Part shown: positions 1 to 64,000 of the stretch, piece after piece | Layout: the number at the start of each line of letters is the position of its first letter | Position numbering within the stretch: position 1 is the first letter of the stretch | Source: Nitrospinaceae bacterium | Lineage (GTDB): Bacteria > Nitrospinota > Nitrospinia > Nitrospinales > VA-1 | Assembly: GCA_021604505.1 (NCBI GenBank) | Contig: BQJC01000002.1 | Location: forward strand, 310,001-374,000 | Direction of reading: 5' to 3' | Length of the DNA: 64,000 nt | Position numbers and translations under genes: made by a program | Notes under the pieces: model-generated | Told to the model about the DNA's origin: nothing | The model's input: the letters and a program-made list of their open reading frames with translations, nothing else | Databases searched by the model: none

Positions 1-541
1 GCCAGAAGATCGCCGTCGGGTTTCAGCACTTTCAAAACAGGGGGTATAATAAGTTTGAGCGAGATAAAGGATACATCGATCACCGCCAGGTCGACGGATT
101 CGCCGAATTCGTTCGGAGCTAAATAGCGCACGTTTTTTCTTTCCAGACAGACGACGCGAGGATCCTTCCTAAGTTTCCAATCCAGTTGCCCGTAACCGAC
201 ATCGACCGCGAATACTTTTTTGGCGGCGTTTTTAAGCAAACAGTCGGTGAAGCCGCCGGTGGAAGCGCCGATATCGGCGGCGGTTTTTTCCTTCGGGTTA
301 ATTTGAAACTCTTTGAGAGCACCTTCCAGCTTGACCCCGCCGCGGCTCACATAAGGGTGAAGGTCTTCCAGAATAGAAACAGGATGGCCTTCCAAAACCA
401 TTCGGCCGGGTTTATCGGCCACCTCATCGCCCAACCGGACTTTACCGGCAAGAATCAGCCCTTGAGCCCGCTCCCGCGAGGACACGAGTTTTTTTTTACC
501 AGCAACTGGTCGAGCCGGATTTTTTTAGGGTCACTCGGCAT
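1..541 (-). CDS. tlyA: TlyA-family 2'-O rRNA methyltransferase, partial, with apparent frameshift
   Basis: TlyA proteins combine an N-terminal S4 RNA-binding domain with a FtsJ-type SAM methyltransferase and act on ribosomal RNA (some were called haemolysins). An ATG at 541 opens an S4 start (PSDPKKIRLDQLLVKK), but a run of nine A (minus strand, positions 489-497) shifts the frame and gives a stop soon after. From 488 down, the other frame reads LVSSRERAQGLILAGKVRL, then YVSRGGVKLEGAL, the SAM-binding ADIGASTGGFTDCLL and VDVGYGQLDWKLR, and continues open to the window edge. One extra A would restore a full protein. This may be a sequencing error, slippage at the A-run or a real mutation. The C-terminus lies outside the window. 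The start overlaps the end of xseB, suggesting co-transcription. Confidence 0.85.
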
Positions 542-773
542 CGTCTTCCTTTTCCACAGGGAATAATTCCGTGATCAACTCGCCTTTCTGGTTTTTGGTG
601 AGTTTTTCTATTTTCGCTTCCGCTTCGTTGAGCTTTTTGGAGCAAAGCCGGGACATCTTGATACCCTCTTCAAATATTTCCAGGGACTTGTCGATGTCCA
701 GTTCGCCTTTCTCCAGTTCCTCGACGATATCCTCCAAGCGCTTCATTGCTTTTTCCAGTTTCATTTCCGCCAT
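531..773 (-). CDS. xseB: Exodeoxyribonuclease VII small subunit
   Basis: This 80-residue protein is the small subunit of exonuclease VII, which degrades single-stranded DNA into oligonucleotides with XseA in the cytoplasm. The family signature is visible at the N-terminus (FEKAMKRLEDIVEELEKGEL-type, here KLEKAMKRLEDIVEELEKGE), followed by the second helix with IDKSLEIFEEGIKMSRLC and a charged tail. Length matches the usual 70-85 residues. It lies 27 bases after xseA on the same strand and its stop codon falls inside the tlyA start, the common xseA-xseB-tlyA order. The ATG at 773 fits the family start. Confidence 0.95.
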   Translation of the reverse strand: MAEMKLEKAMKRLEDIVEELEKGELDIDKSLEIFEEGIKMSRLCSKKLNEAEAKIEKLTKNQKGELITELFPVEKEDDAE

Positions 774-800
774 GATTCACCTTAATAAATATTGTGAGTT

Positions 801-2312
801 TTATTTGTTAACTTTCTCGCTGGTCTCATCCACCGTGCAATCCAGTCGGCCTTTGGAAAGCCTGACTTGAACCGAATCTCCGGGCTTCACGTCCTGGTTG
901 GATTTTACGGCTTTTCCCTCCCGTGTGGTGATGCTGTAACCCCGGTCGAGGATGGTCAACGGACTGAGCGACTGCAGATTTTTTACGACCCCATTGAAAC
1001 GGTTCTTCTCAAGTTGCACCAGAGACCGGGTTTTTTCAGTCAGACGATGGTTGAGAGAAAATCGCCTTTCCTCAAGACGCTGGACTGCTTTTTTGGGGGA
1101 CGCCTGTATCAGTCGCTCAACCCGACCCTGCAGACGCTGATGGTGAAGAACCACCCCCTGGCCCAATCCACGCAGCAGCCGGAGGCTCAGTTCGCGCAAC
1201 CGCTCCTCATAACGCTCTATCGCCTTTTTGGGCGATGTCTGAAACAGCCGTTCGACCCGGCTTTCCAACCAGTGTTTTTGCAGAACCACCCCCTGGTTCA
1301 AGCCGCGGACAAGACGCAAGTTTAAATCGTCCAATCGTTGAGCCAACGGCGCAAAAATGTGCAGGGGATCGCGGAAAAACCGCCGGTCGGTGAGTCTTTT
1401 TAAATGCACCCGGTGATCTTCGATGGGCCGTTTCGCCGAAACCATTAACTGCCGGGTCAGATAGACCAATTGCTCGAGAACATCGTCCAATACCGGAACC
1501 GTGAGCTCCGCTGCGGCAGAAGGCGTCGGCGCACGCAGATCCGCCACAAAATCTGCGATGGTGAAATCGATCTCGTGCCCGACGGCCGAGACCACGGGAA
1601 TTTCAGACGCCGAAATCGCGCGTGCCACCACTTCTTCGTTAAACGCCCACAAATCTTCGATCGACCCGCCGCCGCGCCCGACGATCAACACATCGACATC
1701 CCCTACCCGGTTCATCTCATTTATAGCGTCAGCGATTTCCTGCGCCGATCCTTCCCCCTGGACTTTCACTGGGTTTATCAATACGGAAACTTTTGGGTTC
1801 CTCCGGCGAATGACATTCAAAATATCGCGCACCGCAGCACCCGTGGGAGACGTGACCACCCCCACCTTCCAGGGAAACTCTGGAATCGGTTTTTTGCGCG
1901 CTTCATCGAACAAACCTTCCTTCGACAGTTTTTCCTTCAATTGTTCAAAAGCTTTTTGCAGAGCCCCGAGCCCAACCGGTTCCAGCATCTCCACTACGAT
2001 CTGATATTCTCCCCGGGCGTCGTACACCGTCACCCGGCCGAACAAATGAACGTGATCGCCTTCCTCCGGCTGATACTTGAGCCCGGCTCTGAACCCTTTG
2101 AACAGGACACAGCGAATCTGAGATTTTTCATCCTTGAGAACGAAATAGGCGTGTTTCGAGGCCGCTACCCGGAGGTTGGAAATTTCCCCCTCCACCCAGA
2201 TGGTATCGAATTCCGTTTCGAGGAGGCCCCGGATGGTGCGGGTCAGCTCCGAGACAGAGTAAACCCGTGGCTGGTCTTCCTCAACCTCACTGAAATTTAA
2301 CGAAGGGTCCAA
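801..2312 (-). CDS. xseA: Exodeoxyribonuclease VII large subunit
   Basis: Catalytic subunit of exonuclease VII. The N-terminal OB-fold starts at VYSVSELTRTIRGLLE (about residues 18-33), with the typical WVEGEISNLR and HAYFVLKDEKSQIRCVLF segments. The catalytic domain carries VGVVTSPTGAAVRDIL, DVLIVGRGGGSIEDLWAFNE and VSAVGHEIDFTIADFVADLRAPTPSAAAE, all family hallmarks. At 503 residues it is somewhat longer than E. coli XseA. The extra length lies in a coiled-coil region holding two similar units of roughly 45 residues (LRLVRGLNQGVVL... and LRLLRGLGQGVVL...). The C-terminus keeps LSPLTILDRGYSI. The start at 2312 gives a normal N-terminus. It is followed by xseB and tlyA on the same strand. Confidence 0.96.
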   Translation of the reverse strand: MDPSLNFSEVEEDQPRVYSVSELTRTIRGLLETEFDTIWVEGEISNLRVAASKHAYFVLKDEKSQIRCVLFKGFRAGLKYQPEEGDHVHLFGRVTVYDARGEYQIVVEMLEPVGLGALQKAFEQLKEKLSKEGLFDEARKKPIPEFPWKVGVVTSPTGAAVRDILNVIRRRNPKVSVLINPVKVQGEGSAQEIADAINEMNRVGDVDVLIVGRGGGSIEDLWAFNEEVVARAISASEIPVVSAVGHEIDFTIADFVADLRAPTPSAAAELTVPVLDDVLEQLVYLTRQLMVSAKRPIEDHRVHLKRLTDRRFFRDPLHIFAPLAQRLDDLNLRLVRGLNQGVVLQKHWLESRVERLFQTSPKKAIERYEERLRELSLRLLRGLGQGVVLHHQRLQGRVERLIQASPKKAVQRLEERRFSLNHRLTEKTRSLVQLEKNRFNGVVKNLQSLSPLTILDRGYSITTREGKAVKSNQDVKPGDSVQVRLSKGRLDCTVDETSEKVNK

Positions 2313-2455
2313 TTTTTCGACTCAGGATTTTGTAACGGATTAAAAAGCGTTCACGGAAAAAACCGCTAAGCCAGTATGCCAGAAAGGCGTGTGGAGTAAA
2401 AACGATTCCGAGTGAGAAAGGCGGGAAAATGACAATAAGTATTTGTTATCTATGG

Positions 2456-2470
2456 CCAGCTTAAAGCTGG
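2456..2470. repeat. Short perfect inverted repeat between folD and xseA
   Basis: The 221-base gap between folD and xseA contains ccagctt-a-aagctgg, a perfect 7-base inverted repeat with a single centre base. No T-run follows on either strand, so a terminator call is weak. Its role is unknown. It could be an operator, or a chance palindrome. Confidence 0.35.
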
Positions 2471-2533
2471 ACATCTAGTTGCATGCGCTGGGTTTTTAGC
2501 TTCCTGAATCCTGGCAAATTTTTAATGCTGGAT

Positions 2534-3385
2534 TCAAGAGGTTTCAATACCAGCTTGAAACGCCTTCAGGGTGTTTTGCATGAGCAGGGCGATGGTCATG
2601 GGACCCACGCCCCCTGGGACCGGAGTGATGAGAGACGCTTTCGGTTCCACTTCATCAAACGCAACATCGCCCACCAGCTTGCCGTCCACGCGGTTGATTC
2701 CCACATCAATGACCACCGCCCCCCCTTTGACCATGTCTCCAGTCACGAAATTAGCCTTGCCCACGGCGGCGATCAACAGATCGGCGGTTTGGGTGACGGC
2801 GGGCAGGTCCTTGGTACGCGAATGACAAACCGTCACCGTCGCGTTCCTGTGCAAAAGTAATAGCGCCACCGGTTTGCCGACGATATTGCTTCTGCCCAGC
2901 ACCACAGCATGCCTGCCTTCGATCCCAACGCCGTAAAAATCCAGCATTTCGATGATGCCTGAAGGAGTGCAGGGTGCCAAGACGGCGCTTCCCATCATCA
3001 ACCGCCCCATGCTGACCGGATGAAAACCGTCCACGTCCTTACCGGGGTCGATGGCTTCTAATACCTTGTCTGAATCGATGTGTTTAGGGAGCGGCAGTTG
3101 CACCAGGATTCCACTGACCTCCTCATTGCGGTTCAACTCTTCCACCAGAGCCAGCAGTTCTTCTTCTTTCGTGTTGTCAGGCAGAGTGTGTTGGAAGGAT
3201 TGGAACCCCAGTTCCTTGCAGGTTTTGTTTTTGTTGCGGACATAAACCGCGGATGCCGGGTCCTCTCCCACCAGCACCGTCGCCAGTCCGGGAACCCTGC
3301 CGGATTGTTTTTTCAACCGTTCGACCTCCTGGCCGATGCGGTTTTTTATTTCCAGAGCTACTTTTTTTCCGTCGATCAAGGACAT
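2534..3385 (-). CDS. folD: Bifunctional methylenetetrahydrofolate dehydrogenase/cyclohydrolase FolD
   Basis: FolD oxidises 5,10-methylene-THF with NADP+ and hydrolyses the methenyl product to 10-formyl-THF in cytoplasmic one-carbon metabolism. The 283-residue length is standard. Diagnostic segments are PGLATVLVGEDPASAVYVRNK (about 30-50, with the YxxxK catalytic tyrosine and lysine), GILVQLPLPKHI, the active-site KDVDGFHPVSMG, PCTPSGIIEML, and the Rossmann GRSNIVGKPVALLLL. The C-terminus has GGVGPMTIALLMQNT. The ATG at 3385 gives the expected MSLIDGKKVA start. It is a single gene with gaps of about 200 bases on both sides. Confidence 0.97.
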   Translation of the reverse strand: MSLIDGKKVALEIKNRIGQEVERLKKQSGRVPGLATVLVGEDPASAVYVRNKNKTCKELGFQSFQHTLPDNTKEEELLALVEELNRNEEVSGILVQLPLPKHIDSDKVLEAIDPGKDVDGFHPVSMGRLMMGSAVLAPCTPSGIIEMLDFYGVGIEGRHAVVLGRSNIVGKPVALLLLHRNATVTVCHSRTKDLPAVTQTADLLIAAVGKANFVTGDMVKGGAVVIDVGINRVDGKLVGDVAFDEVEPKASLITPVPGGVGPMTIALLMQNTLKAFQAGIETS

Positions 3386-3594
3386 GGTTTAATCCTGGTA
3401 AGTCATAGCGGGTGGCATGATACCAGAACTCAAGCGTATCGCTGGAAAAAATATTTCCATTCAATGCACGCAGGGTGGACTGAATCCTTAATCAGGTGAG
3501 GTTTATCTTAAATGGTTCTCGACAACTTGCGAACCATCAGCCCCCTGGGGCGGAAGCAAACATCATTCTTCCGGTTTCTTCCCCGGTGGAGAGG

Positions 3595-5109
3595 TCAATC
3601 GATTTTAAGCTCCTTGATCAACCGGGAAAGGTAGGAACGCTGGACATTGAGAATCTTCGCGGCTTTGGTGCGGTTGCCGTTAGTGGATTTCAGCGTGTTG
3701 GTGATGAACGTGTGCCGAAAGGCATCGTTCGCCTCCTTCAGCGAAGCGCCAACGTTGACTTCGATGGGAGTTTCCTGCGAATCGAAAGGAAAGGCTTCCG
3801 GGGTCAGTTCCTCATCATCGGTGAGAACGATGGCCCGTTCCAGAGTATTTTCCAGTTCGCGAATGTTTCCCGGCCAGGAATAACCCATCAGATGCGTCAG
3901 CAGGCTTTTACTGATTTTTTTAGTGGGTTGGCCTTCATCGGAATCGGTACGGCGCCTCTGCGGGGTGTGCTTTTTAATAAAATAGGTGACCAGATCAGGG
4001 ATATCCTCGCGCCGCTCTCGTAAGGGGGGAAGTTCGATACCGATTACATTGATCCGGTAAAATAAATCCTGACGAAAGGTCCCCTCCCGCACCATCTGCT
4101 CCAGATCGCGGTTGGTGGCTGAGATGATTCGCACATCGACCTTGATGGTCTCCGTCCCCCCCAGGCGGATGAAGGATTCCTCCTGGATCACCCTCAGAAG
4201 TTTGACTTGCATATCCAGCGGCATTTCACCGATCTCATCCAGAAATAAGGTCCCCGTATGTGCCGCTTCAAACAAACCAATTTTGGTGCTGTCGGCACTG
4301 GTGAAGGCGCCTTTTTCATTACCGAATAACTCACGCTCCAGGATGGATGCCGGCAGAGCTCCACAACTTATAGAAACAAAGGGGTTGTTTTGTCTTGGGC
4401 CCCGGTCGTGAATCAAATGCGCGAACAACTCTTTTCCCGTGCCGCTTTCCCCGTTGATCAACACGGCGGCCTTGGAGTCCGCCAGACGTTCGGCCATCTG
4501 GATGCATTTTTGAATGGCCGGACTTTCACCCACGATCATGTAGCGCCGCATGGAGGTTTCTTTAAGACGGTCAAATTCTTTTCCCAGCGCCATTCGGTTT
4601 CTGGAAGCTTGAAAAAATTTCGGGATCATGCGGCCAAATCGTTTGAGAATCTCAATATCCAGATCGGAAAACCCTTCACCAGACTTTTTATCGCAGAATT
4701 GCACCACACCAATGACCTTTTTTTCCACCATGAGAGGCAGGCAGGCGATTGATTTCCGTTGATCGTTGCCTTCCTCACTCATTTTTTTGTACCAGCGCGG
4801 GTCGTTTTGCACGTCATTTGATATGATCGCTTTTCCCATTTTGGAAACCGTTCCGGCAATTCCGACGCCGGGAGGGATTTCTATATCCTTGAGTTCCCCC
4901 ATATTATCCCCGGAAGACTGATAATATTGCAGTTTTTTGGTTTTCTCATCCTGGACCAAAAGCAGGGAAGCATGCCTGGCACCCACAATTTCAGTGGCGG
5001 AATTGATGACCATGCTGAGAAGCTCATCGATTTCCATGGACACGGTTTTAAATTGCGTCGATATTTTGCGGATCGCCTGAATATTGGCCTGATTATCTAT
5101 AAGTTTCAT
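3595..5109 (-). CDS. GAF-domain sigma-54 transcriptional activator (variant GAFTSA loop)
   Basis: This 504-residue protein is a bacterial enhancer-binding protein that uses ATP to remodel sigma-54 RNA polymerase. Residues about 20-170 form a GAF-type sensor (VMVINSATEIVGARHASLLL region; IPPGVGIAGTVSKMGKAII). The AAA+ domain has Walker A GESGTGKELFAHLIHD, the sigma-54 loop, Walker B GTLFLDEIGEMPLDMQ, and the arginine-finger region FRQDLFYRINVIGIELPPLR. A Fis-type HTH lies at the end (NGNRTKAAKILNVQRSYLSRLIKEL). The sigma-54 contact loop reads GAFTSA rather than the consensus GAFTGA. There is no receiver domain, so the input is probably a small molecule or redox signal bound by GAF. It has no cognate kinase next to it and its target is unknown. 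Confidence 0.93.
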   Translation of the reverse strand: MKLIDNQANIQAIRKISTQFKTVSMEIDELLSMVINSATEIVGARHASLLLVQDEKTKKLQYYQSSGDNMGELKDIEIPPGVGIAGTVSKMGKAIISNDVQNDPRWYKKMSEEGNDQRKSIACLPLMVEKKVIGVVQFCDKKSGEGFSDLDIEILKRFGRMIPKFFQASRNRMALGKEFDRLKETSMRRYMIVGESPAIQKCIQMAERLADSKAAVLINGESGTGKELFAHLIHDRGPRQNNPFVSISCGALPASILERELFGNEKGAFTSADSTKIGLFEAAHTGTLFLDEIGEMPLDMQVKLLRVIQEESFIRLGGTETIKVDVRIISATNRDLEQMVREGTFRQDLFYRINVIGIELPPLRERREDIPDLVTYFIKKHTPQRRRTDSDEGQPTKKISKSLLTHLMGYSWPGNIRELENTLERAIVLTDDEELTPEAFPFDSQETPIEVNVGASLKEANDAFRHTFITNTLKSTNGNRTKAAKILNVQRSYLSRLIKELKID

Positions 5110-5491
5110 TAAATCACTCGGCAGTTAAGAGTCAATTTTTCACGGATAAAAATATGTATTTTTTTGACCATACGCCAGGAAGGGGTATGCATAAAAGTGT
5201 ACACCTTTTAAATATTAATTAAAAGGGTTAAAATTTTAAACATTTACATCCAATATTAATCTATAAAGCTCGCATTTATTAAATATTTATCCATTATCTG
5301 CCAACCCTATTGAAATAGACAAAATTCAGCGCAATGGTTCACAAAAACAAAGTTCATTGTTGTTCTCACTCGTCCTTTCTCCGATAATGCGTGGAACGAT
5401 ATTCCTTTGGTCTATTGGAGCCTGGTAAAATCATTCGCTTTTTTACATACCCCGTCAGTTCACCCTCACCGAATGATACGTTGAGATACCG
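5110..5491. other. Intergenic region between divergent genes
   Basis: About 380 AT-rich bases separate the sigma-54 activator (minus) from the first TMTC-like gene (plus). It must hold both promoters, but no convincing -35/-10 or -24/-12 pair could be picked by eye. No RNA gene or open frame is supported. Confidence 0.5.
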
Positions 5492-7798
5492 ATGACCCCC
5501 GTTGAACCCTCTGCAAAAATACAGATTCGCAGTATCCTTATTCTGATATTGTTTTCCATTTTGATCTATTCAAATTCGCTTAAGGGATCTTTTCATTTTG
5601 ATGACCGAAACTTGATCGATCGTGAGTGGATCGCTGACTTGAAGGCCTTCAACAAAAATGTCCGTCTTCAGGAATATGAAAACCGCCCGGTATTGTTGTG
5701 GACCCTTGCTCTCAACAACACACTCCACAAAAACAATGTATTTGGATTCCATCTATTCAACCTGCTGTTGCATGTTTGCGTTTCTACACTGATTTTTTTC
5801 ATTGCGGTGCAGACGCAAAATATTATTTATCGTCCCGTAACGGGAACAAGTCCACCCACCTCGGGGATTACCGATCGCATCTCATCAACCCCGTCGTTAC
5901 AGATTCCTCTGATTGCGTCCCTGCTATTCGCTGTCCATCCGTTGAACACGGATTCCGTATCCTACATTTCTTCACGATCCTCCGTCCTGGCAACGTTTTT
6001 TTATTTGCTCAGCGTTTACGCTTTTTTGAGGGTTTTCCCGCCTTACGCCAACCGTTGGCGAATGCCCGTTGGAATCGGCTGGGGACTGCTGACGCTGGGC
6101 GGAATGTATTTAGCCATTGCCTCCAAGCTAATCGCGGTGACGCTTCCGGCGCTGTTGGTTCTCTGGTTTCTTTTCTTCATTTGCCCTGTCCGGTTTCCCC
6201 AGTTTAAAACCTGGTTCATATCTAAGAAAACGATCGCCGTGTATGGAGGCGTCCCTGCCATTTTGTCAGCGGCCTTCCTGCTTTTGAAACCTGAAGTTCT
6301 ATACGCACCAAAAGATCAGGGGCTGGTGTTATTTGGCAGAGTTCCTTATCTGCTGATCGAAACCAAGGTGGTGGTTTTTTATTACCTGAAATCGTTTTTT
6401 GCTCCCGTAAATCTCAATGTAGACATCGGGTTCCCTTTCACCACATTTTTTACCGATCCCAAAATTCCCCTGGCGATGCTTGGGATCGGCGCACTCATTT
6501 ATTTTTCCTGGCAATCCCGAAGCCCCTGGGTCCGGGTCAGCGTCCTTTGGTTTTTCCTTACCCTGGCGCCCACTTCCAGCCTTGTTCCCCTGAACGATCT
6601 GGCGGTCGAACACCGGATGTACCTGCCGATGACCCTCGGCCTTTGTTTAGCTGCCGGCTGGACGATCACCAAAATTCCGGCAAGATGGAGATCATCATTC
6701 TTGATGACCACCCTCGTTCTACTCGCTTCATTAACGATCTCCAGAAACCTGGTGTGGACCACCGAGGTTCGATTATGGCAGGACGCGGCAAAAAAGAATC
6801 CATTTTCCCCAAGGACCCACAACAACCTGGGAAAAGCCTATTATGAAAACGGGCAGATCGACAAAGCGTTGTTTCATTTCAAAAAAAGTAACGAGGCCAT
6901 TGAGACGCACCTTGTCAAACAATACAACCTGGCAAATCCGGAAGAACTCCTGAAAAGACAAACCGGAAATCAGCCAAAAAAAGAAAAAGATGCTTCGTCC
7001 CTTAAAATAATCGCCAACCTGGCCGAACCCCACTACAACCTGGCCAGCGTTTATCTCGACAAAGGAAACCTGGAACAGGCTGAAAGCGAGTATCAAACCG
7101 CCCTCCGCCTCAACCCAAATTACTTCAGCGCCCTTTTGGGCCTGGGTTCAGTTTATGCCCGAATGGAAAAATTTCAACAAGCCGTTGCCTCGTATCGGCA
7201 AGCCATTCACAAAAGACAATCGGCAACCGGAGCTAAAGATTACCCTCTGGCCAGACTCAATCTCGGGGAAATTTATGGCCGCACGGGGAAATTCGAAGAT
7301 GCCATCCGCGAGCTTTCCCTGGCGGTAAAGCACGATCCATCGCTGGTCCTCGGTCATTACAACCTGGGACTCGCCTATCTCATGACGGGAAGCTTGGAAA
7401 AAGCCGAACAAACTCTCACCACGGGCCTGGCACTGAATGACCGCTTCGAACCGGCTCTCTTTAACTTGGCGCGAGTCATCCAGGCAAAAGGCGAGTGGGA
7501 ACGATCGACCCGGCAATTTGAAAGGTTTTTACAGGTTAAGGGCGCGGATGCAGGAGCCTATTTCCAGATCGGGTGGAATCATCAGCAGGCAGGAAATTTA
7601 GATAAAGCGCGGGAAAGTTACGAAAAGGCGTTGACGATCGATCCTGAATTTTTACATGCCAGAATCAACCTCGGAAAAATTTATCTCGAATCCCAACAAA
7701 ACGATCTGGCCCGTATGCATCTTCTCCTGGCCGCAGAATCCAAGCCGCCCGAAAAGCTGATGCAGGAAATTTCGCGGCTTCTCTTAAAACTTTCTTAA
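5492..7798 (+). CDS. TMTC-like membrane protein with C-terminal TPRs, copy 1 of 3
   Basis: A 768-residue polytopic membrane protein. Residues about 15-420 hold many hydrophobic helices. They include a GT-C-like first loop with an acidic pair (GSFHFDDRNLID) and the DUF1736-type block ending TLAPTSSLVPLNDLAVEHR-MYLP. The remaining 340 residues are TPR units (NNLGKAYYENGQIDKALFHF, PHYNLASVYLDKGNLEQAE and others). The architecture resembles animal TMTC proteins, which are O-mannosyltransferases, and many uncharacterised bacterial relatives. A glycosyltransferase role on exported proteins using a lipid-linked sugar is inferred and not shown. It heads a three-gene tandem array of paralogues. The next gene begins about 40 bases later. 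Confidence 0.85.
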   Translation: MTPVEPSAKIQIRSILILILFSILIYSNSLKGSFHFDDRNLIDREWIADLKAFNKNVRLQEYENRPVLLWTLALNNTLHKNNVFGFHLFNLLLHVCVSTLIFFIAVQTQNIIYRPVTGTSPPTSGITDRISSTPSLQIPLIASLLFAVHPLNTDSVSYISSRSSVLATFFYLLSVYAFLRVFPPYANRWRMPVGIGWGLLTLGGMYLAIASKLIAVTLPALLVLWFLFFICPVRFPQFKTWFISKKTIAVYGGVPAILSAAFLLLKPEVLYAPKDQGLVLFGRVPYLLIETKVVVFYYLKSFFAPVNLNVDIGFPFTTFFTDPKIPLAMLGIGALIYFSWQSRSPWVRVSVLWFFLTLAPTSSLVPLNDLAVEHRMYLPMTLGLCLAAGWTITKIPARWRSSFLMTTLVLLASLTISRNLVWTTEVRLWQDAAKKNPFSPRTHNNLGKAYYENGQIDKALFHFKKSNEAIETHLVKQYNLANPEELLKRQTGNQPKKEKDASSLKIIANLAEPHYNLASVYLDKGNLEQAESEYQTALRLNPNYFSALLGLGSVYARMEKFQQAVASYRQAIHKRQSATGAKDYPLARLNLGEIYGRTGKFEDAIRELSLAVKHDPSLVLGHYNLGLAYLMTGSLEKAEQTLTTGLALNDRFEPALFNLARVIQAKGEWERSTRQFERFLQVKGADAGAYFQIGWNHQQAGNLDKARESYEKALTIDPEFLHARINLGKIYLESQQNDLARMHLLLAAESKPPEKLMQEISRLLLKLS

Positions 7799-7836
7799 AA
7801 ACCAGACAAAAAACATCGTTGACCGAACCTCTTAAA

Positions 7837-9753
7837 ATGCAGAAAGTCTCTTCTCATATCACTGCACTTTTTATTCTCAGCCTGCTGGGAATCCTGAGTT
7901 TTTTTGCCACGCTCCGTTCGCCCTTTTTATACGATGACGCCCACGCCATCATCGAAAACCCCTACATCCAGAACCTGTGGAATTTCCAAAGCGCCGTAGG
8001 CATCGAAAATATTTTCAACCGCTCGATGGTCCTGTTGACCTATGCCGTTAACCGCGAAGTGGGAGGGCTCGATGTTTTCGGATTCCATCTCGTCAACATC
8101 CTGATTCACATTTGCGTCGCAATCATTTTTTATTTCCTGGTCCAGCGTTTGATCGCTTTGGAAACACCGGACCTTCAAGGTCGCCTGAACCCCCTGCCAT
8201 TGCTCACAGCTGCTATTCATCTGCTCCATCCCCTTACGGTCCAGCCGGTCTCGTACCTCTCCAATAGGTCTTCGCTTCTTGTCACTCTTTTTTTTCTTCT
8301 CGGGTTTTATTGTTTCATTCAAAGTATCCGTGCATGGAAAAAGCGCGGTGGGATTCAAAGTTTCGCCTGGGCCGCCCTGGTGATCCTGTTTTTCTGTCTG
8401 GGGGCGGGAAGCAAAGAGATCATCGTCACGCTCCCGGTAATGATCATGGCTTACCTTTGGTTTAGAACTCCAAAAATGGAGACCAATAAGTTTGTCCTGA
8501 TTGGTCTACTTATTTTTGCACCTGTCGTTTTGTATCTCGCCTACCGTTACGCGCAATTGGGCAATTTGTTCGTTCTTAAAGCCGATCCAGGCTCTCTTGA
8601 AATCGACCGGGGGCTGTATTTTCTCACTCAGATGAAGGCTTTGGTGTTCTATTATTTATTGAAGCTCCTCATGCCCGTCAACCTGAATTTCGAACCCGAT
8701 GTGGTCCTGATTCCAGGCATACAAAACTCAGAATGGATGATTGGGCTGGGAACCTTAATATTTTTAGGAACCCTTCTTTATTATCAAAAATCCCGTCTTG
8801 CGCGCTTCGCTTTTCTTTGGGCGCTGGTGACGATTCTTCCTACGTCAAGCCTGATTCCTCTCAAACAGATCGTTGCCGAACACCGGACGTATTTGCCCGG
8901 ACTTGGAATCGGCCTGGCTTTGGGAATCGGCGGCTTGACGGCCGTTCGCCAACCCGCCGGCCGAGGCGCGATGATCCTCGCATTTTTGCTGTTCCTTTCG
9001 TCCCTGACCATCAATCGCAGTCTGGACTTCAAAACAGAGATCGGTTTGTGGCAGGACACAGCCCGGAAATCTCCTCAAAAAGCACTCGTGCACAACAACC
9101 TCGCCGCCGCCTACCTTGCAGAAAAAAGGCTCGACGAAGCCGCACAGGAAATTGCGGCCACTCTCAAGCTCAACCCTCTATACACCGACGCTCACATCAA
9201 CCTCGGGCATATCTATTCACAACAGGAAAAGTGGCAGGAAGCAAAAACCGAGTTTGACCGCGGCATTCTGCTCGGCTCACCCAAGGCTGAAGCTTTTTTC
9301 AACGCCGGTTTGGTGCGGACCTATTTAAATCAAACCGAGGCGGCTCTCCCTTTTTTCAAAAAGGCCGTCCAGATGAAACCTCATCGGGCGAAATTTCATT
9401 TTGAACTGGGCAATACTTACCGGTCACTGAACCGCTTGGGCGAAGCCTTGACAGAATACCGAAGGACCCTTTCAATCCAGCCCGATCATTTCCAGGCTGA
9501 GAACAATATAGGAGTCGTGTTCTGGAATCTCAAACAATACGATCTGGCGGAACAGGCATTTCACAAAGCCCTTGATCTGGGAGGGGATAATCCCGAAATC
9601 CACAACAACCTGGCAAGCATATATATGATCCAAAAGCGCCACGAACAGGCCATCCCTCATCTCAAGCGCTGGATCGCACTGCAGCCGGAAAACCCCAAAG
9701 CCAGGGAACTTCTTAAGATCGCCAGGACCTTCAACAGGGATAGCGCACAATGA
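7837..9753 (+). CDS. TMTC-like membrane protein with C-terminal TPRs, copy 2 of 3
   Basis: Second paralogue of the tandem array. It has the same plan: an acidic first-loop motif (RSPFLYDDAHAIIENPYIQN), about ten hydrophobic segments, the block LPTSSLIPLKQIVAEHRTYL, then TPR units from about residue 400 (HNNLAAAYLAEKRLDEAAQE, FHFELGNTYRSLNRLGEA). The likely start is the ATG at 7837; an in-frame TTG at 7819 is an alternative, and neither has a clear ribosome site. Its stop overlaps the ATG of copy 3 by four bases, so the two are probably translationally coupled. Both aspartates of the FxYDD motif are kept, suggesting an active enzyme if the GT-C assignment holds. Confidence 0.83.
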   Translation: MQKVSSHITALFILSLLGILSFFATLRSPFLYDDAHAIIENPYIQNLWNFQSAVGIENIFNRSMVLLTYAVNREVGGLDVFGFHLVNILIHICVAIIFYFLVQRLIALETPDLQGRLNPLPLLTAAIHLLHPLTVQPVSYLSNRSSLLVTLFFLLGFYCFIQSIRAWKKRGGIQSFAWAALVILFFCLGAGSKEIIVTLPVMIMAYLWFRTPKMETNKFVLIGLLIFAPVVLYLAYRYAQLGNLFVLKADPGSLEIDRGLYFLTQMKALVFYYLLKLLMPVNLNFEPDVVLIPGIQNSEWMIGLGTLIFLGTLLYYQKSRLARFAFLWALVTILPTSSLIPLKQIVAEHRTYLPGLGIGLALGIGGLTAVRQPAGRGAMILAFLLFLSSLTINRSLDFKTEIGLWQDTARKSPQKALVHNNLAAAYLAEKRLDEAAQEIAATLKLNPLYTDAHINLGHIYSQQEKWQEAKTEFDRGILLGSPKAEAFFNAGLVRTYLNQTEAALPFFKKAVQMKPHRAKFHFELGNTYRSLNRLGEALTEYRRTLSIQPDHFQAENNIGVVFWNLKQYDLAEQAFHKALDLGGDNPEIHNNLASIYMIQKRHEQAIPHLKRWIALQPENPKARELLKIARTFNRDSAQ

Positions 9754-11534
9754 GCCCGGCGAAGAAACCGGACTTCGGTGACTTCAAGGTTCAAGGAAAA
9801 TGTTGTTTGCTGATCATTGCCCTCGGATTGGTGATTTACGGAAACCACCTTCACAACGCCTTCCAGTTCGACAGCGTGGCCTACATCGTCAACAATCCAA
9901 ATTTAGACCGCCCAAAAGAAATACTGACCCTGGAGTTTTTGATCTCAGAGATCAAGTCCCGAGGTCTCCTCAGGATGTCGATGGCGGTCAATGCGGCGCT
10001 GGGCGGGGACCGCCCCTTCGGGTATCATCTTTTCAACCTCACCTTCCATATTTTTAATTCCCTCTTGTTGTTTTTCATCAGTAAAAAAGTTTTCCGAGGT
10101 TTTCTACGCAACCAGGAAGATTGGGACGAACTTGAAACTAGAAAAATGTCCCTTTTCACCGCCATTCTTTTCCTTTGCCACCCCATACAAACCGAATCGG
10201 TGGTTTACATCATCAGCCGTTCCGAAGTGCTGGCGGCGACCTTTTATCTGGGAGGGTTTTTCCTGTTCCAATCCTTTTGGGAACGCCGGCGAACCACTTC
10301 TAATGTGATGAAATTCCTATGGCTCCCCTTATTATTTTTTATCGTTTTCTTCCTGGGGTTCAGCGTGAAGCAGACGCTCATCACCCTGCCTGCGCTTCTT
10401 TTGTTCTACGCACTTTTTCAGTTAGACAAAAACTCCATGCCCATCCAGTGGTTGATAAAATGGAAATGGGTGCTGGCAGGCATCCTTCTGTTAGCCCTTG
10501 CAATCCTCATGAGAAAGCTCCTCACCGATGAATCTTTTCTCATTGGCCCGTCGAACCCAGAGGAAATGGTCGGCAGAAAAAAGTACATGTTGAGCCAGCC
10601 TTCGGTGCTGGTTTTTTATTACCTGAAACTGTTGTTGTTTCCCGTCAACCTCAACATCGACCCGGATATTCCGGTGGTAACGAATTTACTATCCTGGCGG
10701 TTCCTGGGACCCGCCGCCTTGATCGCTGCCCTGATCTGGCTCGGGCGAAACGCCGCTAAATCGCGAATCTACTTATTCGCCCTTTTATGGTTTTTCGTCA
10801 TCCTTTCCCCTTCTTCATCGATCATCACCTTGCACGACCTGGCGGCGGAACACCGGGTCTATCTGGCGTCTTACGGATTTTTTCTGGTGATGGTGACCGC
10901 TGTCTGGCATTTGACAGGTACGAGACGGCAGTCCCCAAAGAACTCTCAAAGGTGGGTGACTTTTTTTCTGCTCATCGCTTTCTCCGGTGCGTTGGGGCTG
11001 ATGACGGTAAAAAGAAATTTAACTTGGAAAAGTGAGCTGGCCCTTTGGGAAGACACACGAAAAAAATCTCCTCACCTTGTCCGCCCTTTGATCAATCTGG
11101 GACGGGCCAACAGCCTGGCCGGCCAAACGGACCGAGCTATTTTCTATTACGAAACGTCGCTCAAAAAAGCGCCTCACGTTTTTTCCCTGAACTACAACCT
11201 GGGTGAACTTTATTTGGCAAAAAACCGAATGGGTGAAGCTCTAAAACGATTTAAACTGGCCGAAACGCTGTCTCCGCATATTCCCGAGGTGCATGGCAAA
11301 TTAGGTGAGGTTTATATGAAAACCGGGCAGTACGATCTCGCCGATCGTTACTTTAAAAAAGCCGTAGAACTGAATCCCAAATACCCCATCGCGTTTCGCA
11401 ATCTGGGAATCCTGAATTACTTTCATCTTGATCGGCCCCGGCAGGGGATCGTTTATTTCACCCGGTCACTGACTTTAGACCCCGATCAACCGCAAGCGGA
11501 TAAGGTTCGAGAGCTGATTTCCCGGAATCAGTAA
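9750..11534 (+). CDS. TMTC-like membrane protein with C-terminal TPRs, copy 3 of 3
   Basis: Third tandem paralogue, 594 residues, with the same membrane region and a shorter TPR tail of about four units (NLGRANSLAGQTDRAIFYYE, VHGKLGEVYMKTGQYDLADR). The block SPSSSIITLHDLAAEHRVYL is conserved. In the first loop it reads HNAFQFDSVAYIVNNPNL, so the second aspartate of the FDD motif in copies 1 and 2 is serine here. That change could mean altered or lost catalysis if this loop is catalytic as in other GT-C enzymes. Its ATG overlaps the stop of copy 2 (ATGA). It ends 58 bases from a convergent gene and no strong terminator is visible between them. Confidence 0.83.
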   Translation: MSPAKKPDFGDFKVQGKCCLLIIALGLVIYGNHLHNAFQFDSVAYIVNNPNLDRPKEILTLEFLISEIKSRGLLRMSMAVNAALGGDRPFGYHLFNLTFHIFNSLLLFFISKKVFRGFLRNQEDWDELETRKMSLFTAILFLCHPIQTESVVYIISRSEVLAATFYLGGFFLFQSFWERRRTTSNVMKFLWLPLLFFIVFFLGFSVKQTLITLPALLLFYALFQLDKNSMPIQWLIKWKWVLAGILLLALAILMRKLLTDESFLIGPSNPEEMVGRKKYMLSQPSVLVFYYLKLLLFPVNLNIDPDIPVVTNLLSWRFLGPAALIAALIWLGRNAAKSRIYLFALLWFFVILSPSSSIITLHDLAAEHRVYLASYGFFLVMVTAVWHLTGTRRQSPKNSQRWVTFFLLIAFSGALGLMTVKRNLTWKSELALWEDTRKKSPHLVRPLINLGRANSLAGQTDRAIFYYETSLKKAPHVFSLNYNLGELYLAKNRMGEALKRFKLAETLSPHIPEVHGKLGEVYMKTGQYDLADRYFKKAVELNPKYPIAFRNLGILNYFHLDRPRQGIVYFTRSLTLDPDQPQADKVRELISRNQ

Positions 11535-11592
11535 ACGATACAGGAATATCGAGGTGAGCCGCCTTTCTTTTTTTTGCGATTCTTTAGGGGGT

Positions 11593-12891
11593 TTACTCAG
11601 CCCTCGATTTTAGCTTAGAGGTAGATTTTGTTCGCAAAAATAACAGATAAAGCACCAAAAAATTCACGCCGATCGCCGTCAGCCAGAGAAACACATCCAC
11701 TCGGCCAAACAGGGCCAGCACAAAAAGGAAATGGGTGAAATCGCGGTTGGCCAGTTTATCGACAAAATCGCTTTTTTTTCTGTCATTTTCATCTGCAGAA
11801 TGGGCCTTGGATTTGCCTTCGGTGACTGCCGTCCCCAACATGAGAAAAGAAATTAAACTGCCAATCGCCGCCAGTCCGCCAAGGACGATGTAAATCAGAT
11901 CTCCGTGGGTATGGAACAACCCCATGCCGATGGAGAAAAAGACCGCGATATGAACGATGTTGTCGCAATAGATATCCAGTTTGCCGCCCAATTTGGTTTC
12001 CATGAATTTAATGCGGGCGATCTCTCCGTCCACCCCATCCACCCAGATGGAAAAAAGCAGCAAACCGGCCCCGATCAGACCCATCGCGTAACCGCCCTGA
12101 AAAAAACACCCCGCCGATCCGAGACCGATAATAAAACTCAGCAGGGTGATCTGGTTTGGCGTGACTTGGGTATTCAAAAGCCTTCGGGTGATTAGTTTGG
12201 AGACGGGCCGTGACAGAATCCGGGTGGCCAGACTGTCATTACTCAAACCTCCCGACCTTTGCACGATACGCTCGCTTTCCCGGTGAAAATCTCCCTCACT
12301 TAAAACTTTACGGATTGCGGCCTCCGGAAAATACACCAGCGATTTTATTTCGCTGTCCTGATCCTCTATTGCGGAAGGGGGAGATTGCTCTTTCACCTTC
12401 TCCAAGCTGGAAAAATCAAAAGCGTCTGGTGCCTCTAATAAGTGGACCAGGGAATTCCTGTCGACCCAAAAGGCGCGGTATTTTCCGTCCTCTTCGGAGT
12501 CAGGGTTTCCAGCCACCGCAGATTTGATTTGGGTCTTATCATAAAGAGCCGACCCGTCGAGAAGAAGAAACTCGCCAAAACCACCGGTTTTTTGCACCCA
12601 TTCTTCTGAATCAGACAGCCATTCCAGGCTCAAGGTCACTCTTGGATCGGACGCAATCCGGCGATGCAGTTCACCTACAGCCTGCGGCTGATGGTTCACA
12701 AACAGAACCACGTGTTGGATGCCACCTCGTTGAATATTAAGGATATTTCGTAGTATGAAGGGAACTCCGGCGATTTTTCTCCAATACCAGTCCTCTAAGC
12801 CTCCGCTGTCAGGAGGGGGGGGCAAAAATAAAACCGCCAGCGTGCCCCGATGGCGCGTCGACGCTAGAGAATTTTCTGAATTTTTTAACAT
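11593..12891 (-). CDS. CDP-alcohol phosphotransferase with N-terminal degenerate nucleotidyltransferase domain (DIPP-synthase-like)
   Basis: 432 residues. The C-terminal half (about 225-432) is an integral-membrane CDP-alcohol phosphotransferase. Its catalytic motif is complete: DG-EI-AR-(8)-G-(3)-D-(3)-D, seen as DGEIARIKFMETKLGGKLD followed by IYCD near residue 285. It is preceded by LATRILSRPVSKLITRRLL and TPNQITLLSFIIGLG. The first 190 residues resemble a sugar-phosphate nucleotidyltransferase (KIAGVPFILRNILNIQRGGI) but lack the GxGxR nucleotide loop, so this part is probably inactive. The layout matches bifunctional IPCT/DIPP synthases. It is divergent from a gene that would supply inositol-1-phosphate and CDP-inositol, so a di-myo-inositol phosphate or inositol-lipid product is inferred. 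A phospholipid synthase remains possible. Confidence 0.8.
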   Translation of the reverse strand: MLKNSENSLASTRHRGTLAVLFLPPPPDSGGLEDWYWRKIAGVPFILRNILNIQRGGIQHVVLFVNHQPQAVGELHRRIASDPRVTLSLEWLSDSEEWVQKTGGFGEFLLLDGSALYDKTQIKSAVAGNPDSEEDGKYRAFWVDRNSLVHLLEAPDAFDFSSLEKVKEQSPPSAIEDQDSEIKSLVYFPEAAIRKVLSEGDFHRESERIVQRSGGLSNDSLATRILSRPVSKLITRRLLNTQVTPNQITLLSFIIGLGSAGCFFQGGYAMGLIGAGLLLFSIWVDGVDGEIARIKFMETKLGGKLDIYCDNIVHIAVFFSIGMGLFHTHGDLIYIVLGGLAAIGSLISFLMLGTAVTEGKSKAHSADENDRKKSDFVDKLANRDFTHFLFVLALFGRVDVFLWLTAIGVNFLVLYLLFLRTKSTSKLKSRAE

Positions 12892-13251
12892 TTGGTATAT
12901 AATTCCACCTTCAGCAAATCTTGGCAGAAGATATCAATACCATAATTACAAACAAAAGCAAAAACTCGTTGATAACAAGCCGATTCGGGAAAATGAGTCC
13001 GGCCACGCCTTTTTAGAGCCAGAATCGGCGGATGGACGGCACGCAGTTCATTCTGCCAGGCAACGAATGCGATTTCCTTTTTTCGTGATTCACAGAAATT
13101 CTTGATTTTTTGGATTTTTTATGTCATTTGTTAGGGTGTTTTTCGACCAATAATCATCTGCATTTAATTGTTCAAGGCCATTTCAGGGGGCAAATATTGT
13201 TGCGTGGGGTGGGGTTTTTAACTTTATCAATCTTATGGGGTCAAAATCAAC
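12892..13251. other. Divergent promoter region of the inositol module
   Basis: About 360 bases between the CDP-alcohol phosphotransferase (minus) and the inositol synthase fusion (plus). It is AT-rich near the minus-strand gene and has G-runs near 13205-13215 just before the plus-strand gene. Both promoters must lie here. No specific operator, RNA or open frame is supported. Confidence 0.5.
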
Positions 13252-15153
13252 GTGAATAAAATTCGAATTGCCATCGTGGGAATTGGGAATTGCGCCAGTT
13301 CCTTGATTCAGGGAATCCATTTTTACAAGGGAAGAAGTCTCGAGGACGCCATCGGCTTGATGCATGGCGAAATCGGCGGCTATCGCCCGGACGATATCAG
13401 TGTTGTGACTTGCTTCGATATCGACAAAAGAAAAGTCGGGAAAGACGTGAACGAAGCGATTTTTGCCGCCCCGAACTGCACGACCGTATTTCAAAAAGAC
13501 CTTCCGCCGTCCGGTCTTAAGGTGCGGATGGGACGGATTCTCGATGGAGTTTCTGACCACATGGCCGACTATAAAGAAAACAATACCTTCGTCCCCGCCG
13601 ATGACCCCCAGCCAACCCAGGACGAGGTGGTACGCGCTTTAAAAGAGTCGGGAGCGGAGATCCTGGTCAACTACCTTCCCGTCGGCTCGGAAGAAGCCAC
13701 CCGGTTTTATGCCGAATGCGCATTGGAAGCGGGAGTGGGTTTCATAAACAATATTCCCGTTTTTATCGCCAGCAACCCGGAATGGGGACGGCGCTTTGCG
13801 GAAAAGAATATTCCGATCATCGGCGATGACATTAAATCCCAGCTCGGAGCGACCATCACCCACCGCGTTTTGACCGATCTGTTCAAAAAACGTGGAATCA
13901 AACTGGACCGCACCTACCAATTGAATACCGGCGGCAACACCGATTTCCTCAACATGTTGAACCGCAAACGCCTGGCATCCAAAAAAACGTCCAAAACCGA
14001 GGCCGTACAGTCGGCGGCGGAAAAGCGGCTGGACGATGACAACATCCACGTGGGCCCCAGCGATTATGTCCCCTGGCAAAAGGACAATAAGGTCTGCTTC
14101 ATACGCATGGAGGGCCGAATCTTTGGCGATGTTCCCATCAACCTGGAAATGCGGCTTTCGGTAGAAGACTCACCCAACTCCGCGGGGGTGGCCATTGACA
14201 CCATCCGTTGCACCAAATTAGCCCTCGACAGGGGAGAAGGCGGGGTTCTCCACGGACCGTCGGCTTTTTTCTGCAAGCATCCGCTTCGCCAATTCACGGA
14301 CGACGAAGCCTACCGCATGACGGAAAATTTTATCGCCGGAAAAACCCAGAGCAAATCGAAAAAATGTCTTATCATTGCCGCCGGAAAAGGGTTGCGCTTG
14401 CGCTCCCGGGGAGATAGCAAACCTTTAACTCCCATCTTCGGTGTGCCGCTGATCGAACGCGTCGTATTGACCGCAATGGAAGCGGGAGCCAATGAATTTT
14501 TCGTGGTCACCGGTTATCAGGCCGATCCGCTCAAGGCGTTTCTGGAAGACCTGTCGCATCGACTGGGCGTCCGCATCACCCCCATCGACAACGAAGATTG
14601 GGAAAAAGAAAACGGGCTTTCAGTGCTCAAGGGACAGCGCTATTTTCAGGAACCCTTTTTACTGTTGATGGCGGACCATTTATTCGATCCGGCCATTGCC
14701 GAAGAGTTAATGGCTTTCCCGCTGTCTGATGAGGAAATCGTCCTGGGAGTGGACCGCAATACGAGTAATTCTCTGATCGATTTACAGGATGTGACCCGCG
14801 TAAAAACTTCCGATGGCAATATCCGTGAAATCGGCAAAGGTCTAAAAGATTTTAACGCGTTTGATACCGGAATTTTCTATTGCCGGCCCGCGATTTTTAA
14901 AGCCCTTAAGCAAAGCGCAAAAGAAAATGGCGACACCACTTTATCCGGAGCGATACAAATTCTGGCCCGGGAGAATCGTGCCAAAACCGTCGATATCGGC
15001 TCTCGCTTCTGGATCGATGTCGATGATCCGGATGCTTTTAAGCGGGCGGAGAATGCGCTTCTATCCGAAATTCAGGATTCGACATCAAAAACCTCAACGC
15101 AGGAAGAAAAGGCCGTCGCGCCCGTTCAGGAAAATATGACGGAAGGCCGTTGA
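13252..15153 (+). CDS. Fusion of myo-inositol-1-phosphate synthase and inositol-phosphate nucleotidyltransferase
   Basis: 633 residues with two enzyme domains. Residues 1 to about 365 form an actinobacterial/archaeal-type inositol-1-phosphate synthase, which converts glucose-6-phosphate with NAD. Visible are the Rossmann start IRIAIVGIGNCASSLIQG, VVTCFDIDKRKVG, LVNYLPVGSEEATRFYAECA, IIGDDIKSQLGATITHRVL and LNTGGNTDFLNM. From about residue 371 a nucleotidyltransferase follows with CLIIAAGKGLRLRSRGDSKP-L, FVVTGYQADPLKAFL and LLMADHLFDP, expected to make CDP-inositol from CTP. The start is GTG (MNKIRIAIVG). The fusion joins the first two steps of di-inositol phosphate synthesis in one chain; in known systems the second step is usually fused to the phosphotransferase instead. 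The third step sits divergently upstream. Confidence 0.88.
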   Translation: MNKIRIAIVGIGNCASSLIQGIHFYKGRSLEDAIGLMHGEIGGYRPDDISVVTCFDIDKRKVGKDVNEAIFAAPNCTTVFQKDLPPSGLKVRMGRILDGVSDHMADYKENNTFVPADDPQPTQDEVVRALKESGAEILVNYLPVGSEEATRFYAECALEAGVGFINNIPVFIASNPEWGRRFAEKNIPIIGDDIKSQLGATITHRVLTDLFKKRGIKLDRTYQLNTGGNTDFLNMLNRKRLASKKTSKTEAVQSAAEKRLDDDNIHVGPSDYVPWQKDNKVCFIRMEGRIFGDVPINLEMRLSVEDSPNSAGVAIDTIRCTKLALDRGEGGVLHGPSAFFCKHPLRQFTDDEAYRMTENFIAGKTQSKSKKCLIIAAGKGLRLRSRGDSKPLTPIFGVPLIERVVLTAMEAGANEFFVVTGYQADPLKAFLEDLSHRLGVRITPIDNEDWEKENGLSVLKGQRYFQEPFLLLMADHLFDPAIAEELMAFPLSDEEIVLGVDRNTSNSLIDLQDVTRVKTSDGNIREIGKGLKDFNAFDTGIFYCRPAIFKALKQSAKENGDTTLSGAIQILARENRAKTVDIGSRFWIDVDDPDAFKRAENALLSEIQDSTSKTSTQEEKAVAPVQENMTEGR

Positions 15154-15232
15154 GGTGCAAAAAATTTGATTCGAATTTAATCAAGCCGCCTGTTTTTTTC
15201 TGCCGGCACCAAACACAGAAAAATTTCACAGC

Positions 15233-15319
15233 GCCGAAGTGGTGGAATTGGTAGACGCGCTGGACTCAAAATCCAGTGGGGGCAACCCCGTGACGGTTCG
15301 AGTCCGTCCTTCGGCACCA
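15233..15319 (+). tRNA. tRNA-Leu (CAA)
   Basis: Acceptor arm gccgaag pairs with cttcggc and CCA is encoded. The anticodon stem ctgga/tccag encloses ctcaaaa, giving anticodon CAA (reads UUG). A long variable arm typical of tRNA-Leu and the ggttcgagtcc T-arm are present. A strong terminator follows 15 bases later. Confidence 0.97.
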
Positions 15320-15334
15320 TTCAAACAGGGAAAA

Positions 15335-15367
15335 GGGTTGAGAAGTTCTCTTCTCAACCCTTTTTTT
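15335..15367 (+). terminator. Rho-independent terminator after tRNA-Leu
   Basis: Eleven-base perfect stem gggttgagaag/cttctcaaccc with a four-base loop and seven T immediately after. It ends the tRNA-Leu transcript. Confidence 0.95.
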
Positions 15368-15505
15368 ATCCCTGGCCCGATGGGATTGTCCTCATCTCTA
15401 AACCAATTCCAGAATCAATCCGATCTCAGCTGTATTAAAATAAAGATAGGTTGGTAACGGTTCCAAACACGAACCGGGGCGCTTCACTGGAATGTACAAA
15501 CCCTG

Positions 15506-18058
15506 ATGAAAAGTTTTCCCCCAAATAATCGCTTTTGGACGAAAGTGAGTTGGCAAATTTTTGCGTATGCCTTGGTGTCAACGCTCATGCCAATACTCAT
15601 CTTGCAACCCCAGGAAAATTTGAAGCACAAGGCCCTGGCTTTCACCGCCTTTTCCTGGACCGCTTTATTGACCTATCTTCATGGGAAAAAACATGCATTC
15701 ATTGCCTTAAACTCTTTTTTTATTTTCTGGCTTTACATCTATGCCGAGAAAATTATTTACCAGTCCTTGCCTTCCAAAGGATTGATCGCTTATATGATGC
15801 TTTCCGTCGGGATTTCTTTTTTGTTCGCCTTATTTTATCAAGAAGCGAGCAAAAGACTGAGCTATGTTTCGCCCGCTTTGATATTCACGCTATGCTTCAT
15901 CTTGTATTCCATACCGTTGTTTTATTTGATTTACTATTTCACCTTCGCAACCGAAGTAACGCCGGATGTATTTTTTGCCATTTTCCAAACCACGGTCCGG
16001 GAGGCCTTCGATTTTATAAAAGGACACATTTCATTCGGATGGGTGGCGTTGATCCTGATCGGGTCTTTGTCTTTATCTTACGGCTTATATCGCAAAGAAA
16101 AAAATGAACCCGAAAAGATTGAAGTGAGCCTCGCCTCTTTCCTGGTCATCCTGTCCTTATCGGCCTCATACGCATACCAGACGGATTTAAGAATCATCCA
16201 CCGGATTCCGTCTTCCATCCAACAATACAAGGAGGAACTGGCTAAATTTGAGGAGGTCCGCGACCGGGTCAACAAGGGGAAAATTAAATACAACGCCGCA
16301 AAAACGGAAACAGGCGAAGTCTATGTCGTCGTGATCGGCGAGTCTTTGAGTAAAAACCACATGCAACTCTACGGATACTTGCGTGAAACAACTCCCAAAC
16401 TGAATCAGTTGTATGAACAGGGGGAAATCATACGGTTTGACAACGCGTATTCCAATCACACGCATACCATGCCGGTTTTATCGTTGTCATTAACAGAAGC
16501 CAATCAAATAAACAGCAAAGAATACTTTTCCTCCGCCTCAATCGTCGACATCGCCAAAACCGCTGGCTTTGAGACGGTCTGGGTGACCAATCAAGTTTTG
16601 TATGGAATCTGGGACAACCTGGTTTCCATCATGGCGCACAATGCGGGTACACTGGAAGCCCTGAACAAAAATATTGGAACTTCCTTAAAGACTCAAAAAA
16701 ACGACGATGAAACCATAGCCCGCGTTGAAAAAATATTAAGCACTATGAAGACCGATAAAAATATTATTATTTTTGTTCACCTGATTGGAAGCCATTGGGA
16801 TTATTGCACCCGATTCACAAAACCTTTCGCCAGGTTCAACGGTCCAATAACCGCAGGGGATTTCGGAAATTTTTCGAAAACTCTCGATTCGGCAAAGTGG
16901 CTGAACTGTTATGACAACAGCGTTCTATATAATGATCACGTGGTCACTCAGCTATTAGAGCTGTTAAAGCAAAGAGACGGTGTTTCAGGATTTATTTATT
17001 TTGCAGACCACGGCGAAGACGTGATCGGAAAGAAAGGCCATAACTCAGCCACATTTAATTATGAAATGGCCGAAATTCCCTTGCTCGCCTGGTTTTCCGA
17101 TCAATACAACAAAAAATACAAACCTAAAATAGTCGCTTTAAAAAATAACAGAGAAAAACCATTTCCAAACGATCTGATCTACGACACCCTGGTCGGGTTG
17201 CTGGGGATTCAAACGGACCGATACGAAAAACAGTATGATATATCGAACAAACGTTTTTCTTTGGCGAATGAAGAACTTTCCACGCTGCACGGGATCAGAA
17301 AGTATATTGATCGCGACAATCACAATTACCTGCAATGGGCAAATAACCGGGAATTGAAAAATAAACACCTCCTATCAAGGATCATTCCCGCCGGCATCAA
17401 CACCATAGGAAAATTTAAAAACAGCCAGTTCGACGGTTACGACTCTTTTGAACTGGACTTAATCTATCGAAACGGGAACGAAGGATATTTTGAAGTGGGA
17501 GTGGACTCTAAATCCAGGATCGATGTTACCTTGGATGAATTTCTTAAAATTACCCGAAAATCCGAAGGACAAAAAATATGGCTGAGCATACACAACGCAA
17601 ACCCAGAGAGCCTGGACGGGATGGTCCAGTGCTTGGTCCGGCTGGATAAAAAATACGACCTGAAAGACAGGGTTTTAATCGAGTCAAAAATGGCGGAAGA
17701 AAGTTTTATCAAATTGTCCAGGGCCGGATTCAATACTTCTTATAAACTATCCGAAGCCGACCTGCAAATACTTTTGGATGAAGGAAGCGAGAAAAAACTG
17801 GAGAAAAAAGCCGTGGAATTGTCCAAGCTCATCAGACGGCAAAAGAGGAAGGCGGTATCCTTCGACCACAAACTTTATCCGTTTGTGAAAAAGTATCTCA
17901 AAAAACATTTAGATGCTGAAATCACCTTCCACATAAAAGATTTATCCCTTTCATTAAAGGATGAAAAATTTATGAGTCGTTTATTAAATCAACCTCACTT
18001 TAAAGACCCGAAAGTAAAAACGATTCGCGTGCATTACCATTCCCATTTCTCTCTTTAA
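15506..18058 (+). CDS. Phosphoethanolamine-transferase-like membrane protein with extra C-terminal domain
   Basis: 850 residues. About five hydrophobic helices occupy residues 15-225, followed by a periplasmic alkaline-phosphatase-fold domain. Its metal-site signatures are VYVVVIGESLSKNHMQLYGY (about 271-290), SNHTHTMPVLSLSL with the presumed catalytic threonine, and YFADHGEDVIGKKGHNSATF (about 498-517). These match EptA/CptA-type phosphoethanolamine transferases, which modify lipid A or core sugars. Residues from about 630 to 850 form a separate domain (FDGYDSFELDLIYRNGNEGY, KIWLSIHNANPESL) that looks like a TIM-barrel phosphodiesterase of the GDPD/PI-PLC type; this is a weak resemblance only. 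No Cys/Ser-x-Pro-x-Arg sulfatase signature is seen. It is convergent with the SGNH gene, overlapping by four bases. Confidence 0.82.
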   Translation: MKSFPPNNRFWTKVSWQIFAYALVSTLMPILILQPQENLKHKALAFTAFSWTALLTYLHGKKHAFIALNSFFIFWLYIYAEKIIYQSLPSKGLIAYMMLSVGISFLFALFYQEASKRLSYVSPALIFTLCFILYSIPLFYLIYYFTFATEVTPDVFFAIFQTTVREAFDFIKGHISFGWVALILIGSLSLSYGLYRKEKNEPEKIEVSLASFLVILSLSASYAYQTDLRIIHRIPSSIQQYKEELAKFEEVRDRVNKGKIKYNAAKTETGEVYVVVIGESLSKNHMQLYGYLRETTPKLNQLYEQGEIIRFDNAYSNHTHTMPVLSLSLTEANQINSKEYFSSASIVDIAKTAGFETVWVTNQVLYGIWDNLVSIMAHNAGTLEALNKNIGTSLKTQKNDDETIARVEKILSTMKTDKNIIIFVHLIGSHWDYCTRFTKPFARFNGPITAGDFGNFSKTLDSAKWLNCYDNSVLYNDHVVTQLLELLKQRDGVSGFIYFADHGEDVIGKKGHNSATFNYEMAEIPLLAWFSDQYNKKYKPKIVALKNNREKPFPNDLIYDTLVGLLGIQTDRYEKQYDISNKRFSLANEELSTLHGIRKYIDRDNHNYLQWANNRELKNKHLLSRIIPAGINTIGKFKNSQFDGYDSFELDLIYRNGNEGYFEVGVDSKSRIDVTLDEFLKITRKSEGQKIWLSIHNANPESLDGMVQCLVRLDKKYDLKDRVLIESKMAEESFIKLSRAGFNTSYKLSEADLQILLDEGSEKKLEKKAVELSKLIRRQKRKAVSFDHKLYPFVKKYLKKHLDAEITFHIKDLSLSLKDEKFMSRLLNQPHFKDPKVKTIRVHYHSHFSL

Positions 18059-19206
18059 AGCCAATTCAATGATTGCAGTTTCTCCAGCACCCAGTCGGAA
18101 TACAATTTGATCCCGGCGGCATTGAGGTGCACATAATCTTCCGGGTGCATGATGTCGGTGATGGGAATTCGTCGACGCTTCACTTGATCCTGGATCGACA
18201 GGAAAGGAATTTGTTCCCGCTCTGAAAACTCTTTGAGAAGACGGGTCACTTTTTCCGGGTCAAATACATCCCCATAATGATCAATGCTCCATGCCATTCT
18301 CTCAGGATCCAGAACGTTTCCGTAAACCCCTTCCACCAAAAGAAACCGCACCCCTTGTGAATCCAGAAAACGTTTCATCTCCAGGATCAATGCAAATTGA
18401 AGCGCCCACAAGTGCTCATCCCAGGTATCGTAAACTTTTTTATACATTTTAAGCTCCCCCTGTTCATCCAGTGAGAAGTTCGCGTTCCTTCCCACCGGAT
18501 TAAATTTAATGATCTGGGAAACCCTACGGTAAAGGAAGGAATAATGATTGAGAACTTTGTCCACTCCTTCATGAAATGATATCTGGGATTTTTTATTCCA
18601 GTCCACCCTTTCTGGAACCGGAAAATTCTTGAGGATGGGATTCTGTTTCTTCCCTTCTTCCAGGTGAAAATAGGGTTTATAGGAAGTCACTCCATTTTCT
18701 CCGATATCATTGATACAAAACGTATAGATGACAACGTCTGGAGAAAATTTCATACCGGAATGCTTCAAAAGCAAGTAAGTTTGATCGGTCGCGAATCCTC
18801 GAACACCGAAATTGAGAACTTCCCATTCGCCCTTTAACCTTTCTTCCATAAGAAACTGACCTCTATTTTCTTCCTCAGCTTCCCAAAACTCAGTTGTGGA
18901 ATCCCCAATGAGGGCAATTCTGGGTTTAGATTTTACAATTTTCCTTTCGCGGTCCGTAAACCCATGGCTGTTATTGCGTACGTAATTTTTGGTCCCATCG
19001 AAATAAAGATACCAATAACCTTCCGAGTCTGTTTTTTTTGACCAACCTGTTATAGGGTCATTTTTGAAAAAACGGCCTGGGTCATAGGAGGGCACTCGGA
19101 TGTCTAGAACAAACGTGACAAAAAGTTCGATGAGAAGGATAGGAAAGAGAATACTTGTGACAACAAGAACAAAATTTAAGCAAAACTCATTTTTTTTTGA
19201 GTTCAT
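18055..19206 (-). CDS. Membrane-anchored SGNH/GDSL-family hydrolase
   Basis: 383 residues. An N-terminal hydrophobic segment (FVLVVTSILFPILLIELFVT) anchors it in the membrane with the rest outside the cytoplasm. SGNH blocks are visible: block I IALIGDSTTEFWEAEE (nucleophile Ser), the glycine in LNFGVRGFATDQ, the Asn in FCINDIGENG, and the Asp-His pair in DIMHPEDYVHLNAAGIKLYS. Such enzymes are esterases or O-acetyl transfer/removal enzymes acting on glycans. It is the last gene of a five-gene operon for a glycan, starting three bases after the deacetylase gene. A role in ester removal on that glycan is inferred. Confidence 0.83.
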   Translation of the reverse strand: MNSKKNEFCLNFVLVVTSILFPILLIELFVTFVLDIRVPSYDPGRFFKNDPITGWSKKTDSEGYWYLYFDGTKNYVRNNSHGFTDRERKIVKSKPRIALIGDSTTEFWEAEEENRGQFLMEERLKGEWEVLNFGVRGFATDQTYLLLKHSGMKFSPDVVIYTFCINDIGENGVTSYKPYFHLEEGKKQNPILKNFPVPERVDWNKKSQISFHEGVDKVLNHYSFLYRRVSQIIKFNPVGRNANFSLDEQGELKMYKKVYDTWDEHLWALQFALILEMKRFLDSQGVRFLLVEGVYGNVLDPERMAWSIDHYGDVFDPEKVTRLLKEFSEREQIPFLSIQDQVKRRRIPITDIMHPEDYVHLNAAGIKLYSDWVLEKLQSLNWL

Positions 19207-19209
19207 TGC

Positions 19210-19923
19210 TTACACGGGCAGGCCAGCACCCTGAAAAGAACGAAGTTTTATTCCCAGCCTGATTATATGGTCCTGAATACGCGAATCGCATAAAGCGGTC
19301 AATTCCAGCGGCCGTTCTTTTTGGTAGGCGGTGTTTAAATGGTCGGCATATCCCGGGTGACAGGCAAGCTCCGTTGTCCCCGGCGGTAAACCTTCCAGAA
19401 TTTTTATCAATGCATCGACCTCGATGGCTTCCGGGAAAGAATAGCCTTCCGTGGTCTGCCCGTAAAAATCTCCGCAATAGCGGATGTCCGGAGTGAAATG
19501 ACGCACAGGAGTTTTTATTTTCTCAGCACATTGCAGGAGAATGGTTTTCACCGGTTCTCGGCGATGAACGTGCTGGTGAGAATCGATATGAGTGGGATCG
19601 CGGCCGACAAGCCGCCGAAAAGTTTCGATCTGGCGACACACTTCAGTGAGGACCGCTTTGGCATCTGTCAAATCCACCACCTCATATTTGGGAAGCCACT
19701 CCCCGTCGCTGTAAAACCATTCCCCGAGATCCAGATGCAGACCGAGACCCAGACCCGGATGGTTCCTGCCGTAAGCGGCGGCGTCTTTTGCTCCCTGAAA
19801 ACGCACCATGAGACTCGCGCTGGTGACAATCCCCAGCTTATACGCTTCAACGACGCCCCGGTTCACGGCTGAACTCAGTCCAAAGTCATCGGCATTGACA
19901 ATGAGAAATTTTTTATCGTCCAC
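19210..19923 (-). CDS. YdjC/ChbG-family carbohydrate deacetylase
   Basis: 237 residues, standard for the YdjC/ChbG/HpnK family of metal-dependent deacetylases acting on N-acetylated sugars. The start FLIVNADDFGLSSAVNRGVV carries the metal-binding Asp pair, LGLGLHLDLGEW the histidine, and DPTHIDSHQHVHRREPVK the second metal-site histidines. The C-terminal TTELACHPGYAD is also typical. The gene is tightly packed between a glycosyltransferase (two-base gap) and an SGNH hydrolase (three-base gap). Its likely substrate is an N-acetylhexosamine unit of the glycan or lipid-linked intermediate made by this operon. Confidence 0.9.
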   Translation of the reverse strand: MDDKKFLIVNADDFGLSSAVNRGVVEAYKLGIVTSASLMVRFQGAKDAAAYGRNHPGLGLGLHLDLGEWFYSDGEWLPKYEVVDLTDAKAVLTEVCRQIETFRRLVGRDPTHIDSHQHVHRREPVKTILLQCAEKIKTPVRHFTPDIRYCGDFYGQTTEGYSFPEAIEVDALIKILEGLPPGTTELACHPGYADHLNTAYQKERPLELTALCDSRIQDHIIRLGIKLRSFQGAGLPV

Positions 19924-19925
19924 GG

Positions 19926-21140
19926 CTAAAAACCCACAACATCCAGAACATTTTTAAGCACCGTCTCGGCGCGAAAATATTCATTGGCAATTTCCCTGGC
20001 GGCCCGGCTCTGCTTGCCGTAATCTGAATCGATTGCATCTGCGGCATTCACGATTTCATCCAGCGTTGTGAATGAAAACAATCCCTCTCCCGTAGGAATG
20101 AATTTCCCAAAAGCGGTGTCCTGGGAAATCACCGGACGACCTGCCGCCAGGTAACAAACACTGCGATCGCTGAACCAACCGCTTCGAAGACGGATGTTCT
20201 GGTCCTTGGCCACGGTAAACTCTCCTGCGGAGCGGCGGATATAAGCCCGGTAAGTGAGAGGATCGCCCAACTCCCTCGCCGAAACTATTTTCCAGCCCTT
20301 GTCCCGCATCATGGCCGCATCCTGATCCTTAATGCCTTCCAGCGCCAGTTCAATCGATAACGGCGACCTTTCCGGTAGAGCGATAAAACGCTTGAACTCG
20401 ATATCCTTCCTCCAGCGGTAAGTTTCCCCCTTCCAGACGATGTCTTTTTTCAGGTTCTGCCAGTTTGAAACCGTCGTGAGTTTGCTTTCCCGTTGCGGCG
20501 AGCCGTTGGTGGCCCACCATTCCATCACAACAGGAGGCCTGGTCGGATGCCAGACGTATCTTTCAACAGGAACCAGGCAATCCGGGCTCCCTAGATTCTC
20601 GCCGTACGAAAACAAAAAGTCATAAGCGTCGTACTCGTCGATAAGTTTTTGATTGCCTTCCGCGATTTCAATCTGATGTACCACTGGATCCGTCTGCAGA
20701 TAAACCAGACATTGGATGCCTTCATGATCGGGCCGCAATTCGTGAGACCCGCAAAGGTTGAATACCACGTCGGCTTCCTTATATAAGTCGCTCAAACCGG
20801 ATAGATCCAGCGCTCCCAAACAAACCTTGTTGGATTTTTGTGAATCGGAAACCGCACGCGGTGGACGAAACACCCAGCGGTCCCCCAATCCGATACTTTC
20901 CATTTGCCTTTTCAGGTATTGAACATTTGGCAGAACACTCCATGCCGGCTCCCAGGTAGCGGGATCATAAATGGCATTATTGGAATCCTCCACGTACCAC
21001 ACATCAAAACCCAGACGGCGAAATCCGGCAAGGTGGTGGAGCACCTGCCAGGTCATGCCGCCGAAGGGATAGGAGGCGATAAATCCCCAGACAATGATCT
21101 TGCCCCGGGTTGCCGGAGGATATTCTTCTTTTTGAATCAT
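19926..21140 (-). CDS. Glycosyltransferase (GT-B type, uncharacterised)
   Basis: 404 residues, soluble. The N-terminal region (GKIIVWGFIASYPFGGMTWQ, HHLAGFRRLGFDVWYVEDSN) and the C-terminal nucleotide-sugar side (IRLRSGWFSDRSVCYLAAGR then PVISQDTAFGKFIPTGEGLF) look like a family-1/CgeB-type GT-B glycosyltransferase. The protein is commonly annotated only as hypothetical. Its start overlaps the end of the ABC transporter gene by four bases, and the deacetylase follows two bases after its stop. It presumably adds a sugar to the glycan before export; donor and acceptor cannot be read from the sequence. Confidence 0.75.
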   Translation of the reverse strand: MIQKEEYPPATRGKIIVWGFIASYPFGGMTWQVLHHLAGFRRLGFDVWYVEDSNNAIYDPATWEPAWSVLPNVQYLKRQMESIGLGDRWVFRPPRAVSDSQKSNKVCLGALDLSGLSDLYKEADVVFNLCGSHELRPDHEGIQCLVYLQTDPVVHQIEIAEGNQKLIDEYDAYDFLFSYGENLGSPDCLVPVERYVWHPTRPPVVMEWWATNGSPQRESKLTTVSNWQNLKKDIVWKGETYRWRKDIEFKRFIALPERSPLSIELALEGIKDQDAAMMRDKGWKIVSARELGDPLTYRAYIRRSAGEFTVAKDQNIRLRSGWFSDRSVCYLAAGRPVISQDTAFGKFIPTGEGLFSFTTLDEIVNAADAIDSDYGKQSRAAREIANEYFRAETVLKNVLDVVGF

Positions 21141-22900
21141 GATTGGACCTCGGTTGAAGATGAAACACAGGACCTGATTTCAATCTCTCCGCCGGTTTGA
21201 ATTTCCAGTAACAAATCGCAATGGTCCAGAGTGCTTAAACGATGCGCGATCAAAAATGTCGTCCGGCCTTCCATCAGAAGTTCAATCGCATCCATGATTC
21301 CCGCTTCCGTGTGAATGTCTACAGAGCTTGTGGGTTCATCGAGAATCAGGATGGGAGCGTCTTTGAGAAAAGCCCGCGCCAAAGAAATGCGTTGGCGCTC
21401 ACCTCCGGACAAACTCATGCCGCGCTCTCCCACCAGCGTGGCATAGCCCTCCGGGAGAGCCGTTATAAATTCATGCGCGTTTGCCGCTTTTGCCGCCGTT
21501 TCGATTTCTTTCTGGCTCGCCTCAGGACGCCCGTAGGCGATATTCTCTTCTATGCTCGTTGAAAACAGCACCGGTTCCTGAAGAACCATGGAGAACTGAT
21601 GGCGAAGGTCAGTGATTTTGTAGTTTCGGAGATCCTCTCCGTCCAGTAAAATTTGACCGGCGTCGGGGTCGTAAAAGCGCGTCAAGAGACTCACCAGTGT
21701 GGTTTTACCAGCCCCGGTTCGGCCAGATATGCCTACCCGCGTTCCCGGGGGTGCTTTAAAGGAGATATTGTTCAAAACTTTTGTCTGGCTGTTATAGGCA
21801 AATGAAACCTTACGCACCTCCACGTTCCCGCGGCTCCGTTTCAGTCCTTTCGCATGCGGACGGTCAACGACATCGGGAATTTCATCCAGCAACTCAAAAG
21901 CCCGCTGGGCGCTGGCGAGCGAATCCTGCAACTTGGCCACCTGGTCGCTGATCGATTCCAGGGGCGCATACAATTGCGCCAGGTAAGTGAGGACCATCAA
22001 CAACTCTCCGATGGTCAAATTTCCAGCCTGCACGCTTCGGATGCCAATGAAAAGAACAGCGGCTGTGCCCAGAGCCATCCCCAGGTTGATCAGCAGGCCA
22101 AACATCCCTTCAGCAAACGACAGCTTGACTCGGGCCCGCACCGTTTTCCTGGAATGATCCACGAACCGGTTGCGCTCTTTTTCTTCCCTGCCAAACGCCT
22201 TTACCAGGCGCACCCCGGTCATGACCTCCTGGACAATATTGAGAACGCCGCTCTCCATCTCCTTCACGTCGATGTACTTGTTCCGCATCCGGGAGTTGTA
22301 GAGCCGGGCCATGAGAAAAAGCAAAGGACAAACCCCAAGGGCGATGAACGCGAGTTCCAGATTGATCCGGGCGGTCACATAAATCATCGCTACCAGCATG
22401 GCAAGGGACGAAACCATCGGAATCACACTGTAAATCGTGATGTATTGAATCGAGGGCGCGTCGTACTGAATGCGGTAAATCGAATCCGCCGTCCCGCGCG
22501 AATCATGGAACATGAATGAAAGCCGTTGCAGATGCCGAAATAATCGTTCCCGAAAGGTCAGCGTCATGCGCTCGCCGACATAGGTTTGAAACACATAAGT
22601 TGCCGCTGAATTCAAATGAATGAAAAAAACCACCAGTATTTGCAGAACCACAGCAAGAACAAGAAACCCTGCTTGCTGGTTTGAGATCGATTCTGGAAGA
22701 AAAAATGCTATGAAACCCGGAAGCGGGTCGGTTCCAAGTACGCTGTCCACCGCAATCTTCAGGGGAACCGGTAAAAGGAGCGCCAGGGGAGCGGCCAAAA
22801 GCCCAAGCAGGAAAACCGCTCCTAAGTGTTTCCAATAGGGCCGGGCTTCCCTCAGGATTCTGCCAAAAACAATGGCGTCGGAATATTTTTCAGGGGCCAA
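21137..22900 (-). CDS. ABC exporter, fused permease and ATPase (MsbA-like)
   Basis: 587 residues, a half-transporter that should work as a dimer. Six hydrophobic helices span about residues 20-310. The ATPase has Walker A ISGRTGAGKTTLVSLL, the Q-loop FSMVLQEPVLFSTSI, signature LSGGERQRISLARAFL, Walker B ILILDEPTSSVD and the H-loop FLIAHRLSTLDHCD. The family exports lipids, glycolipids or peptides. Within this operon it most likely flips a lipid-linked glycan made by the GH-GT2 protein and the glycosyltransferase. It starts 14 bases after the upstream gene ends. Confidence 0.92.
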   Translation of the reverse strand: MAPEKYSDAIVFGRILREARPYWKHLGAVFLLGLLAAPLALLLPVPLKIAVDSVLGTDPLPGFIAFFLPESISNQQAGFLVLAVVLQILVVFFIHLNSAATYVFQTYVGERMTLTFRERLFRHLQRLSFMFHDSRGTADSIYRIQYDAPSIQYITIYSVIPMVSSLAMLVAMIYVTARINLELAFIALGVCPLLFLMARLYNSRMRNKYIDVKEMESGVLNIVQEVMTGVRLVKAFGREEKERNRFVDHSRKTVRARVKLSFAEGMFGLLINLGMALGTAAVLFIGIRSVQAGNLTIGELLMVLTYLAQLYAPLESISDQVAKLQDSLASAQRAFELLDEIPDVVDRPHAKGLKRSRGNVEVRKVSFAYNSQTKVLNNISFKAPPGTRVGISGRTGAGKTTLVSLLTRFYDPDAGQILLDGEDLRNYKITDLRHQFSMVLQEPVLFSTSIEENIAYGRPEASQKEIETAAKAANAHEFITALPEGYATLVGERGMSLSGGERQRISLARAFLKDAPILILDEPTSSVDIHTEAGIMDAIELLMEGRTTFLIAHRLSTLDHCDLLLEIQTGGEIEIRSCVSSSTEVQS

Positions 22901-22914
22901 CGATCATCCCCCCT

Positions 22915-25425
22915 TTAATCTTGTTTGATGGCGTGGAGTAAAGACGCCGTGGCGTAGGCACATTCCGAAAGCAGGCGGACAATGAGCGCTCCCGTAACAG
23001 TGCCTAAAAGGGCAAAAGCTGCCCACGCCTGATCGACAGCCGCCCAACCGGTCAGCACCGCAAACAACAGCGCGAGCGTTGTGACTACCGGGCAGCATCT
23101 CGGCCAGGCGCGAAAGCGAATCATTTGCTTTCCCTCTCCATGCTCTTCAATGGCCATTAAGGTGCGCACCGAACCACAAAAGCCACCGCGGATTTCAAGG
23201 TCCCATTCATTGAAGTCATCCCCCCGGAAGACCGGGGTGTTTTTGTCTTTTAAAGCGTTTTCAATGGTGCGAAGCCGGCTTTCCGGCGCCTTCCAGACCT
23301 CGCTCCAGACCGTGACCACACGGGTCCAGGGAAAGATGAAGCGTGAAAATCCCCGGTATCGCCAAGGGGTAAGTCCATGCCGGATTCTCCCTGTCAACCG
23401 GGCCAAAGGCTGAACCAAATGCAACCCGGCCGTGAGCAACCGTTTTTGAATTCGCTCCCACCCGGAACGTTCGGGTGTTGGGAAAGAGGCGCGTTTGGCG
23501 CTTTGGAGGGCCTGTATCACCGGCAGAACCACGGCAGCAATCAGGAGGGGAAGAGCCCACTGTAAAGGCGCCCACCAAATTCCGATGAATGAAATCACCG
23601 CCAGAAAAGCGATCATCAAATACCATTCCGGCATCAGCGGTAAAGACAACAAGGTCCCTGGAACGCGCTCATAAAGCGATTGAAACAATGCCGAACCCCA
23701 GACCCCCTGGTAAACCCGGCTTTTGAGCAGAGAAACCGGCTGAGTGAGCCGCTTGCTGTAAATGCGGCCCTGCCATTGTAAGTGTCCGGCAGAATTATAT
23801 TTCTCGGGCCATTTTTGCTCCAGAAGAGCTTCCGCTTTTCCGTAACCCAGCTGTTGCTTCCAATAGGTTTTTACCGAATTGCGGCAATGATGCCAAACCA
23901 CAGCCGCAGGGTTGAATCCGATAACCCAGCCTTTCTCCTGAAGGCGCCAACAGACATCCACATCATCTCCGGCGGCCCGGTAACGGGGGTCAAATCCGCC
24001 GATGGCCAGCAGCGCTTCCCTGCGAAACGCCTTGTTGCAACCGGGGATGTGTTCGGCCACTTCATCCGAAATCAACACGTGGGTCGGTCCTCCCGGCGCA
24101 TTGGCCACGCAATCGGCGATTAGCCCATCGCCTCCTGGCGCAATGTTGGGGCCGCCCACACCAACAAAGGAAGTCGTCATAAAAGTCCGGGCAATGTATT
24201 TCAACCAATGCGGATCCGGGTAAGCATCATCGTCGATGTACGCGACAATTTCTCCCGTCGCCGCTTCCATTCCCGTATTACGCGCATTGCTCAATCCCCG
24301 GTTTTCGGTATTGATGAGCATCACATCGTATTCGCCGGCAATCTCGGGAGTGCGATCCGTCGAACCGTCATTGACGACGATGACCTCGTAATCCGGGTAT
24401 TCCAAATGCTTCAACCCTTCCATCGTATCCCGAATCGTCTTTGCGCCATTCAAACTGCAAACCACAACCGAAATTCTGGGCCATTGAAGATTGGGTTGGT
24501 AGGAAACTTCCGCGAACGCTCGGCGCACCCGTTTCAGAGCGGGTTTCGGCCGGCGATCGCGCGTGGTCAAACCAAAATCCCAGTCCACAATTTCCTGTCC
24601 GCCTCGATACCATTCGTCCGTCCACGCAAAAACAAATGCTCCGGCACATCCGGATTCGTAAGTGGTTCTCACCTGCCAGTCCAATCCATCGGCCTGCGCG
24701 GTTTCTCCATGGGACCGGCTGTCCAATCCGATCTCGGCCATCACCAGGGGCCGCTCATCTGCAATATTTTGCAGACGGGCCAAATATTTCTTTAGATTTT
24801 CCCTGGATTCCAGATAGACGTTGAAGCAAATGACATCCAAAAACGGAAGTTCAAGATACTCCGTTGTGGGAAAGTTGACATACGTGAACAAACCGTTAGG
24901 ATCTTCAGCCTTTCCCACTTGATAAAGCCGTTCAAGAAATTTTTCAACGCGGTTCTTTCCATGCCAGCGCACAATAGAAACTGGAATTTCGTTGCCGAGA
25001 CTGTAGCCTAAAATGGCAGGGTGCTGCTGGCAGGATTTCACCCCTTGACGCACGCGTTCCTCAATTTTTCGGATGCGGCTTTTGTCGTCTAAAAACGCAA
25101 TGTGCTGTTCCCAGGGAATCCCCACCAGGACCCGCAGGCGAAACTGCCTGGCAATGTCCAAAAGCCATAGGGGGGGAACCGTATAAACACGAATGGTGTT
25201 CATTCCATTGGCGGAGATTTCCGCAAAGTCACGTTTGACCATTTCCGGTTCCGGAAACTGCGTTTCGTCTTCCTGAGGCCGGAAAGTGCCATAAGTCACG
25301 CCGCGAATCCAATATTTCTGGTTATCGATGAAAAGAAATTTTCCCCGGACTTCAGGGCGGGTCATAGGCCGGTTGGCCCGGTTGGATTGAACAATCGGTA
25401 ACTGCGGAATTTGTGCTCGAACCAC
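22915..25425 (-). CDS. Fusion of glycoside-hydrolase-like domain and GT2 glycosyltransferase
   Basis: 836 residues, first gene of a five-gene minus-strand operon. Residues about 25-300 are a TIM-barrel glycosidase-like domain: YWIRGVTYGTFRPQ, ANGMNTIRVYTVPPLWLLDI, ILGYSLGNEIPV (acid/base Asn-Glu) and RPLVMAEIGLDSR (nucleophile Glu). From about 320 a GT2 domain follows with ISVVVCSLNGAKTIRDTMEG, VIVVNDGSTDRTPEI, IVAYIDDDAYPDPHWLKYIA and GAGDDVDVCWRLQEKGW-type (here AAGDDVDVCWRLQEKGW). Hydrophobic segments near 605-650 and 765-825 anchor it. The start is GTG. The domains suggest coupled synthesis and trimming or transglycosylation of an exported polysaccharide. The sugar is unknown. Confidence 0.85.
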   Translation of the reverse strand: MVRAQIPQLPIVQSNRANRPMTRPEVRGKFLFIDNQKYWIRGVTYGTFRPQEDETQFPEPEMVKRDFAEISANGMNTIRVYTVPPLWLLDIARQFRLRVLVGIPWEQHIAFLDDKSRIRKIEERVRQGVKSCQQHPAILGYSLGNEIPVSIVRWHGKNRVEKFLERLYQVGKAEDPNGLFTYVNFPTTEYLELPFLDVICFNVYLESRENLKKYLARLQNIADERPLVMAEIGLDSRSHGETAQADGLDWQVRTTYESGCAGAFVFAWTDEWYRGGQEIVDWDFGLTTRDRRPKPALKRVRRAFAEVSYQPNLQWPRISVVVCSLNGAKTIRDTMEGLKHLEYPDYEVIVVNDGSTDRTPEIAGEYDVMLINTENRGLSNARNTGMEAATGEIVAYIDDDAYPDPHWLKYIARTFMTTSFVGVGGPNIAPGGDGLIADCVANAPGGPTHVLISDEVAEHIPGCNKAFRREALLAIGGFDPRYRAAGDDVDVCWRLQEKGWVIGFNPAAVVWHHCRNSVKTYWKQQLGYGKAEALLEQKWPEKYNSAGHLQWQGRIYSKRLTQPVSLLKSRVYQGVWGSALFQSLYERVPGTLLSLPLMPEWYLMIAFLAVISFIGIWWAPLQWALPLLIAAVVLPVIQALQSAKRASFPTPERSGWERIQKRLLTAGLHLVQPLARLTGRIRHGLTPWRYRGFSRFIFPWTRVVTVWSEVWKAPESRLRTIENALKDKNTPVFRGDDFNEWDLEIRGGFCGSVRTLMAIEEHGEGKQMIRFRAWPRCCPVVTTLALLFAVLTGWAAVDQAWAAFALLGTVTGALIVRLLSECAYATASLLHAIKQD

Positions 25426-25879
25426 TTTGCGCCCTCACTGAAAAATCATTAGAAACGAATAAGGACCAAATGCATGGGTCTCCACCCCTTAAAACAAAGG
25501 GCCACACAAATTGGCAGAATGACTAGCATTAGCTGATAATAGGATTTTCCACAAAAAAGGAAAAGGCAAACCGTCACAATATTCTGTGATCCAGGCAACA
25601 TTTTCCAGCATTGGGAACCGTAATATAATCTGCATTATCGGGCCAATGTCAATAAAGAACAAATGAAATTCGAATAAACTTTGCCTGATTAGGCGTTCGC
25701 TATTCCGATATTCATCCGCTGAATCCCTAAGGCAATTAAAATCAATGCACAATTTAATGCGCGTTCCATGCTACCCTTGAGATAGCGACAGTATAGGCAT
25801 AGGGATATGGCGGGCTTGGCTGCCAGTTTGAACTCGGCGTCGATGGCAGGATCGTTTTCTGAACTTGAAAGGAGAGGCG
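25426..25879. other. Intergenic region upstream of glycan operon and of the dehydrogenase gene
   Basis: About 450 bases between divergent genes. It holds the promoter of the five-gene glycan operon (minus) and that of the dehydrogenase (plus). The ribosome site aaggaga before the ATG at 25880 is clear. An 87-codon open frame on the minus strand shows no family features and is not supported. Confidence 0.5.
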
Positions 25880-26962
25880 ATGAAGAAAAAAATCAATTCA
25901 GTCCTGGTCATCGGTTTAGGAAAAGTGGGTTCCCTGGTCGCCGCGTTATTGCATAAAAATGACTATCGAGTGACGGGTTTGGATCGAGCCGGTAATTCAT
26001 CCCGGTTATTTAAATTTGTCGTCGGGGATGTGCAGAATACCCGGTTTCTTAAGTTGCATTTGGAAACCCACGATGCCGTGGTGACCTGCCTTCCTTATCA
26101 TCTCAATCTTGCAGTCGCCCAGACGGCACACGCAGTGGGGTGCCACTATTTTGATCTCACCGAAGATGTTGCAACGACTAAGGCTATCCGCAAACTTGCC
26201 GAAACCGCCAAAGGGGTCATGGTTCCGCAATGCGGATTGGCGCCGGGTTTCATCGGGATCGTCGGAGCTGATCTGGTAAAACCATTCGATAAATTGCGCA
26301 GTATAGAACTTCGGGTGGGTGCTTTGCCGCAACATCCCAGAGGCATGCTGGGCTATGCGTTCAACTGGTCTTCGGAAGGTGTCGTCAACGAATACCTGAA
26401 CGACTGCGAGGTGATCAAGGATGGGAAAAGAGCCAAAATCCCTTCGATGGACGGGCTCGAAACCATCGTCATTGACGGCGTGCAGTTGGAAGCCTTCACC
26501 ACTTCAGGGGGCCTCGGAACCATGTGCGAAACCTTCAACAACAAGGTCGCCCATCTCAATTACAAAACCATCCGTTATCCCGGACATTGCCGATTGATGC
26601 GTTTTTTTTTCAACGAACTTTATATGCGGGAAAAGCGCGAGCTGGCTGGGGAAATACTGGTGCACGCCAAACCGCCAGTGAACGATGATGTGGTTTATGT
26701 GCATGCCGCTGTGGAGGGTTGGAAAAAGAAAAATCTTTTCCGCGACGAATTCGTACGCAGTTATTTTCCCAGAAAAATTGCGGGCCAGGTGTGGAAAGCC
26801 ATATCGTGGACCACCTCCGCTTCCGTCTGCGCGGTTCTGGAAATGGTTTCAGAGGGAAATCTGGCCTCACAAGGATTTCTGAAACAGGAAGAGATTCCCC
26901 TGGACCTGTTTAATAAAACCCGGACAGGCTCTTTATTTTCGAGCCAAACAAAAACATCGTGA
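25880..26962 (+). CDS. Saccharopine dehydrogenase-like oxidoreductase
   Basis: 360 residues. The N-terminus has a Rossmann fold SVLVIGLGKVGSLVAALLHK, then VVTCLPYHLNLAVAQTAHAV and HYFDLTEDVATTKAI, and the C-terminal substrate domain has VMVPQCGLAPGFIGIVGADL and LEAFTTSGGLGTMCETF. These are typical of the saccharopine dehydrogenase/lysine-ketoglutarate reductase-like family that forms or splits secondary-amine adducts with NAD(P). The real substrate cannot be read. The ATG at 25880 is chosen because aaggaga lies six bases before it. There is no lysine-pathway gene nearby, so it may act in a different amino-acid or polyamine pathway. Confidence 0.87.
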   Translation: MKKKINSVLVIGLGKVGSLVAALLHKNDYRVTGLDRAGNSSRLFKFVVGDVQNTRFLKLHLETHDAVVTCLPYHLNLAVAQTAHAVGCHYFDLTEDVATTKAIRKLAETAKGVMVPQCGLAPGFIGIVGADLVKPFDKLRSIELRVGALPQHPRGMLGYAFNWSSEGVVNEYLNDCEVIKDGKRAKIPSMDGLETIVIDGVQLEAFTTSGGLGTMCETFNNKVAHLNYKTIRYPGHCRLMRFFFNELYMREKRELAGEILVHAKPPVNDDVVYVHAAVEGWKKKNLFRDEFVRSYFPRKIAGQVWKAISWTTSASVCAVLEMVSEGNLASQGFLKQEEIPLDLFNKTRTGSLFSSQTKTS

Positions 26963-27013
26963 CGTTGCGCTGAAAATTTTGCGGCTTTAAACTGGGAAGG
27001 CGCGATGAACAAT

Positions 27014-27424
27014 TCAGGAAGTTTTTGCAGGCAGGCCCAATTCCTCAATGGTCCGGTGCGCGGCCCGTACCTCGCCCACCGCTAAATCAAAAAACGCATC
27101 CAGCCGCTCTCTCATATCCGGCGACAGAGACACCAGTTTAGAGCGGGCGTCTTTAGGATTCTCCTCTTCACGAATGAAATCATGTTCTATAGCCGTCTCA
27201 AGATATTTGCCGGCTGTTTGAGCGCTTTTGATTCCGATCATGAATTTGAGCGCATCGGTTTTTCGCACCGGACGATCGCTCTTCCACACACGAGTCAATA
27301 AATCCCAGTAGGACGCCGAATAAAATTCAGGGTCGCCCCGGAACACCTGAAGCCAGTTTTGCCCCACATGGTCGATCATGTTCAGATACTCTTTGCGCTG
27401 TTCAGCTGTGTATTTGAGTTTCAT
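27014..27424 (-). CDS. MarR-like winged-helix regulator (putative)
   Basis: 136 residues from the ATG at 27424, which has an aggaggg site just upstream. The middle (KTDALKFMIGIKSAQTAGKY then LETAIEHDFIREEENPKDAR-SKLVSLSP) reads as a winged helix with a recognition helix and a wing, followed by a C-terminal helix for dimerisation (MRERLDAFFDLAVGEV). This is the general plan of MarR-type regulators, but no specific subfamily is recognised. It is divergent from a His-rich exported protein gene, and a 19-base perfect palindrome lies between them, a plausible operator. Confidence 0.6.
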   Translation of the reverse strand: MKLKYTAEQRKEYLNMIDHVGQNWLQVFRGDPEFYSASYWDLLTRVWKSDRPVRKTDALKFMIGIKSAQTAGKYLETAIEHDFIREEENPKDARSKLVSLSPDMRERLDAFFDLAVGEVRAAHRTIEELGLPAKTS

Positions 27425-27479
27425 AGCCCTCCTCACAAATTAAAACCGCCCAAATGTAACCGATTCAGTTCATTTTTGC

Positions 27480-27498
27480 AATAAATGTTACATTTATT
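27480..27498. promoter_or_regulatory. Perfect 19-base palindrome, candidate operator
   Basis: aataaatgt-t-acatttatt has nine-base perfect arms around one centre base. A related half-site aaatgtaac lies at about 27452-27460. It stands 56 bases upstream of the winged-helix regulator start and about 120 bases upstream of the promoter of the His-rich gene. An autoregulatory operator is inferred. Confidence 0.55.
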
Positions 27499-27615
27499 TT
27501 TAAGGACAATCTTACCTGCATTCTCATCCAGTATCCATGAATCTCATTTAAAAACAAGTAATTATGTGCATTCCCAAAAAGGTTTTCAAAAGATTAAAAA
27601 AAATTGACATTAATA

Positions 27616-27644
27616 TTGACAATAAAAATACATGCATTTATTAT
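27616..27644 (+). promoter_or_regulatory. Sigma-70-type promoter of His-rich gene 1
   Basis: TTGACA (27616-27621), exactly 17 bases, then TATTAT (27639-27644). The region resembles the promoter of the second His-rich gene at 54392-54420 (both have tattgacaataaa followed by atgca). Confidence 0.75.
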
Positions 27645-27715
27645 TATATAGTCTTTGCGCAAAAAATAAAGACCCATTTTATAAGCAGAACCTATTCAGT
27701 ACAGGAGGGCACACC

Positions 27716-28135
27716 ATGAAAAATGCATTTCTTTTGGGAGCAGCCGTTTTAATAGTGGTTGGATCAAATTCCGACGCATTTGCCCATTCAACAAACAAAG
27801 CGCCCGCCGATACACAGGCGAACCGCTACCTTAGCGGATTGGAAGGTAACGTCGAGTTGATTACCAGAAGACACCATCACGGCCACCGTGGAGGCCATTT
27901 TCGTGGCCATCGGCACGGACGGCATTTTGGTTTTAAAAGCCACCGTCATGGCCATCACAGACACCACTTTGGCGGGCTGCACCTCCACAAACATTACCGC
28001 CCCCACTACAGGCCCTATCGCAATCACTACCGCGGCGGCTACTCTTATCGAGGACCAAAATATTATGGATACAAGCATCACAGGCATTATTACCGGGAAT
28101 ATGGTCCCTATGGGTATCGGAATCACAGATATTGA
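27716..28135 (+). CDS. Histidine-rich exported protein 1
   Basis: 139 residues. A signal peptide (MKNAFLLGAAVLIVVGSNSD, with cleavage near AFA-HS) is followed by a short acidic-neutral stretch and then a domain dominated by His, Arg, Gly and Tyr (HHHGHRGGHFRGHRHGRHF, HHRHHFGGLHLHKHYRPHY). Such composition binds Ni, Cu, Zn or haem in other proteins, but no defined family is recognised. The start ATG at 27716 has aggaggg nine bases before it. A strong promoter lies upstream and a divergent regulator next door. A metal-storage or periplasmic metal-buffering role is inferred only from composition. Confidence 0.75.
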   Translation: MKNAFLLGAAVLIVVGSNSDAFAHSTNKAPADTQANRYLSGLEGNVELITRRHHHGHRGGHFRGHRHGRHFGFKSHRHGHHRHHFGGLHLHKHYRPHYRPYRNHYRGGYSYRGPKYYGYKHHRHYYREYGPYGYRNHRY

Positions 28136-28161
28136 TCGATGGACAAATTCTCCATAAAACG

Positions 28162-28599
28162 ATGATGGACCTGGATTTGCTATTGCAACAACATCGCCTC
28201 TGGTTTGAAGCCAGGGGAAACGCCGGGAAAAAAGCGGAATTGAGCGAAGCCAACCTTAAAGGCGCAAACCTCGAAAACGCCGTCCTGGTCGAAGCCCATC
28301 TTCAAGGAGCCGATCTTTTCCGGGCCAATCTGAAAGGTGCTGATCTCCGCGGGGCCAACCTGCAGGACAGCAGGCTCGGCCAAGCTCAATTGCAGGGCGC
28401 CAATCTGGAAGAAACCGATTTGATGTGGGCTGACCTCCAGGGGGCGAATCTGGAAAACGCCAATCTGGATGGAACTTATTTGCAGGGCGCCAATTTAAGG
28501 AGAGTGATCGGGTTATCCAAACTGCAACTCGACCGGGCGGTGGTGGATGAAAGCACGTGCCTGCCGGCATCGTACTCAAAGACCTTTAAATCATCCTAA
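28162..28599 (+). CDS. Pentapeptide-repeat protein 1
   Basis: 145 residues. After a short helical start (MMDLDLLLQQHRLWFEARG) there are about 15 A(D/N)LxG/x units such as AELSEANLKGANLENA and ADLRGANLQDSRLGQAQLQG, which fold as a right-handed quadrilateral beta-helix. The C-terminal end (SKLQLDRAVVDESTCLPAS) caps the helix. A second protein with the same plan lies at 47757. The start ATG at 28162 aligns with that protein's helix; an in-frame TTG at 28132 overlaps the stop of the His-rich gene and is an alternative. Function is unknown; some relatives mimic DNA, but many do not. Confidence 0.85.
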   Translation: MMDLDLLLQQHRLWFEARGNAGKKAELSEANLKGANLENAVLVEAHLQGADLFRANLKGADLRGANLQDSRLGQAQLQGANLEETDLMWADLQGANLENANLDGTYLQGANLRRVIGLSKLQLDRAVVDESTCLPASYSKTFKSS

Positions 28600-28633
28600 A
28601 GTGTTTGTTCCTGCCAAACGCTCTGAGGATCGT

Positions 28634-29410
28634 TTAAAAATCCCTCACCCGTTCGACCCACTCCGGGTGATCGATGAAAGGGTTTCGATTCCCCTGAACC
28701 AATTCGATGAAAGAATTTCTCTCCTCCTCCCACGCATCGGGAGGATCTTCAAAGTGCCACTTTCTAAACCGGTCTTCCACCTCTTCAGCAATCTTCACCC
28801 CGTATTGGCGGGACATATAAAAATAGGCGCGGGCGATGTCACCCCGCGCACCCGGCCTCGGACTTGACACAGACGTGCTTTTATCTCTGCAAAACCTGTA
28901 TTCCTGCATTCCTCCAAACGCACCAGAAAGTTCGGTTGGCCCCTCGTCTTCATCGCCGACGGCGGGAAACAGGTTGTGCATGTCCGCCTCCCGCGTCTTA
29001 AACTTGGGAGAAAGCACATTGCAACAGCGTGACCCTTTTCCCTCTCCCTTGCCATCACCGCGGCAAAGGGCTTCATCCCAGCACTTGAGAGACTTGGCAA
29101 ACGTGGATACCGGAACCGCATGCACCCATTCCAATATTGTTCGTTGCTCCCTGTTTTCAGTCCCCTTCGGCCCGTGGTCGCACATCTTAGGGTACACCTG
29201 CTGGATCTTATCGAAAAAACATCCACAATGCAGGGTCTTGAAATAGTTTCCCTCCAAATAGATCTTTTTCAACTGTTTTCTCGATATTTCGACGCTGATC
29301 ATGCTGGAAGGCGTCAGCAGTCCGTCATCCATCGGCTGTGAAAACACCGGGACAGCGTGATATAGTATAATAAGGGCAAGGACGGTCAATAAATGTATTC
29401 GATGGTACAT
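28634..29410 (-). CDS. Secreted endonuclease I family nuclease
   Basis: 258 residues from the ATG at 29410. A signal peptide (HLLTVLALIILYHAVPVFS) directs it to the periplasm or medium. The endonuclease I (EndA/NucM) fold shows EWVHAVPVSTFA, READMHNLFPAVGDEDEG, RGDIARAYFYMSRQYGV and GNRNPFIDHPEWVERV; the His of EWVHA and the Asn of HNLFP are the catalytic/metal residues in the family. Several cysteines suggest disulphides after export. Family members cut DNA and RNA non-specifically for nutrient recovery. It is divergent from msrP and lacks a clear ribosome site at either possible start. Confidence 0.92.
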   Translation of the reverse strand: MYHRIHLLTVLALIILYHAVPVFSQPMDDGLLTPSSMISVEISRKQLKKIYLEGNYFKTLHCGCFFDKIQQVYPKMCDHGPKGTENREQRTILEWVHAVPVSTFAKSLKCWDEALCRGDGKGEGKGSRCCNVLSPKFKTREADMHNLFPAVGDEDEGPTELSGAFGGMQEYRFCRDKSTSVSSPRPGARGDIARAYFYMSRQYGVKIAEEVEDRFRKWHFEDPPDAWEEERNSFIELVQGNRNPFIDHPEWVERVRDF

Positions 29411-29460
29411 GAGAGGAATTATAGCAATTGTTCCTCCCAAACATCCAGAAGGATAAATCC

Positions 29461-30450
29461 ATGAGCCAAATAATTCTTCCGAAAGCCTGGCATGTTCCTC
29501 AAAAAGAAATCACTCCTGAATCCGTATTTAACAACCGCAGGCATTTTCTAAAATTGATGGGGTTCACCGCCGCCGGAATTGCCGGCGCTCTCCTGGCGCC
29601 GCCGGCGTTTGCAAACAGTGCGGGCTCGAAGCTGGCAGAAAAATTGTTCCAGGACAACCAGAACTCAGCCCTTCCCTATTTTCCCAATTTAAAGCGCAGT
29701 CCCGACTATACGATTCGCCGGCCCATGACCGATGAAAAAGTGGCTCTCAAATATAATAATTTCTATGAATTCAGCTCCGAGAAAGACCGCGTGTGGCAGT
29801 CCATTGACGCTTTCGAACCCAGGCCCTGGGAAATCGAAATCGGCGGGCTGGTGGAAAATCCCGGCAAATACTCGATCGACGATTTTATTAAAACTTTCAA
29901 TCTGGAAGAACGCGTGTACCGCCACCGTTGTGTGGAAACCTGGGCGATGGTCGTTCCATGGAATGGCTTTCCCATGTCGGATTTGATCGACCAGGTGCAA
30001 CCCAAATCCAACTCCCGCTATGTGAAGTTCACCAGTTTTGACGACCCGGAGGCCGCTCCCGGACAAAAGCGCTTTAACGATCTGCCCTGGCCTTACACCG
30101 AAGCTCTGACCATGTCTGAAGCGATGAACGAATTGACTTTCATCGGGACCGGGGTTTACGGGCACATCCTGCCCAAACAACATGGTGCGCCGATCCGTCT
30201 GGTGACGCCCTGGAAATATGGATTCAAGAGCATCAAGTCCATCGTCAAAATCGAGTTCACCGATTCCAGGCCCGCAACCTTCTGGAACACTCTAATCCCC
30301 AGGGAATACGATTTCGAAGCCAACGTCAACCCCGATGTTCCGCATCCGCGCTGGTCGCAACGGCGGGAAAAGATGATCGGCACGGGCGAAATCTTTGCCA
30401 CGCAGAAATACAACGGCTACGGGGACTTCGTCGCCGAACTTTATGCATAA
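29461..30450 (+). CDS. msrP: Protein-methionine-sulfoxide reductase catalytic subunit MsrP
   Basis: 329 residues. MsrP (YedY) is a periplasmic molybdopterin enzyme that repairs oxidised methionine in exported proteins. A Tat signal (NRRHFLKLMGFTAAGIAG) is followed by a typical N-terminus and VYRHRCVETWAMVVPWNGFP, whose cysteine coordinates molybdenum. GTGVYGHILPKQHGAPIRLV and TPWKYGFKSIKSIVKIEFTD are also family hallmarks. The ATG at 29461 follows an aaggataa site. The membrane partner MsrQ (YedZ), usually adjacent, is not next to it here; the electron donor is either elsewhere or different. Confidence 0.96.
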   Translation: MSQIILPKAWHVPQKEITPESVFNNRRHFLKLMGFTAAGIAGALLAPPAFANSAGSKLAEKLFQDNQNSALPYFPNLKRSPDYTIRRPMTDEKVALKYNNFYEFSSEKDRVWQSIDAFEPRPWEIEIGGLVENPGKYSIDDFIKTFNLEERVYRHRCVETWAMVVPWNGFPMSDLIDQVQPKSNSRYVKFTSFDDPEAAPGQKRFNDLPWPYTEALTMSEAMNELTFIGTGVYGHILPKQHGAPIRLVTPWKYGFKSIKSIVKIEFTDSRPATFWNTLIPREYDFEANVNPDVPHPRWSQRREKMIGTGEIFATQKYNGYGDFVAELYA

Positions 30451-30464
30451 CAGCCAAAACCCAT

Positions 30465-31382
30465 TCACCGTTTTCTATTCAGAGCTTTCTTCAACGTCCA
30501 GGCGACGTTAATTTTCTTCCTGCAAAATTTATAGATGGCTTCACTGAGCGGCATCAGTTGGCAGTGGTCGGTCAAAATTCCCGCCTCGCTGCAATTGATG
30601 ATCTCGACCGGACCCTCGCGCTTCCAGGTGGTGAACGCCCAGTTAAACCATTGCTTGGACACGGACATGGCCTTTAACGTCGGCAAGTTCCGTCCATGGA
30701 TATCGGTTTCCAAAACGATATTCTCCTGCTGGCGTTGATAGGTGGACTCCAATTGCTCTTCTGCGTTTTCCCCTTCCCGGCTGTGGGTTTTTTTCTGCGG
30801 ATAGGACAAATCCTGCCCCACAAACAGGATCGGATTGGTTCCGCTCTGAAACGCCAGGTCATAAGCGACGGACAGCACCGTTCCACCGGGCGTTAAGTGT
30901 CCGAGATGCGGCGCCTGCCGTTGAATCTCAGTGAGAGTGGGAATATCCGGTGCAAACTTACTGTAAAAAACCACCTCGCCTTCCCAGAGGTCAAGCACCT
31001 TGGGGTGAATGATAGAAGGCGCGATCAAAGTCATTCCCCGGGACCGAACCCCTTTAAAGAATTTGGTGATATCTTCCTGCGGATCGAGGCAGGCCACAAA
31101 GGCGGGTGTTATGCTGTGAGCCAACAGCGGTTTTAAGGCGGCATCGCTGGCGATGATCACCGCTTTTTCTTTTGCCTGGTTCAAAAAACGAATGTTTTTA
31201 TCCAGCGAAGGGCCCGCTCCAACCACAATGCCGGGCAGAGCTTTTAACTTGTTCTTTAGAGAAGCAACGCCGGGATTTCTCTCGATGGCATTCAGGTTCG
31301 CTTTAAAATTCTGCTTCCAGAGTTCATTGAACCTTAAAAGTGTGGCGGATTTGACTTCCTTTATGTGCGGGTCCATGTTCAT
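30465..31382 (-). CDS. DUF115 (MptE-like) protein, likely flagellin-modification factor
   Basis: 305 residues. The core LPGIVVGAGPSLDKNIRFL, AVIIASDAALKPLLAHSITP and TPGGTVLSVAYDLAFQSGTN with LFVGQDLSYPQ is the DUF115 nucleotide-binding fold. In bacteria it is found in motility accessory factors (Maf) that transfer sugars such as pseudaminic or legionaminic acid to flagellin. Its position directly downstream of fliK-flgD-flgE on the same strand supports such a role, although a terminator separates it from flgE. Direct proof of the sugar is absent and there are no sialic-type sugar genes in view. Confidence 0.82.
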   Translation of the reverse strand: MNMDPHIKEVKSATLLRFNELWKQNFKANLNAIERNPGVASLKNKLKALPGIVVGAGPSLDKNIRFLNQAKEKAVIIASDAALKPLLAHSITPAFVACLDPQEDITKFFKGVRSRGMTLIAPSIIHPKVLDLWEGEVVFYSKFAPDIPTLTEIQRQAPHLGHLTPGGTVLSVAYDLAFQSGTNPILFVGQDLSYPQKKTHSREGENAEEQLESTYQRQQENIVLETDIHGRNLPTLKAMSVSKQWFNWAFTTWKREGPVEIINCSEAGILTDHCQLMPLSEAIYKFCRKKINVAWTLKKALNRKR

Positions 31383-31480
31383 GCGGACAATGTAACAAAA
31401 AACCAGGGCAACTCAAACACGAGAGCTGGGAACGTACCCAACTTTCTTTTGAAACAAGGAAGTATTTTTGGCAAATAAAA

Positions 31481-31504
31481 AGGCCCGGGTAAAAACCCGG
31501 GCCT
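31481..31504 (-). terminator. Terminator of the fliK-flgD-flgE operon
   Basis: Ten-base perfect stem aggcccgggt/acccgggcct with a four-base loop. On the minus strand it is followed by ttttattt, fitting a rho-independent terminator just downstream of flgE. Confidence 0.85.
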
Positions 31505-31532
31505 CAGGAGATCCTGACGTTAACCACGCGAT

Positions 31533-32771
31533 TTACCGAACGAGGTTCACGGTTTCGGTCAGGAGGTCGTCTGTGGTGGTGATGACCCGGGCGCTGGCCT
31601 GAAACGCCTGCTGGGTCTGGATCATGGTAACGAATTCCGATGCCAGATCGACATTGGACAACTCCAGCGAACTGCCGAGCACCGATCCGAACCCTCCCGT
31701 TTCCGCCGCACCAAGAATGGGCTGTCCGGATTGGCCCGATTCGGCAAATAGATTTTGACCGACGCGGTTCAACCCAACCGGTGACAGAAAGTCTGCAAGA
31801 CCCACCTGAAATAAATTATCCGACTGGCCGTTGTTGAACAAACCGGATATGACACCCGCGGAATTGACGGATAAACCGATCAGAGTTCCTGTTGGGAAAC
31901 CGTCCTGAATCAGGGAGTTGTTGTTCGATTGCGCCGCAAACCCGGTGAATTTCCGGTTGGTGGCCCCGGTAGAATCGACCAGATCCCAGGTCAAGGTTTG
32001 CGTGTTTGCCGGAGGGTTGGAGCTGGAATAATCAATGACAATAGTCTGATCGGCAATCGCCCCACCGTTGATGGCAGAGAGCTGTCCTGTGGTATCAAAG
32101 GTGACGGTTCCGGACGCTCCTGAGGTGACGGCTCCTGTCGAGGGGCTGGCCACAAACGACCAGGTGTTTCCCGTTGTGGCTTTAGTGAAAGTCATACTCA
32201 TGATGACCTGGGTGCCGACTGAGTTAAAAAGAGTAACTGGAGAGGTGAACGTCGTACCGCCTGACGAAGCGGAGTTGAGATTGGCGCCGAGCGTGAATGT
32301 GGTGCTCGCCTGCGGTGCGGACTGCACGCCCGCCAGGTCGACGCTGGTCAGACTGGAAGAAGTGACACCGTTCGTGATTTGAAAACCTTGTAGCGTTTCA
32401 CCGGTGGAGGACTGCACCAATCCCTGATCGTTCAAACGAAATTGTCCGTTGCGGGTGTAGAAATTTCCTATGCCATTATTGACGATGAAAAACCCCGACC
32501 CGTCCACGGCCATATCGAGAGCGTTGGAAGAGGACTCGAAAGCGCCCTGTGTAAAAGATTGCAGAACGCTTTGCAACTGAGAACCGGTCCCCACCTGGCT
32601 GGTGGTATCGCCGTTGGCGAGAAGCGTACTGAACGTATCGCTGAATACAGCTTTACTTCCCTTGAAACCGACGGTGTTCACATTGGCAATGTTGTCGCCA
32701 ATGATGTTCAAGGCCTGAGAGTTACTGGTGAGGCCCGATACCCCTGTGAATAATGCGCTGATTAACGCCAT
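31533..32771 (-). CDS. flgE: Flagellar hook protein FlgE
   Basis: 412 residues forming the hook that joins rod and filament. The N-terminus has the axial-protein motif SALFTGVSGLTSNSQALNII with GDNIANVNTVGFKGSKAVF, then LQSVLQSFTQGAFESSSNA and the LDMAVDGSGFFIV block. The C-terminus has ELSNVDLASEFVTMIQTQQA and FQASARVITTTDDLLTETV, matching the terminal helices of flagellar axial proteins. It is last in a compact fliK-flgD-flgE order, 23 bases after flgD. Length is close to the usual 400-440. Confidence 0.97.
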   Translation of the reverse strand: MALISALFTGVSGLTSNSQALNIIGDNIANVNTVGFKGSKAVFSDTFSTLLANGDTTSQVGTGSQLQSVLQSFTQGAFESSSNALDMAVDGSGFFIVNNGIGNFYTRNGQFRLNDQGLVQSSTGETLQGFQITNGVTSSSLTSVDLAGVQSAPQASTTFTLGANLNSASSGGTTFTSPVTLFNSVGTQVIMSMTFTKATTGNTWSFVASPSTGAVTSGASGTVTFDTTGQLSAINGGAIADQTIVIDYSSSNPPANTQTLTWDLVDSTGATNRKFTGFAAQSNNNSLIQDGFPTGTLIGLSVNSAGVISGLFNNGQSDNLFQVGLADFLSPVGLNRVGQNLFAESGQSGQPILGAAETGGFGSVLGSSLELSNVDLASEFVTMIQTQQAFQASARVITTTDDLLTETVNLVR

Positions 32772-32794
32772 GAGCGGAACTCCTCTTCTGTTAT

Positions 32795-33457
32795 TTAAAT
32801 ACTGACACGTGAGATTTCGCTCACAGATATTTTTTGACCATTGATGATCGCATTAGCTCCGTCTTCTTCAAATACCACGTCGGTGATTTTTCCAGAAATA
32901 AACGTCTGGGCCGCCACTTCATCTCCATTGGCTTTCTGGGCTTTCACCTGGAACGTGTAAACTCCCGGGTCGACCGGTTTTCCCTGTCCATCGGTTCCAT
33001 TCCAGACTGCCTGGCTGTTGCCGGCGGTTTGCCCCGCAATGGTCAAGGTGGTGACCTTTTGCCCAGTACTGTCAAAAATTTCGACCTCTACCTGCTCGGC
33101 ATCCTCACTCAAGGAAAAGTTTAGAGATTCCGTTTCACCCGGATTGAGATTGATAACATTACCAGGGGCATCGATATTTTTACCGATCAGATTGACCAGG
33201 GACGAATTGTTGACGGCCTGTTCAAATTTCTGGATCTGCTCCAGGTTGGCGTTGACATTGGTCATCTGCTCCAAACTGCTGAACTGGGCCAATTGGGCGC
33301 TAAAATCTTCCGCGCTCTGTGGGTCCAGAGGATCCTGAGCCTGAAGCTGGGCCACCAGAAGCTGAAGAAAGGCATCTTTGCCCAATGACTGGTTGCCGGC
33401 AATATTGGTGGAAGCCGAAGCGACTTCCGTGGCAATGGGTGTCAAACCTGTTATCAT
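32795..33457 (-). CDS. flgD: Flagellar hook assembly (cap) protein FlgD
   Basis: 220 residues. FlgD caps the growing hook and is removed at completion. The N-terminal segment has LGKDAFLQLLVAQLQAQDPL and then SAEDFSAQLAQFSSLEQMTN, the strict family signature. The C-terminal part is a beta-domain with AVWNGTDGQGKPVDPGVYTF (FlgD Ig-like/tudor region) and ends in GQKISVSEISRVS. It sits between fliK and flgE on the same strand. Confidence 0.97.
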   Translation of the reverse strand: MITGLTPIATEVASASTNIAGNQSLGKDAFLQLLVAQLQAQDPLDPQSAEDFSAQLAQFSSLEQMTNVNANLEQIQKFEQAVNNSSLVNLIGKNIDAPGNVINLNPGETESLNFSLSEDAEQVEVEIFDSTGQKVTTLTIAGQTAGNSQAVWNGTDGQGKPVDPGVYTFQVKAQKANGDEVAAQTFISGKITDVVFEEDGANAIINGQKISVSEISRVSI

Positions 33458-33515
33458 TTTTTAAATCTCCTGAAGTTCTGATGGCAACTCAAATATACTC
33501 TGACGTAATTTTTCA

Positions 33516-35078
33516 TTAAGCCATGACGCTGATCGACTGAGATTCACCGTAGAAAATCCGTGACCTTCCGTCTGTCAATGGGTCTGCCTGGGTTTCAGTA
33601 GAAGAGGGATTTTCAGCATAAGGGGAACCTGCGTAATGCGAGCGTCCTTCATGCGGCTTATTCTGCTGCCCCGCCTGCCCCTCGTTGCCGCCGACCAAAA
33701 CTGTGAAGCTGTCTACCTTCAGCCCTTGCCCGCTCATGGAATCGCGAAGCTGAGTCAGATTGTTTTCGATGATCTGTTTGACCGCATGGCTCTCTGCAAT
33801 GACCACGGTGCGCACAGCGTCTCCTGACGTGGAAACATTCATCCTCACGGTTCCAAGAGAAGGGGGGTCGAGTTTGATTTTGATTTCGCTTTGCGATCCA
33901 TGGGTACGAAGCGAAAATTTATTGATGATCTGGTGCAGCACTTTCGCTTCCGTCGTTCCTCTGGCGCTCAGGGTTTCCGCGGAAACCGGTTTTGCTCCGT
34001 CCGAAGCCCTGGCGGCAGAGTCGGAAACCGCATTCACACTTTGAACTTTAACTTCAGCAGGAGGCTTCAACCCTTCGTTACCCTTTAGAGGGTTGGCGTT
34101 GGCAAGATTCTGTGGAGGAACCGGGCTGCTCTGGCTGGGGTTCGCCTGAAAAGATTCTTCCAGCTTGGGAGCGGCGGCCAGAGATTTTTCCAATGGTTTT
34201 TGAGTCAATTCTGGAGCAGGTTCTTTAGCCGCCTGGGTCAAGACCTTCTCGATAGAAGCCTGCCGTTGCGGCTTGTCCCCTTGTTTACTGAGGTCTGAAA
34301 ACTGGGACAGGAAATCGGCCTTTCCTTCTGTCGTCCTTTCCCCGGTCAATTTGACCAAAACATCATCCGCCGCATCTTCACCGGCTTTGAGGGCCGCCTG
34401 GTTTCCTTGCAGGGATTGAGCTTTGTTCAACAGGTTTTTAGCCGTCTGCTCGGTCAATCCGGCCTTGACTAAAAGGTCAACGGCCTGACCCGGATCTTTT
34501 AAAAGGGAAAGAAGCTGTTGCTGTTGGACGGCAGGATCGATTGCAGAATCAACGTTTAAATTTTGCGGGTTCAGGTTTAATTTTTGCACCAGGGAAGCGA
34601 GCAGAGCATTGATATCGGCGCCTCCATCCACATTCAAAAACTCCAGAAGCGCGTCGATTTTTTCGGGGCTGACATTCAAATCCTTTAAGTGTTCGGCGAC
34701 TTTTGTCTGGTTGTCTGAGGAAGGAGTTTTTTGATCTGTGGTTTCATCTGCGCGAGTATGGGTTGCATCCTGATAATTTCCATATTGCGTTTCTTTCGCG
34801 TTCAGATCGGATGATTTCTGGTCGCGGGTCGGGCTCACTTCTTCAGCCGCGCGGTTTTCCTTAGGCTCGACCCTGTTCTGCTCAGGGGTTGCCGGTTGCT
34901 CAGCGCGTTCCTGCCTCGCGGGAGCCTTGTCCTCTCTCGCATAGGAAGACTCTCTCACCGCGTCCTTCATAAAATTTTGAAACGTGCTGTCCCCCAGGCT
35001 GGAAATGTCCCCTTTCAGGGCAGCATCTCCCACCGTCGGAGAGGGAAGAATCGAAAGAATGTTTGTCTGGTTGAGCAC
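33516..35078 (-). CDS. fliK: Flagellar hook-length control protein FliK
   Basis: 520 residues. FliK is exported as a molecular ruler and switches secretion specificity when the hook is complete. The long N-terminal and middle part is low-complexity, rich in Gln, Lys, Asp and Pro, as expected. The C-terminal hook-length domain is recognisable at about 400-470 as EIKIKLDPPSLGTVRMNVST, then AVRTVVIAESHAVKQIIENN and LTQLRDSMSGQGLKVDSFTV. It is the first gene of the fliK-flgD-flgE operon. The start at 35078 is reasonable (LNQTNILSILPSPTVGDAAL). Confidence 0.9.
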   Translation of the reverse strand: MLNQTNILSILPSPTVGDAALKGDISSLGDSTFQNFMKDAVRESSYAREDKAPARQERAEQPATPEQNRVEPKENRAAEEVSPTRDQKSSDLNAKETQYGNYQDATHTRADETTDQKTPSSDNQTKVAEHLKDLNVSPEKIDALLEFLNVDGGADINALLASLVQKLNLNPQNLNVDSAIDPAVQQQQLLSLLKDPGQAVDLLVKAGLTEQTAKNLLNKAQSLQGNQAALKAGEDAADDVLVKLTGERTTEGKADFLSQFSDLSKQGDKPQRQASIEKVLTQAAKEPAPELTQKPLEKSLAAAPKLEESFQANPSQSSPVPPQNLANANPLKGNEGLKPPAEVKVQSVNAVSDSAARASDGAKPVSAETLSARGTTEAKVLHQIINKFSLRTHGSQSEIKIKLDPPSLGTVRMNVSTSGDAVRTVVIAESHAVKQIIENNLTQLRDSMSGQGLKVDSFTVLVGGNEGQAGQQNKPHEGRSHYAGSPYAENPSSTETQADPLTDGRSRIFYGESQSISVMA

Positions 35079-35283
35079 GAATTAAAGTCCAATACAAAAT
35101 GAAACAATCATTTCCGTATTCCTGTAAGAGCAAGAGGTATGCCAAAACAGGAAAGGACCCGGAAAATCGTTTTAAAATGGCCGATTAGGGAGGAAGACAA
35201 ATTTGATTAAATAAGATCAAATAAGGCAATAACTTCCAGGTAGGGAAAAAATATCCGGGTTTAAGTGGTTGATCGAATATGCC

Positions 35284-36138
35284 TTATTTGGCCGAAGGAT
35301 TTTTCTTTGCTTCAGGCGGGGACGACGCGGCGCATCGAAAACCCTGCCACACATTAAACGCGTCAGGCCGTTCATTGAAACGGTAAGTGGTGCGCATGTA
35401 ATACCCTTTGTAATACCAGTTGCCGCCGCGAATCACTTTGCTGATCCCGGTTTCAGGCCCCTGGGGATCTTTCAAGGGAGATTGATCATAAGCATCGTCA
35501 GCGTACCAATCGGCCACCCATTCCCAGACATTACCCGCCATGTGATGCGCGCCATAAGGAGACCGGCCCTGAGGCAAACCGTCTACCGGCTCCATAACCT
35601 CAAATCCCAGCCGCTTAAATTTTCTTCGGAAAGTCACGCGATCGTTCGTTGGCCATTGATTGCCCCAGGGAAACATCCGCTGATCGGTTCCACGAGCAGC
35701 TTTCTCCCACTCCGCCTCGGTGGGCAGACGTTTGCCCACCCACCGGCAAAAAGCCGCCGCTCCATACCAGGAAACCCGGTTCACGGGCAGGCGCTCCAAC
35801 CCTGCACGAGGTTGGAAACGGCCACCGTTTTTTTCTATGGTGACGGCCGGCCCCAGTTCGATATAACGCGCGCTTTCTTTTTGATGAGCGTTTAAAAATT
35901 CGGAAAACGCAGCGCCGGTCACCTCATACTTGTCGATCCAGAATTCACTGAGGATGACTTCATGGACGGGCTCTTCATCGGTATCCCCGAGACTGCGGTC
36001 ATTGTCGATGACAAAACCCATCGTGAAAGCTCCCTCGGGAACCCGGACCATATCGGGAAAGGGCGACGGTTTAATATAGGAAAGGCAGCTTGCCAAAAGA
36101 AGTAAAAAAGGAAGGAGTGCAAAGTACCGCTGGATCAT
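35284..36138 (-). CDS. SUMF1/FGE-fold lipoprotein
   Basis: 284 residues from the ATG at 36138. The start MIQRYFALLPFLLLLASCLS has a lipobox (LASC), so it is an outer- or inner-membrane lipoprotein. The rest is a formylglycine-generating-enzyme-like (SUMF1) domain: VRVPEGAFTMGFVIDNDRSL, EFWIDKYEVTGAAFSEFLNA, PVNRVSWYGAAAFCRWVGKR-LPTEAEWEKAARG, MAGNVWEWVADWYADDAY and VIRGGNWYYKGYYMRTTYRF. Only one cysteine (FRCAASS) is present where true FGEs use a pair, so it is unlikely to make formylglycine. It ends the pilS-pilT run. Many such proteins bind or modify partners without known chemistry. Confidence 0.88.
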   Translation of the reverse strand: MIQRYFALLPFLLLLASCLSYIKPSPFPDMVRVPEGAFTMGFVIDNDRSLGDTDEEPVHEVILSEFWIDKYEVTGAAFSEFLNAHQKESARYIELGPAVTIEKNGGRFQPRAGLERLPVNRVSWYGAAAFCRWVGKRLPTEAEWEKAARGTDQRMFPWGNQWPTNDRVTFRRKFKRLGFEVMEPVDGLPQGRSPYGAHHMAGNVWEWVADWYADDAYDQSPLKDPQGPETGISKVIRGGNWYYKGYYMRTTYRFNERPDAFNVWQGFRCAASSPPEAKKNPSAK

Positions 36139-36223
36139 GGAAACTTTTTTCAAAACCCCGAGCCTGGCAACCAGGTTAAAAGGCTTGAAGTGAATTCGAA
36201 AGATTGTTTGGGAAAAAAGATAA

Positions 36224-37966
36224 TTATTTTGTGCGTGCGGCGAAAACGGCATCCAACTCAAGGTCCTCCAGGTTTTTCCCGGCGTCTGCCGCCCCCCTGG
36301 GAAGAAATACGGAAAAACGCGTTCCCTTTCCTTCTTGACTGGCAACATCCAGAGTCCCACCCATTTGCTGGACGATTCGGTAAACCGTCGCCAAGCCCAG
36401 CCCCACCCCATTATCTTTAGTCGTATGAAAGGGATCAAATATTTTTTTCAATTGATCGGCGGCGATGCCACACCCTTCATCTTCTATGGTGAACACAAAC
36501 CCTCTTTTATCGGATTGAAACGTTCTGGTTTGAAACGAGGCGACCTTACTCAATCCCAATTTGAGGGTTCCTCCGGAACTCATCGATTGCAGTCCATTGA
36601 TGCACAAATTCCAAACGAGTTGTTTCAGTTCCTGTTCATCGGCGCTGATCACCAAGTGCCCCGCTCCAGGTGCGATTTCGATGTGATGCGCGGGGGAAAA
36701 TTCTTTTGAGTTTTTTATCAGCAGGATCACATCCTGAATGAGCTGGGTAAGGTCGACCAGAGTTTGACGGTTTTTCCTGGGATGCGAATAGTTCAAAAAA
36801 TCGGTGAGAATGCCATTGAGCCGGTCGGTTTCCTTGATCACAATCTCCATCAGTCGGCGGTGCGTATTTTCAAGCTGCAACCCCTTGCTGAGCATCTGGA
36901 TCGACCCGCTCAGGGAAGCCAGAGGGTTGCGGATTTCATGCGCCAGCCCTGCTGAAAAACGACCCACGGCGGCCAGCTGTTCCGCTTGTGAGATTTTTTC
37001 CCGCATCTCCTTGTAGTCTGTCAGATCTTCAAACACACATATGAATCCCTGGCGAGGAGACTCCAAATTTGAAAACCGGCTCACCTTCATTCGAATGAAG
37101 ATGGCTTTTCCGTCCTTACGTTTGCATTCTCCCTCGGTTTGCACAGGTTGAGAAACGCCGTTCGGAAACTTCAAATAATCTTGCAATATGGGAAACGGCA
37201 ATAAGGCGTCGCAAGCAAGTCCCCAGCTTTCTTCCAGTTTGTATCCGGTAATATCTTCCGCCGCCCGGTTCAGTGAGGTAATGACACCGCTTTCATCGGT
37301 GGTGATCAGCCCCGTCCCCATATCACGGACCACATGGGTGTGAAAGACCTGCAGTTCTTCGAGGTCTTTACTTGCCGCGGCAAGTTCCTCTTTGACTATC
37401 CTCAAACGCTGATTGAGAAAACTGCTCAGGTAGGCGACACAATAATAAGAACCGATATTCAGGAAAACCAAATAGAAAGCATAACTGCCGTCGATAACTC
37501 TATCGGGTTCGTGAAACAAATAGTAGGGCTGAATGAACCGGTAATACTCCAGGTCGATCAACAAACCATAAAGGATGCTTGCTCCCGAAGCTGCAAAATA
37601 GCATGCCGCGCGGGACAAAACAAAACTGGCAACGATAATGACAAACAGAAAAAGAAAAGAAAGGGGGCTTTCAGTTCCTCCAGTGGTGTAAATAATGCCG
37701 GCCACCAAAAAAAGATCGCCAACGACCTGAAAGGAAGCCGCAAACGAGGGTTTGCAAACATTAAAAAACAGAGCGTAGATTATAGTAAGAAAATAACCGG
37801 AACATATGATAGCGGTCAGGGGGACTAGAGATGCGGAAAATTCGATGCGCGCCCCCAGCAGTAAAAGAAAGACGACAAAGCCGGTCAGGAATACGATCCT
37901 GAGGACCATGACCGTTTTGAGACGTTGCTTAAGTTCCGGGTCCGGGCTTTCCCTGATGTGAGGCAT
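36224..37966 (-). CDS. PilS-like sensor histidine kinase
   Basis: 580 residues. About six hydrophobic helices (residues 20-190) are followed by a coiled coil, a PAS domain (FHTHVVRDMGTGLITTDESG, AEDITGYKLEESWG), a HisKA domain with VGRFSAGLAHEIRNPLASLS (phospho-acceptor His), and the ATPase with N-box NLCINGLQSM, G1 FTIEDEGCGIAADQLKK and G2 NGVGLGLATVYRIV. This architecture is typical of PilS and relatives that pair with a sigma-54 response regulator. No response regulator is adjacent in the window. Its position next to pilC and pilT suggests type IV pilus control, but other roles remain possible. Confidence 0.87.
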   Translation of the reverse strand: MPHIRESPDPELKQRLKTVMVLRIVFLTGFVVFLLLLGARIEFSASLVPLTAIICSGYFLTIIYALFFNVCKPSFAASFQVVGDLFLVAGIIYTTGGTESPLSFLFLFVIIVASFVLSRAACYFAASGASILYGLLIDLEYYRFIQPYYLFHEPDRVIDGSYAFYLVFLNIGSYYCVAYLSSFLNQRLRIVKEELAAASKDLEELQVFHTHVVRDMGTGLITTDESGVITSLNRAAEDITGYKLEESWGLACDALLPFPILQDYLKFPNGVSQPVQTEGECKRKDGKAIFIRMKVSRFSNLESPRQGFICVFEDLTDYKEMREKISQAEQLAAVGRFSAGLAHEIRNPLASLSGSIQMLSKGLQLENTHRRLMEIVIKETDRLNGILTDFLNYSHPRKNRQTLVDLTQLIQDVILLIKNSKEFSPAHHIEIAPGAGHLVISADEQELKQLVWNLCINGLQSMSSGGTLKLGLSKVASFQTRTFQSDKRGFVFTIEDEGCGIAADQLKKIFDPFHTTKDNGVGLGLATVYRIVQQMGGTLDVASQEGKGTRFSVFLPRGAADAGKNLEDLELDAVFAARTK

Positions 37967-38034
37967 GCGGGACAGGGGTGAAGAACATTAAAATATAACG
38001 GTCTTCACCCGTCTAATTGTGAAGGGTTGGATGA

Positions 38035-39231
38035 CTAAATCGCGTCGCCCAACTTGAATATGGGCAAATACATTGCCACAACAATGAAACCGACAACGAT
38101 ACCCAGAAAAACCATCAACATAGGTTCCAACAACGAAGTCAGAGCGGCGACAGCGTTATCGACTTCCTCGTCATAAAAGTCGGCGACTTTGTGACACATA
38201 CTGTCCAACGATCCTGAGTTTTCACCAACGTCGATCATTTGAATCACCATTGGGGGGAAAATACTTTCCCGGGCAAGCGGGCCGGCGATGTTTTCCCCGC
38301 CTTTGATCGCTTCAATGGTTCTAAATACCGCGCGCTCCACGATTTTATTTCCAGAGGTACGCGCACAAATCTCCAGTCCCTCAATCAAAGGAACGCCGCT
38401 GGCAATCAACGTACCGAGGGTCCGGGTGAATTTGGCAACGGAGACCTTTTGAATCAGGACTCCGACAACGGGAATCTGCAATAACAATTTATCAATTTCA
38501 AAACGACCCCGTTCGGTGGAATAAATCTTTCGAATGAGAAAAATCAACGCCGCAATACCACCAAAAAGGTAATACCATTTAGTGCGAAAAAAATCACTCA
38601 CCATCATGACGATCTTTGTGGGTCCAGGCAACTCCCCTCCTCCTCCAGCAAATAAACCGGCAAAGGCGGGAATAACAAAAATCATCAAAAAGGCCACCAC
38701 ACCCACCGCAACGGTGATGATGACGCCGGGGTACACCATCGCCGACTTTACCTTTTTCTTAAGAGACTCGGACTTTTCAATATAATCGGCCAGACGTTTC
38801 AAAATAACGTCGAGAATACCGCCCACTTCTCCTGCTTCCACCAGGTTACAATACAGGTTGTCAAAGGTTTTTGGGTGCTTGCGCATCGAATCGGAAAGGT
38901 CGCTCCCCTTTTCAATATTCGCCTTGACCTGGAGAATGATTTCTCCAAAAGTTTTATTTTCAGATTGCCTGCCCAAAATGTCCAAACATTGCACGAGGGG
39001 AAGACCTGCATCGACCATGGTGGAAAACTGGCGGGTAAAAACAACGATATCCCGTCCGGTAATTTTTTTCTTTTTGGGGCCAAAAAATTCTGAGGCTCCC
39101 TTTTTTTTGATCGAATTGATCCGAATTTTCTGGAGCTTCAATTTGGCGATAGCGGACTTTTCGTCGTCCGCATCCACCTCGCCTGTTCTAATCTGCCCCC
39201 TCACCCTGGCTTTATACGTAAATGTTGGCAC
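38035..39231 (-). CDS. pilC: Type IV pilus inner-membrane platform protein PilC
   Basis: 398 residues, PilC/GspF family. The N-terminus has PTFTYKARVRGQIRTGEVDA with the FTYKAxxxxG motif. Two repeats of the GspF domain are seen: FTRQFSTMVDAGLPLVQCLD followed by ILGRQ, and FTRTLGTLIASGVPLIEGLE. The repeats end in hydrophobic helices (VAFLMIFVIPAFAGLF and LEPMLMVFLGIVVGFIVVAM). PilC assembles the pilus platform and interacts with the PilB and PilT ATPases. Its neighbours on the same strand are two pilT genes and a PilS-like kinase. Confidence 0.95.
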   Translation of the reverse strand: MPTFTYKARVRGQIRTGEVDADDEKSAIAKLKLQKIRINSIKKKGASEFFGPKKKKITGRDIVVFTRQFSTMVDAGLPLVQCLDILGRQSENKTFGEIILQVKANIEKGSDLSDSMRKHPKTFDNLYCNLVEAGEVGGILDVILKRLADYIEKSESLKKKVKSAMVYPGVIITVAVGVVAFLMIFVIPAFAGLFAGGGGELPGPTKIVMMVSDFFRTKWYYLFGGIAALIFLIRKIYSTERGRFEIDKLLLQIPVVGVLIQKVSVAKFTRTLGTLIASGVPLIEGLEICARTSGNKIVERAVFRTIEAIKGGENIAGPLARESIFPPMVIQMIDVGENSGSLDSMCHKVADFYDEEVDNAVAALTSLLEPMLMVFLGIVVGFIVVAMYLPIFKLGDAI

Positions 39232-39255
39232 TGGTTATCCTTTTCTAATCCCGCT

Positions 39256-39666
39256 TTAAACAGGTTTGAGATTTTTTCGCGCGTTTTCCAATTCCGATCC
39301 AACTTTGGTTAACATTTCCGTGGTTCTACGAAGCTTCTGCACCAGGCCATTGACGATGGCCCGTAAATCCTCAGGCAGTGTTTCCAGGACCTGGTCAAAC
39401 TTTTCCTTATCAATAAACCCAACTTCCACATCTCCCCGGGCAGACACAGTAGCGCTGCGCACGCCGCTTACAATCAATCCCATTTCTCCAAACACGTCCC
39501 CTTCCTTAAGGGTACCGAGCACTAGAGTTTTTCTATCGATTTTCTTGGTGATACGCACCTCACCTTTCAAAATCACATAAGCGTTATTGCTGATAATTCC
39601 TTCGGAGATAATCACTTCGCCGTCAGAAAAACGCTGGACAATGGAGGTCTCTGTTAACAAGTTCAT
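39256..39666 (-). CDS. Cyclic-nucleotide-binding domain protein
   Basis: 136 residues, essentially one cNMP-binding beta-roll: RFSDGEVIISEGIISNNAYV, LGTLKEGDVFGEMGLIVSGV then RSATVSARGDVEVGFI. The phosphate-binding cassette (FGEMGL...RSATV) is present. There is no effector domain attached, so it must act through partners. It sits between pilC and the zinc-ribbon protein; its start overlaps the stop of the zinc-ribbon gene (ATGA-type). A regulatory link between a cyclic nucleotide and pilus function is inferred from context. A second stand-alone cNMP domain lies at 51721. Confidence 0.88.
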   Translation of the reverse strand: MNLLTETSIVQRFSDGEVIISEGIISNNAYVILKGEVRITKKIDRKTLVLGTLKEGDVFGEMGLIVSGVRSATVSARGDVEVGFIDKEKFDQVLETLPEDLRAIVNGLVQKLRRTTEMLTKVGSELENARKNLKPV

Positions 39667-40352
39667 GTTTTCCCCATAGCGTGCAATGACTCTTTGTACA
39701 CCTTATAAAAAGTTTCGTGCTCTGTGAGCGATTTCTTCAGAATCTGCGGCAGTTTTTCCTTGTCTTTAGCGTTGATTACCAGATTGACGCTGAATGCAAA
39801 CGCTTCCATATTGTTCAAGGTTTTGAATTTATCGCCCAGCAGCACAAAGAAAATATTCCTTCGGGTCGTCATGGGCATTTCCGCAAGGGTGCGGTACACT
39901 GGGTTTTTTTCAAACGGGACGCCGCCATAGTTTTCGTTCAGAACCACAAAGTGAAAATGAGTGAACCTCATCTTATGAATCGCGTGCTCGGGGGATTTGG
40001 CATATTGTATCTTGAACCCCCTTTCTTCCAAGGCATCCACCCACAGGTCTTTATTGACATCATCCAGTAGCAATGCCAGCCGGTCGTTCTCGTCATAGAT
40101 CTGTAATTCTTCGTCGTCGTCAAAATCGGCGGAAATAATAATTCCCAAAGAATTTTCCGAATCTTCGACGGCCTCAGTCTCTTCCGTAACGGTTACTGGT
40201 TCCTGAGGCTCAGCATCCTGAGCGGAAAGATGCTGGTCCACCCGCACCTTCGCCCGGCACCCAGGGCAGGTTATGGAAAAGACTCTTCCCTGGGGGATTT
40301 TATCTTCAGGAATATTTATTCCCTGTTCACACGCGGCGCATTTAATTTGCAT
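39663..40352 (-). CDS. Zinc-ribbon/receiver-like protein
   Basis: 229 residues. The N-terminus MQIKCAACEQGINIPEDKIP then SITCPGCRAKVRV is a CxxC...CxxC zinc ribbon of the MJ0042 type. An acidic linker follows, then a domain of about 130 residues with receiver-like order (LALLLDDVNKDLWVDALEER-GF, HFHFVVLNENYGGVPFEKNP) but without a clear phospho-accepting aspartate set. It overlaps the following cNMP gene by four bases and lies 80 bases after a pilT gene. In related bacteria such genes accompany pilus motors; the function is unknown. Confidence 0.75.
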   Translation of the reverse strand: MQIKCAACEQGINIPEDKIPQGRVFSITCPGCRAKVRVDQHLSAQDAEPQEPVTVTEETEAVEDSENSLGIIISADFDDDEELQIYDENDRLALLLDDVNKDLWVDALEERGFKIQYAKSPEHAIHKMRFTHFHFVVLNENYGGVPFEKNPVYRTLAEMPMTTRRNIFFVLLGDKFKTLNNMEAFAFSVNLVINAKDKEKLPQILKKSLTEHETFYKVYKESLHAMGKT

Positions 40353-40432
40353 CCTGTTTCCTCATAAAAATTCGGTGCGGATGAAAAAATTCGACTTTGA
40401 AAACCGCATTATTTTTACGCACCCTTGTAACA

Positions 40433-41602
40433 TCATTTGAGTTGCGTTTCGTAATCTTCATCCATAGCCAATTCGTCGATATCCGTGGTTTTTTCGCCCT
40501 TGGAAGCCCTGAAGGCATCGATTCCCCTTGCCACGACGCTTTTTCGGGAAGCATAGGCCATCGCCGTTTCTTCAGTGATCTGCCCTTCCTTAAACAACTT
40601 CAAAATATGTTGATCAAACGTCCACATTCCATAAGGTTCGCCGTTCGAAATGATTTCATAAAAGGTTTTCCCCTCAGACTCACCATTGATGATCGCATCT
40701 TTGACCCTGAGGCTGGTGGAAAGAATTTCAAGGAGGGCAATCCTTCCGCCTCCCACCTTGGGCAACAGCCTTTGACAGATGATCCAGCGAACGGTTTCCG
40801 CCAAACGGATACGGATCTGCTGTTCTTCCTCTTTGGAAAACATGCCGATGATGCGGTTGATGGTTTGGCCTGCATCTACGGTGTGCAAGGTGCTCATGAC
40901 CAGGTGGCCAGTTTCAGCGGCGCTCATTCCAATCTCGACCGTTTCCCGGTCGCGCATTTCACCCACCAGAATCACTTTCGGCGCCTGCCGAAGAGCCGCC
41001 CGCAATCCGCTGGAAAACGCATCGTAATCGCTTCCCAGTTCCCGCTGGTTGAACGTCGCCTTTTTATGCGGGTGCACAAATTCCACGGGATCTTCAAGGG
41101 TGATGATATGAATGGATTTTTCGTCATTGATCTTGTTTAAAAGTGCGGCAAGAGTGGTCGACTTACCACTGCCGGTGGCTCCCGTGACCAGAATCAATCC
41201 GTTTTTTTCATCCGCGGCCTTGCCAAATTGCGGCGGAAGTTTCAAGTCCTCAAGGGATGGGATACGGGTTTCAAGTTTTCGAAGGACGGTGCTGTAATTA
41301 CCGCGCTGGGAAAATATATTGACCCTGAAACGAACTTTCCCGACTAAAAAATAGGAGCAGTCGCAGGAACCTTCCCGAATGAGGGTTTCGGTCAACCTGC
41401 GATCGGAGTTGACCAGGTTGAGCGCAAAAATTTCCGCCTGAAACGGCGTTATTTTGGGAATCGCCGGCTCCAACGAAACCTGGGTCAATTGTCCGGAAGA
41501 TTCCACCTGAAAGGATTTCCCGGCAGTGACGTTGAGGTCGGAAATATTGCCTTGAGACTCCAGCATGGTGGTCAGGATATGATCAGTTTCGGCTTTTCTC
41601 AT
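40433..41602 (-). CDS. PilT/PilU-family pilus retraction ATPase
   Basis: 389 residues, PilT family. Walker A is VTGATGSGKSTTLAALLNKI, the Asp box is IHIITLEDPVEFVHPHKKAT, Walker B is VILVGEMRDRETVEIGMSAA, and the His box follows at TGHLVMSTLHTVDA. A hexameric cytoplasmic ATPase that pulls pili back. Compared with the neighbour at 41615 it is more diverged at the N-terminus (SDLNVTAGKSFQVESSGQLT) and has a longer C-terminus, resembling the accessory PilU-type motor. The two genes are 12 bases apart, so they are co-transcribed. Confidence 0.9.
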   Translation of the reverse strand: MRKAETDHILTTMLESQGNISDLNVTAGKSFQVESSGQLTQVSLEPAIPKITPFQAEIFALNLVNSDRRLTETLIREGSCDCSYFLVGKVRFRVNIFSQRGNYSTVLRKLETRIPSLEDLKLPPQFGKAADEKNGLILVTGATGSGKSTTLAALLNKINDEKSIHIITLEDPVEFVHPHKKATFNQRELGSDYDAFSSGLRAALRQAPKVILVGEMRDRETVEIGMSAAETGHLVMSTLHTVDAGQTINRIIGMFSKEEEQQIRIRLAETVRWIICQRLLPKVGGGRIALLEILSTSLRVKDAIINGESEGKTFYEIISNGEPYGMWTFDQHILKLFKEGQITEETAMAYASRKSVVARGIDAFRASKGEKTTDIDELAMDEDYETQLK

Positions 41603-41614
41603 GGGGGTTCTCGG

Positions 41615-42688
41615 CTAAATAAATTCCGGTGGTTTTTTCAGATACTGAATGAATCGATCTTTAACAATGGCTTTTTCAAATGCATCGTCGGCGCTGATCT
41701 TTTTGTTATTTAATGAATCCAGAATGGCATCGTCCAAAGACTGCATGCCGAATTTTTTCCCCGTTTGAATCGCGGAGGGAATTTGGAACGTTTTTCCTTC
41801 GCGAATCAAATTCGACACAGCGGGAGTCACCACCAACACTTCAAGAACCGCGATCCGGCCTTTCTTGTCGATTCGCTTGAACAGGTTCTGAGCCACCACG
41901 CCTTTAAGGGTCTCTGAAAGAGTCGTGCGGATTTGCGCCTGCTGATGGGCCGGGAACACATCAATGACACGATCAATGGTTTTAGCAGCACTTTGCGTGT
42001 GCAAGGTGCCAAACACCAGATGTCCGGTGGAGGCGGCTTCCAGCGCCAGCTCGATGGTTTCCAGATCGCGCATTTCGCCCACAAGAATGATATCCGGGTC
42101 TTCCCTGAGCGCGCCTCGAAGAGCCGATTTAAAACCCTGGGTATGAATTCCCACTTCACGATGATTGATGATGCAGTTTTTGTTCTTGTGAACAAACTCA
42201 ACGGGATCTTCAATGGTGATGATATGGTTTTTTCTATTCCTGTTGATGAAATCAATCATGGCCGCAAGAGTCGTCGATTTACCACTTCCCGTTGGCCCCG
42301 TGACCAGCACCATTCCCTTGTGCAGCATGGAGAGTTTGGAAATGACCGAAGGCAGACCCAATTGTTCCGCTGTCAGGATTTCACTCGGAATCTCGCGGAA
42401 TACGGCGCCGATTCCCCATTTCTGCTGAAAATAGTTTGCCCTGTAGCGGGCCAGATTGGGTATTTCATACGCAAAGTCGATATCGCCGGTTTCTTCAAAA
42501 ACCTTGATCTTGTTCTCCGGAGCGATTTCATACAAGATGCTTTTCAGTTCGTCATTTTCAAGCTCTTTATACTTGACTCGCTCCATATCACCGTGAACCC
42601 GAAGAACGGGTTGTGACCCGGCGACCAGATGGAGATCAGAAGCACCCTGCTCATTCATCAATTTAAAAAAAGCGTCTATTTTTGCCAC
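41615..42688 (-). CDS. pilT: Twitching motility ATPase PilT
   Basis: 357 residues, the normal PilT length. The N-terminus ASDLHLVAGSQPVLRVHGDM is typical of PilT. Walker A is VTGPTGSGKSTTLAAMIDFI, then HIITIEDPVEFVHKNKNCI, Walker B DIILVGEMRDLETIELALEA and His box TGHLVFGTLHTQSAAKTIDR. PilT depolymerises type IV pili and so drives twitching and DNA uptake. The gene follows a RodZ-like gene by a few bases and precedes the second motor gene. Confidence 0.96.
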   Translation of the reverse strand: MAKIDAFFKLMNEQGASDLHLVAGSQPVLRVHGDMERVKYKELENDELKSILYEIAPENKIKVFEETGDIDFAYEIPNLARYRANYFQQKWGIGAVFREIPSEILTAEQLGLPSVISKLSMLHKGMVLVTGPTGSGKSTTLAAMIDFINRNRKNHIITIEDPVEFVHKNKNCIINHREVGIHTQGFKSALRGALREDPDIILVGEMRDLETIELALEAASTGHLVFGTLHTQSAAKTIDRVIDVFPAHQQAQIRTTLSETLKGVVAQNLFKRIDKKGRIAVLEVLVVTPAVSNLIREGKTFQIPSAIQTGKKFGMQSLDDAILDSLNNKKISADDAFEKAIVKDRFIQYLKKPPEFI

Positions 42689-42691
42689 GGT

Positions 42692-43816
42692 TCACTCGAT
42701 GAGTTTGGCTGTTATATCAAAATCTCTAATCACATCATTGGTACCGGAAGGAAGGTCTATTGACTTTCCATTTAAAAAAAGATGGGTCCCCCGCCGGTTA
42801 CCGATGGTGACTCTAAACTTCTCATTTCCAAAAATATTTTTACTCGACCCGCCTGGGAGAATAAAGTCCTCTTCTCCGCCATCATCAACTGTCACGTTGA
42901 ACCAGGAATTGCCCTGGACCTGAATCATTAAATGCAGGGGTTTGGAATCCGCTTCAGGAGGCTTAAAATCTTTTTCGACCTGCTTTTCGGCCTCTCCCGA
43001 GTTTTCCGCAACATGTTGAATTATAACAGGTTTTTCTTTTCTTTCGACAAATTTTTCCGTTTCCGCCGGTTTTATCGGGGTTTTCGGTTCTTTCTCCTTT
43101 TCCTCCAGGGGGCTGGAGGGCCGCGCTTTCGGGCTAAGATTTTCGGCAACGGCCTCAGATTTTTCTTCCTCCGGTACCGCAATCGGGGTAGCGTTTTTAG
43201 GGGCTGGAGGGTTACTGACAGCGGCATCCTCTTTTATATTTGCATCGACGGCAGGAGAAGAGGATAGATCTGGAAGTGAATCCGCTTTCATCACCTGCCC
43301 GGAATTTTCTTCCAGTGTTTCACTGGCTTCCTTTTCTTGAGTGGGCTCTATCTTCGTCAGGTTTTCTGCATTGTTGCTCTGCAAAAAAGAATCGCCTGTG
43401 GAAACCGTTTCCCCCTGGATCCTTTGCCCGCTGTCAATCATAGAGCGCACCCCGACATACCCAAGGAAAATCACGCCCAATAAGGCCATTCCTCCAACCA
43501 CGTATCCAGCGACGGTTTTTTTTCTGGACCGGATTTTTTCATTCTCCGCGCGGACTTTTTCGAATTCTTCCATTCGGTCTTTTCCCACCGTGCCGTCATA
43601 AGCGTTGACCATCTCTTCAGAGTCAAAACCCAGCACCTTGGCATAGGCCCGAATATACCCTTTAATGAAAACTTCCCCTGGCAGAAGGTCAAACTCATTA
43701 TTTTCGAGCGCCTCGAGAAAGCGGATATGAATCTTCGTCGCCTCCGCAATTTCCTCCAGGGAGACCCCTCGAAGCTCACGCTCATGCTTTAAATACAAAC
43801 CAAAATTCTCAACCAT
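42692..43816 (-). CDS. RodZ-like helix-turn-helix membrane protein
   Basis: 374 residues. The start VENFGLYLKHERELRGVSLE then EIAEATKIHIRFLEALENNE is a Cro/C1-type HTH, followed by a single helix (VAGYVVGGMALLGVIFLGYV at about 110-130), a Pro/Glu/Lys-rich region, and a C-terminal beta domain (LMIQVQGNSWFNVTVDDGGE, FLNGKSIDLPSGTNDV) of the DUF4115 type. This is the plan of RodZ, which links MreB to the envelope. The ATG at 43816 starts the HTH properly. It lies between the PilF-like lipoprotein and pilT, so a function with pili as well as shape is possible. Confidence 0.87.
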   Translation of the reverse strand: MVENFGLYLKHERELRGVSLEEIAEATKIHIRFLEALENNEFDLLPGEVFIKGYIRAYAKVLGFDSEEMVNAYDGTVGKDRMEEFEKVRAENEKIRSRKKTVAGYVVGGMALLGVIFLGYVGVRSMIDSGQRIQGETVSTGDSFLQSNNAENLTKIEPTQEKEASETLEENSGQVMKADSLPDLSSSPAVDANIKEDAAVSNPPAPKNATPIAVPEEEKSEAVAENLSPKARPSSPLEEKEKEPKTPIKPAETEKFVERKEKPVIIQHVAENSGEAEKQVEKDFKPPEADSKPLHLMIQVQGNSWFNVTVDDGGEEDFILPGGSSKNIFGNEKFRVTIGNRRGTHLFLNGKSIDLPSGTNDVIRDFDITAKLIE

Positions 43817-43823
43817 AATTCCT

Positions 43824-44612
43824 TTAATTGGGCTGTTGGATAAGATCCAAATATTTCCTGGAAATGCGGGCCCACTCACTTTTGGGGGCCAGGCGGATGA
43901 CTTTTTTGAAGTGCTCTACGGCTTGATCCATCTGCTTGTTGAGGATCAAAAGTTGGGATATTTCATAATGAGCTTGTGGAAATTCTGGGTTCAGAAGGAC
44001 CGCTTTCTTTAAGGACTGCAACGCCTGGTCGAACCGTTCCTGATCCTTGTAGGCCAGTGCGAGATTGAGACGGATGGCCGCATTATCTTTTAATGCGATT
44101 GCTTTTTGCCATTCGCGTTCAGCATCCTCATATTTTTTCTGGTTGTAGTAGCTCAACGCCAACCAGTTGTAAACTCGATGCGGTTGAGGTGTCGGAGGTC
44201 TGAGCAAATCTTCCTTGAAATTCATTACCGCGAGATTCCATTCCCCTTTGCGCATATACAGCCGGCCTAATTGGCGGAAGGCGTCCTTGGAGTCCTTATT
44301 AATTTCCAAAGTTTTTTTAAATTCTTTTTCTGCATTGATCAAATCCCCGGTAAGGAAATAAGCCATACCCAAATGCAGGCGGAACTGCTCATCTTTGGGG
44401 TCTAGCTCCACAGCCTCCTGAAACCGGGTGATCATCCCTTTCTGATCCTTTATGGACCCTAATTCCAATCCCTCTTGAAATTTAGCCCGGGCTTTGGCGC
44501 GATCGGAGGCTGGATCGCTGGCGCACCCTCCAAAATATCCCAGAAACAATAAATTTATTAAAATTAACAACCAACCCTTTCCATATGCGGAATTCACCCT
44601 GGGCTCACTCAT
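43824..44612 (-). CDS. TPR lipoprotein, PilF/PilW-like
   Basis: 262 residues. The N-terminus has a lipobox (LGYFGGC-AS) after the hydrophobic ILINLLFLGYF, so it is a lipoprotein. Five or six TPR units follow: AKFQEGLELGSIKDQKGMIT, LHLGMAYFLTGDLINAEKEF, AFRQLGRLYMRKGEWNLAVM, RVYNWLALSYYNQKKYEDAE and AHYEISQLLILNKQMDQAVE. PilF/PilW pilotins that help PilQ secretin assembly have this layout. It is the first gene of the rodZ-pilT-pilT run, with a seven-base gap to rodZ. The pilotin role is inferred from the neighbours. Confidence 0.8.
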   Translation of the reverse strand: MSEPRVNSAYGKGWLLILINLLFLGYFGGCASDPASDRAKARAKFQEGLELGSIKDQKGMITRFQEAVELDPKDEQFRLHLGMAYFLTGDLINAEKEFKKTLEINKDSKDAFRQLGRLYMRKGEWNLAVMNFKEDLLRPPTPQPHRVYNWLALSYYNQKKYEDAEREWQKAIALKDNAAIRLNLALAYKDQERFDQALQSLKKAVLLNPEFPQAHYEISQLLILNKQMDQAVEHFKKVIRLAPKSEWARISRKYLDLIQQPN

Positions 44613-45151
44613 AACCTTTTATCTTTCCTAAAGTTAGGTCAATTCTGAAAACAGAAAATTATATCAAAAAGCCTTTCATTGCACAACCAGCCCCAAGATC
44701 ATTTCTCTTTTGTAAAATGCCTTTCCATCAACGGCTTTATCCAAATAAAACTTAAGAAAACAATAATTCTGCCGATATTGAGAACGATGACCTGTGCTTT
44801 GAATCACTATGAAAGAGACCGCCAAAAGCTAAATTCTTCAAACCAGACTCAATCCATATGAAATAAATTGAAATTTGTTTAATTTTGAATTAAATTAATG
44901 CTTTACATTTCCAGTAGAGCATACAATATGCAGAAAACTTATTGATTTTCCAGTATTTATTAAAATAATAGAAGCGTCAGGTTGCCTCGCGCTTGTCGAG
45001 GTTAAAAACCTGTTTGCATAGTGAAGAATGGGGATTCGGTACCCCGAATAACAACACTCGTAATAAGGAGGTGACGGCCAAACAGAATGCTTGTGTTTCA
45101 ATCTTAAAAAAAGAAACCAAACTCAATTTGTATATATAGGAGCCAATCATA
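44613..45151. other. AT-rich intergenic region upstream of the secreted paralogue pair
   Basis: About 540 bases between the divergent PilF-like gene and the first secreted paralogue. It includes a small hairpin (cctcg...cgagg at about 44988-45004) and an orphan aaggaggtga ribosome-like site at about 45064-45073 with no supported frame behind it. The promoters of both flanking genes should lie here, but none can be assigned with confidence. Confidence 0.45.
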
Positions 45152-45745
45152 ATGAAAATCAAGCTAATTACGCGATTTTCCCAAGTAGCCGCTCTTCTGG
45201 TTGTACTGGCGGTCTCAGCGGGAAATGCTTTTGCTATAGAAAATCAATCACGTGTCGTTTCACCTTATTGGCAATCAGACAGCACTTCTTATTCGTTTAT
45301 TGCAGTAACTCATCCCTCGCTGTCCGGTATGAGATCGCAAATCGGGGTGACCATCAATGCCATCCAGAAAGATCAATCGGCATTCGGTACGGCGACCTCG
45401 TTCACCGTCTCTGCGGGCAGTACTCAGCGGGTGTTTATTGTCAGAACGAATCAGTCCACCATCAATGCAACGAGCATTCCCACTGCCCAATTCATTGTTG
45501 GATCGACCGCTTTCCAGCATGGGCATGTCCGCGTTGATCCAGTGGCAACCACTCCGGGATTCAGAACCGGTGAAAATGTTGGAGCTGGTTTTCGTGATGT
45601 AACCATGCTTTCTTACTGGGGAGCGGTAGTCATCGAAACCAACACCACCGGATTCGCCATGGAGTTCATTGGCGATGCGCATGACAGTGCTGCCACGTCT
45701 GGCAACACGACTGGAAGAGGGGTGAGTGGTGTGGGTGCTCCGTAA
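45152..45745 (+). CDS. Secreted protein of unrecognised family, paralogue A
   Basis: 197 residues. A signal peptide (FSQVAALLVVLAVSAGNAFA) is followed by a beta-rich, Ser/Thr/Asn-rich domain. It shares with its neighbour at 45807 an ordered set of motifs: SYSFIAVTHPSLSGM, SFTVSAGSTQRVFIV, HGHVRVDP, MLSYWGAVVIETNTTG and the almost invariant GFAMEFIGDAHDS near the C-terminus. No known domain is recognised. There are no cysteines in the mature part. The start ATG has ggag a few bases upstream. The pair ends at a strong terminator, so they form a two-gene unit. A structural or surface role is possible but not shown. Confidence 0.7.
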   Translation: MKIKLITRFSQVAALLVVLAVSAGNAFAIENQSRVVSPYWQSDSTSYSFIAVTHPSLSGMRSQIGVTINAIQKDQSAFGTATSFTVSAGSTQRVFIVRTNQSTINATSIPTAQFIVGSTAFQHGHVRVDPVATTPGFRTGENVGAGFRDVTMLSYWGAVVIETNTTGFAMEFIGDAHDSAATSGNTTGRGVSGVGAP

Positions 45746-45806
45746 CAGTGACAATGAGTCCACGAATAAGAATCAGCCAATTAGACATAGACAAGGAGAA
45801 CGACTG

Positions 45807-46460
45807 ATGAAAAAATTTTTCATAGCAAGCATACTCATCCTGATGGGGTTTGTGGTCGCGACTACAACCGCTCAGGCTCAAATATTATCGGCGCCGACAA
45901 CCACCGATAGCGCCCGTGTTGCCATTTCGCCATATGCCCAAACTGTCCCAAGTGATAGTTACACTTTTATAGGTATCAGCCATCCGTCATTAGACACGGC
46001 GCTGACGCAGGTTGGGGTGGTCTTAGAGGTTTTAGGCATGACCACCGTCCCCAATGACGCGTCTGGACGATCGGTGACTTTTACCGTTGACGCTGGTGAA
46101 ACGCATCGGATTTTTATCGTCGACCAGGGTAATGCATCTATTAATTCTCTGAACTCGGCATTCACAGATTCCCGGACCCATCTCATCACTGCGGTGAATT
46201 CTGCACAGTTTGGTAACGTGAGGGTGGTCGGAATCAATGAGGCGCCGGGAGTCGCGACAACCGTGGGATCGACAGCAAAATATGACAACGTCTCCCAGCT
46301 CAATATGTGGGGCGTGGTATTTATTCCGTCCAGTGGAACCGGGTTTGCCATGGAGTTCATCGGCGACGCGCATGATTCCACCATCGGACCTGCATCTAAC
46401 GGTTTAGCGCCCGTGGGAGGTACGAGAAGCTTTACTGGTGCCGGCCGTGGCATCAACTAA
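45807..46460 (+). CDS. Secreted protein of unrecognised family, paralogue B
   Basis: 217 residues. Signal peptide KKFFIASILILMGFVVATTT-AQA, then the same domain as paralogue A: SYTFIGISHPSLDTALTQVG, VTFTVDAGETHRIFIVDQGN, QFGNVRVVG, LNMWGVVFIPSSGTG and GFAMEFIGDAHDS. It has a somewhat longer C-terminal tail rich in Gly. The ATG at 45807 is chosen because aaggagaa lies seven bases before it. It is 61 bases after paralogue A and followed by a strong terminator. The high identity of the last block, against a more variable middle, suggests this block is functional. The family is unknown. Confidence 0.72.
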   Translation: MKKFFIASILILMGFVVATTTAQAQILSAPTTTDSARVAISPYAQTVPSDSYTFIGISHPSLDTALTQVGVVLEVLGMTTVPNDASGRSVTFTVDAGETHRIFIVDQGNASINSLNSAFTDSRTHLITAVNSAQFGNVRVVGINEAPGVATTVGSTAKYDNVSQLNMWGVVFIPSSGTGFAMEFIGDAHDSTIGPASNGLAPVGGTRSFTGAGRGIN

Positions 46461-46484
46461 CCGCTTGTGATATTATCCCCTCCA

Positions 46485-46516
46485 GGGGCCAACCGTCCCG
46501 GTTGGCCCCTTTTTTT
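46485..46516 (+). terminator. Terminator after the secreted paralogue pair
   Basis: Eleven-base perfect stem ggggccaaccg/cggttggcccc with a three-base loop and seven T after it. Confidence 0.95.
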
Positions 46517-46540
46517 CTTCCAACCTCTAAGGGCCTTACG

Positions 46541-47386
46541 ATGAAATACCTTTTTCCCACGTCAGTAATATTTATTTTTCTTTTTGCCTGCACCTCAGGA
46601 GAGGTAACCATTGACACCGCAGAATCCGAGTCTCATTACAATTTGGGATTGGAATTTGCCAAACTATCCCTTTACAAAAACTCTCTCGAAGAGTTCGACC
46701 TGGCATTAAAAAGCAACCCCAACAATTTAAAAGCGTACCGAAAAAAAGGCCTGGTGCATTTCGGGCTCAAGCAACACGACCAGGCGAAAGACGCATTTGA
46801 AAAAATCCTGTCCCAGGATCCGAAAAACGTTCAGGTTCATATCAATTTGGGGATGGTGTTCTACGCCCAAGGGGAAACGCAGAAAGCTCAAAAACAATGG
46901 GAACATGCCATCTCAATCCAGGATGGGGATAACGACTCCAAAGCCTTCAATAATATTGCCAATATCTACAAGGAAGAAAAAAAATACGATAAAGCCATCG
47001 AATATTATCAGCAAGCCATCGCACAGGAGCCCAACAACTCCACCTACCTCAACAATCTTGGGGACAGTTTCCGCCTTCAGGGTCAATTTGCCCGTGCGGA
47101 AAAAACCCTTCAAAAATCGCTCAAAATAGATGCGAATGGAATGCTCACTCATTTTAACCTGGGCATGCTTTACCAGGAGCAAAAGAGTTTCGACAAAGCG
47201 GTTGAGGCGTTCCAAAACTCTGTAAAAGTCAATCCCTACTACGCCGAGGCGTACTACCAGATGGCTCTAACCTACTTTGAGAAAAAAGATAAAGAATCCG
47301 CTTTGCAATCCCTGGAGTTTGCTTTAAAAACAGAACCCTCCAACTCAAAATACCAACAACTATTTTCTAAAGTAGAAGCTTCCTGA
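46541..47386 (+). CDS. TPR lipoprotein
   Basis: 281 residues from the ATG at 46541. A lipobox (FIFLFAC-TS) follows the signal region. Six or seven TPR units cover the rest: ESHYNLGLEFAKLSLYKNSL, LKAYRKKGLVHFGLKQHDQA, VHINLGMVFYAQGETQKAQK, NNIANIYKEEKKYDKAIEYY, YLNNLGDSFRLQGQFARAEK, HFNLGMLYQEQKSFDKAVEA and YYQMALTYFEKKDKESALQS. It is likely a scaffold at the envelope; no enzyme domain is present. A short fragment of a TPR protein follows immediately. Confidence 0.85.
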   Translation: MKYLFPTSVIFIFLFACTSGEVTIDTAESESHYNLGLEFAKLSLYKNSLEEFDLALKSNPNNLKAYRKKGLVHFGLKQHDQAKDAFEKILSQDPKNVQVHINLGMVFYAQGETQKAQKQWEHAISIQDGDNDSKAFNNIANIYKEEKKYDKAIEYYQQAIAQEPNNSTYLNNLGDSFRLQGQFARAEKTLQKSLKIDANGMLTHFNLGMLYQEQKSFDKAVEAFQNSVKVNPYYAEAYYQMALTYFEKKDKESALQSLEFALKTEPSNSKYQQLFSKVEAS

Positions 47387-47393
47387 AAATAAA

Positions 47394-47723
47394 TTGCCCC
47401 TTAAAAGCGGCTGCGATCCATCCCGGCAACCCTGCGGTTTTTGCGGACGGACCGCCGTTTATTTTTCCTTGGATCGAAACGAGGATTCGGTCAAAACCCT
47501 TGAAACGATTTTGACCGTCGAGGTAAACCACGCCGATGCCCACTTCGCCTTGGGAGCGGCCTATGACAAAATCGGACAGGGCGAAAAAGCAATGGGCCAC
47601 ACCCGGTCCGCGGAAAATCTATTCACTAAAGAGAACAACTCGTTTATGATGGCTCAAGCTGCGAAAAACTTAAGTCATTTTATGAGAAAATTCCGGCCCC
47701 TTGTCAATGGAGATTCCGAATGA
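47394..47723 (+). CDS. Small protein with C-terminal TPR-like helices, possibly a gene remnant
   Basis: 109 residues if the start at 47394 is used. The first 25 residues are Cys/Arg-rich and do not look like protein of any family. From about residue 30 it reads DSVKTLETILTVEVNHADAH then FALGAAYDKIGQGEKAMGHT, a good TPR pair with a tail. The frame starts eight bases after the preceding TPR gene. It is either a truncated remnant of that gene family (5' part decayed) or a real small TPR protein with a later start. No ribosome site was found for the listed start. Confidence 0.4.
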   Translation: MPLKSGCDPSRQPCGFCGRTAVYFSLDRNEDSVKTLETILTVEVNHADAHFALGAAYDKIGQGEKAMGHTRSAENLFTKENNSFMMAQAAKNLSHFMRKFRPLVNGDSE

Positions 47724-47756
47724 AAGGAGTCGACCGAAGTACGAGGTTTTATTTAA

Positions 47757-48245
47757 ATGAATGAAGAATCGGAAAAACCAAACCACCCGTCAACGTCCGG
47801 ACCGCGGGAATTTTCCAAAGAGGAAATTAAATCCATTCTCGGCAAACATTTGAGTTGGGTGGACTCCAAAGGGGCAGAGGGGCAAGCCGCAGATTTTGAA
47901 GGAGCGCACCTCAAAGGAGTGGTTTTAATGGGCGCCAACCTTAAAGAAACTAATTTTCAAGGGACCAATTTGTATGGTGCGTATCTGAAAAAGGCCAACC
48001 TGGAAAAAGCCAATCTCAAAAGAGCGAACCTTAGAGGCGCTAACCTTCGCTGGGCCAACCTGAAAAATGCCGACCTCGAGGGCGCCAACCTCATTCGGGC
48101 CGACCTCTGGGAAGCCAACCTCGAACAAACTCAGCTTGCGGGAGCCAATTTGAAAATGGCAGAAGGCCTGACCCGTGAGCAAGTTGGCAGGGCTTCGGTG
48201 GACGAGGCCACGGTCCTCCCGGACTATCTTAAAAAACCGTCCTGA
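47757..48245 (+). CDS. Pentapeptide-repeat protein 2
   Basis: 162 residues. An N-terminal helix region (EFSKEEIKSILGKHLSWVDS-KG) is followed by about 17 pentapeptide units (AHLKGVVLMGANLKETNFQG, ANLRGANLRWANLKNADLEG, ADLWEANLEQTQLAGANLK). The C-terminal cap (LTREQVGRASVDEATVLPDY) matches protein 1 at 28162. Both therefore belong to one subfamily with a helix, a beta-helix and a VDE(A/S)T cap. It has no export signal. Function is unknown. Confidence 0.88.
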   Translation: MNEESEKPNHPSTSGPREFSKEEIKSILGKHLSWVDSKGAEGQAADFEGAHLKGVVLMGANLKETNFQGTNLYGAYLKKANLEKANLKRANLRGANLRWANLKNADLEGANLIRADLWEANLEQTQLAGANLKMAEGLTREQVGRASVDEATVLPDYLKKPS

Positions 48246-48298
48246 AATGTGAGTTTCATCCGCCACCCAGGAAGGAATTAAGGTTTGGCGGGCCAGGA

Positions 48299-49306
48299 TT
48301 ATTGAACCACCATCCGGGCGGAGTGGATCATATTGCCAAGACTTGACGTCGAATCTTCAACCGCGGTCGCTTCGTAGCCGCAATGCGCGGTACAGTCTGC
48401 ACATTTGGGGTTATTGCGATGACCGTAGTTCTCCCATTCGGTGGCTTCCATGAGTTCGTCAAAGGTTTCGGCATAGCCTTCATCCAAAAGGTAGCAAGGT
48501 TTCTGCCAACCCAGCACCGAGTAGTTCGGGTTGCCCCACGGTGTGCAATTATAATCGCGTTTGCCCTGCAAAAACTCCTGGTAAAAAGGCGAGTGATTGA
48601 TATCCCAGCGGCCGTTTTTGTTTTTCTCAAGCAATTCGGCAAAAAATTCAAAGGTGCGTTTTCGGCCGAAAAAATGTTCCTGATCCGGCGCATCAGGGTA
48701 TTGAAAGGCCGACGCCAGGGTCACACCGTCGACCCCCAAGGGTTGGACGAAATCAAGAAACTCTTCAGCCTTAGCAACGGTCATATCATTGAAAAAGGTC
48801 GTGGCGCTGGTGACCCGGTAACCCATTGACTTGGCTTTGCGAATCGCATCCACAGCAATTTTGAAGGTGCCCTCCTGCGCCACGATGCGGTCGTGGTCCT
48901 CTTCCATTCCATCCAGATGAATGGAGAGCGTGAGCAAGGGCGAAACCGGGAGCTTGCCAAAAAAATTATCCAACAACAGGGCATTAGTACACAAATAAAC
49001 ATAGCGCCCCTGTTTTAACAGCCCTTCAACGATTTCAATGATATTAGGGTGCATCAACGGTTCGCCGCCGGCAATCGAGACAACAGGCGCACCACACTCA
49101 TCGGCGGCTTTCAGGCAATCCTCCGGACTGAGGTTCTGCTTTAAAATCTCATTCGGTTTCTGAATCTTTCCGCAACCCACGCATTCCAGGTTGCAACGGA
49201 AAAGGGGTTCCAGCATCAGGACCAGGGGAAATTTCTTGCGTCTCTTGAGTTTTTGCTGAAAAATATAGAAACCGATTTTTAATGCCTGCCTGAGAGGTAC
49301 TGCCAT
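48299..49306 (-). CDS. hpnH: Hopanoid biosynthesis radical SAM protein HpnH
   Basis: 335 residues. HpnH adds the 5'-deoxyadenosyl group to diploptene, the first step to extended hopanoids. The radical SAM cluster motif is FRCNLECVGCGKIQKP (CxxxCxxC), followed by VVSIAGGEPLMHPNIIEI and YLCTNALLLDNFF. The C-terminal part has ALTLSIHLDGMEEDHDRI-type (here LLTLSIHLDGMEEDHDR) and an auxiliary cysteine set in PKCADCTAHCGYEAT. Length and N-terminus (VPLRQALKIGFYIFQQKLKR) are standard for HpnH. No other hpn gene is in the window, so the hopanoid pathway must be elsewhere. Confidence 0.95.
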   Translation of the reverse strand: MAVPLRQALKIGFYIFQQKLKRRKKFPLVLMLEPLFRCNLECVGCGKIQKPNEILKQNLSPEDCLKAADECGAPVVSIAGGEPLMHPNIIEIVEGLLKQGRYVYLCTNALLLDNFFGKLPVSPLLTLSIHLDGMEEDHDRIVAQEGTFKIAVDAIRKAKSMGYRVTSATTFFNDMTVAKAEEFLDFVQPLGVDGVTLASAFQYPDAPDQEHFFGRKRTFEFFAELLEKNKNGRWDINHSPFYQEFLQGKRDYNCTPWGNPNYSVLGWQKPCYLLDEGYAETFDELMEATEWENYGHRNNPKCADCTAHCGYEATAVEDSTSSLGNMIHSARMVVQ

Positions 49307-49507
49307 TGCCCGTTCGTCTCCAAGTTGTCAAGGTCGTATGAATAACAAATACTTGCTGGGGTTTATACGAAAGTATTATATTTTAGTTTGCACAGGGAAC
49401 AAAATTTTAATTGGCCGGCTCATGAATCATCAACATCCAACCTCAATGCTTTCAAGCGATCGTGCCCATTCCGGTCCACGGCCACCGGCTGCTCATCTGG
49501 AGGGGTT

Positions 49508-49705
49508 TTGAAAAAAGCCGGCCTGTTTTTTATCTTGATGGTCCTGGCCCTGTTATTGGACGGGACGCTTTCCTACGATATTTTTGACCTTCGCGTGCTT
49601 TCTTTTACCGGCTGGCTGGGACTGCTGTTAGTCGTGCTGATTTGCGGCACCATTGCCTGGGCGGAATCCGCCAAAAAAAACGAAAAGCAGAACAGTCGCA
49701 GGTAG
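49508..49705 (+). CDS. Small two-helix membrane protein
   Basis: 65 residues from a TTG at 49508, which has ggagg four bases before it. Two hydrophobic helices are seen (AGLFFILMVLALLLDGTLSY and GWLGLLLVVLICGTIAWAES) with a charged, Lys/Asn-rich tail. No family is recognised. A longer version starting further upstream is possible but its first 45 residues look non-coding. Convergent with the U32 gene. Confidence 0.5.
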   Translation: MKKAGLFFILMVLALLLDGTLSYDIFDLRVLSFTGWLGLLLVVLICGTIAWAESAKKNEKQNSRR

Positions 49706-49729
49706 GAACTTTCGCGTAAATTTGCTCCG

Positions 49730-51022
49730 TCACCCATTGAGAACAGCGTCAGCCACCGGCTGTTTCACCAGACTCAATAAGGCATACGGCTCCACCGGCC
49801 CCTCGGATTGAATCCAGACCTTACCGTTTCCACCGTGAGCAACCGAAGTCGCGTTTCCTTTCTTATCCTGCATCGCATTGATGTGAAAGCGGTACTGATT
49901 CGTTGGGGAAATGTACTCGACCTCTTCCCCCACTTCCATTCGGTTTTTGACTTCCACCTCCATCATTCCATCTGCTCTCAAACCCAGCACCTGACCGCCG
50001 AATACCTGCGGTTGTTCATCCTCTTGCGGGGAATCGAAGCGTTCGGTCGCGTGATTGGAATTGGAAATCAAAAAAGCCGAGGTGAACCCCCGGTTGGCGG
50101 TTTTGTTGATTTCCTCCAGCAGTCCGGGATTGAAGGACCGGTTTTGGGATAAATCGTCGAGACCCGTCCGGTAAACCTTGGTTATCAGCGAAAGATAATA
50201 AATGGATTTCGACCGTCCCTCCATTTTAAAGGACATCACCCCTGCATCTTTAAGCTCTTTTAAAAATTCAATGGCGCGAAGATCTTTGGAGTTCATGATG
50301 TACGTGCCGTGTTCGTCTTCATCGACCGGCATCATTTCCCCCGGCCGCTTGGCCTCTTCGATAAAATAATTTCCTTCCAGTGAATTGCATGACGAGGTGT
50401 TTTCTCCCTCCTGATGAACATTGTATTCCCAGCGGCAGCTGTTAGTGCACGTCCCTTGATTGGCGTCGCGGTGATTGAAATAATTCGACAGCAGGCATCG
50501 GCCCGAATAGGCAATACAGATCGAACCGTGCACGAACGCTTCAAGCTCCATGCCGGGAACTTTTTCATGGATTTCCCGAATCTCCTCCAGCGAGAGTTCT
50601 CTTGAAAGGATGACACGACGTACCCCCTGGTCATACCAGAACTCGACCGACGGCCAATTCATGGTATTGGTTTGCACAGAAAGGTGGACTGGAATTTGTG
50701 GAAATTCCTTAAGAGCGAAGCGAATCAACCCGGGGTCCGACATGATAAAAGCATCCGGCCTGGCTTGGGCGTAAAAGGCCAGGGATTTCTTGAACGAATC
50801 AACCTTTCGATTCTGGGGCAGAATATTGGCGGTGATGTAGATCTTTTTTCCCAGTTTATGGGTGGTTTCGATCGCTTCTTTCAAGGAGGCATCTTTAAAA
50901 CCATTTTCACGCGCCCTGAGAGAGAATTTAGGAATACCCGCATAAACCGCATCCGCTCCATAGGCAAATGCATAGCGTAATTTTTCAGGACTGCCCGCAG
51001 GCGCTAAAAGTTCAGGGATCAT
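49730..51022 (-). CDS. trhP: U32 family protein, tRNA hydroxylation TrhP-like
   Basis: 430 residues. The start MIPELLAPAGSPEKLRYAFA then YGADAVYAGIPKFSLRAREN is the U32 signature. The cysteine set is in CIAYSGRCLLSNYFNHRDAN then QGTCTNSCRWEY, a probable iron-sulphur site, and ELEAFVHGSICIAYSGRC is conserved. The C-terminal beta domain is present. E. coli TrhP (YegQ) uses prephenate to hydroxylate uridine-34 of several tRNAs, and closely related proteins act on 23S rRNA (RlhA) or in ubiquinone hydroxylation (UbiU/V). The TrhP assignment is the most likely by length and N-terminus. Confidence 0.82.
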   Translation of the reverse strand: MIPELLAPAGSPEKLRYAFAYGADAVYAGIPKFSLRARENGFKDASLKEAIETTHKLGKKIYITANILPQNRKVDSFKKSLAFYAQARPDAFIMSDPGLIRFALKEFPQIPVHLSVQTNTMNWPSVEFWYDQGVRRVILSRELSLEEIREIHEKVPGMELEAFVHGSICIAYSGRCLLSNYFNHRDANQGTCTNSCRWEYNVHQEGENTSSCNSLEGNYFIEEAKRPGEMMPVDEDEHGTYIMNSKDLRAIEFLKELKDAGVMSFKMEGRSKSIYYLSLITKVYRTGLDDLSQNRSFNPGLLEEINKTANRGFTSAFLISNSNHATERFDSPQEDEQPQVFGGQVLGLRADGMMEVEVKNRMEVGEEVEYISPTNQYRFHINAMQDKKGNATSVAHGGNGKVWIQSEGPVEPYALLSLVKQPVADAVLNG

Positions 51023-51066
51023 TAATATTTATAGGGAAATTTTAATCGGGTTTTAGACGGTGGAAT

Positions 51067-51528
51067 TTAAACTTTTGAATAAGTGCCTACGAACTGAGCG
51101 CGGTCTAGAATATGACCTTCCATCGCCTGTAATAATTGTTTTTTAGTCGCCCCCGGCTGTAACTCCAGCTCCCTGTCCAAAGCATAAAGCTTGAACACAT
51201 AGCGATGCGTTCCACTGGGAGGGCAGGGACCGCCGTAACCGATATTCTTAAAATCGTTCTGTCCCTGCATGGTACCATTTTCCAACTGTCCTTCCCGCAA
51301 CAAATCGTCCTGTATTTCAGTAATATGAGCGGGAAGGTTGTATAAAATCCAATGAACGAAGGTTCCACCGGGAGCGTCCGGGTCATCTAAAATCAAGGCC
51401 AGGGTCATGGCGTCATCCGGGACGGAACCCCATTCCAGAGTGGGGGAGACATTTTCTCCATCACAGGTGTGCTTTTTCGGGATTGTGCCTCCATCCAGAA
51501 ATGCCTTGCTGGTCAACTGCATCGCCAT
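51067..51528 (-). CDS. YbhB/YbcL-family PEBP protein
   Basis: 153 residues, the typical length. FLDGGTIPKKHTCDGENVSP, LEWGSVPDDAMTLALILDDP-DAP, FVHWILYNLPAHITEI and GYGGPCPPSGTHRYVFKLYA are the phosphatidylethanolamine-binding/Raf-kinase-inhibitor-like motifs, including the anion-pocket DxDxP and GxxGPCPP-H. No signal peptide is seen, so it is cytoplasmic. The bacterial role of this family is not established. It stands alone between the U32 and cNMP genes. Confidence 0.95.
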   Translation of the reverse strand: MAMQLTSKAFLDGGTIPKKHTCDGENVSPTLEWGSVPDDAMTLALILDDPDAPGGTFVHWILYNLPAHITEIQDDLLREGQLENGTMQGQNDFKNIGYGGPCPPSGTHRYVFKLYALDRELELQPGATKKQLLQAMEGHILDRAQFVGTYSKV

Positions 51529-51720
51529 AGGGTACCCCGATCATTCGTCTCAAAATGGTAACTCCCTTGAACTTCTCCGGGAAATACCCAGAACTGTACA
51601 CCACAAAAACGCCTTTCTGCAATACAATTCCAAGTGGAATCCGGAGAAAAAAGAGCAAGAGTTTCGGTGCAGGGAAGAGCGTTCGCCACAATGGTTTAAG
51701 AGTGGGTACGCCAACCCGGA

Positions 51721-52101
51721 CTACAGGAGGGTCTTGGATTGGTCCTTGGCTTCCAGGTCTTCAACCACCTTCAATGTGGACCGCAAACGCTGGGCAAGTA
51801 TTTTTAAGATAGGCATCAAGGCCTGGGGGTTGTGGTCGGCCAGAGAGTCGAAGGCTTCCTGGGTGAGTTTGGTAATGGTGCAGGGTTCCAAAGCAACCAC
51901 GGAACAGGATCGTGGTAGCCCGTCGATGAGCCCCATTTCCCCAAAAATATCGTTCTCCTTGAGGGTCGCCATGACTTTCCTCTGGCCATCCGGGTCAGAT
52001 TTTGAAACTTCCACCGAACCCGCTTCGATAATGAAGGCGCAATCGCTGGCCATACCCTCGTGGATGATTTCGTCACCCTTTTTATAAAACAAAGTTTTCA
52101 T
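51721..52101 (-). CDS. Cyclic-nucleotide-binding domain protein
   Basis: 126 residues, one cNMP-binding beta-roll: FYKKGDEIIHEGMASDCAFI then IEAGSVEVSKSDPDGQRKVM, ATLKENDIFGEMGLIDGLPR and SCSVVALEPCTITKL. The phosphate-binding cassette FGEMGL...RSCSV is intact. The C-terminal helices (AFDSLADHNPQALMPILKIL) are short, with no DNA-binding domain, so it is not a CRP-type regulator on its own. It resembles the protein at 39256 in size and plan. Confidence 0.88.
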   Translation of the reverse strand: MKTLFYKKGDEIIHEGMASDCAFIIEAGSVEVSKSDPDGQRKVMATLKENDIFGEMGLIDGLPRSCSVVALEPCTITKLTQEAFDSLADHNPQALMPILKILAQRLRSTLKVVEDLEAKDQSKTLL

Positions 52102-52259
52102 TGCTATTTGAGTTTAAACAGCCACATTGAAAAAGGTCTGGATTTGCAGACTCGACCCTATGGGCAAGCCTTTATAAACGTTACGCCAATTATCCTTATA
52201 AATCAAATATTTAAATAGATATTGCGATTTTACAGCGGTTTCCAAAAACGGCGACTTCA

Positions 52260-53030
52260 TCAAGGAGATGGCTTAGAATCCGTGTTGGCTCGTGCCCCAG
52301 GACACTGAGGAGAAATTTTGAAACCGGATTCCTCCGCGTCCTGTTTGTTTCCAAAGACAGCAAACCCTGGGCTTTTTTCCGGATAATTCAGGCACCCCGG
52401 CCACAGGTAGGTTTTCGTTTCAGGATCGCCGATCAATCCATAGTTGAAGATACGGTCGTAATCCATTTGCGAGCGGTTTTCAGGGGGGACCGGGAGAAAG
52501 GTTTCGCGGCGAAACTCCCATGGGGGCAAAGCAGAAGGTTCGACCCACAAACCTTCTTTATTTTTCCACGCCCCATACTCCAGTTCTCTTAAGAATTCAT
52601 TAGCGGGGTGATGGACCCGGTATTGCCAGGCAAGCCCGTTTCGCAACAGCTCCTGGTTTAAAACCCGGCCATCAGGGAGAACCACGTCTCCGATCACTCT
52701 CAGATACTTGTCTGCCTTTTCGTATTCCACCCGGACCGCCTTTGCCAGAGCCAGGTCCATGGAAAACTGACGGGCCTGCCTGCCAAATGGCTGCATAAGT
52801 TCAGGGGTATCCACCTCCTTAAGGCGAACTTTAATCAGTTTCCCCCGCGAGGTTTCAAGGGTGAGAGTGTCCCCGCTCATGACGGCAACCACTTTCCCCT
52901 TCAAAGTACCTGCTCCACTCACCGTAGCGAAAACGAGGGTTGCAAACCCCAGTCCAATGAGGGTTTTTAAGGTTCTTTTCAAAAAAGTTTTCCTGCATGC
53001 GGCGCTTTTAAATAATAGATAACAATTCAT
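52260..53030 (-). CDS. Staphylococcal-nuclease-like secreted protein
   Basis: 256 residues from the ATG at 53030. A positively charged start (KSAACRKTFLKRTLKTLIGL) and the hydrophobic segment GFATLVFATVSGAG suggest export. The SNase fold is recognisable: LKGKVVAVMSGDTLTLETSR, LIKVRLKEVDTPELMQPFGR (Arg and Asp/Glu metal-site residues), QARQFSMDLALAKAVRVEYE and VLPDGRVLNQELLRNGLAWQ. The usual DRYGR arginine loop is changed to DKYLRVIG, so activity is uncertain. The end carries a Trp/Pro-rich extension. Its 5' end is close to, or overlaps, the stop of the next gene upstream. Confidence 0.82.
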   Translation of the reverse strand: MNCYLLFKSAACRKTFLKRTLKTLIGLGFATLVFATVSGAGTLKGKVVAVMSGDTLTLETSRGKLIKVRLKEVDTPELMQPFGRQARQFSMDLALAKAVRVEYEKADKYLRVIGDVVLPDGRVLNQELLRNGLAWQYRVHHPANEFLRELEYGAWKNKEGLWVEPSALPPWEFRRETFLPVPPENRSQMDYDRIFNYGLIGDPETKTYLWPGCLNYPEKSPGFAVFGNKQDAEESGFKISPQCPGARANTDSKPSP

Positions 53031-53079
53031 CTGGTAAAAAATAGGCTTTGCCCTGGGCGCAAACCGGGTAATGATAAAT

Positions 53080-54123
53080 CTAAGTTGTTTTTTCAAAAAC
53101 CGGCAGGCTTTTCTCGATCATGAATTGCACATCCGGGTTGGCATGGATACTTTTGAGATCCGTTTTCGGATGTTCCGACCGGAAAACATGGAACACTTCA
53201 TCTACAAACGCCTGCCCCACGGTGGGAATGTTTTTAAAATCCAGGACCACGCGCTGAAACCTTTCCGCTCCGTGAAGCGCGCGTTTGGCCTGGGCCCTGG
53301 AAATGTACGGCTCGTCTTTCATCTGACTGAGCTGAATCAGGATTTCCGTCGTATGAATAAGCGGAGCCTCTAATTCATCACCGCCGTATTGTTGGATCAC
53401 CTGCGATAACGTCCGCGCGGAATGGAAGCCAATGGCCATGGAAACCTTTGTCCCCTTGGATTTGGATATTTTTCTATTTTCCAGAAACCAGTCGTCCCTG
53501 AGATTGTCCTTACAGTAAAACAAACCATTGGAAAAGATCCCAAACACGTCGCACAATCGGGAGACCCAAAAAATCCCCTGCCCCTGATGACCGCTGGAGG
53601 CGGTTGTGAATTTTCCTTTCGACAACTGCAAAACCCCTTCCCGGATATCGTTAAATCCAAGGGCTTTTTTAATGCCCTGGAAAAGACCGGCTCCGTCGTC
53701 GATGATATTGAGTTCCAGCGAGTCCTTTTTCCAAACCGTTTTCACCACGACGCCTTTCCCTCCCGAATGGAAGAGCGCGTTGTCGAATATCTGCACAAAC
53801 GCAAAACGGCAGATTTCCTTCACCGGGTTCGAAAGTCGGCTAAAATCATCCTCCAAATAATCCGTCCACACCTGATCCGCATGAGTTTCCGGCTCGATCT
53901 GGAAGATAAGCGTTTTATCCAAAGAGGTTTTGAGACAATACTCGGCTCCCTTGGTGGTCCCGGTTTTGACGATTTTTTTATCGCGCAACAGTCGATTCAA
54001 ATGACGATGCACCGTCATTCGGGTCACATTAAAAGATTCTGCGGTAACCGCCACAATATTCTTGGGGTGGCTGGGGATATTTTCCAACACAAACGATCGG
54101 ATTTCCTGGGCTCGATTGGTCAT
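53080..54123 (-). CDS. Regulator with winged helix, histidine-kinase-type ATPase and DUF4325 STAS-like domain
   Basis: 347 residues from the ATG at 54123, with ggagg eight bases upstream. Residues about 1-60 are a winged helix (IVAVTAESFNVTRMTVHRHL NRLLRDKKIVKTG split over two helices). The middle is a HATPase with a conserved N-box (AFVQIFDNALFHSGGKGVVV) and G1 (LNIIDDGAGLFQGIKKALGF) but no phospho-acceptor histidine or phosphotransfer domain. The C-terminus (RFQRVVLDFKNIPTVGQAF VDEVF) is a STAS-like DUF4325 unit. A similar layout occurs in uncharacterised bacterial regulators. It may work as an ATP-binding switch for transcription by direct DNA binding. No partner is adjacent. Confidence 0.8.
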   Translation of the reverse strand: MTNRAQEIRSFVLENIPSHPKNIVAVTAESFNVTRMTVHRHLNRLLRDKKIVKTGTTKGAEYCLKTSLDKTLIFQIEPETHADQVWTDYLEDDFSRLSNPVKEICRFAFVQIFDNALFHSGGKGVVVKTVWKKDSLELNIIDDGAGLFQGIKKALGFNDIREGVLQLSKGKFTTASSGHQGQGIFWVSRLCDVFGIFSNGLFYCKDNLRDDWFLENRKISKSKGTKVSMAIGFHSARTLSQVIQQYGGDELEAPLIHTTEILIQLSQMKDEPYISRAQAKRALHGAERFQRVVLDFKNIPTVGQAFVDEVFHVFRSEHPKTDLKSIHANPDVQFMIEKSLPVFEKTT

Positions 54124-54483
54124 AAGGGGCCTCCAAAAGCGGCTGCAAACGAGCACCGCTCAGTGAAATTCACTTTATAATGCAATATTAATTTTGTAAC
54201 TATTATGAAGCACCATTTATATCTACCTATCGGATACCTAAGAATTTACTTTAACATAACAAGGTAAGCTTATATTTTTCAATATATTAAAATTATAAGA
54301 AGGGTTTTTTAAAATTCTGATGCCGCTTAGGGGAGATTTTGCAACCTGGAAAAATAAAATATAAAAAATACATATTTAATTAAAAAAAATATTGACAATA
54401 AATTTGTATGCAAATATACTCATAAAAAGCTGGTAGTTGTTCTCAGGCTTTGTAAAAGTGATTTTTAAATTTGGAGGTGGGTC
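54124..54483. other. AT-rich intergenic region with promoter of His-rich gene 2
   Basis: About 360 very AT-rich bases between the HTH/ATPase regulator (minus) and the second His-rich gene (plus). Apart from the promoter at 54392-54420 and the ribosome site ggaggtgg before 54484, no feature is seen. Confidence 0.6.
54392..54420 (+). promoter_or_regulatory. Sigma-70-type promoter of His-rich gene 2
   Basis: TTGACA (54392-54397), 17 bases, then TATACT (54415-54420). The stretch tattgacaataaa and a following atgca are shared with the promoter at 27616-27644. Confidence 0.75.
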
Positions 54484-55032
54484 ATGAAAAAAAAATCGGC
54501 GGCTTTATGGATAGGTGTTCTTTTTCTCTTAGGAACCAGCTCTTTCGCGCAGGCTGGCCCGCGATACCATGGAAGCCATCATGGTTACACCACAACGGTG
54601 GTCGAGTCTTATGATGACTGCCCCGAAGATCATTACAGAGCTTCCCGGCATCATTACAATCACCATTACCGGGACCATCACCGTTCCCATTGGAAACGTC
54701 ACCACTCAAATTATGGACACGGGCACGGACAGCATCACCATGGGGCCAGCCATGTTTATGTAGAGAAACATATCTACACCCATGAATCACCGCGCGTGGT
54801 TTATCAACAACCCCAACCGGTGTATTACCCTCCCCAGAATCAGTATCGCTCCAATAATTATAATGGAGACATCGTGGGTGATACCTTGATCGGCGGCGCG
54901 TTGGGTGCCGCAGCAGGTGCGGCCATTGGCGCTGTGACCGGCAATCCGGCGGCGGGTGCGCAAATCGGAGCCGTTGTGGGTGGGTTTGGCGGAATCAGCC
55001 GTGGTGTTTTAGGACGCGGGTTGATCTGGTAG
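54484..55032 (+). CDS. Histidine-rich exported protein 2 with glycine-zipper
   Basis: 182 residues. Signal peptide (LWIGVLFLLGTSSFAQA) then a His/Tyr/Arg-rich half (HHYNHHYRDHHRSHWKRHHS, HGHGQHHHGASHVYVEKHI), then a Pro/Gln/Tyr-rich linker. The C-terminal 60 residues are a glycine zipper (GALGAAAGAAIGAVTGNPAA GAQIGAVVGG), which packs in membranes or forms pore-like helices as in outer-membrane lipoproteins. It shares the His-rich exported character and promoter sequence with the gene at 27716 but not the zipper. The ATG follows a strong ggaggtgg site. Metal binding at the envelope is inferred from composition. Confidence 0.82.
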   Translation: MKKKSAALWIGVLFLLGTSSFAQAGPRYHGSHHGYTTTVVESYDDCPEDHYRASRHHYNHHYRDHHRSHWKRHHSNYGHGHGQHHHGASHVYVEKHIYTHESPRVVYQQPQPVYYPPQNQYRSNNYNGDIVGDTLIGGALGAAAGAAIGAVTGNPAAGAQIGAVVGGFGGISRGVLGRGLIW

Positions 55033-55090
55033 TTCTGTAGGATTCACCTTCCGGGTCAAGCCTGAGCATTGCATGCTACCCTCTCCAGCC

Positions 55091-55137
55091 CTTCCTTTTC
55101 CCCGTCATTCGAAAGTTTCTAGACGGGGGAAAGGAAG
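55091..55137. terminator. Long inverted repeat downstream of His-rich gene 2
   Basis: Sixteen-base arms cttccttttccccgtc / gacgggggaaaggaag with one G-T pair and a 15-base loop. Only a short T-run follows, so this is a possible terminator or structured 3' end between two convergent genes. Confidence 0.55.
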
Positions 55138-55244
55138 TTTCCTAATCCATCCAGTTTTGTTCTCAAAAAATCAGCTCTCGCCCCATAATTTGCACAACGG
55201 TTTGGCGTCCTGATTAAGGGCGGAGGGAAGAAAGGAAATAAGCG

Positions 55245-55553
55245 TTACTTTTCTCCATCGACGAGCCGCTTCATTCTTTCTTTAGAGGAGGTTTTTAACT
55301 GGGTATCGTCGTCAATTTCCAAATCCTTCTCTTTAAGACCTTTAGCCAGGCTGCGAATCGTTTGCAACTGCTCTTGGTACTTGATCTGCCGGCAATACTT
55401 ACATAAAGCAAGATGAAATTTTATCCGCCATCGTTTGGTAATGGAAATGCGGTGGTCCATCGATTCCGAGACCAGTTTTGCAGTGTTTTGGCAGTGGCAA
55501 TCCAATAAATCCAAAATATGGATGAACAGTTTTTCAAGTAGAGGCTCAGCCAT
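55245..55553 (-). CDS. Putative zinc-finger anti-sigma factor
   Basis: 102 residues from the ATG at 55553, which overlaps the stop of the sigma factor gene (ATGGCTGA). It has the zf-HC2-like HxxxCxxC arrangement in KFHLALCKYCRQIKYQEQLQ, after CHCQNTAKLVSESMDHRI. The C-terminus is charged with no membrane helix, so it is a soluble anti-sigma of the short type. The position directly after an ECF sigma gene and the overlap fit an ECF/anti-sigma pair. An upstream in-frame TTG at 55568 is an alternative start. Confidence 0.75.
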   Translation of the reverse strand: MAEPLLEKLFIHILDLLDCHCQNTAKLVSESMDHRISITKRWRIKFHLALCKYCRQIKYQEQLQTIRSLAKGLKEKDLEIDDDTQLKTSSKERMKRLVDGEK

Positions 55554-56124
55554 TGGGGTCTTTTTCAAAAAGATGAACTTCCAGGCATTTTTTGAGTTGA
55601 TTGCGGGTGCGGTGAAGCATGACCCACAAATTATTGGGGCTTATCCCGAACTCCGCACAGATTGTTTCGGACTGCAGGCCTTCTATTTCCCGCAAAACAA
55701 AAATTTGCCGAAATTTGGCGGAAAGTTTATCCATGCAGGTCTCAAGTATTTTAACCAGCTCCCTGTTTTCCGCCGCTTTCTCAGGATTGATTCCCCACCG
55801 GATGGGAAGTGCCTGCCAATGCCCTTTGCCGTCAAATTCAGACTCACAAGGATCGCGGTCATCATCCATTTCCAGATCGGAGGTCTTTTCCTTGCTGACT
55901 TTGCGGAAATGATCCATGATTTTGTGCTTCAAGATCCCAAAGAGCCAGGTTTTTTCGGAAGACAGGCCGGCAAACGACCCCTGCGACTGCAAGGCCGCCA
56001 GAAAGGTATTCTGCACGATCTCTTCCGCCTGGTCCTCATCTTTGACCCGGACAAGGGTAAACCGGAACAGCATATCTGCATATTTATCCACCCATTGACT
56101 GCTGTCGATCACTTCACGATTCAT
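55546..56124 (-). CDS. ECF-family RNA polymerase sigma factor
   Basis: 192 residues. Region 2 is seen as WVDKYADMLFRFTLVRVKDE, DQAEEIVQNTFLAALQSQGS and TWLFGILKHKIMDHFRKVS. Region 4 is CMDKLSAKFRQIFVLREIEG then LQSETICAEFGISPNNLWVM, LHRTRNQLKKCLEVHL. The region-2/4 linker contains an acidic stretch. It should bind core polymerase and direct it to stress genes, held back by the small zinc-finger protein encoded just after it. The target promoters are unknown; no clear ECF motif (GGAAC/TCTNA-type) was found upstream of the nearby WYETED gene. Confidence 0.93.
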   Translation of the reverse strand: MNREVIDSSQWVDKYADMLFRFTLVRVKDEDQAEEIVQNTFLAALQSQGSFAGLSSEKTWLFGILKHKIMDHFRKVSKEKTSDLEMDDDRDPCESEFDGKGHWQALPIRWGINPEKAAENRELVKILETCMDKLSAKFRQIFVLREIEGLQSETICAEFGISPNNLWVMLHRTRNQLKKCLEVHLFEKDPNG

Positions 56125-56353
56125 CCATCATTCCCCTTAAAATTCAACCTCCCAAGAACGATTTCCCAGACAAAACAAGTATCCACTGGTAATCAACCCA
56201 CGGAATCTTATTTTTAGCATAACCAGAAAAAAGAGAAAACTTTTTTGTAAGTGCCTGGATGAAACCGCGACCAACGGGTCGAATTCAAAATCAATAAAAA
56301 TTCATCGCGCTGAAAATCACTCAAACTTAATTTTTTTCATAGGAGTTAAGATC

Positions 56354-56749
56354 ATGACCCGTTCAATAAAAAGAAAAAGTCTAATCACCTTGACTGCCTG
56401 GGGTCTCGCCGTTTTCTTCTTCGCAAATATAGCCGCCGCAGACACCAATTACATCTACCAGGACCCTACTTCCGGCTGGTATGAAACGGAAGATCCTCTC
56501 AACGGCATGCACTCCAGGGATAATCACGCCACCTCAAAAATGACGAAACCTTATGAAAATACCCCTATGGATGCGGGCCAAGCCACAACCAGTTCCTGGT
56601 ACGAGACGGAAGACTCCCTGCCAAATTTTGAATCAGAACCTTCTCAGACCCTGGTTAAAACGACACAGACCCGTCCCCAAAAAAATGTTTTTGAAGGTGT
56701 CGTGCAGTACTCGTGGTATGAAACCGAGGATGCGTTACCGAAAATTTAA
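56354..56749 (+). CDS. Small secreted protein with three WYETED repeats
   Basis: 131 residues. The signal peptide (SLITLTAWGLAVFFFANIAA-A) is followed by three copies of a W-Y-E-T-E-D unit: SGWYETEDPLNG, SSWYETEDSLPNF and YSWYETEDALPKI, the last ending the protein. Copies are separated by 37-45 residues of Thr/Ser/Pro/Gln-rich sequence. No family is recognised. The repeats are acidic and aromatic and may bind cations, peptides or glycans; this is speculation. The start ATG at 56354 has aggag eight bases before it. It is divergent from the ECF sigma gene and a candidate for its control. Confidence 0.72.
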   Translation: MTRSIKRKSLITLTAWGLAVFFFANIAAADTNYIYQDPTSGWYETEDPLNGMHSRDNHATSKMTKPYENTPMDAGQATTSSWYETEDSLPNFESEPSQTLVKTTQTRPQKNVFEGVVQYSWYETEDALPKI

Positions 56750-56779
56750 CATATTGACTGAGTAAAACTATCTGATGAG

Positions 56780-56823
56780 CCCGGCCGAGGCATTTCGCGG
56801 ATTCCTGTTCTGCCTCGGCCGGG
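56780..56823 (+). terminator. Inverted repeat after the WYETED gene
   Basis: Thirteen-base perfect arms cccggccgaggca/tgcctcggccggg around an 18-base loop. There is no T-run, so termination is uncertain, but it sits 30 bases after the stop. Confidence 0.5.
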
Positions 56824-57036
56824 TAAAATCGTCTACCGAGTGCGGGATCAAAACAATTAGAAAAACGCGCCTTCCTCTCCAGGATAATCTTAAATAATTC
56901 AAATATTTACAATGCTTTCGCTTTGCCTTATCTTATAAGGGAGTGGCGGGCCGGACTCCGGGAACCCAAAACCCTCTGCAAAACCAAACGCAACGACAAC
57001 CACAGCCGGAACTGATACCGATAAGGAGGAGACATT

Positions 57037-57561
57037 ATGCAATGCCCAGCGTGCGAAAACCCGTTAACCCAAATGGAAGCCGGCGGGGTTAAGGTCGACA
57101 TCTGTAAGGGCGGATGCGGCGGCATCTGGTTTGACAATTATGAATTCAAAAAATTCGATGAGCCGCACGAATCGGCAGGGGAAGCCCTTCTTGAAATCGA
57201 TAGGAAACCCGGAGTCTTCGACACCGAATCCAGGCACAACTGCCCAAAATGTTCAGACATCACCCTGTACCGGCATTTCATGAGCGTGAAGCGAAAAGTC
57301 GAAATCGACGAGTGTCCTAAATGCGGCGGTGTCTGGCTGGACGCAGGCGAGCTCGGTCAAATCAGAGACCTGTTTAATACCGAAGAAGATCGGGTGGAGG
57401 CGGCAGAAAAATATTTTGCCGATGTTTTCGACAGCGATTTAATGAAGGTGCGCCAGGAAAGCGAAGAAAAAGTGGCACAGGCCCGGCGCTTTGCCAATAT
57501 GTTCAAATTCATCACCCCTTCTTACTATATTCCCGGCAAACAACCCTGGGGCGCGTTCTAG
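57037..57561 (+). CDS. Zinc-ribbon (zf-TFIIB-type) protein
   Basis: 174 residues. Two similar zinc-ribbon units: CPACENPLTQMEAGGVKVDI-CKGGCGGIWFDNYEFKKFDE, and CPKCSDITLYRHFMSVKRKV-EIDECPKCGGVWLDAGELGQ. Each binds zinc through paired CxxC motifs with a conserved G(I/V)W(F/L)D. This zf-TFIIB-like family is common but uncharacterised. The C-terminus is helical and charged. An aaggagga site lies eight bases before the ATG, and a terminator follows. It is a single-gene unit. Confidence 0.88.
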   Translation: MQCPACENPLTQMEAGGVKVDICKGGCGGIWFDNYEFKKFDEPHESAGEALLEIDRKPGVFDTESRHNCPKCSDITLYRHFMSVKRKVEIDECPKCGGVWLDAGELGQIRDLFNTEEDRVEAAEKYFADVFDSDLMKVRQESEEKVAQARRFANMFKFITPSYYIPGKQPWGAF

Positions 57562-57587
57562 AAAAAGTCATTCTCCTGAAAAAAGAA

Positions 57588-57618
57588 AGCCACCTCTTAC
57601 AAGAGAGGCGGCTTTTTT
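57588..57618 (+). terminator. Terminator after the zinc-ribbon gene
   Basis: Ten-base stem agccacctct/agaggcggct with one mismatch, a six-base loop, then six T. Confidence 0.85.
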
Positions 57619-57742
57619 ATTTGGCGTGGTAAGACATTCCTGAGAGGCCAAGAATTAAACGCCCGCTTTTCGTGCTATCCTAATGATCAAATGTTAATGA
57701 TAGATAAGTGCAAATAGTTACACACATAGTAGAGATTCTTAT

Positions 57743-57946
57743 ATGTCGGGACAAGGTTCTGGCGGAAATGTCTTAGCAGCATTATGTAGTTTCTTCATTC
57801 CCGGCCTGGGACAGCTTTTACAAGGACGATTGCTTATAGCAATTTTTCAATTCATAATCGCCGCTATTTTCTGGGTTTTTCTTTTGGGCTGGATTATCCA
57901 TTTATGGTCAATTATTGATGCCGCCAAATTCACACCCGCGCCTTAA
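57743..57946 (+). CDS. Small membrane protein, TM2-like
   Basis: 67 residues. Two hydrophobic helices with a short turn: LAALCSFFIPGLGQLLQGRL and FQFIIAAIFWVFLLGWIIHL. The FxPGLGQLxQG motif before the first turn resembles TM2-domain proteins and related short membrane proteins. No signal peptide is needed. Preceded by a short AT-rich region and followed by a terminator shared with the opposite strand. Function is unknown. Confidence 0.7.
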   Translation: MSGQGSGGNVLAALCSFFIPGLGQLLQGRLLIAIFQFIIAAIFWVFLLGWIIHLWSIIDAAKFTPAP

Positions 57947-57996
57947 GTCGATAGTTAATATCAGCTGACAATACGCAAAATCCGATCTCTAAAAAA

Positions 57997-58024
57997 AAGC
58001 CGACCCTCAAACGAAGGTCGGCTT
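57997..58024. terminator. Bidirectional terminator
   Basis: Nine-base perfect stem aagccgacc/ggtcggctt around ten bases. Eight A precede it and T follow it, so it has a T-run on both strands: it can end the TM2-like gene (plus) and the recR/tRNA-Asn side (minus). Confidence 0.9.
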
Positions 58025-58032
58025 TTCTATTA

Positions 58033-58107
58033 TGGCTCCGGTGACTGGACTCGAACCAGTAACAACTCGATTAACAGTCGAGTGCGCTACCATTGCGCCA
58101 CACCGGA
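58033..58107 (-). tRNA. tRNA-Asn (GTT)
   Basis: Acceptor arm tccggtg/caccgga, discriminator G, encoded CCA. The anticodon loop ctgttaa between ctcga and tcgag gives GTT. It lies 90 bases after recR and just before a terminator. Confidence 0.97.
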
Positions 58108-58196
58108 ATGGTTGTTTTAGTTTTTGGGTTTTTCCTGAAAGGGCTGAAAATTAATCTATTTCGGCCCTGTTGTCAAGCGCTATTGAAGACTCTATT

Positions 58197-58796
58197 TTAG
58201 CGCATTTCGCTCCGTCCTTCCAGTGACTTCATCAAAGTCACGGTGTCGGCATATTCGATGTCCGAGCCGATGGGCAGGCCGCGGGCGATCCGCGTCACCT
58301 TGACCGCAAGCGGCTTTAAGACTTTTGCGATATAAACCGCGGTGGATTCGCCTTCCATATCCGGATTGGTGGCAAGGATCACTTCTTTAATATTTCCCTG
58401 TTCAATTTTCTCTTTGAGGGCGTCGATGGTCAATTCCGACGGCCCAACCCCGTCCAAAGGCGAAACGACCCCCATCAACACATGGTAAACGCCTCGATAT
58501 TGCCCGACATTTTCCAGAACATAAACATCATAAGGTTCTTCCACCACGCAGACCTGCGAATGGTCACGCCCTGGGTCCTGGCAGATGTCACACGGATTTT
58601 TTTCAGTGATGCCGTGGCATTGGTCGCAAAGGATGATCTTTTCCTTGACGTTTTGAATCGCCTGAGCCAGCTTCAACGCCCGTTCGGCAGGACCGCGCAT
58701 CACAAAAAAGGAAAGCCGCTCGGCGGTTTTCTGGCCGATCCCCGGCAGTTTTTTTAATTCATCGACCAGATCTGTAACCGCTTGCGGTCTTTTCAC
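58197..58796 (-). CDS. recR: Recombination protein RecR
   Basis: 199 residues from a GTG at 58796, chosen because it places LPGIGQKTAERLSFF at residue 17, as in E. coli RecR. A longer form starting with ATG at 58823 would begin inside a repeated palindrome and is less likely. RecR with RecO/RecF loads RecA at DNA gaps. Motifs are HhH-like KKLPGIGQKTAERL, zinc finger CDQCHGITEKNPCDIC, Toprim VCVVEEPYDVYVLENVG with GVYHVLMGVVSPLDGVGPSE, and the C-terminal ATNPDMEGESTAVYIAKVLK. It follows ybaB and dnaX, the classic order. Confidence 0.94.
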   Translation of the reverse strand: MKRPQAVTDLVDELKKLPGIGQKTAERLSFFVMRGPAERALKLAQAIQNVKEKIILCDQCHGITEKNPCDICQDPGRDHSQVCVVEEPYDVYVLENVGQYRGVYHVLMGVVSPLDGVGPSELTIDALKEKIEQGNIKEVILATNPDMEGESTAVYIAKVLKPLAVKVTRIARGLPIGSDIEYADTVTLMKSLEGRSEMR

Positions 58797-58817
58797 GATG
58801 TAGGCAATACGTAAAAG

Positions 58818-58919
58818 GGTCATGCTTCGACAAACTCAGCATGACCGGCTCTTTTTCGTCCTGAGCTTGTGGTATTCCACCATTGGCTTCATGCCCCAAA
58901 GGGGTAGGTCGAAGGACGA
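58818..58919. repeat. REP-like palindromic repeat between ybaB and recR
   Basis: Two palindromic units. The first has nine-base arms ggtcatgct/agcatgacc around tcgacaaactc. The second starts tcgtcctgagcttgt and ends tcgaaggacga, which together form the familiar palindrome tcgtcctgagcttgtcgaaggacga, but here it is split by about 38 bases. This style of element (…gagcttgtcgaag…) is common as dispersed intergenic repeats in many bacteria. It overlaps the alternative start of recR. Confidence 0.7.
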
Positions 58920-58930
58920 TAGTTTTTCAA

Positions 58931-59254
58931 TCAGGTATTGGGAAACAATCCGGGAATTTTGATTCCGCCTGTCAGCCGGGTCATTTCTTCCTGAGCCAGT
59001 TCTTTGACTTTTCGATGGACTTCGTTCATGGCCGCAAGCACCAGGTCTTCTAACACCTCCCGGTCCTGCATATTGATGAGTTCTTCATCAATTTGAACCG
59101 ACAGGATCTGGTGAATCCCGTTAGCGGTGATTTTTACCATGCCGCCGCCTGTGGATACCTCGACCGTTTTGCCGGCCAGATCTTTCTGGATATCGGCCAT
59201 TTTCGATTGCAGTTCTTTCGCCTGTTTAAAAATCGAGCCCAGATTATTTTCCAT
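58931..59254 (-). CDS. YbaB/EbfC nucleoid-associated protein
   Basis: 107 residues, the usual size. The family core is IFKQAKELQSKMADIQKDLA, GKTVEVSTGGGMVKITANGI and VLEDLVLAAMNEVHRKVKEL, followed by MTRLTGGIKIPGLF. The protein binds DNA as a dimer and is almost always encoded between dnaX and recR, as here. It starts 33 bases after dnaX ends and is separated from recR by a repeat. Confidence 0.95.
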   Translation of the reverse strand: MENNLGSIFKQAKELQSKMADIQKDLAGKTVEVSTGGGMVKITANGIHQILSVQIDEELINMQDREVLEDLVLAAMNEVHRKVKELAQEEMTRLTGGIKIPGLFPNT

Positions 59255-59287
59255 GGTGTGTTTTTCGCATAAAATTAATTTTGGACT

Positions 59288-60916
59288 TCAGCGTGTAACC
59301 ACCCCGCCAAAGATATCGAGAGCTTCCCGGATGATTTCGGATTCGGCGATTTGACTCTTATCATTATAGTCATTCAGAGTTTTTTTTTCTTGGCCGTTTT
59401 TCACTGGCGCATTACCAGGCTCTGTTTTATTTTGTGTTTTCAAAGAAAGCTGTACCTGCACCGCTCGCTGGCAAACCGCCTTCACCCCCTCCCGAATCGC
59501 TTGAATGCTTTCCTCTTTTTCGATCAACTCCTTGGTGTAAGGATCGGAAACACTGAGATGAATCGTTGAGTCAGTGAGTTTAATGAGTTCACACACCATG
59601 AGGTAATGCCCAAAAGAAGCTTTTTTCTTCACAATCTCCTTTTTGATATTTTCCCACGATCCCATCCTTGAGTTTTCTTCCGGATCTTCTCTGCTAACAC
59701 CAGGGCTGTCGCTCCTAAGCGGAGTTGACTCTTTTTTGGGCTGTGGCGTGATCACCAGCCTGTCTTCACTGACGGGCTCGCTTTCCGCCCGGTTGATGGT
59801 TTCAATCAACGCATCGATTTCGTTAAACGGGCGGATATCCGTTAAACGCAGGACCGCCATTTCAAACACCGCCCGCGAAAGAGAACTGCGTTTCATTTCC
59901 GACTCCGCACGGGAAAGAACGGTGAACATCTGTTGCCACTGATCCTTATGCAACGCCTGAGACTGTCGGGCAAGCACCGCAAAATCGCAGGTTTCAGAAT
60001 CGAGGATCGTCTCCGGCTTCTTAGCAACTTGAAACATCAAAAGATTGCGAATGGTTTCCACAAGATCACGGCAAAAGAAATTCAAATCCTTGCCTGAATT
60101 GGCGATTTGCTGAACCTGTTCGATGAGCGCCGACGGGTCGCCTGCGATCAAATGGTCCACAAACGTTTCGAGAGCGCTTTGCCCAACGATACCAAGAACC
60201 GATTCGACGGAGCCTGGCGTCACCTGTTTTCCGCTGAAGGCGATCACCTGATCGAGCAGGCTCTGCGCATCGCGCATACTGCCGGAGCCGGTTTTCGCAA
60301 TTTCGTCCAGGCTCTTCGGATCGATTTCGATGCCTTCATGCTTGCCGATCAGATCCAACTGTTGAATAATTTGTTTATGCGACAGGGGTTTGAACTCGAA
60401 GCACTGACACCGCGAAAGAATGGTTTCGGGAATCTTGTTCAACTCCGTGGTGGCGAAAATAAAAATCACCCTGGGCGGCGGTTCTTCCAAAGTTTTAAGG
60501 AGCGCGTTGAAGGCGCTCTTTGAGAGCATGTGCACTTCGTCGATGATGTAAACTTTATATTTTAGAGAGGACGCGGCATACTGGATGTTCTCGACAAGAT
60601 CTCGGACTTCCCCGACCCCGTTGTTGGAGGCTCCGTCGATCTCCTGCACATCGAGGCTGGTTCCCTCCTTGATCTCAAGACAAGGCGGGCAGGCATCGCA
60701 GGGCTCACAACCGTTCGGGTTCTGGCAGTTCAACGCTTTGGCAAGGATTCGAGCCGATGTGGTTTTTCCCACACCGCGGGTTCCGGAAAATAAATAGGCG
60801 TGCGACACCCGGTTGAGCTCGATGGCATTGATCAGGGTGCGGACGATGTGCTCCTGCCCGACCAGTTCGCTGAATTTCTGAGGACGCCATTTACGTGCAG
60901 AAACCTGGAATTCCAT
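59288..60916 (-). CDS. dnaX: DNA polymerase III subunit gamma/tau
   Basis: 542 residues. DnaX is the clamp-loader ATPase of the replicase. The N-terminus EFQVSARKWRPQKFSELVGQ then EHIVRTLINAIELNRVSHAY is typical. Walker A is SGTRGVGKTTSARILAKAL, the zinc module CQNPNGCEPCDACPPCLEI, Walker B YIIDEVHMLSKSAFNALLKT and sensor 1 FIFATTELNKIPETILSRCQ. Domain III follows. The C-terminal part is shorter than in E. coli tau. No slippery A-run typical of the tau/gamma shift was noted, but this was not searched exhaustively. Confidence 0.97.
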   Translation of the reverse strand: MEFQVSARKWRPQKFSELVGQEHIVRTLINAIELNRVSHAYLFSGTRGVGKTTSARILAKALNCQNPNGCEPCDACPPCLEIKEGTSLDVQEIDGASNNGVGEVRDLVENIQYAASSLKYKVYIIDEVHMLSKSAFNALLKTLEEPPPRVIFIFATTELNKIPETILSRCQCFEFKPLSHKQIIQQLDLIGKHEGIEIDPKSLDEIAKTGSGSMRDAQSLLDQVIAFSGKQVTPGSVESVLGIVGQSALETFVDHLIAGDPSALIEQVQQIANSGKDLNFFCRDLVETIRNLLMFQVAKKPETILDSETCDFAVLARQSQALHKDQWQQMFTVLSRAESEMKRSSLSRAVFEMAVLRLTDIRPFNEIDALIETINRAESEPVSEDRLVITPQPKKESTPLRSDSPGVSREDPEENSRMGSWENIKKEIVKKKASFGHYLMVCELIKLTDSTIHLSVSDPYTKELIEKEESIQAIREGVKAVCQRAVQVQLSLKTQNKTEPGNAPVKNGQEKKTLNDYNDKSQIAESEIIREALDIFGGVVTR

Positions 60917-60984
60917 TAGATCATCCTGAACGGTGGCAACGAACCACCATCAACGGTGGGATACGAAACAATCAAAAAACTAAA

Positions 60985-61095
60985 GGCAGAATTGTTGGGG
61001 AACTCACAGCACACAAGGGAAATTGCTACCGCTGCTTCCTTCCGGACCTGACGGGATTCGCAAAGCCATGTTGCGTGAGGCCCAACAAAACTGCC
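60985..61095 (-). ncRNA. ffs: Signal recognition particle RNA (4.5S type)
   Basis: The minus strand carries the SRP apical core gtcaggtccggaaggaagca then gcggta. The outer stem pairs ggcag...gttggg with ccccaac...ctgcc. The size of about 111 bases is that of the small bacterial SRP RNA. It lies between tRNA-Ser and dnaX, a common bacterial arrangement. Confidence 0.95.
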
Positions 61096-61203
61096 AATTT
61101 CATTTAATACTCTATGGAAAAAATGGAATCACAACCCATTTCATTCTACCATCTCAATTCAACAAACGCATCCAGCACACGGGAACCCGGTCCAGCGGGA
61201 TGC

Positions 61204-61294
<91 letters not shown>

Positions 61295-61418
61295 TCACGA
61301 TACGATGCTTGAAAATAGATTCAGATCAATCTGCGGCCAAATTCACTGTCCCTTCACTCTGCCGATAACCTCTGCCCTTGGCAACCCTCTCGAAGCGGAC
61401 ATTGGGTCCAGCGGCACG

Positions 61419-61513
<95 letters not shown>

Positions 61514-61583
61514 CAAGGGTTCGAACTCACTGGCTGCAACAACTCTTTCCTGCTTTTAAGAGGAGAAAAGAGAGAAATTTAAA

Positions 61584-61657
61584 TACGCCCAAGAGGACTC
61601 GAACCTCCGACCTACGGTTCCGCAAACCGTCGCTCTATCCAGCTGAGCTATGGGCGC
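61584..61657 (-). tRNA. tRNA-Arg (GCG)
   Basis: Acceptor gcgccca pairs with tgggcgt (G1-U72), with no CCA encoded. Anticodon stem acggt/accgt encloses ttgcgga, giving GCG. Bacteria usually read these arginine codons with ACG modified to inosine, so a G at the wobble position is less common. Confidence 0.93.
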
Positions 61658-61718
61658 ATGAATTTTGATTCTGAAAAAATTTTAACCGCGCTTGCGGATG
61701 TTTTTAATTCAATGTTTA

Positions 61719-62345
61719 TCAGGACACGCCCACAGGGATTTGGTCCTTAAGCTCCAGGGCATATTCTTCGTGTTCAAACGCATACATCGTCGGATACTTG
61801 GCGAAGGTCCAACCCTTGTATAAAGTTTTGCCGTTTTCTTCAACTACCAGTTGCACGGCAGGGTTGATCACTTTATTATTCATGGAAGTGTAAGTCCCCT
61901 GGTCCATGACGAAGTTTGGAAAAAATGGGCCAACTGTGACTTGGATCCCTGAATTTTCAATCATGAAACTCGAACCAATGGCAACCGTCTTGAGTTCATT
62001 TTTGCTTTCGTCAGCTTTGTATCGGACCAGAATCTTCACCGCTTTCCATTGCCCCTCCACCCCTTTTGGAACATAAACCCGGCGTTCCTGTTTTTCCGAT
62101 TCCTGGACATCCGGATGCCCGTCGATGGCGCCGCCGGAGCCCTCAGCCACCTTTTGGGTCGTTTTCGGAGCCTCGGTTTTACTTCCGGAACCTTCAGTCA
62201 GGGTGAAGCCAGGTGCGGCATCAGCGGGTTGCGGTGGTTCTGTATCGGCTGTTTCACTACAGGCCGATAGGAATCCTGCAAACAGGATCAACAAAATACC
62301 AAAGAAACGATTAAAATGGCAAACGCCAATGTGTGATCTCAACAT
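61719..62345 (-). CDS. DUF2155-like lipoprotein
   Basis: 208 residues. The signal GILLILFAGFLSAC has a lipobox (LSAC). A Pro/Glu/Thr-rich linker is followed by a domain from about residue 90: VYVPKGVEGQWKAVKILVRY, FMIENSGIQVTVGPFFPNFV, MDQGTYTSMNNKVINPAVQL and YKGWTFAKYPTMYAFEHEEY. These match the DUF2155-type periplasmic domain known from delta-proteobacterial relatives. Function is unknown. It is placed between tRNA-Ser (GCT) and tRNA-Arg on the same strand, the only protein gene in that tRNA run. Confidence 0.8.
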   Translation of the reverse strand: MLRSHIGVCHFNRFFGILLILFAGFLSACSETADTEPPQPADAAPGFTLTEGSGSKTEAPKTTQKVAEGSGGAIDGHPDVQESEKQERRVYVPKGVEGQWKAVKILVRYKADESKNELKTVAIGSSFMIENSGIQVTVGPFFPNFVMDQGTYTSMNNKVINPAVQLVVEENGKTLYKGWTFAKYPTMYAFEHEEYALELKDQIPVGVS

Positions 62346-62580
62346 GGTTTGTTCAACTCTTTAATTAATAAAGATGGGCTGTTTTCAAATTAATTCTTAC
62401 GGAGAAGCAAACAGGGTTCCAGGCCACTCCTCTCAACCATCTCTGTTCTGCCAGCTTGACGCTGAACCCCATTCTAACCTGCGATGAGTTTAACACCTAT
62501 TATAATGCAATAGTTTATTCCCTGGCATTCTTACCGCTCCTGAACGCACCGCACTCCTTAGGGGCATGAAGCCAGAATGC

Positions 62581-62672
<92 letters not shown>

Positions 62673-62836
62673 AAAAATAAACCCTTACCAACAAATCATC
62701 GCATCGGGAAAAACAGCTCAAATGATTGATTGGTAAAAGCTTATATAATCTTACGCGATGGCTCACACCCCTCCGGAATAAAGGCAACGGAAAGGCATCA
62801 CAAGAGTTTACCGCGAATCCGCCCTCCGCGAAGGAG

Positions 62837-62922
62837 TGGCGGAGGGAGTAGGATTCGAACCCACGGAACTTTCGTTCAACGGTTTTCAAGACCGCCGCCT
62901 TAAACCACTCGGCCATCCCTCC
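62837..62922 (-). tRNA. tRNA-Ser (TGA)
   Basis: Acceptor ggaggga/tccctcc with encoded CCA. Anticodon loop cttgaaa gives TGA. It has a long variable arm (ttgaacgaaagttcc). It is the first tRNA after serS, 80 bases downstream. Confidence 0.97.
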
Positions 62923-63002
62923 CCAAGAATGTTCTAATAGTTATCCACTTCACTTTAAATGTCAAGCAGGGTGTTTTCCCCTTTTTTCAGGTCGATGCAG
63001 GT

Positions 63003-64000
<998 letters not shown>

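Follow-up and report, generated by a model that had tools for sequence, protein, structure and literature searches.

Two tandem genes, A and B, in the analysed window (a 64,000-nucleotide stretch of a Nitrospinaceae genome) encode predicted secreted proteins made up of a single domain that is undescribed, specific to Nitrospinota and without a known family by sequence or by fold. In related genomes the same domain closes dozens of large exported proteins, which makes it a probable tag or joint for attaching proteins to the cell surface. Together with the gene of a TPR lipoprotein at 46541-47386, A and B make up a co-inherited module. Our leading reading, held with roughly even confidence, is that of a Nitrospinota C-terminal sorting or surface-assembly domain with A and B as its domain-only subunits.

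The gene pair and its shared domain

The first-pass annotation had described two tandem paralogues with signal peptides in an unrecognised family. Indeed, A and B, each with its own ribosome-binding site, share 40% identity over 158 aa (BLASTP, E 3e-31), and their signal peptides are plausible (Lys-rich start, then a hydrophobic stretch, with predicted ends at AFA/IE in A and AQA/Q in B; see Table 1). The start of B is the ATG at 45807, with AGGAG upstream; the mechanically derived open reading frame start at 45726 lies too early. The almost identical block that was thought to end both proteins proved to be exact and slightly longer (14 residues, TGFAMEFIGDAHDS) and is not the protein end, as tails of 18 residues in A and 26 residues in B follow it. 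The strong terminator said to close a two-gene unit is present; the co-inherited TPR lipoprotein gene just beyond it had been overlooked. Values of dN/dS among congeners (0.10-0.14 for A, 0.10-0.20 for B) indicate purifying selection on both genes and, together with phylum-wide conservation, rule out chance similarity or spurious open reading frames; a mobile element was likewise rejected, given a syntenic site and no plasmid or phage match.

Table 1. Features of the A/B locus and of the flanking TPR lipoprotein genes (positions in the window; a slash marks the predicted end of a signal peptide).
Feature	Position	Strand	Remarks
Flanking TPR lipoprotein paralogue	43824..44612	-	conserved type IV pilus flank, outside the module; kept where A/B are missing
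Gene A, domain-only secreted protein (predicted)	45152..45745	+	197 aa
A, predicted signal peptide, residues 1-28, ...NAFA/IEN	45152..45235	+	sequence reading and heuristic hydrophobic-core test
A, conserved all-beta domain, residues 34-179	45251..45688	+	invariant alignment columns; TGFAMEFIGDAHDS at its end (45647-45688)
A, C-terminal tail, ...SGVGAP end	45689..45742	+	atypical; SGVN end in most relatives
Gene B, domain-only secreted protein (predicted)	45807..46460	+	217 aa
B, predicted signal peptide, residues 1-24, TAQA/Q	45807..45878	+	sequence reading and AlphaFold2 helix 2-21
B, conserved all-beta domain, residues 37-191	45915..46379	+	alignment and AlphaFold2; TGFAMEFIGDAHDS at its end (46338-46379)
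B, variable low-confidence tail with conserved terminal motif RGIN-COOH	46380..46457	+	pLDDT <50 for residues 188-217; motif statistics
Intrinsic terminator 3' of B	46484..46510	+	12-bp stem, 9 GC pairs, T run
TPR lipoprotein, PilF/PilW/Tgl-like	46541..47386	+	281 aa; lipobox LFAC; gained/lost together with A/B

The domain comprises about 165 aa and is followed by a tail of 12-35 residues with the usual end G-[VIL]-N-COOH. AlphaFold2 (39-40 alignment rows) predicted an all-beta core with pLDDT mostly at 85-95 and, in both models, a tail below 50. Among the invariant residues (B numbering) are Y43, Q45, Y52, F54, H59, S61, L62, G70, T93, R101, F103, G136, L165, W168, G169, G179, F180, M182, E183, F184, G186, D187, S191 and G215. 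The family remains unrecognised: the domain had no match in Pfam at E≤10, noise-level matches only in NCBIfam, none in PDB searches by sequence and with a 39-row profile, and none at E≤0.001 in a Foldseek comparison with the PDB. The best Foldseek matches, all non-significant, were regions of beta-agarase (beta-sandwich) and viral jelly-rolls (E 0.01-0.06), with CBM22 also among the weak top matches. Searches of papers on the proteomes, S-layers and secretion of Nitrospina turned up no mention of these proteins.

Fused proteins and the terminal motif

According to a genome search, the window genome carries the domain in A and B only, both of them domain-only proteins. In other genomes many matches lie in long open frames, which in one sister family (G039) extend to 5370 aa. 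The domain forms the extreme C-terminus of all 63 distinct large fused proteins, with 0-2 residues beyond the HMM envelope, and none of them contains an N-terminal or internal copy; each has one domain copy and no repeat array, although these giants often contain Ig-like repeats. A hydrophobic N-terminal stretch is present in 53 of 58 fused proteins, and a simple test for a hydrophobic core at the N-terminus was positive for 76 of 78 domain-only relatives. The cargo is mutually unrelated: among 41 fused proteins scanned, 14 contained reprolysin M12B, six DUF7948 with an SBBP propeller, four subtilase S8 and two GSDH, the others including FG-GAP, Calx-beta, NHL and HYR; the giant proteins carry FG-GAP, Calx-beta, BACON, DUF5650 and He_PIG. 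About 43 domain-bearing fused proteins, many longer than 1500 aa and with arrays of FG-GAP, Calx-beta, BACON and DUF5650, were counted in G039 (L049, L050, L089-L115).

The end G-[VILTM]-N-COOH was found in 59 of 62 complete fused proteins versus none of 312 background ORFs. Their last five positions read [FV]-S-G-[VIL]-N (the commonest letter accounting for 54-97% at each position); the tail residues ahead of them vary, and tail length has peaks at 12 and 16. A tail that is poorly ordered in the AlphaFold2 models and yet conserved in its last residues fits a linear recognition motif. Since some domain-only A proteins, that of the window included, lack G-x-N (ends VGAP, PAAP, NLQ), the motif is not strictly required. 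Single A-like proteins with the aberrant ends ...ARAMK and ...ARAVK were observed at L144 (4839-5486) and L145 (127-837) in genomes without a B partner and without the TPR gene; this A-like form is possibly degenerate or reassigned.

Distribution and the co-inherited TPR lipoprotein gene

The first-pass annotation had also considered that homologues might be absent outside the strain. This is not the case: a search for relatives recovered the domain in 40 of 77 Nitrospinota genomes and in none of the roughly 310 genomes that the sample contained from other phyla. In a contig collection of about 85,000 species, patterns derived from B alone retrieved only Nitrospinota MAGs and one small contig labelled Alphaproteobacteria; the latter (L045, 3.5 kb) holds an A-B pair close to that of Nitrospinaceae genus g7 and is probably mis-binned. 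B-type proteins occur across families of the order, and in paired loci A lies just upstream of B. In the tree, the B-type copies form one supported clade with two fused proteins inside, one of which proved to be FG-GAP; the other fused domains lie nearly all on the A side, mixed with stand-alone A proteins, with several changes of state.

Next to A and B, the window contains a syntenic type IV pilus cluster (38038-44612: PilC-like, two PilT/PilU ATPases, RodZ-like, PilF/PilW-like TPR lipoprotein). The arrangement with PilT, RodZ and the flanking TPR paralogue on one side and A-B-TPR lipoprotein on the other is syntenic from the genus of the window through further families of its order (L048, L052, L053, L065); at L063 only A-B-TPR is kept, and at L062 the TPR gene accompanies an A-type gene in the absence of B. 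Four genomes that lack the domain (L138-L141) retain intact flanks at the corresponding site (PilT, RodZ, upstream TPR, radical SAM, U32) but have none of the three genes for A, B and the TPR lipoprotein downstream of them. The TPR gene is present in 32 of 40 domain-bearing versus 3 of 37 other Nitrospinota genomes (Fisher p 8e-11, a value that ignores relatedness); in one of these three (G008) it lies at a contig edge. Even in the most distant carrier (G056) one domain protein adjoins the TPR gene. The best NCBIfam match of the TPR lipoprotein is TIGR02521 (119.7 bits, below the curated cut-off of 154); Tgl and PrsT were also matched. A small ORF between this gene and a pentapeptide protein (47394-47723) has no Pfam match and the look of a TPR remnant.

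Other genera have a second A-B pair without a TPR neighbour; a domain-bearing reprolysin either comes after this pair or lies opposite to it. Such a pair with its adjacent reprolysin was seen at L035, L036, L038, L040, L043 and L047, beside genes that by eye are DUF542/RIC-like and NifU-like. In G030 and G036 (92-94% complete), A, B and the fused reprolysin are present and the TPR gene has no match at 1e-40. As these genomes possess the second form of the pair only, the TPR gene is not universal, and is thus either not essential or replaced. The first-pass annotation had captured the two paralogues and had missed both the membership of the TPR gene and the role of their shared part as a C-terminal domain on other exported proteins.

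Known sorting systems and the role of the domain

The C-terminal domains (CTDs) of the type IX secretion system (T9SS) of Bacteroidota resemble the Nitrospinota domain in the combination of a signal peptide with a beta-rich C-terminal domain, in unrelated cargo and in many copies per genome. They are about half as long, and, in contrast to them, the Nitrospinota domain ends in G-x-N and also exists as domain-only proteins. The known CTD models (Por_Secre_tail/TIGR04183 type) were not matched in Pfam (E≤10) or, above noise, in NCBIfam. SprA (PF14349) occurs in none of the Nitrospinota genomes, the same search having detected it in 56 genomes of other phyla as a positive control, and the PorU-type peptidase C25 (PF01364) in none of the 40 domain-bearing genomes, being confined to G058 and G059, which both lack the domain. 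With SprA and the C25 sortase absent, T9SS is ruled out for the domain-bearing genomes.

The PEP-CTERM/exosortase system likewise combines a C-terminal homology domain with diverse signal-peptide proteins and a variable copy number, and the PEP-CTERM profile includes a TPR protein, PrsT (PMC1569441). Unlike PEP-CTERM, the Nitrospinota tails lack the PEP motif, the transmembrane helix and the basic end, and the domain is a folded unit of about 165 aa. This system was ruled out by the tail sequences and because 37 of the 40 domain-bearing genomes lack exosortase (present in three). Autotransporters (type V) have a C-terminal outer-membrane beta-barrel with an aromatic end residue; the Nitrospinota domain ends in N, not F/W, and its AlphaFold2 fold may be a barrel or a sandwich. 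The TPR lipoprotein resembles PilF/PilW/Tgl and has a paralogue in the adjacent pilus cluster; it differs in scoring below the cut-off and in being gained and lost with A and B, not with the pilus genes. A and B resemble S-layer or fibre subunits in being small, predicted to be secreted, domain-only and paired, but have neither homology nor a match to a known S-layer or fibre fold. The T2SS secretin GspD is encoded in nearly all genomes, domain-bearing or not, so that T2SS is a possible but unspecific route across the outer membrane; no domain-specific translocon or sortase was identified.

Sorting domains of the PEP-CTERM type were first recognised by their terminal position, by a conserved end after a variable linker, by diverse exported cargo and by variable copy number (PMC1569441). 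The domain described here bears the same marks and may, by this analogy, be filed as a C-terminal sorting domain. From sequence and predicted structure we infer surface location, processing, recognition of the terminal motif, co-assembly and a role for the TPR protein, with the following mechanism: Domain-bearing proteins would be exported by Sec via the N-terminal signal peptide, after which the C-terminal domain would carry them across the outer membrane or fix them to its surface; the cargo-free A and B would most likely be constitutive subunits of a surface assembly, to which cargo-bearing domains, mostly of the A type, could be added, and the PilF/Tgl-like TPR lipoprotein would most likely act as outer-membrane assembly factor for A and B. 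The conserved function such as surface assembly that the first-pass annotation had suggested is plausible and gains strength from the fused proteins.

As no cargo protein exists in the window genome, sorting can be at most part of the function in that genome, and the retention of stand-alone A and B where there is no cargo argues that the domain also does something alone. We prefer a surface scaffold; in a close rival reading the domain would serve self-assembly (polymerisation) and not be a signal for secretion or sorting, with A and B building a surface sheet or filament into which fused copies, exported by T2SS, would co-polymerise as decorated subunits. Cargo-free, domain-only A and B, two ancient paralogues whose fixed order suggests hetero-assembly, the T2SS secretin and a conserved tail end that could serve as donated strand would all suit such a polymer, whereas the single domain copy per fused protein and the failure to match a known fibre or S-layer fold do not, and we regard it as possible though unlikely. 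Still less likely is a C-terminal ligand-binding, carbohydrate-binding-like accessory module, A and B then being small secreted lectin-like proteins: the predicted all-beta, jelly-roll-like fold, the weak Foldseek matches to beta-agarase beta-sandwich regions and CBM22 and the many hydrolases among the cargo are consistent with it, but those matches are non-significant, protease-only and propeller-only proteins have no substrate in common, and strict terminal placement with a conserved G-x-N is unexpected for a CBM. An ordinary lineage-specific secreted family whose gene end was fused repeatedly by recombination, without a sorting role, would explain the intermingling of A-type with fused copies in the tree and the several state changes; it is very improbable, because selection keeps the domain at the protein end and preserves its last residues across a wide range of cargo, and chance would also have yielded N-terminal or internal copies. 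A divergent T9SS CTD, despite the common logic, is scarcely credible, being already contradicted by the missing translocon and C25 sortase and the unmatched CTD models.

Returning to the sorting and surface-assembly reading, the domain is a candidate for a new protein-sorting route outside the T9SS of Bacteroidota and PEP-CTERM. We tentatively go further, with somewhat less than even confidence, and propose that an outer-membrane system for sorting and surface assembly, peculiar to the Nitrospinota and separate from T9SS and exosortase, uses the G-[VIL]-N-COOH domain, A and B and the TPR partner to display proteases and giant adhesins. The main nitrite oxidisers of the ocean belong to the Nitrospinaceae, and a literature search found no account of how they dress or use their cell surface. 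As the domain marks exported proteases, adhesin-like giants and sugar dehydrogenases, it would provide a direct listing of the surface proteome, and up to about 43 cargo proteins in G039 would at once gain a predicted location. If the proposal is true, environmentally dominant nitrite oxidisers and their relatives display proteases and giant adhesins by a system of their own.
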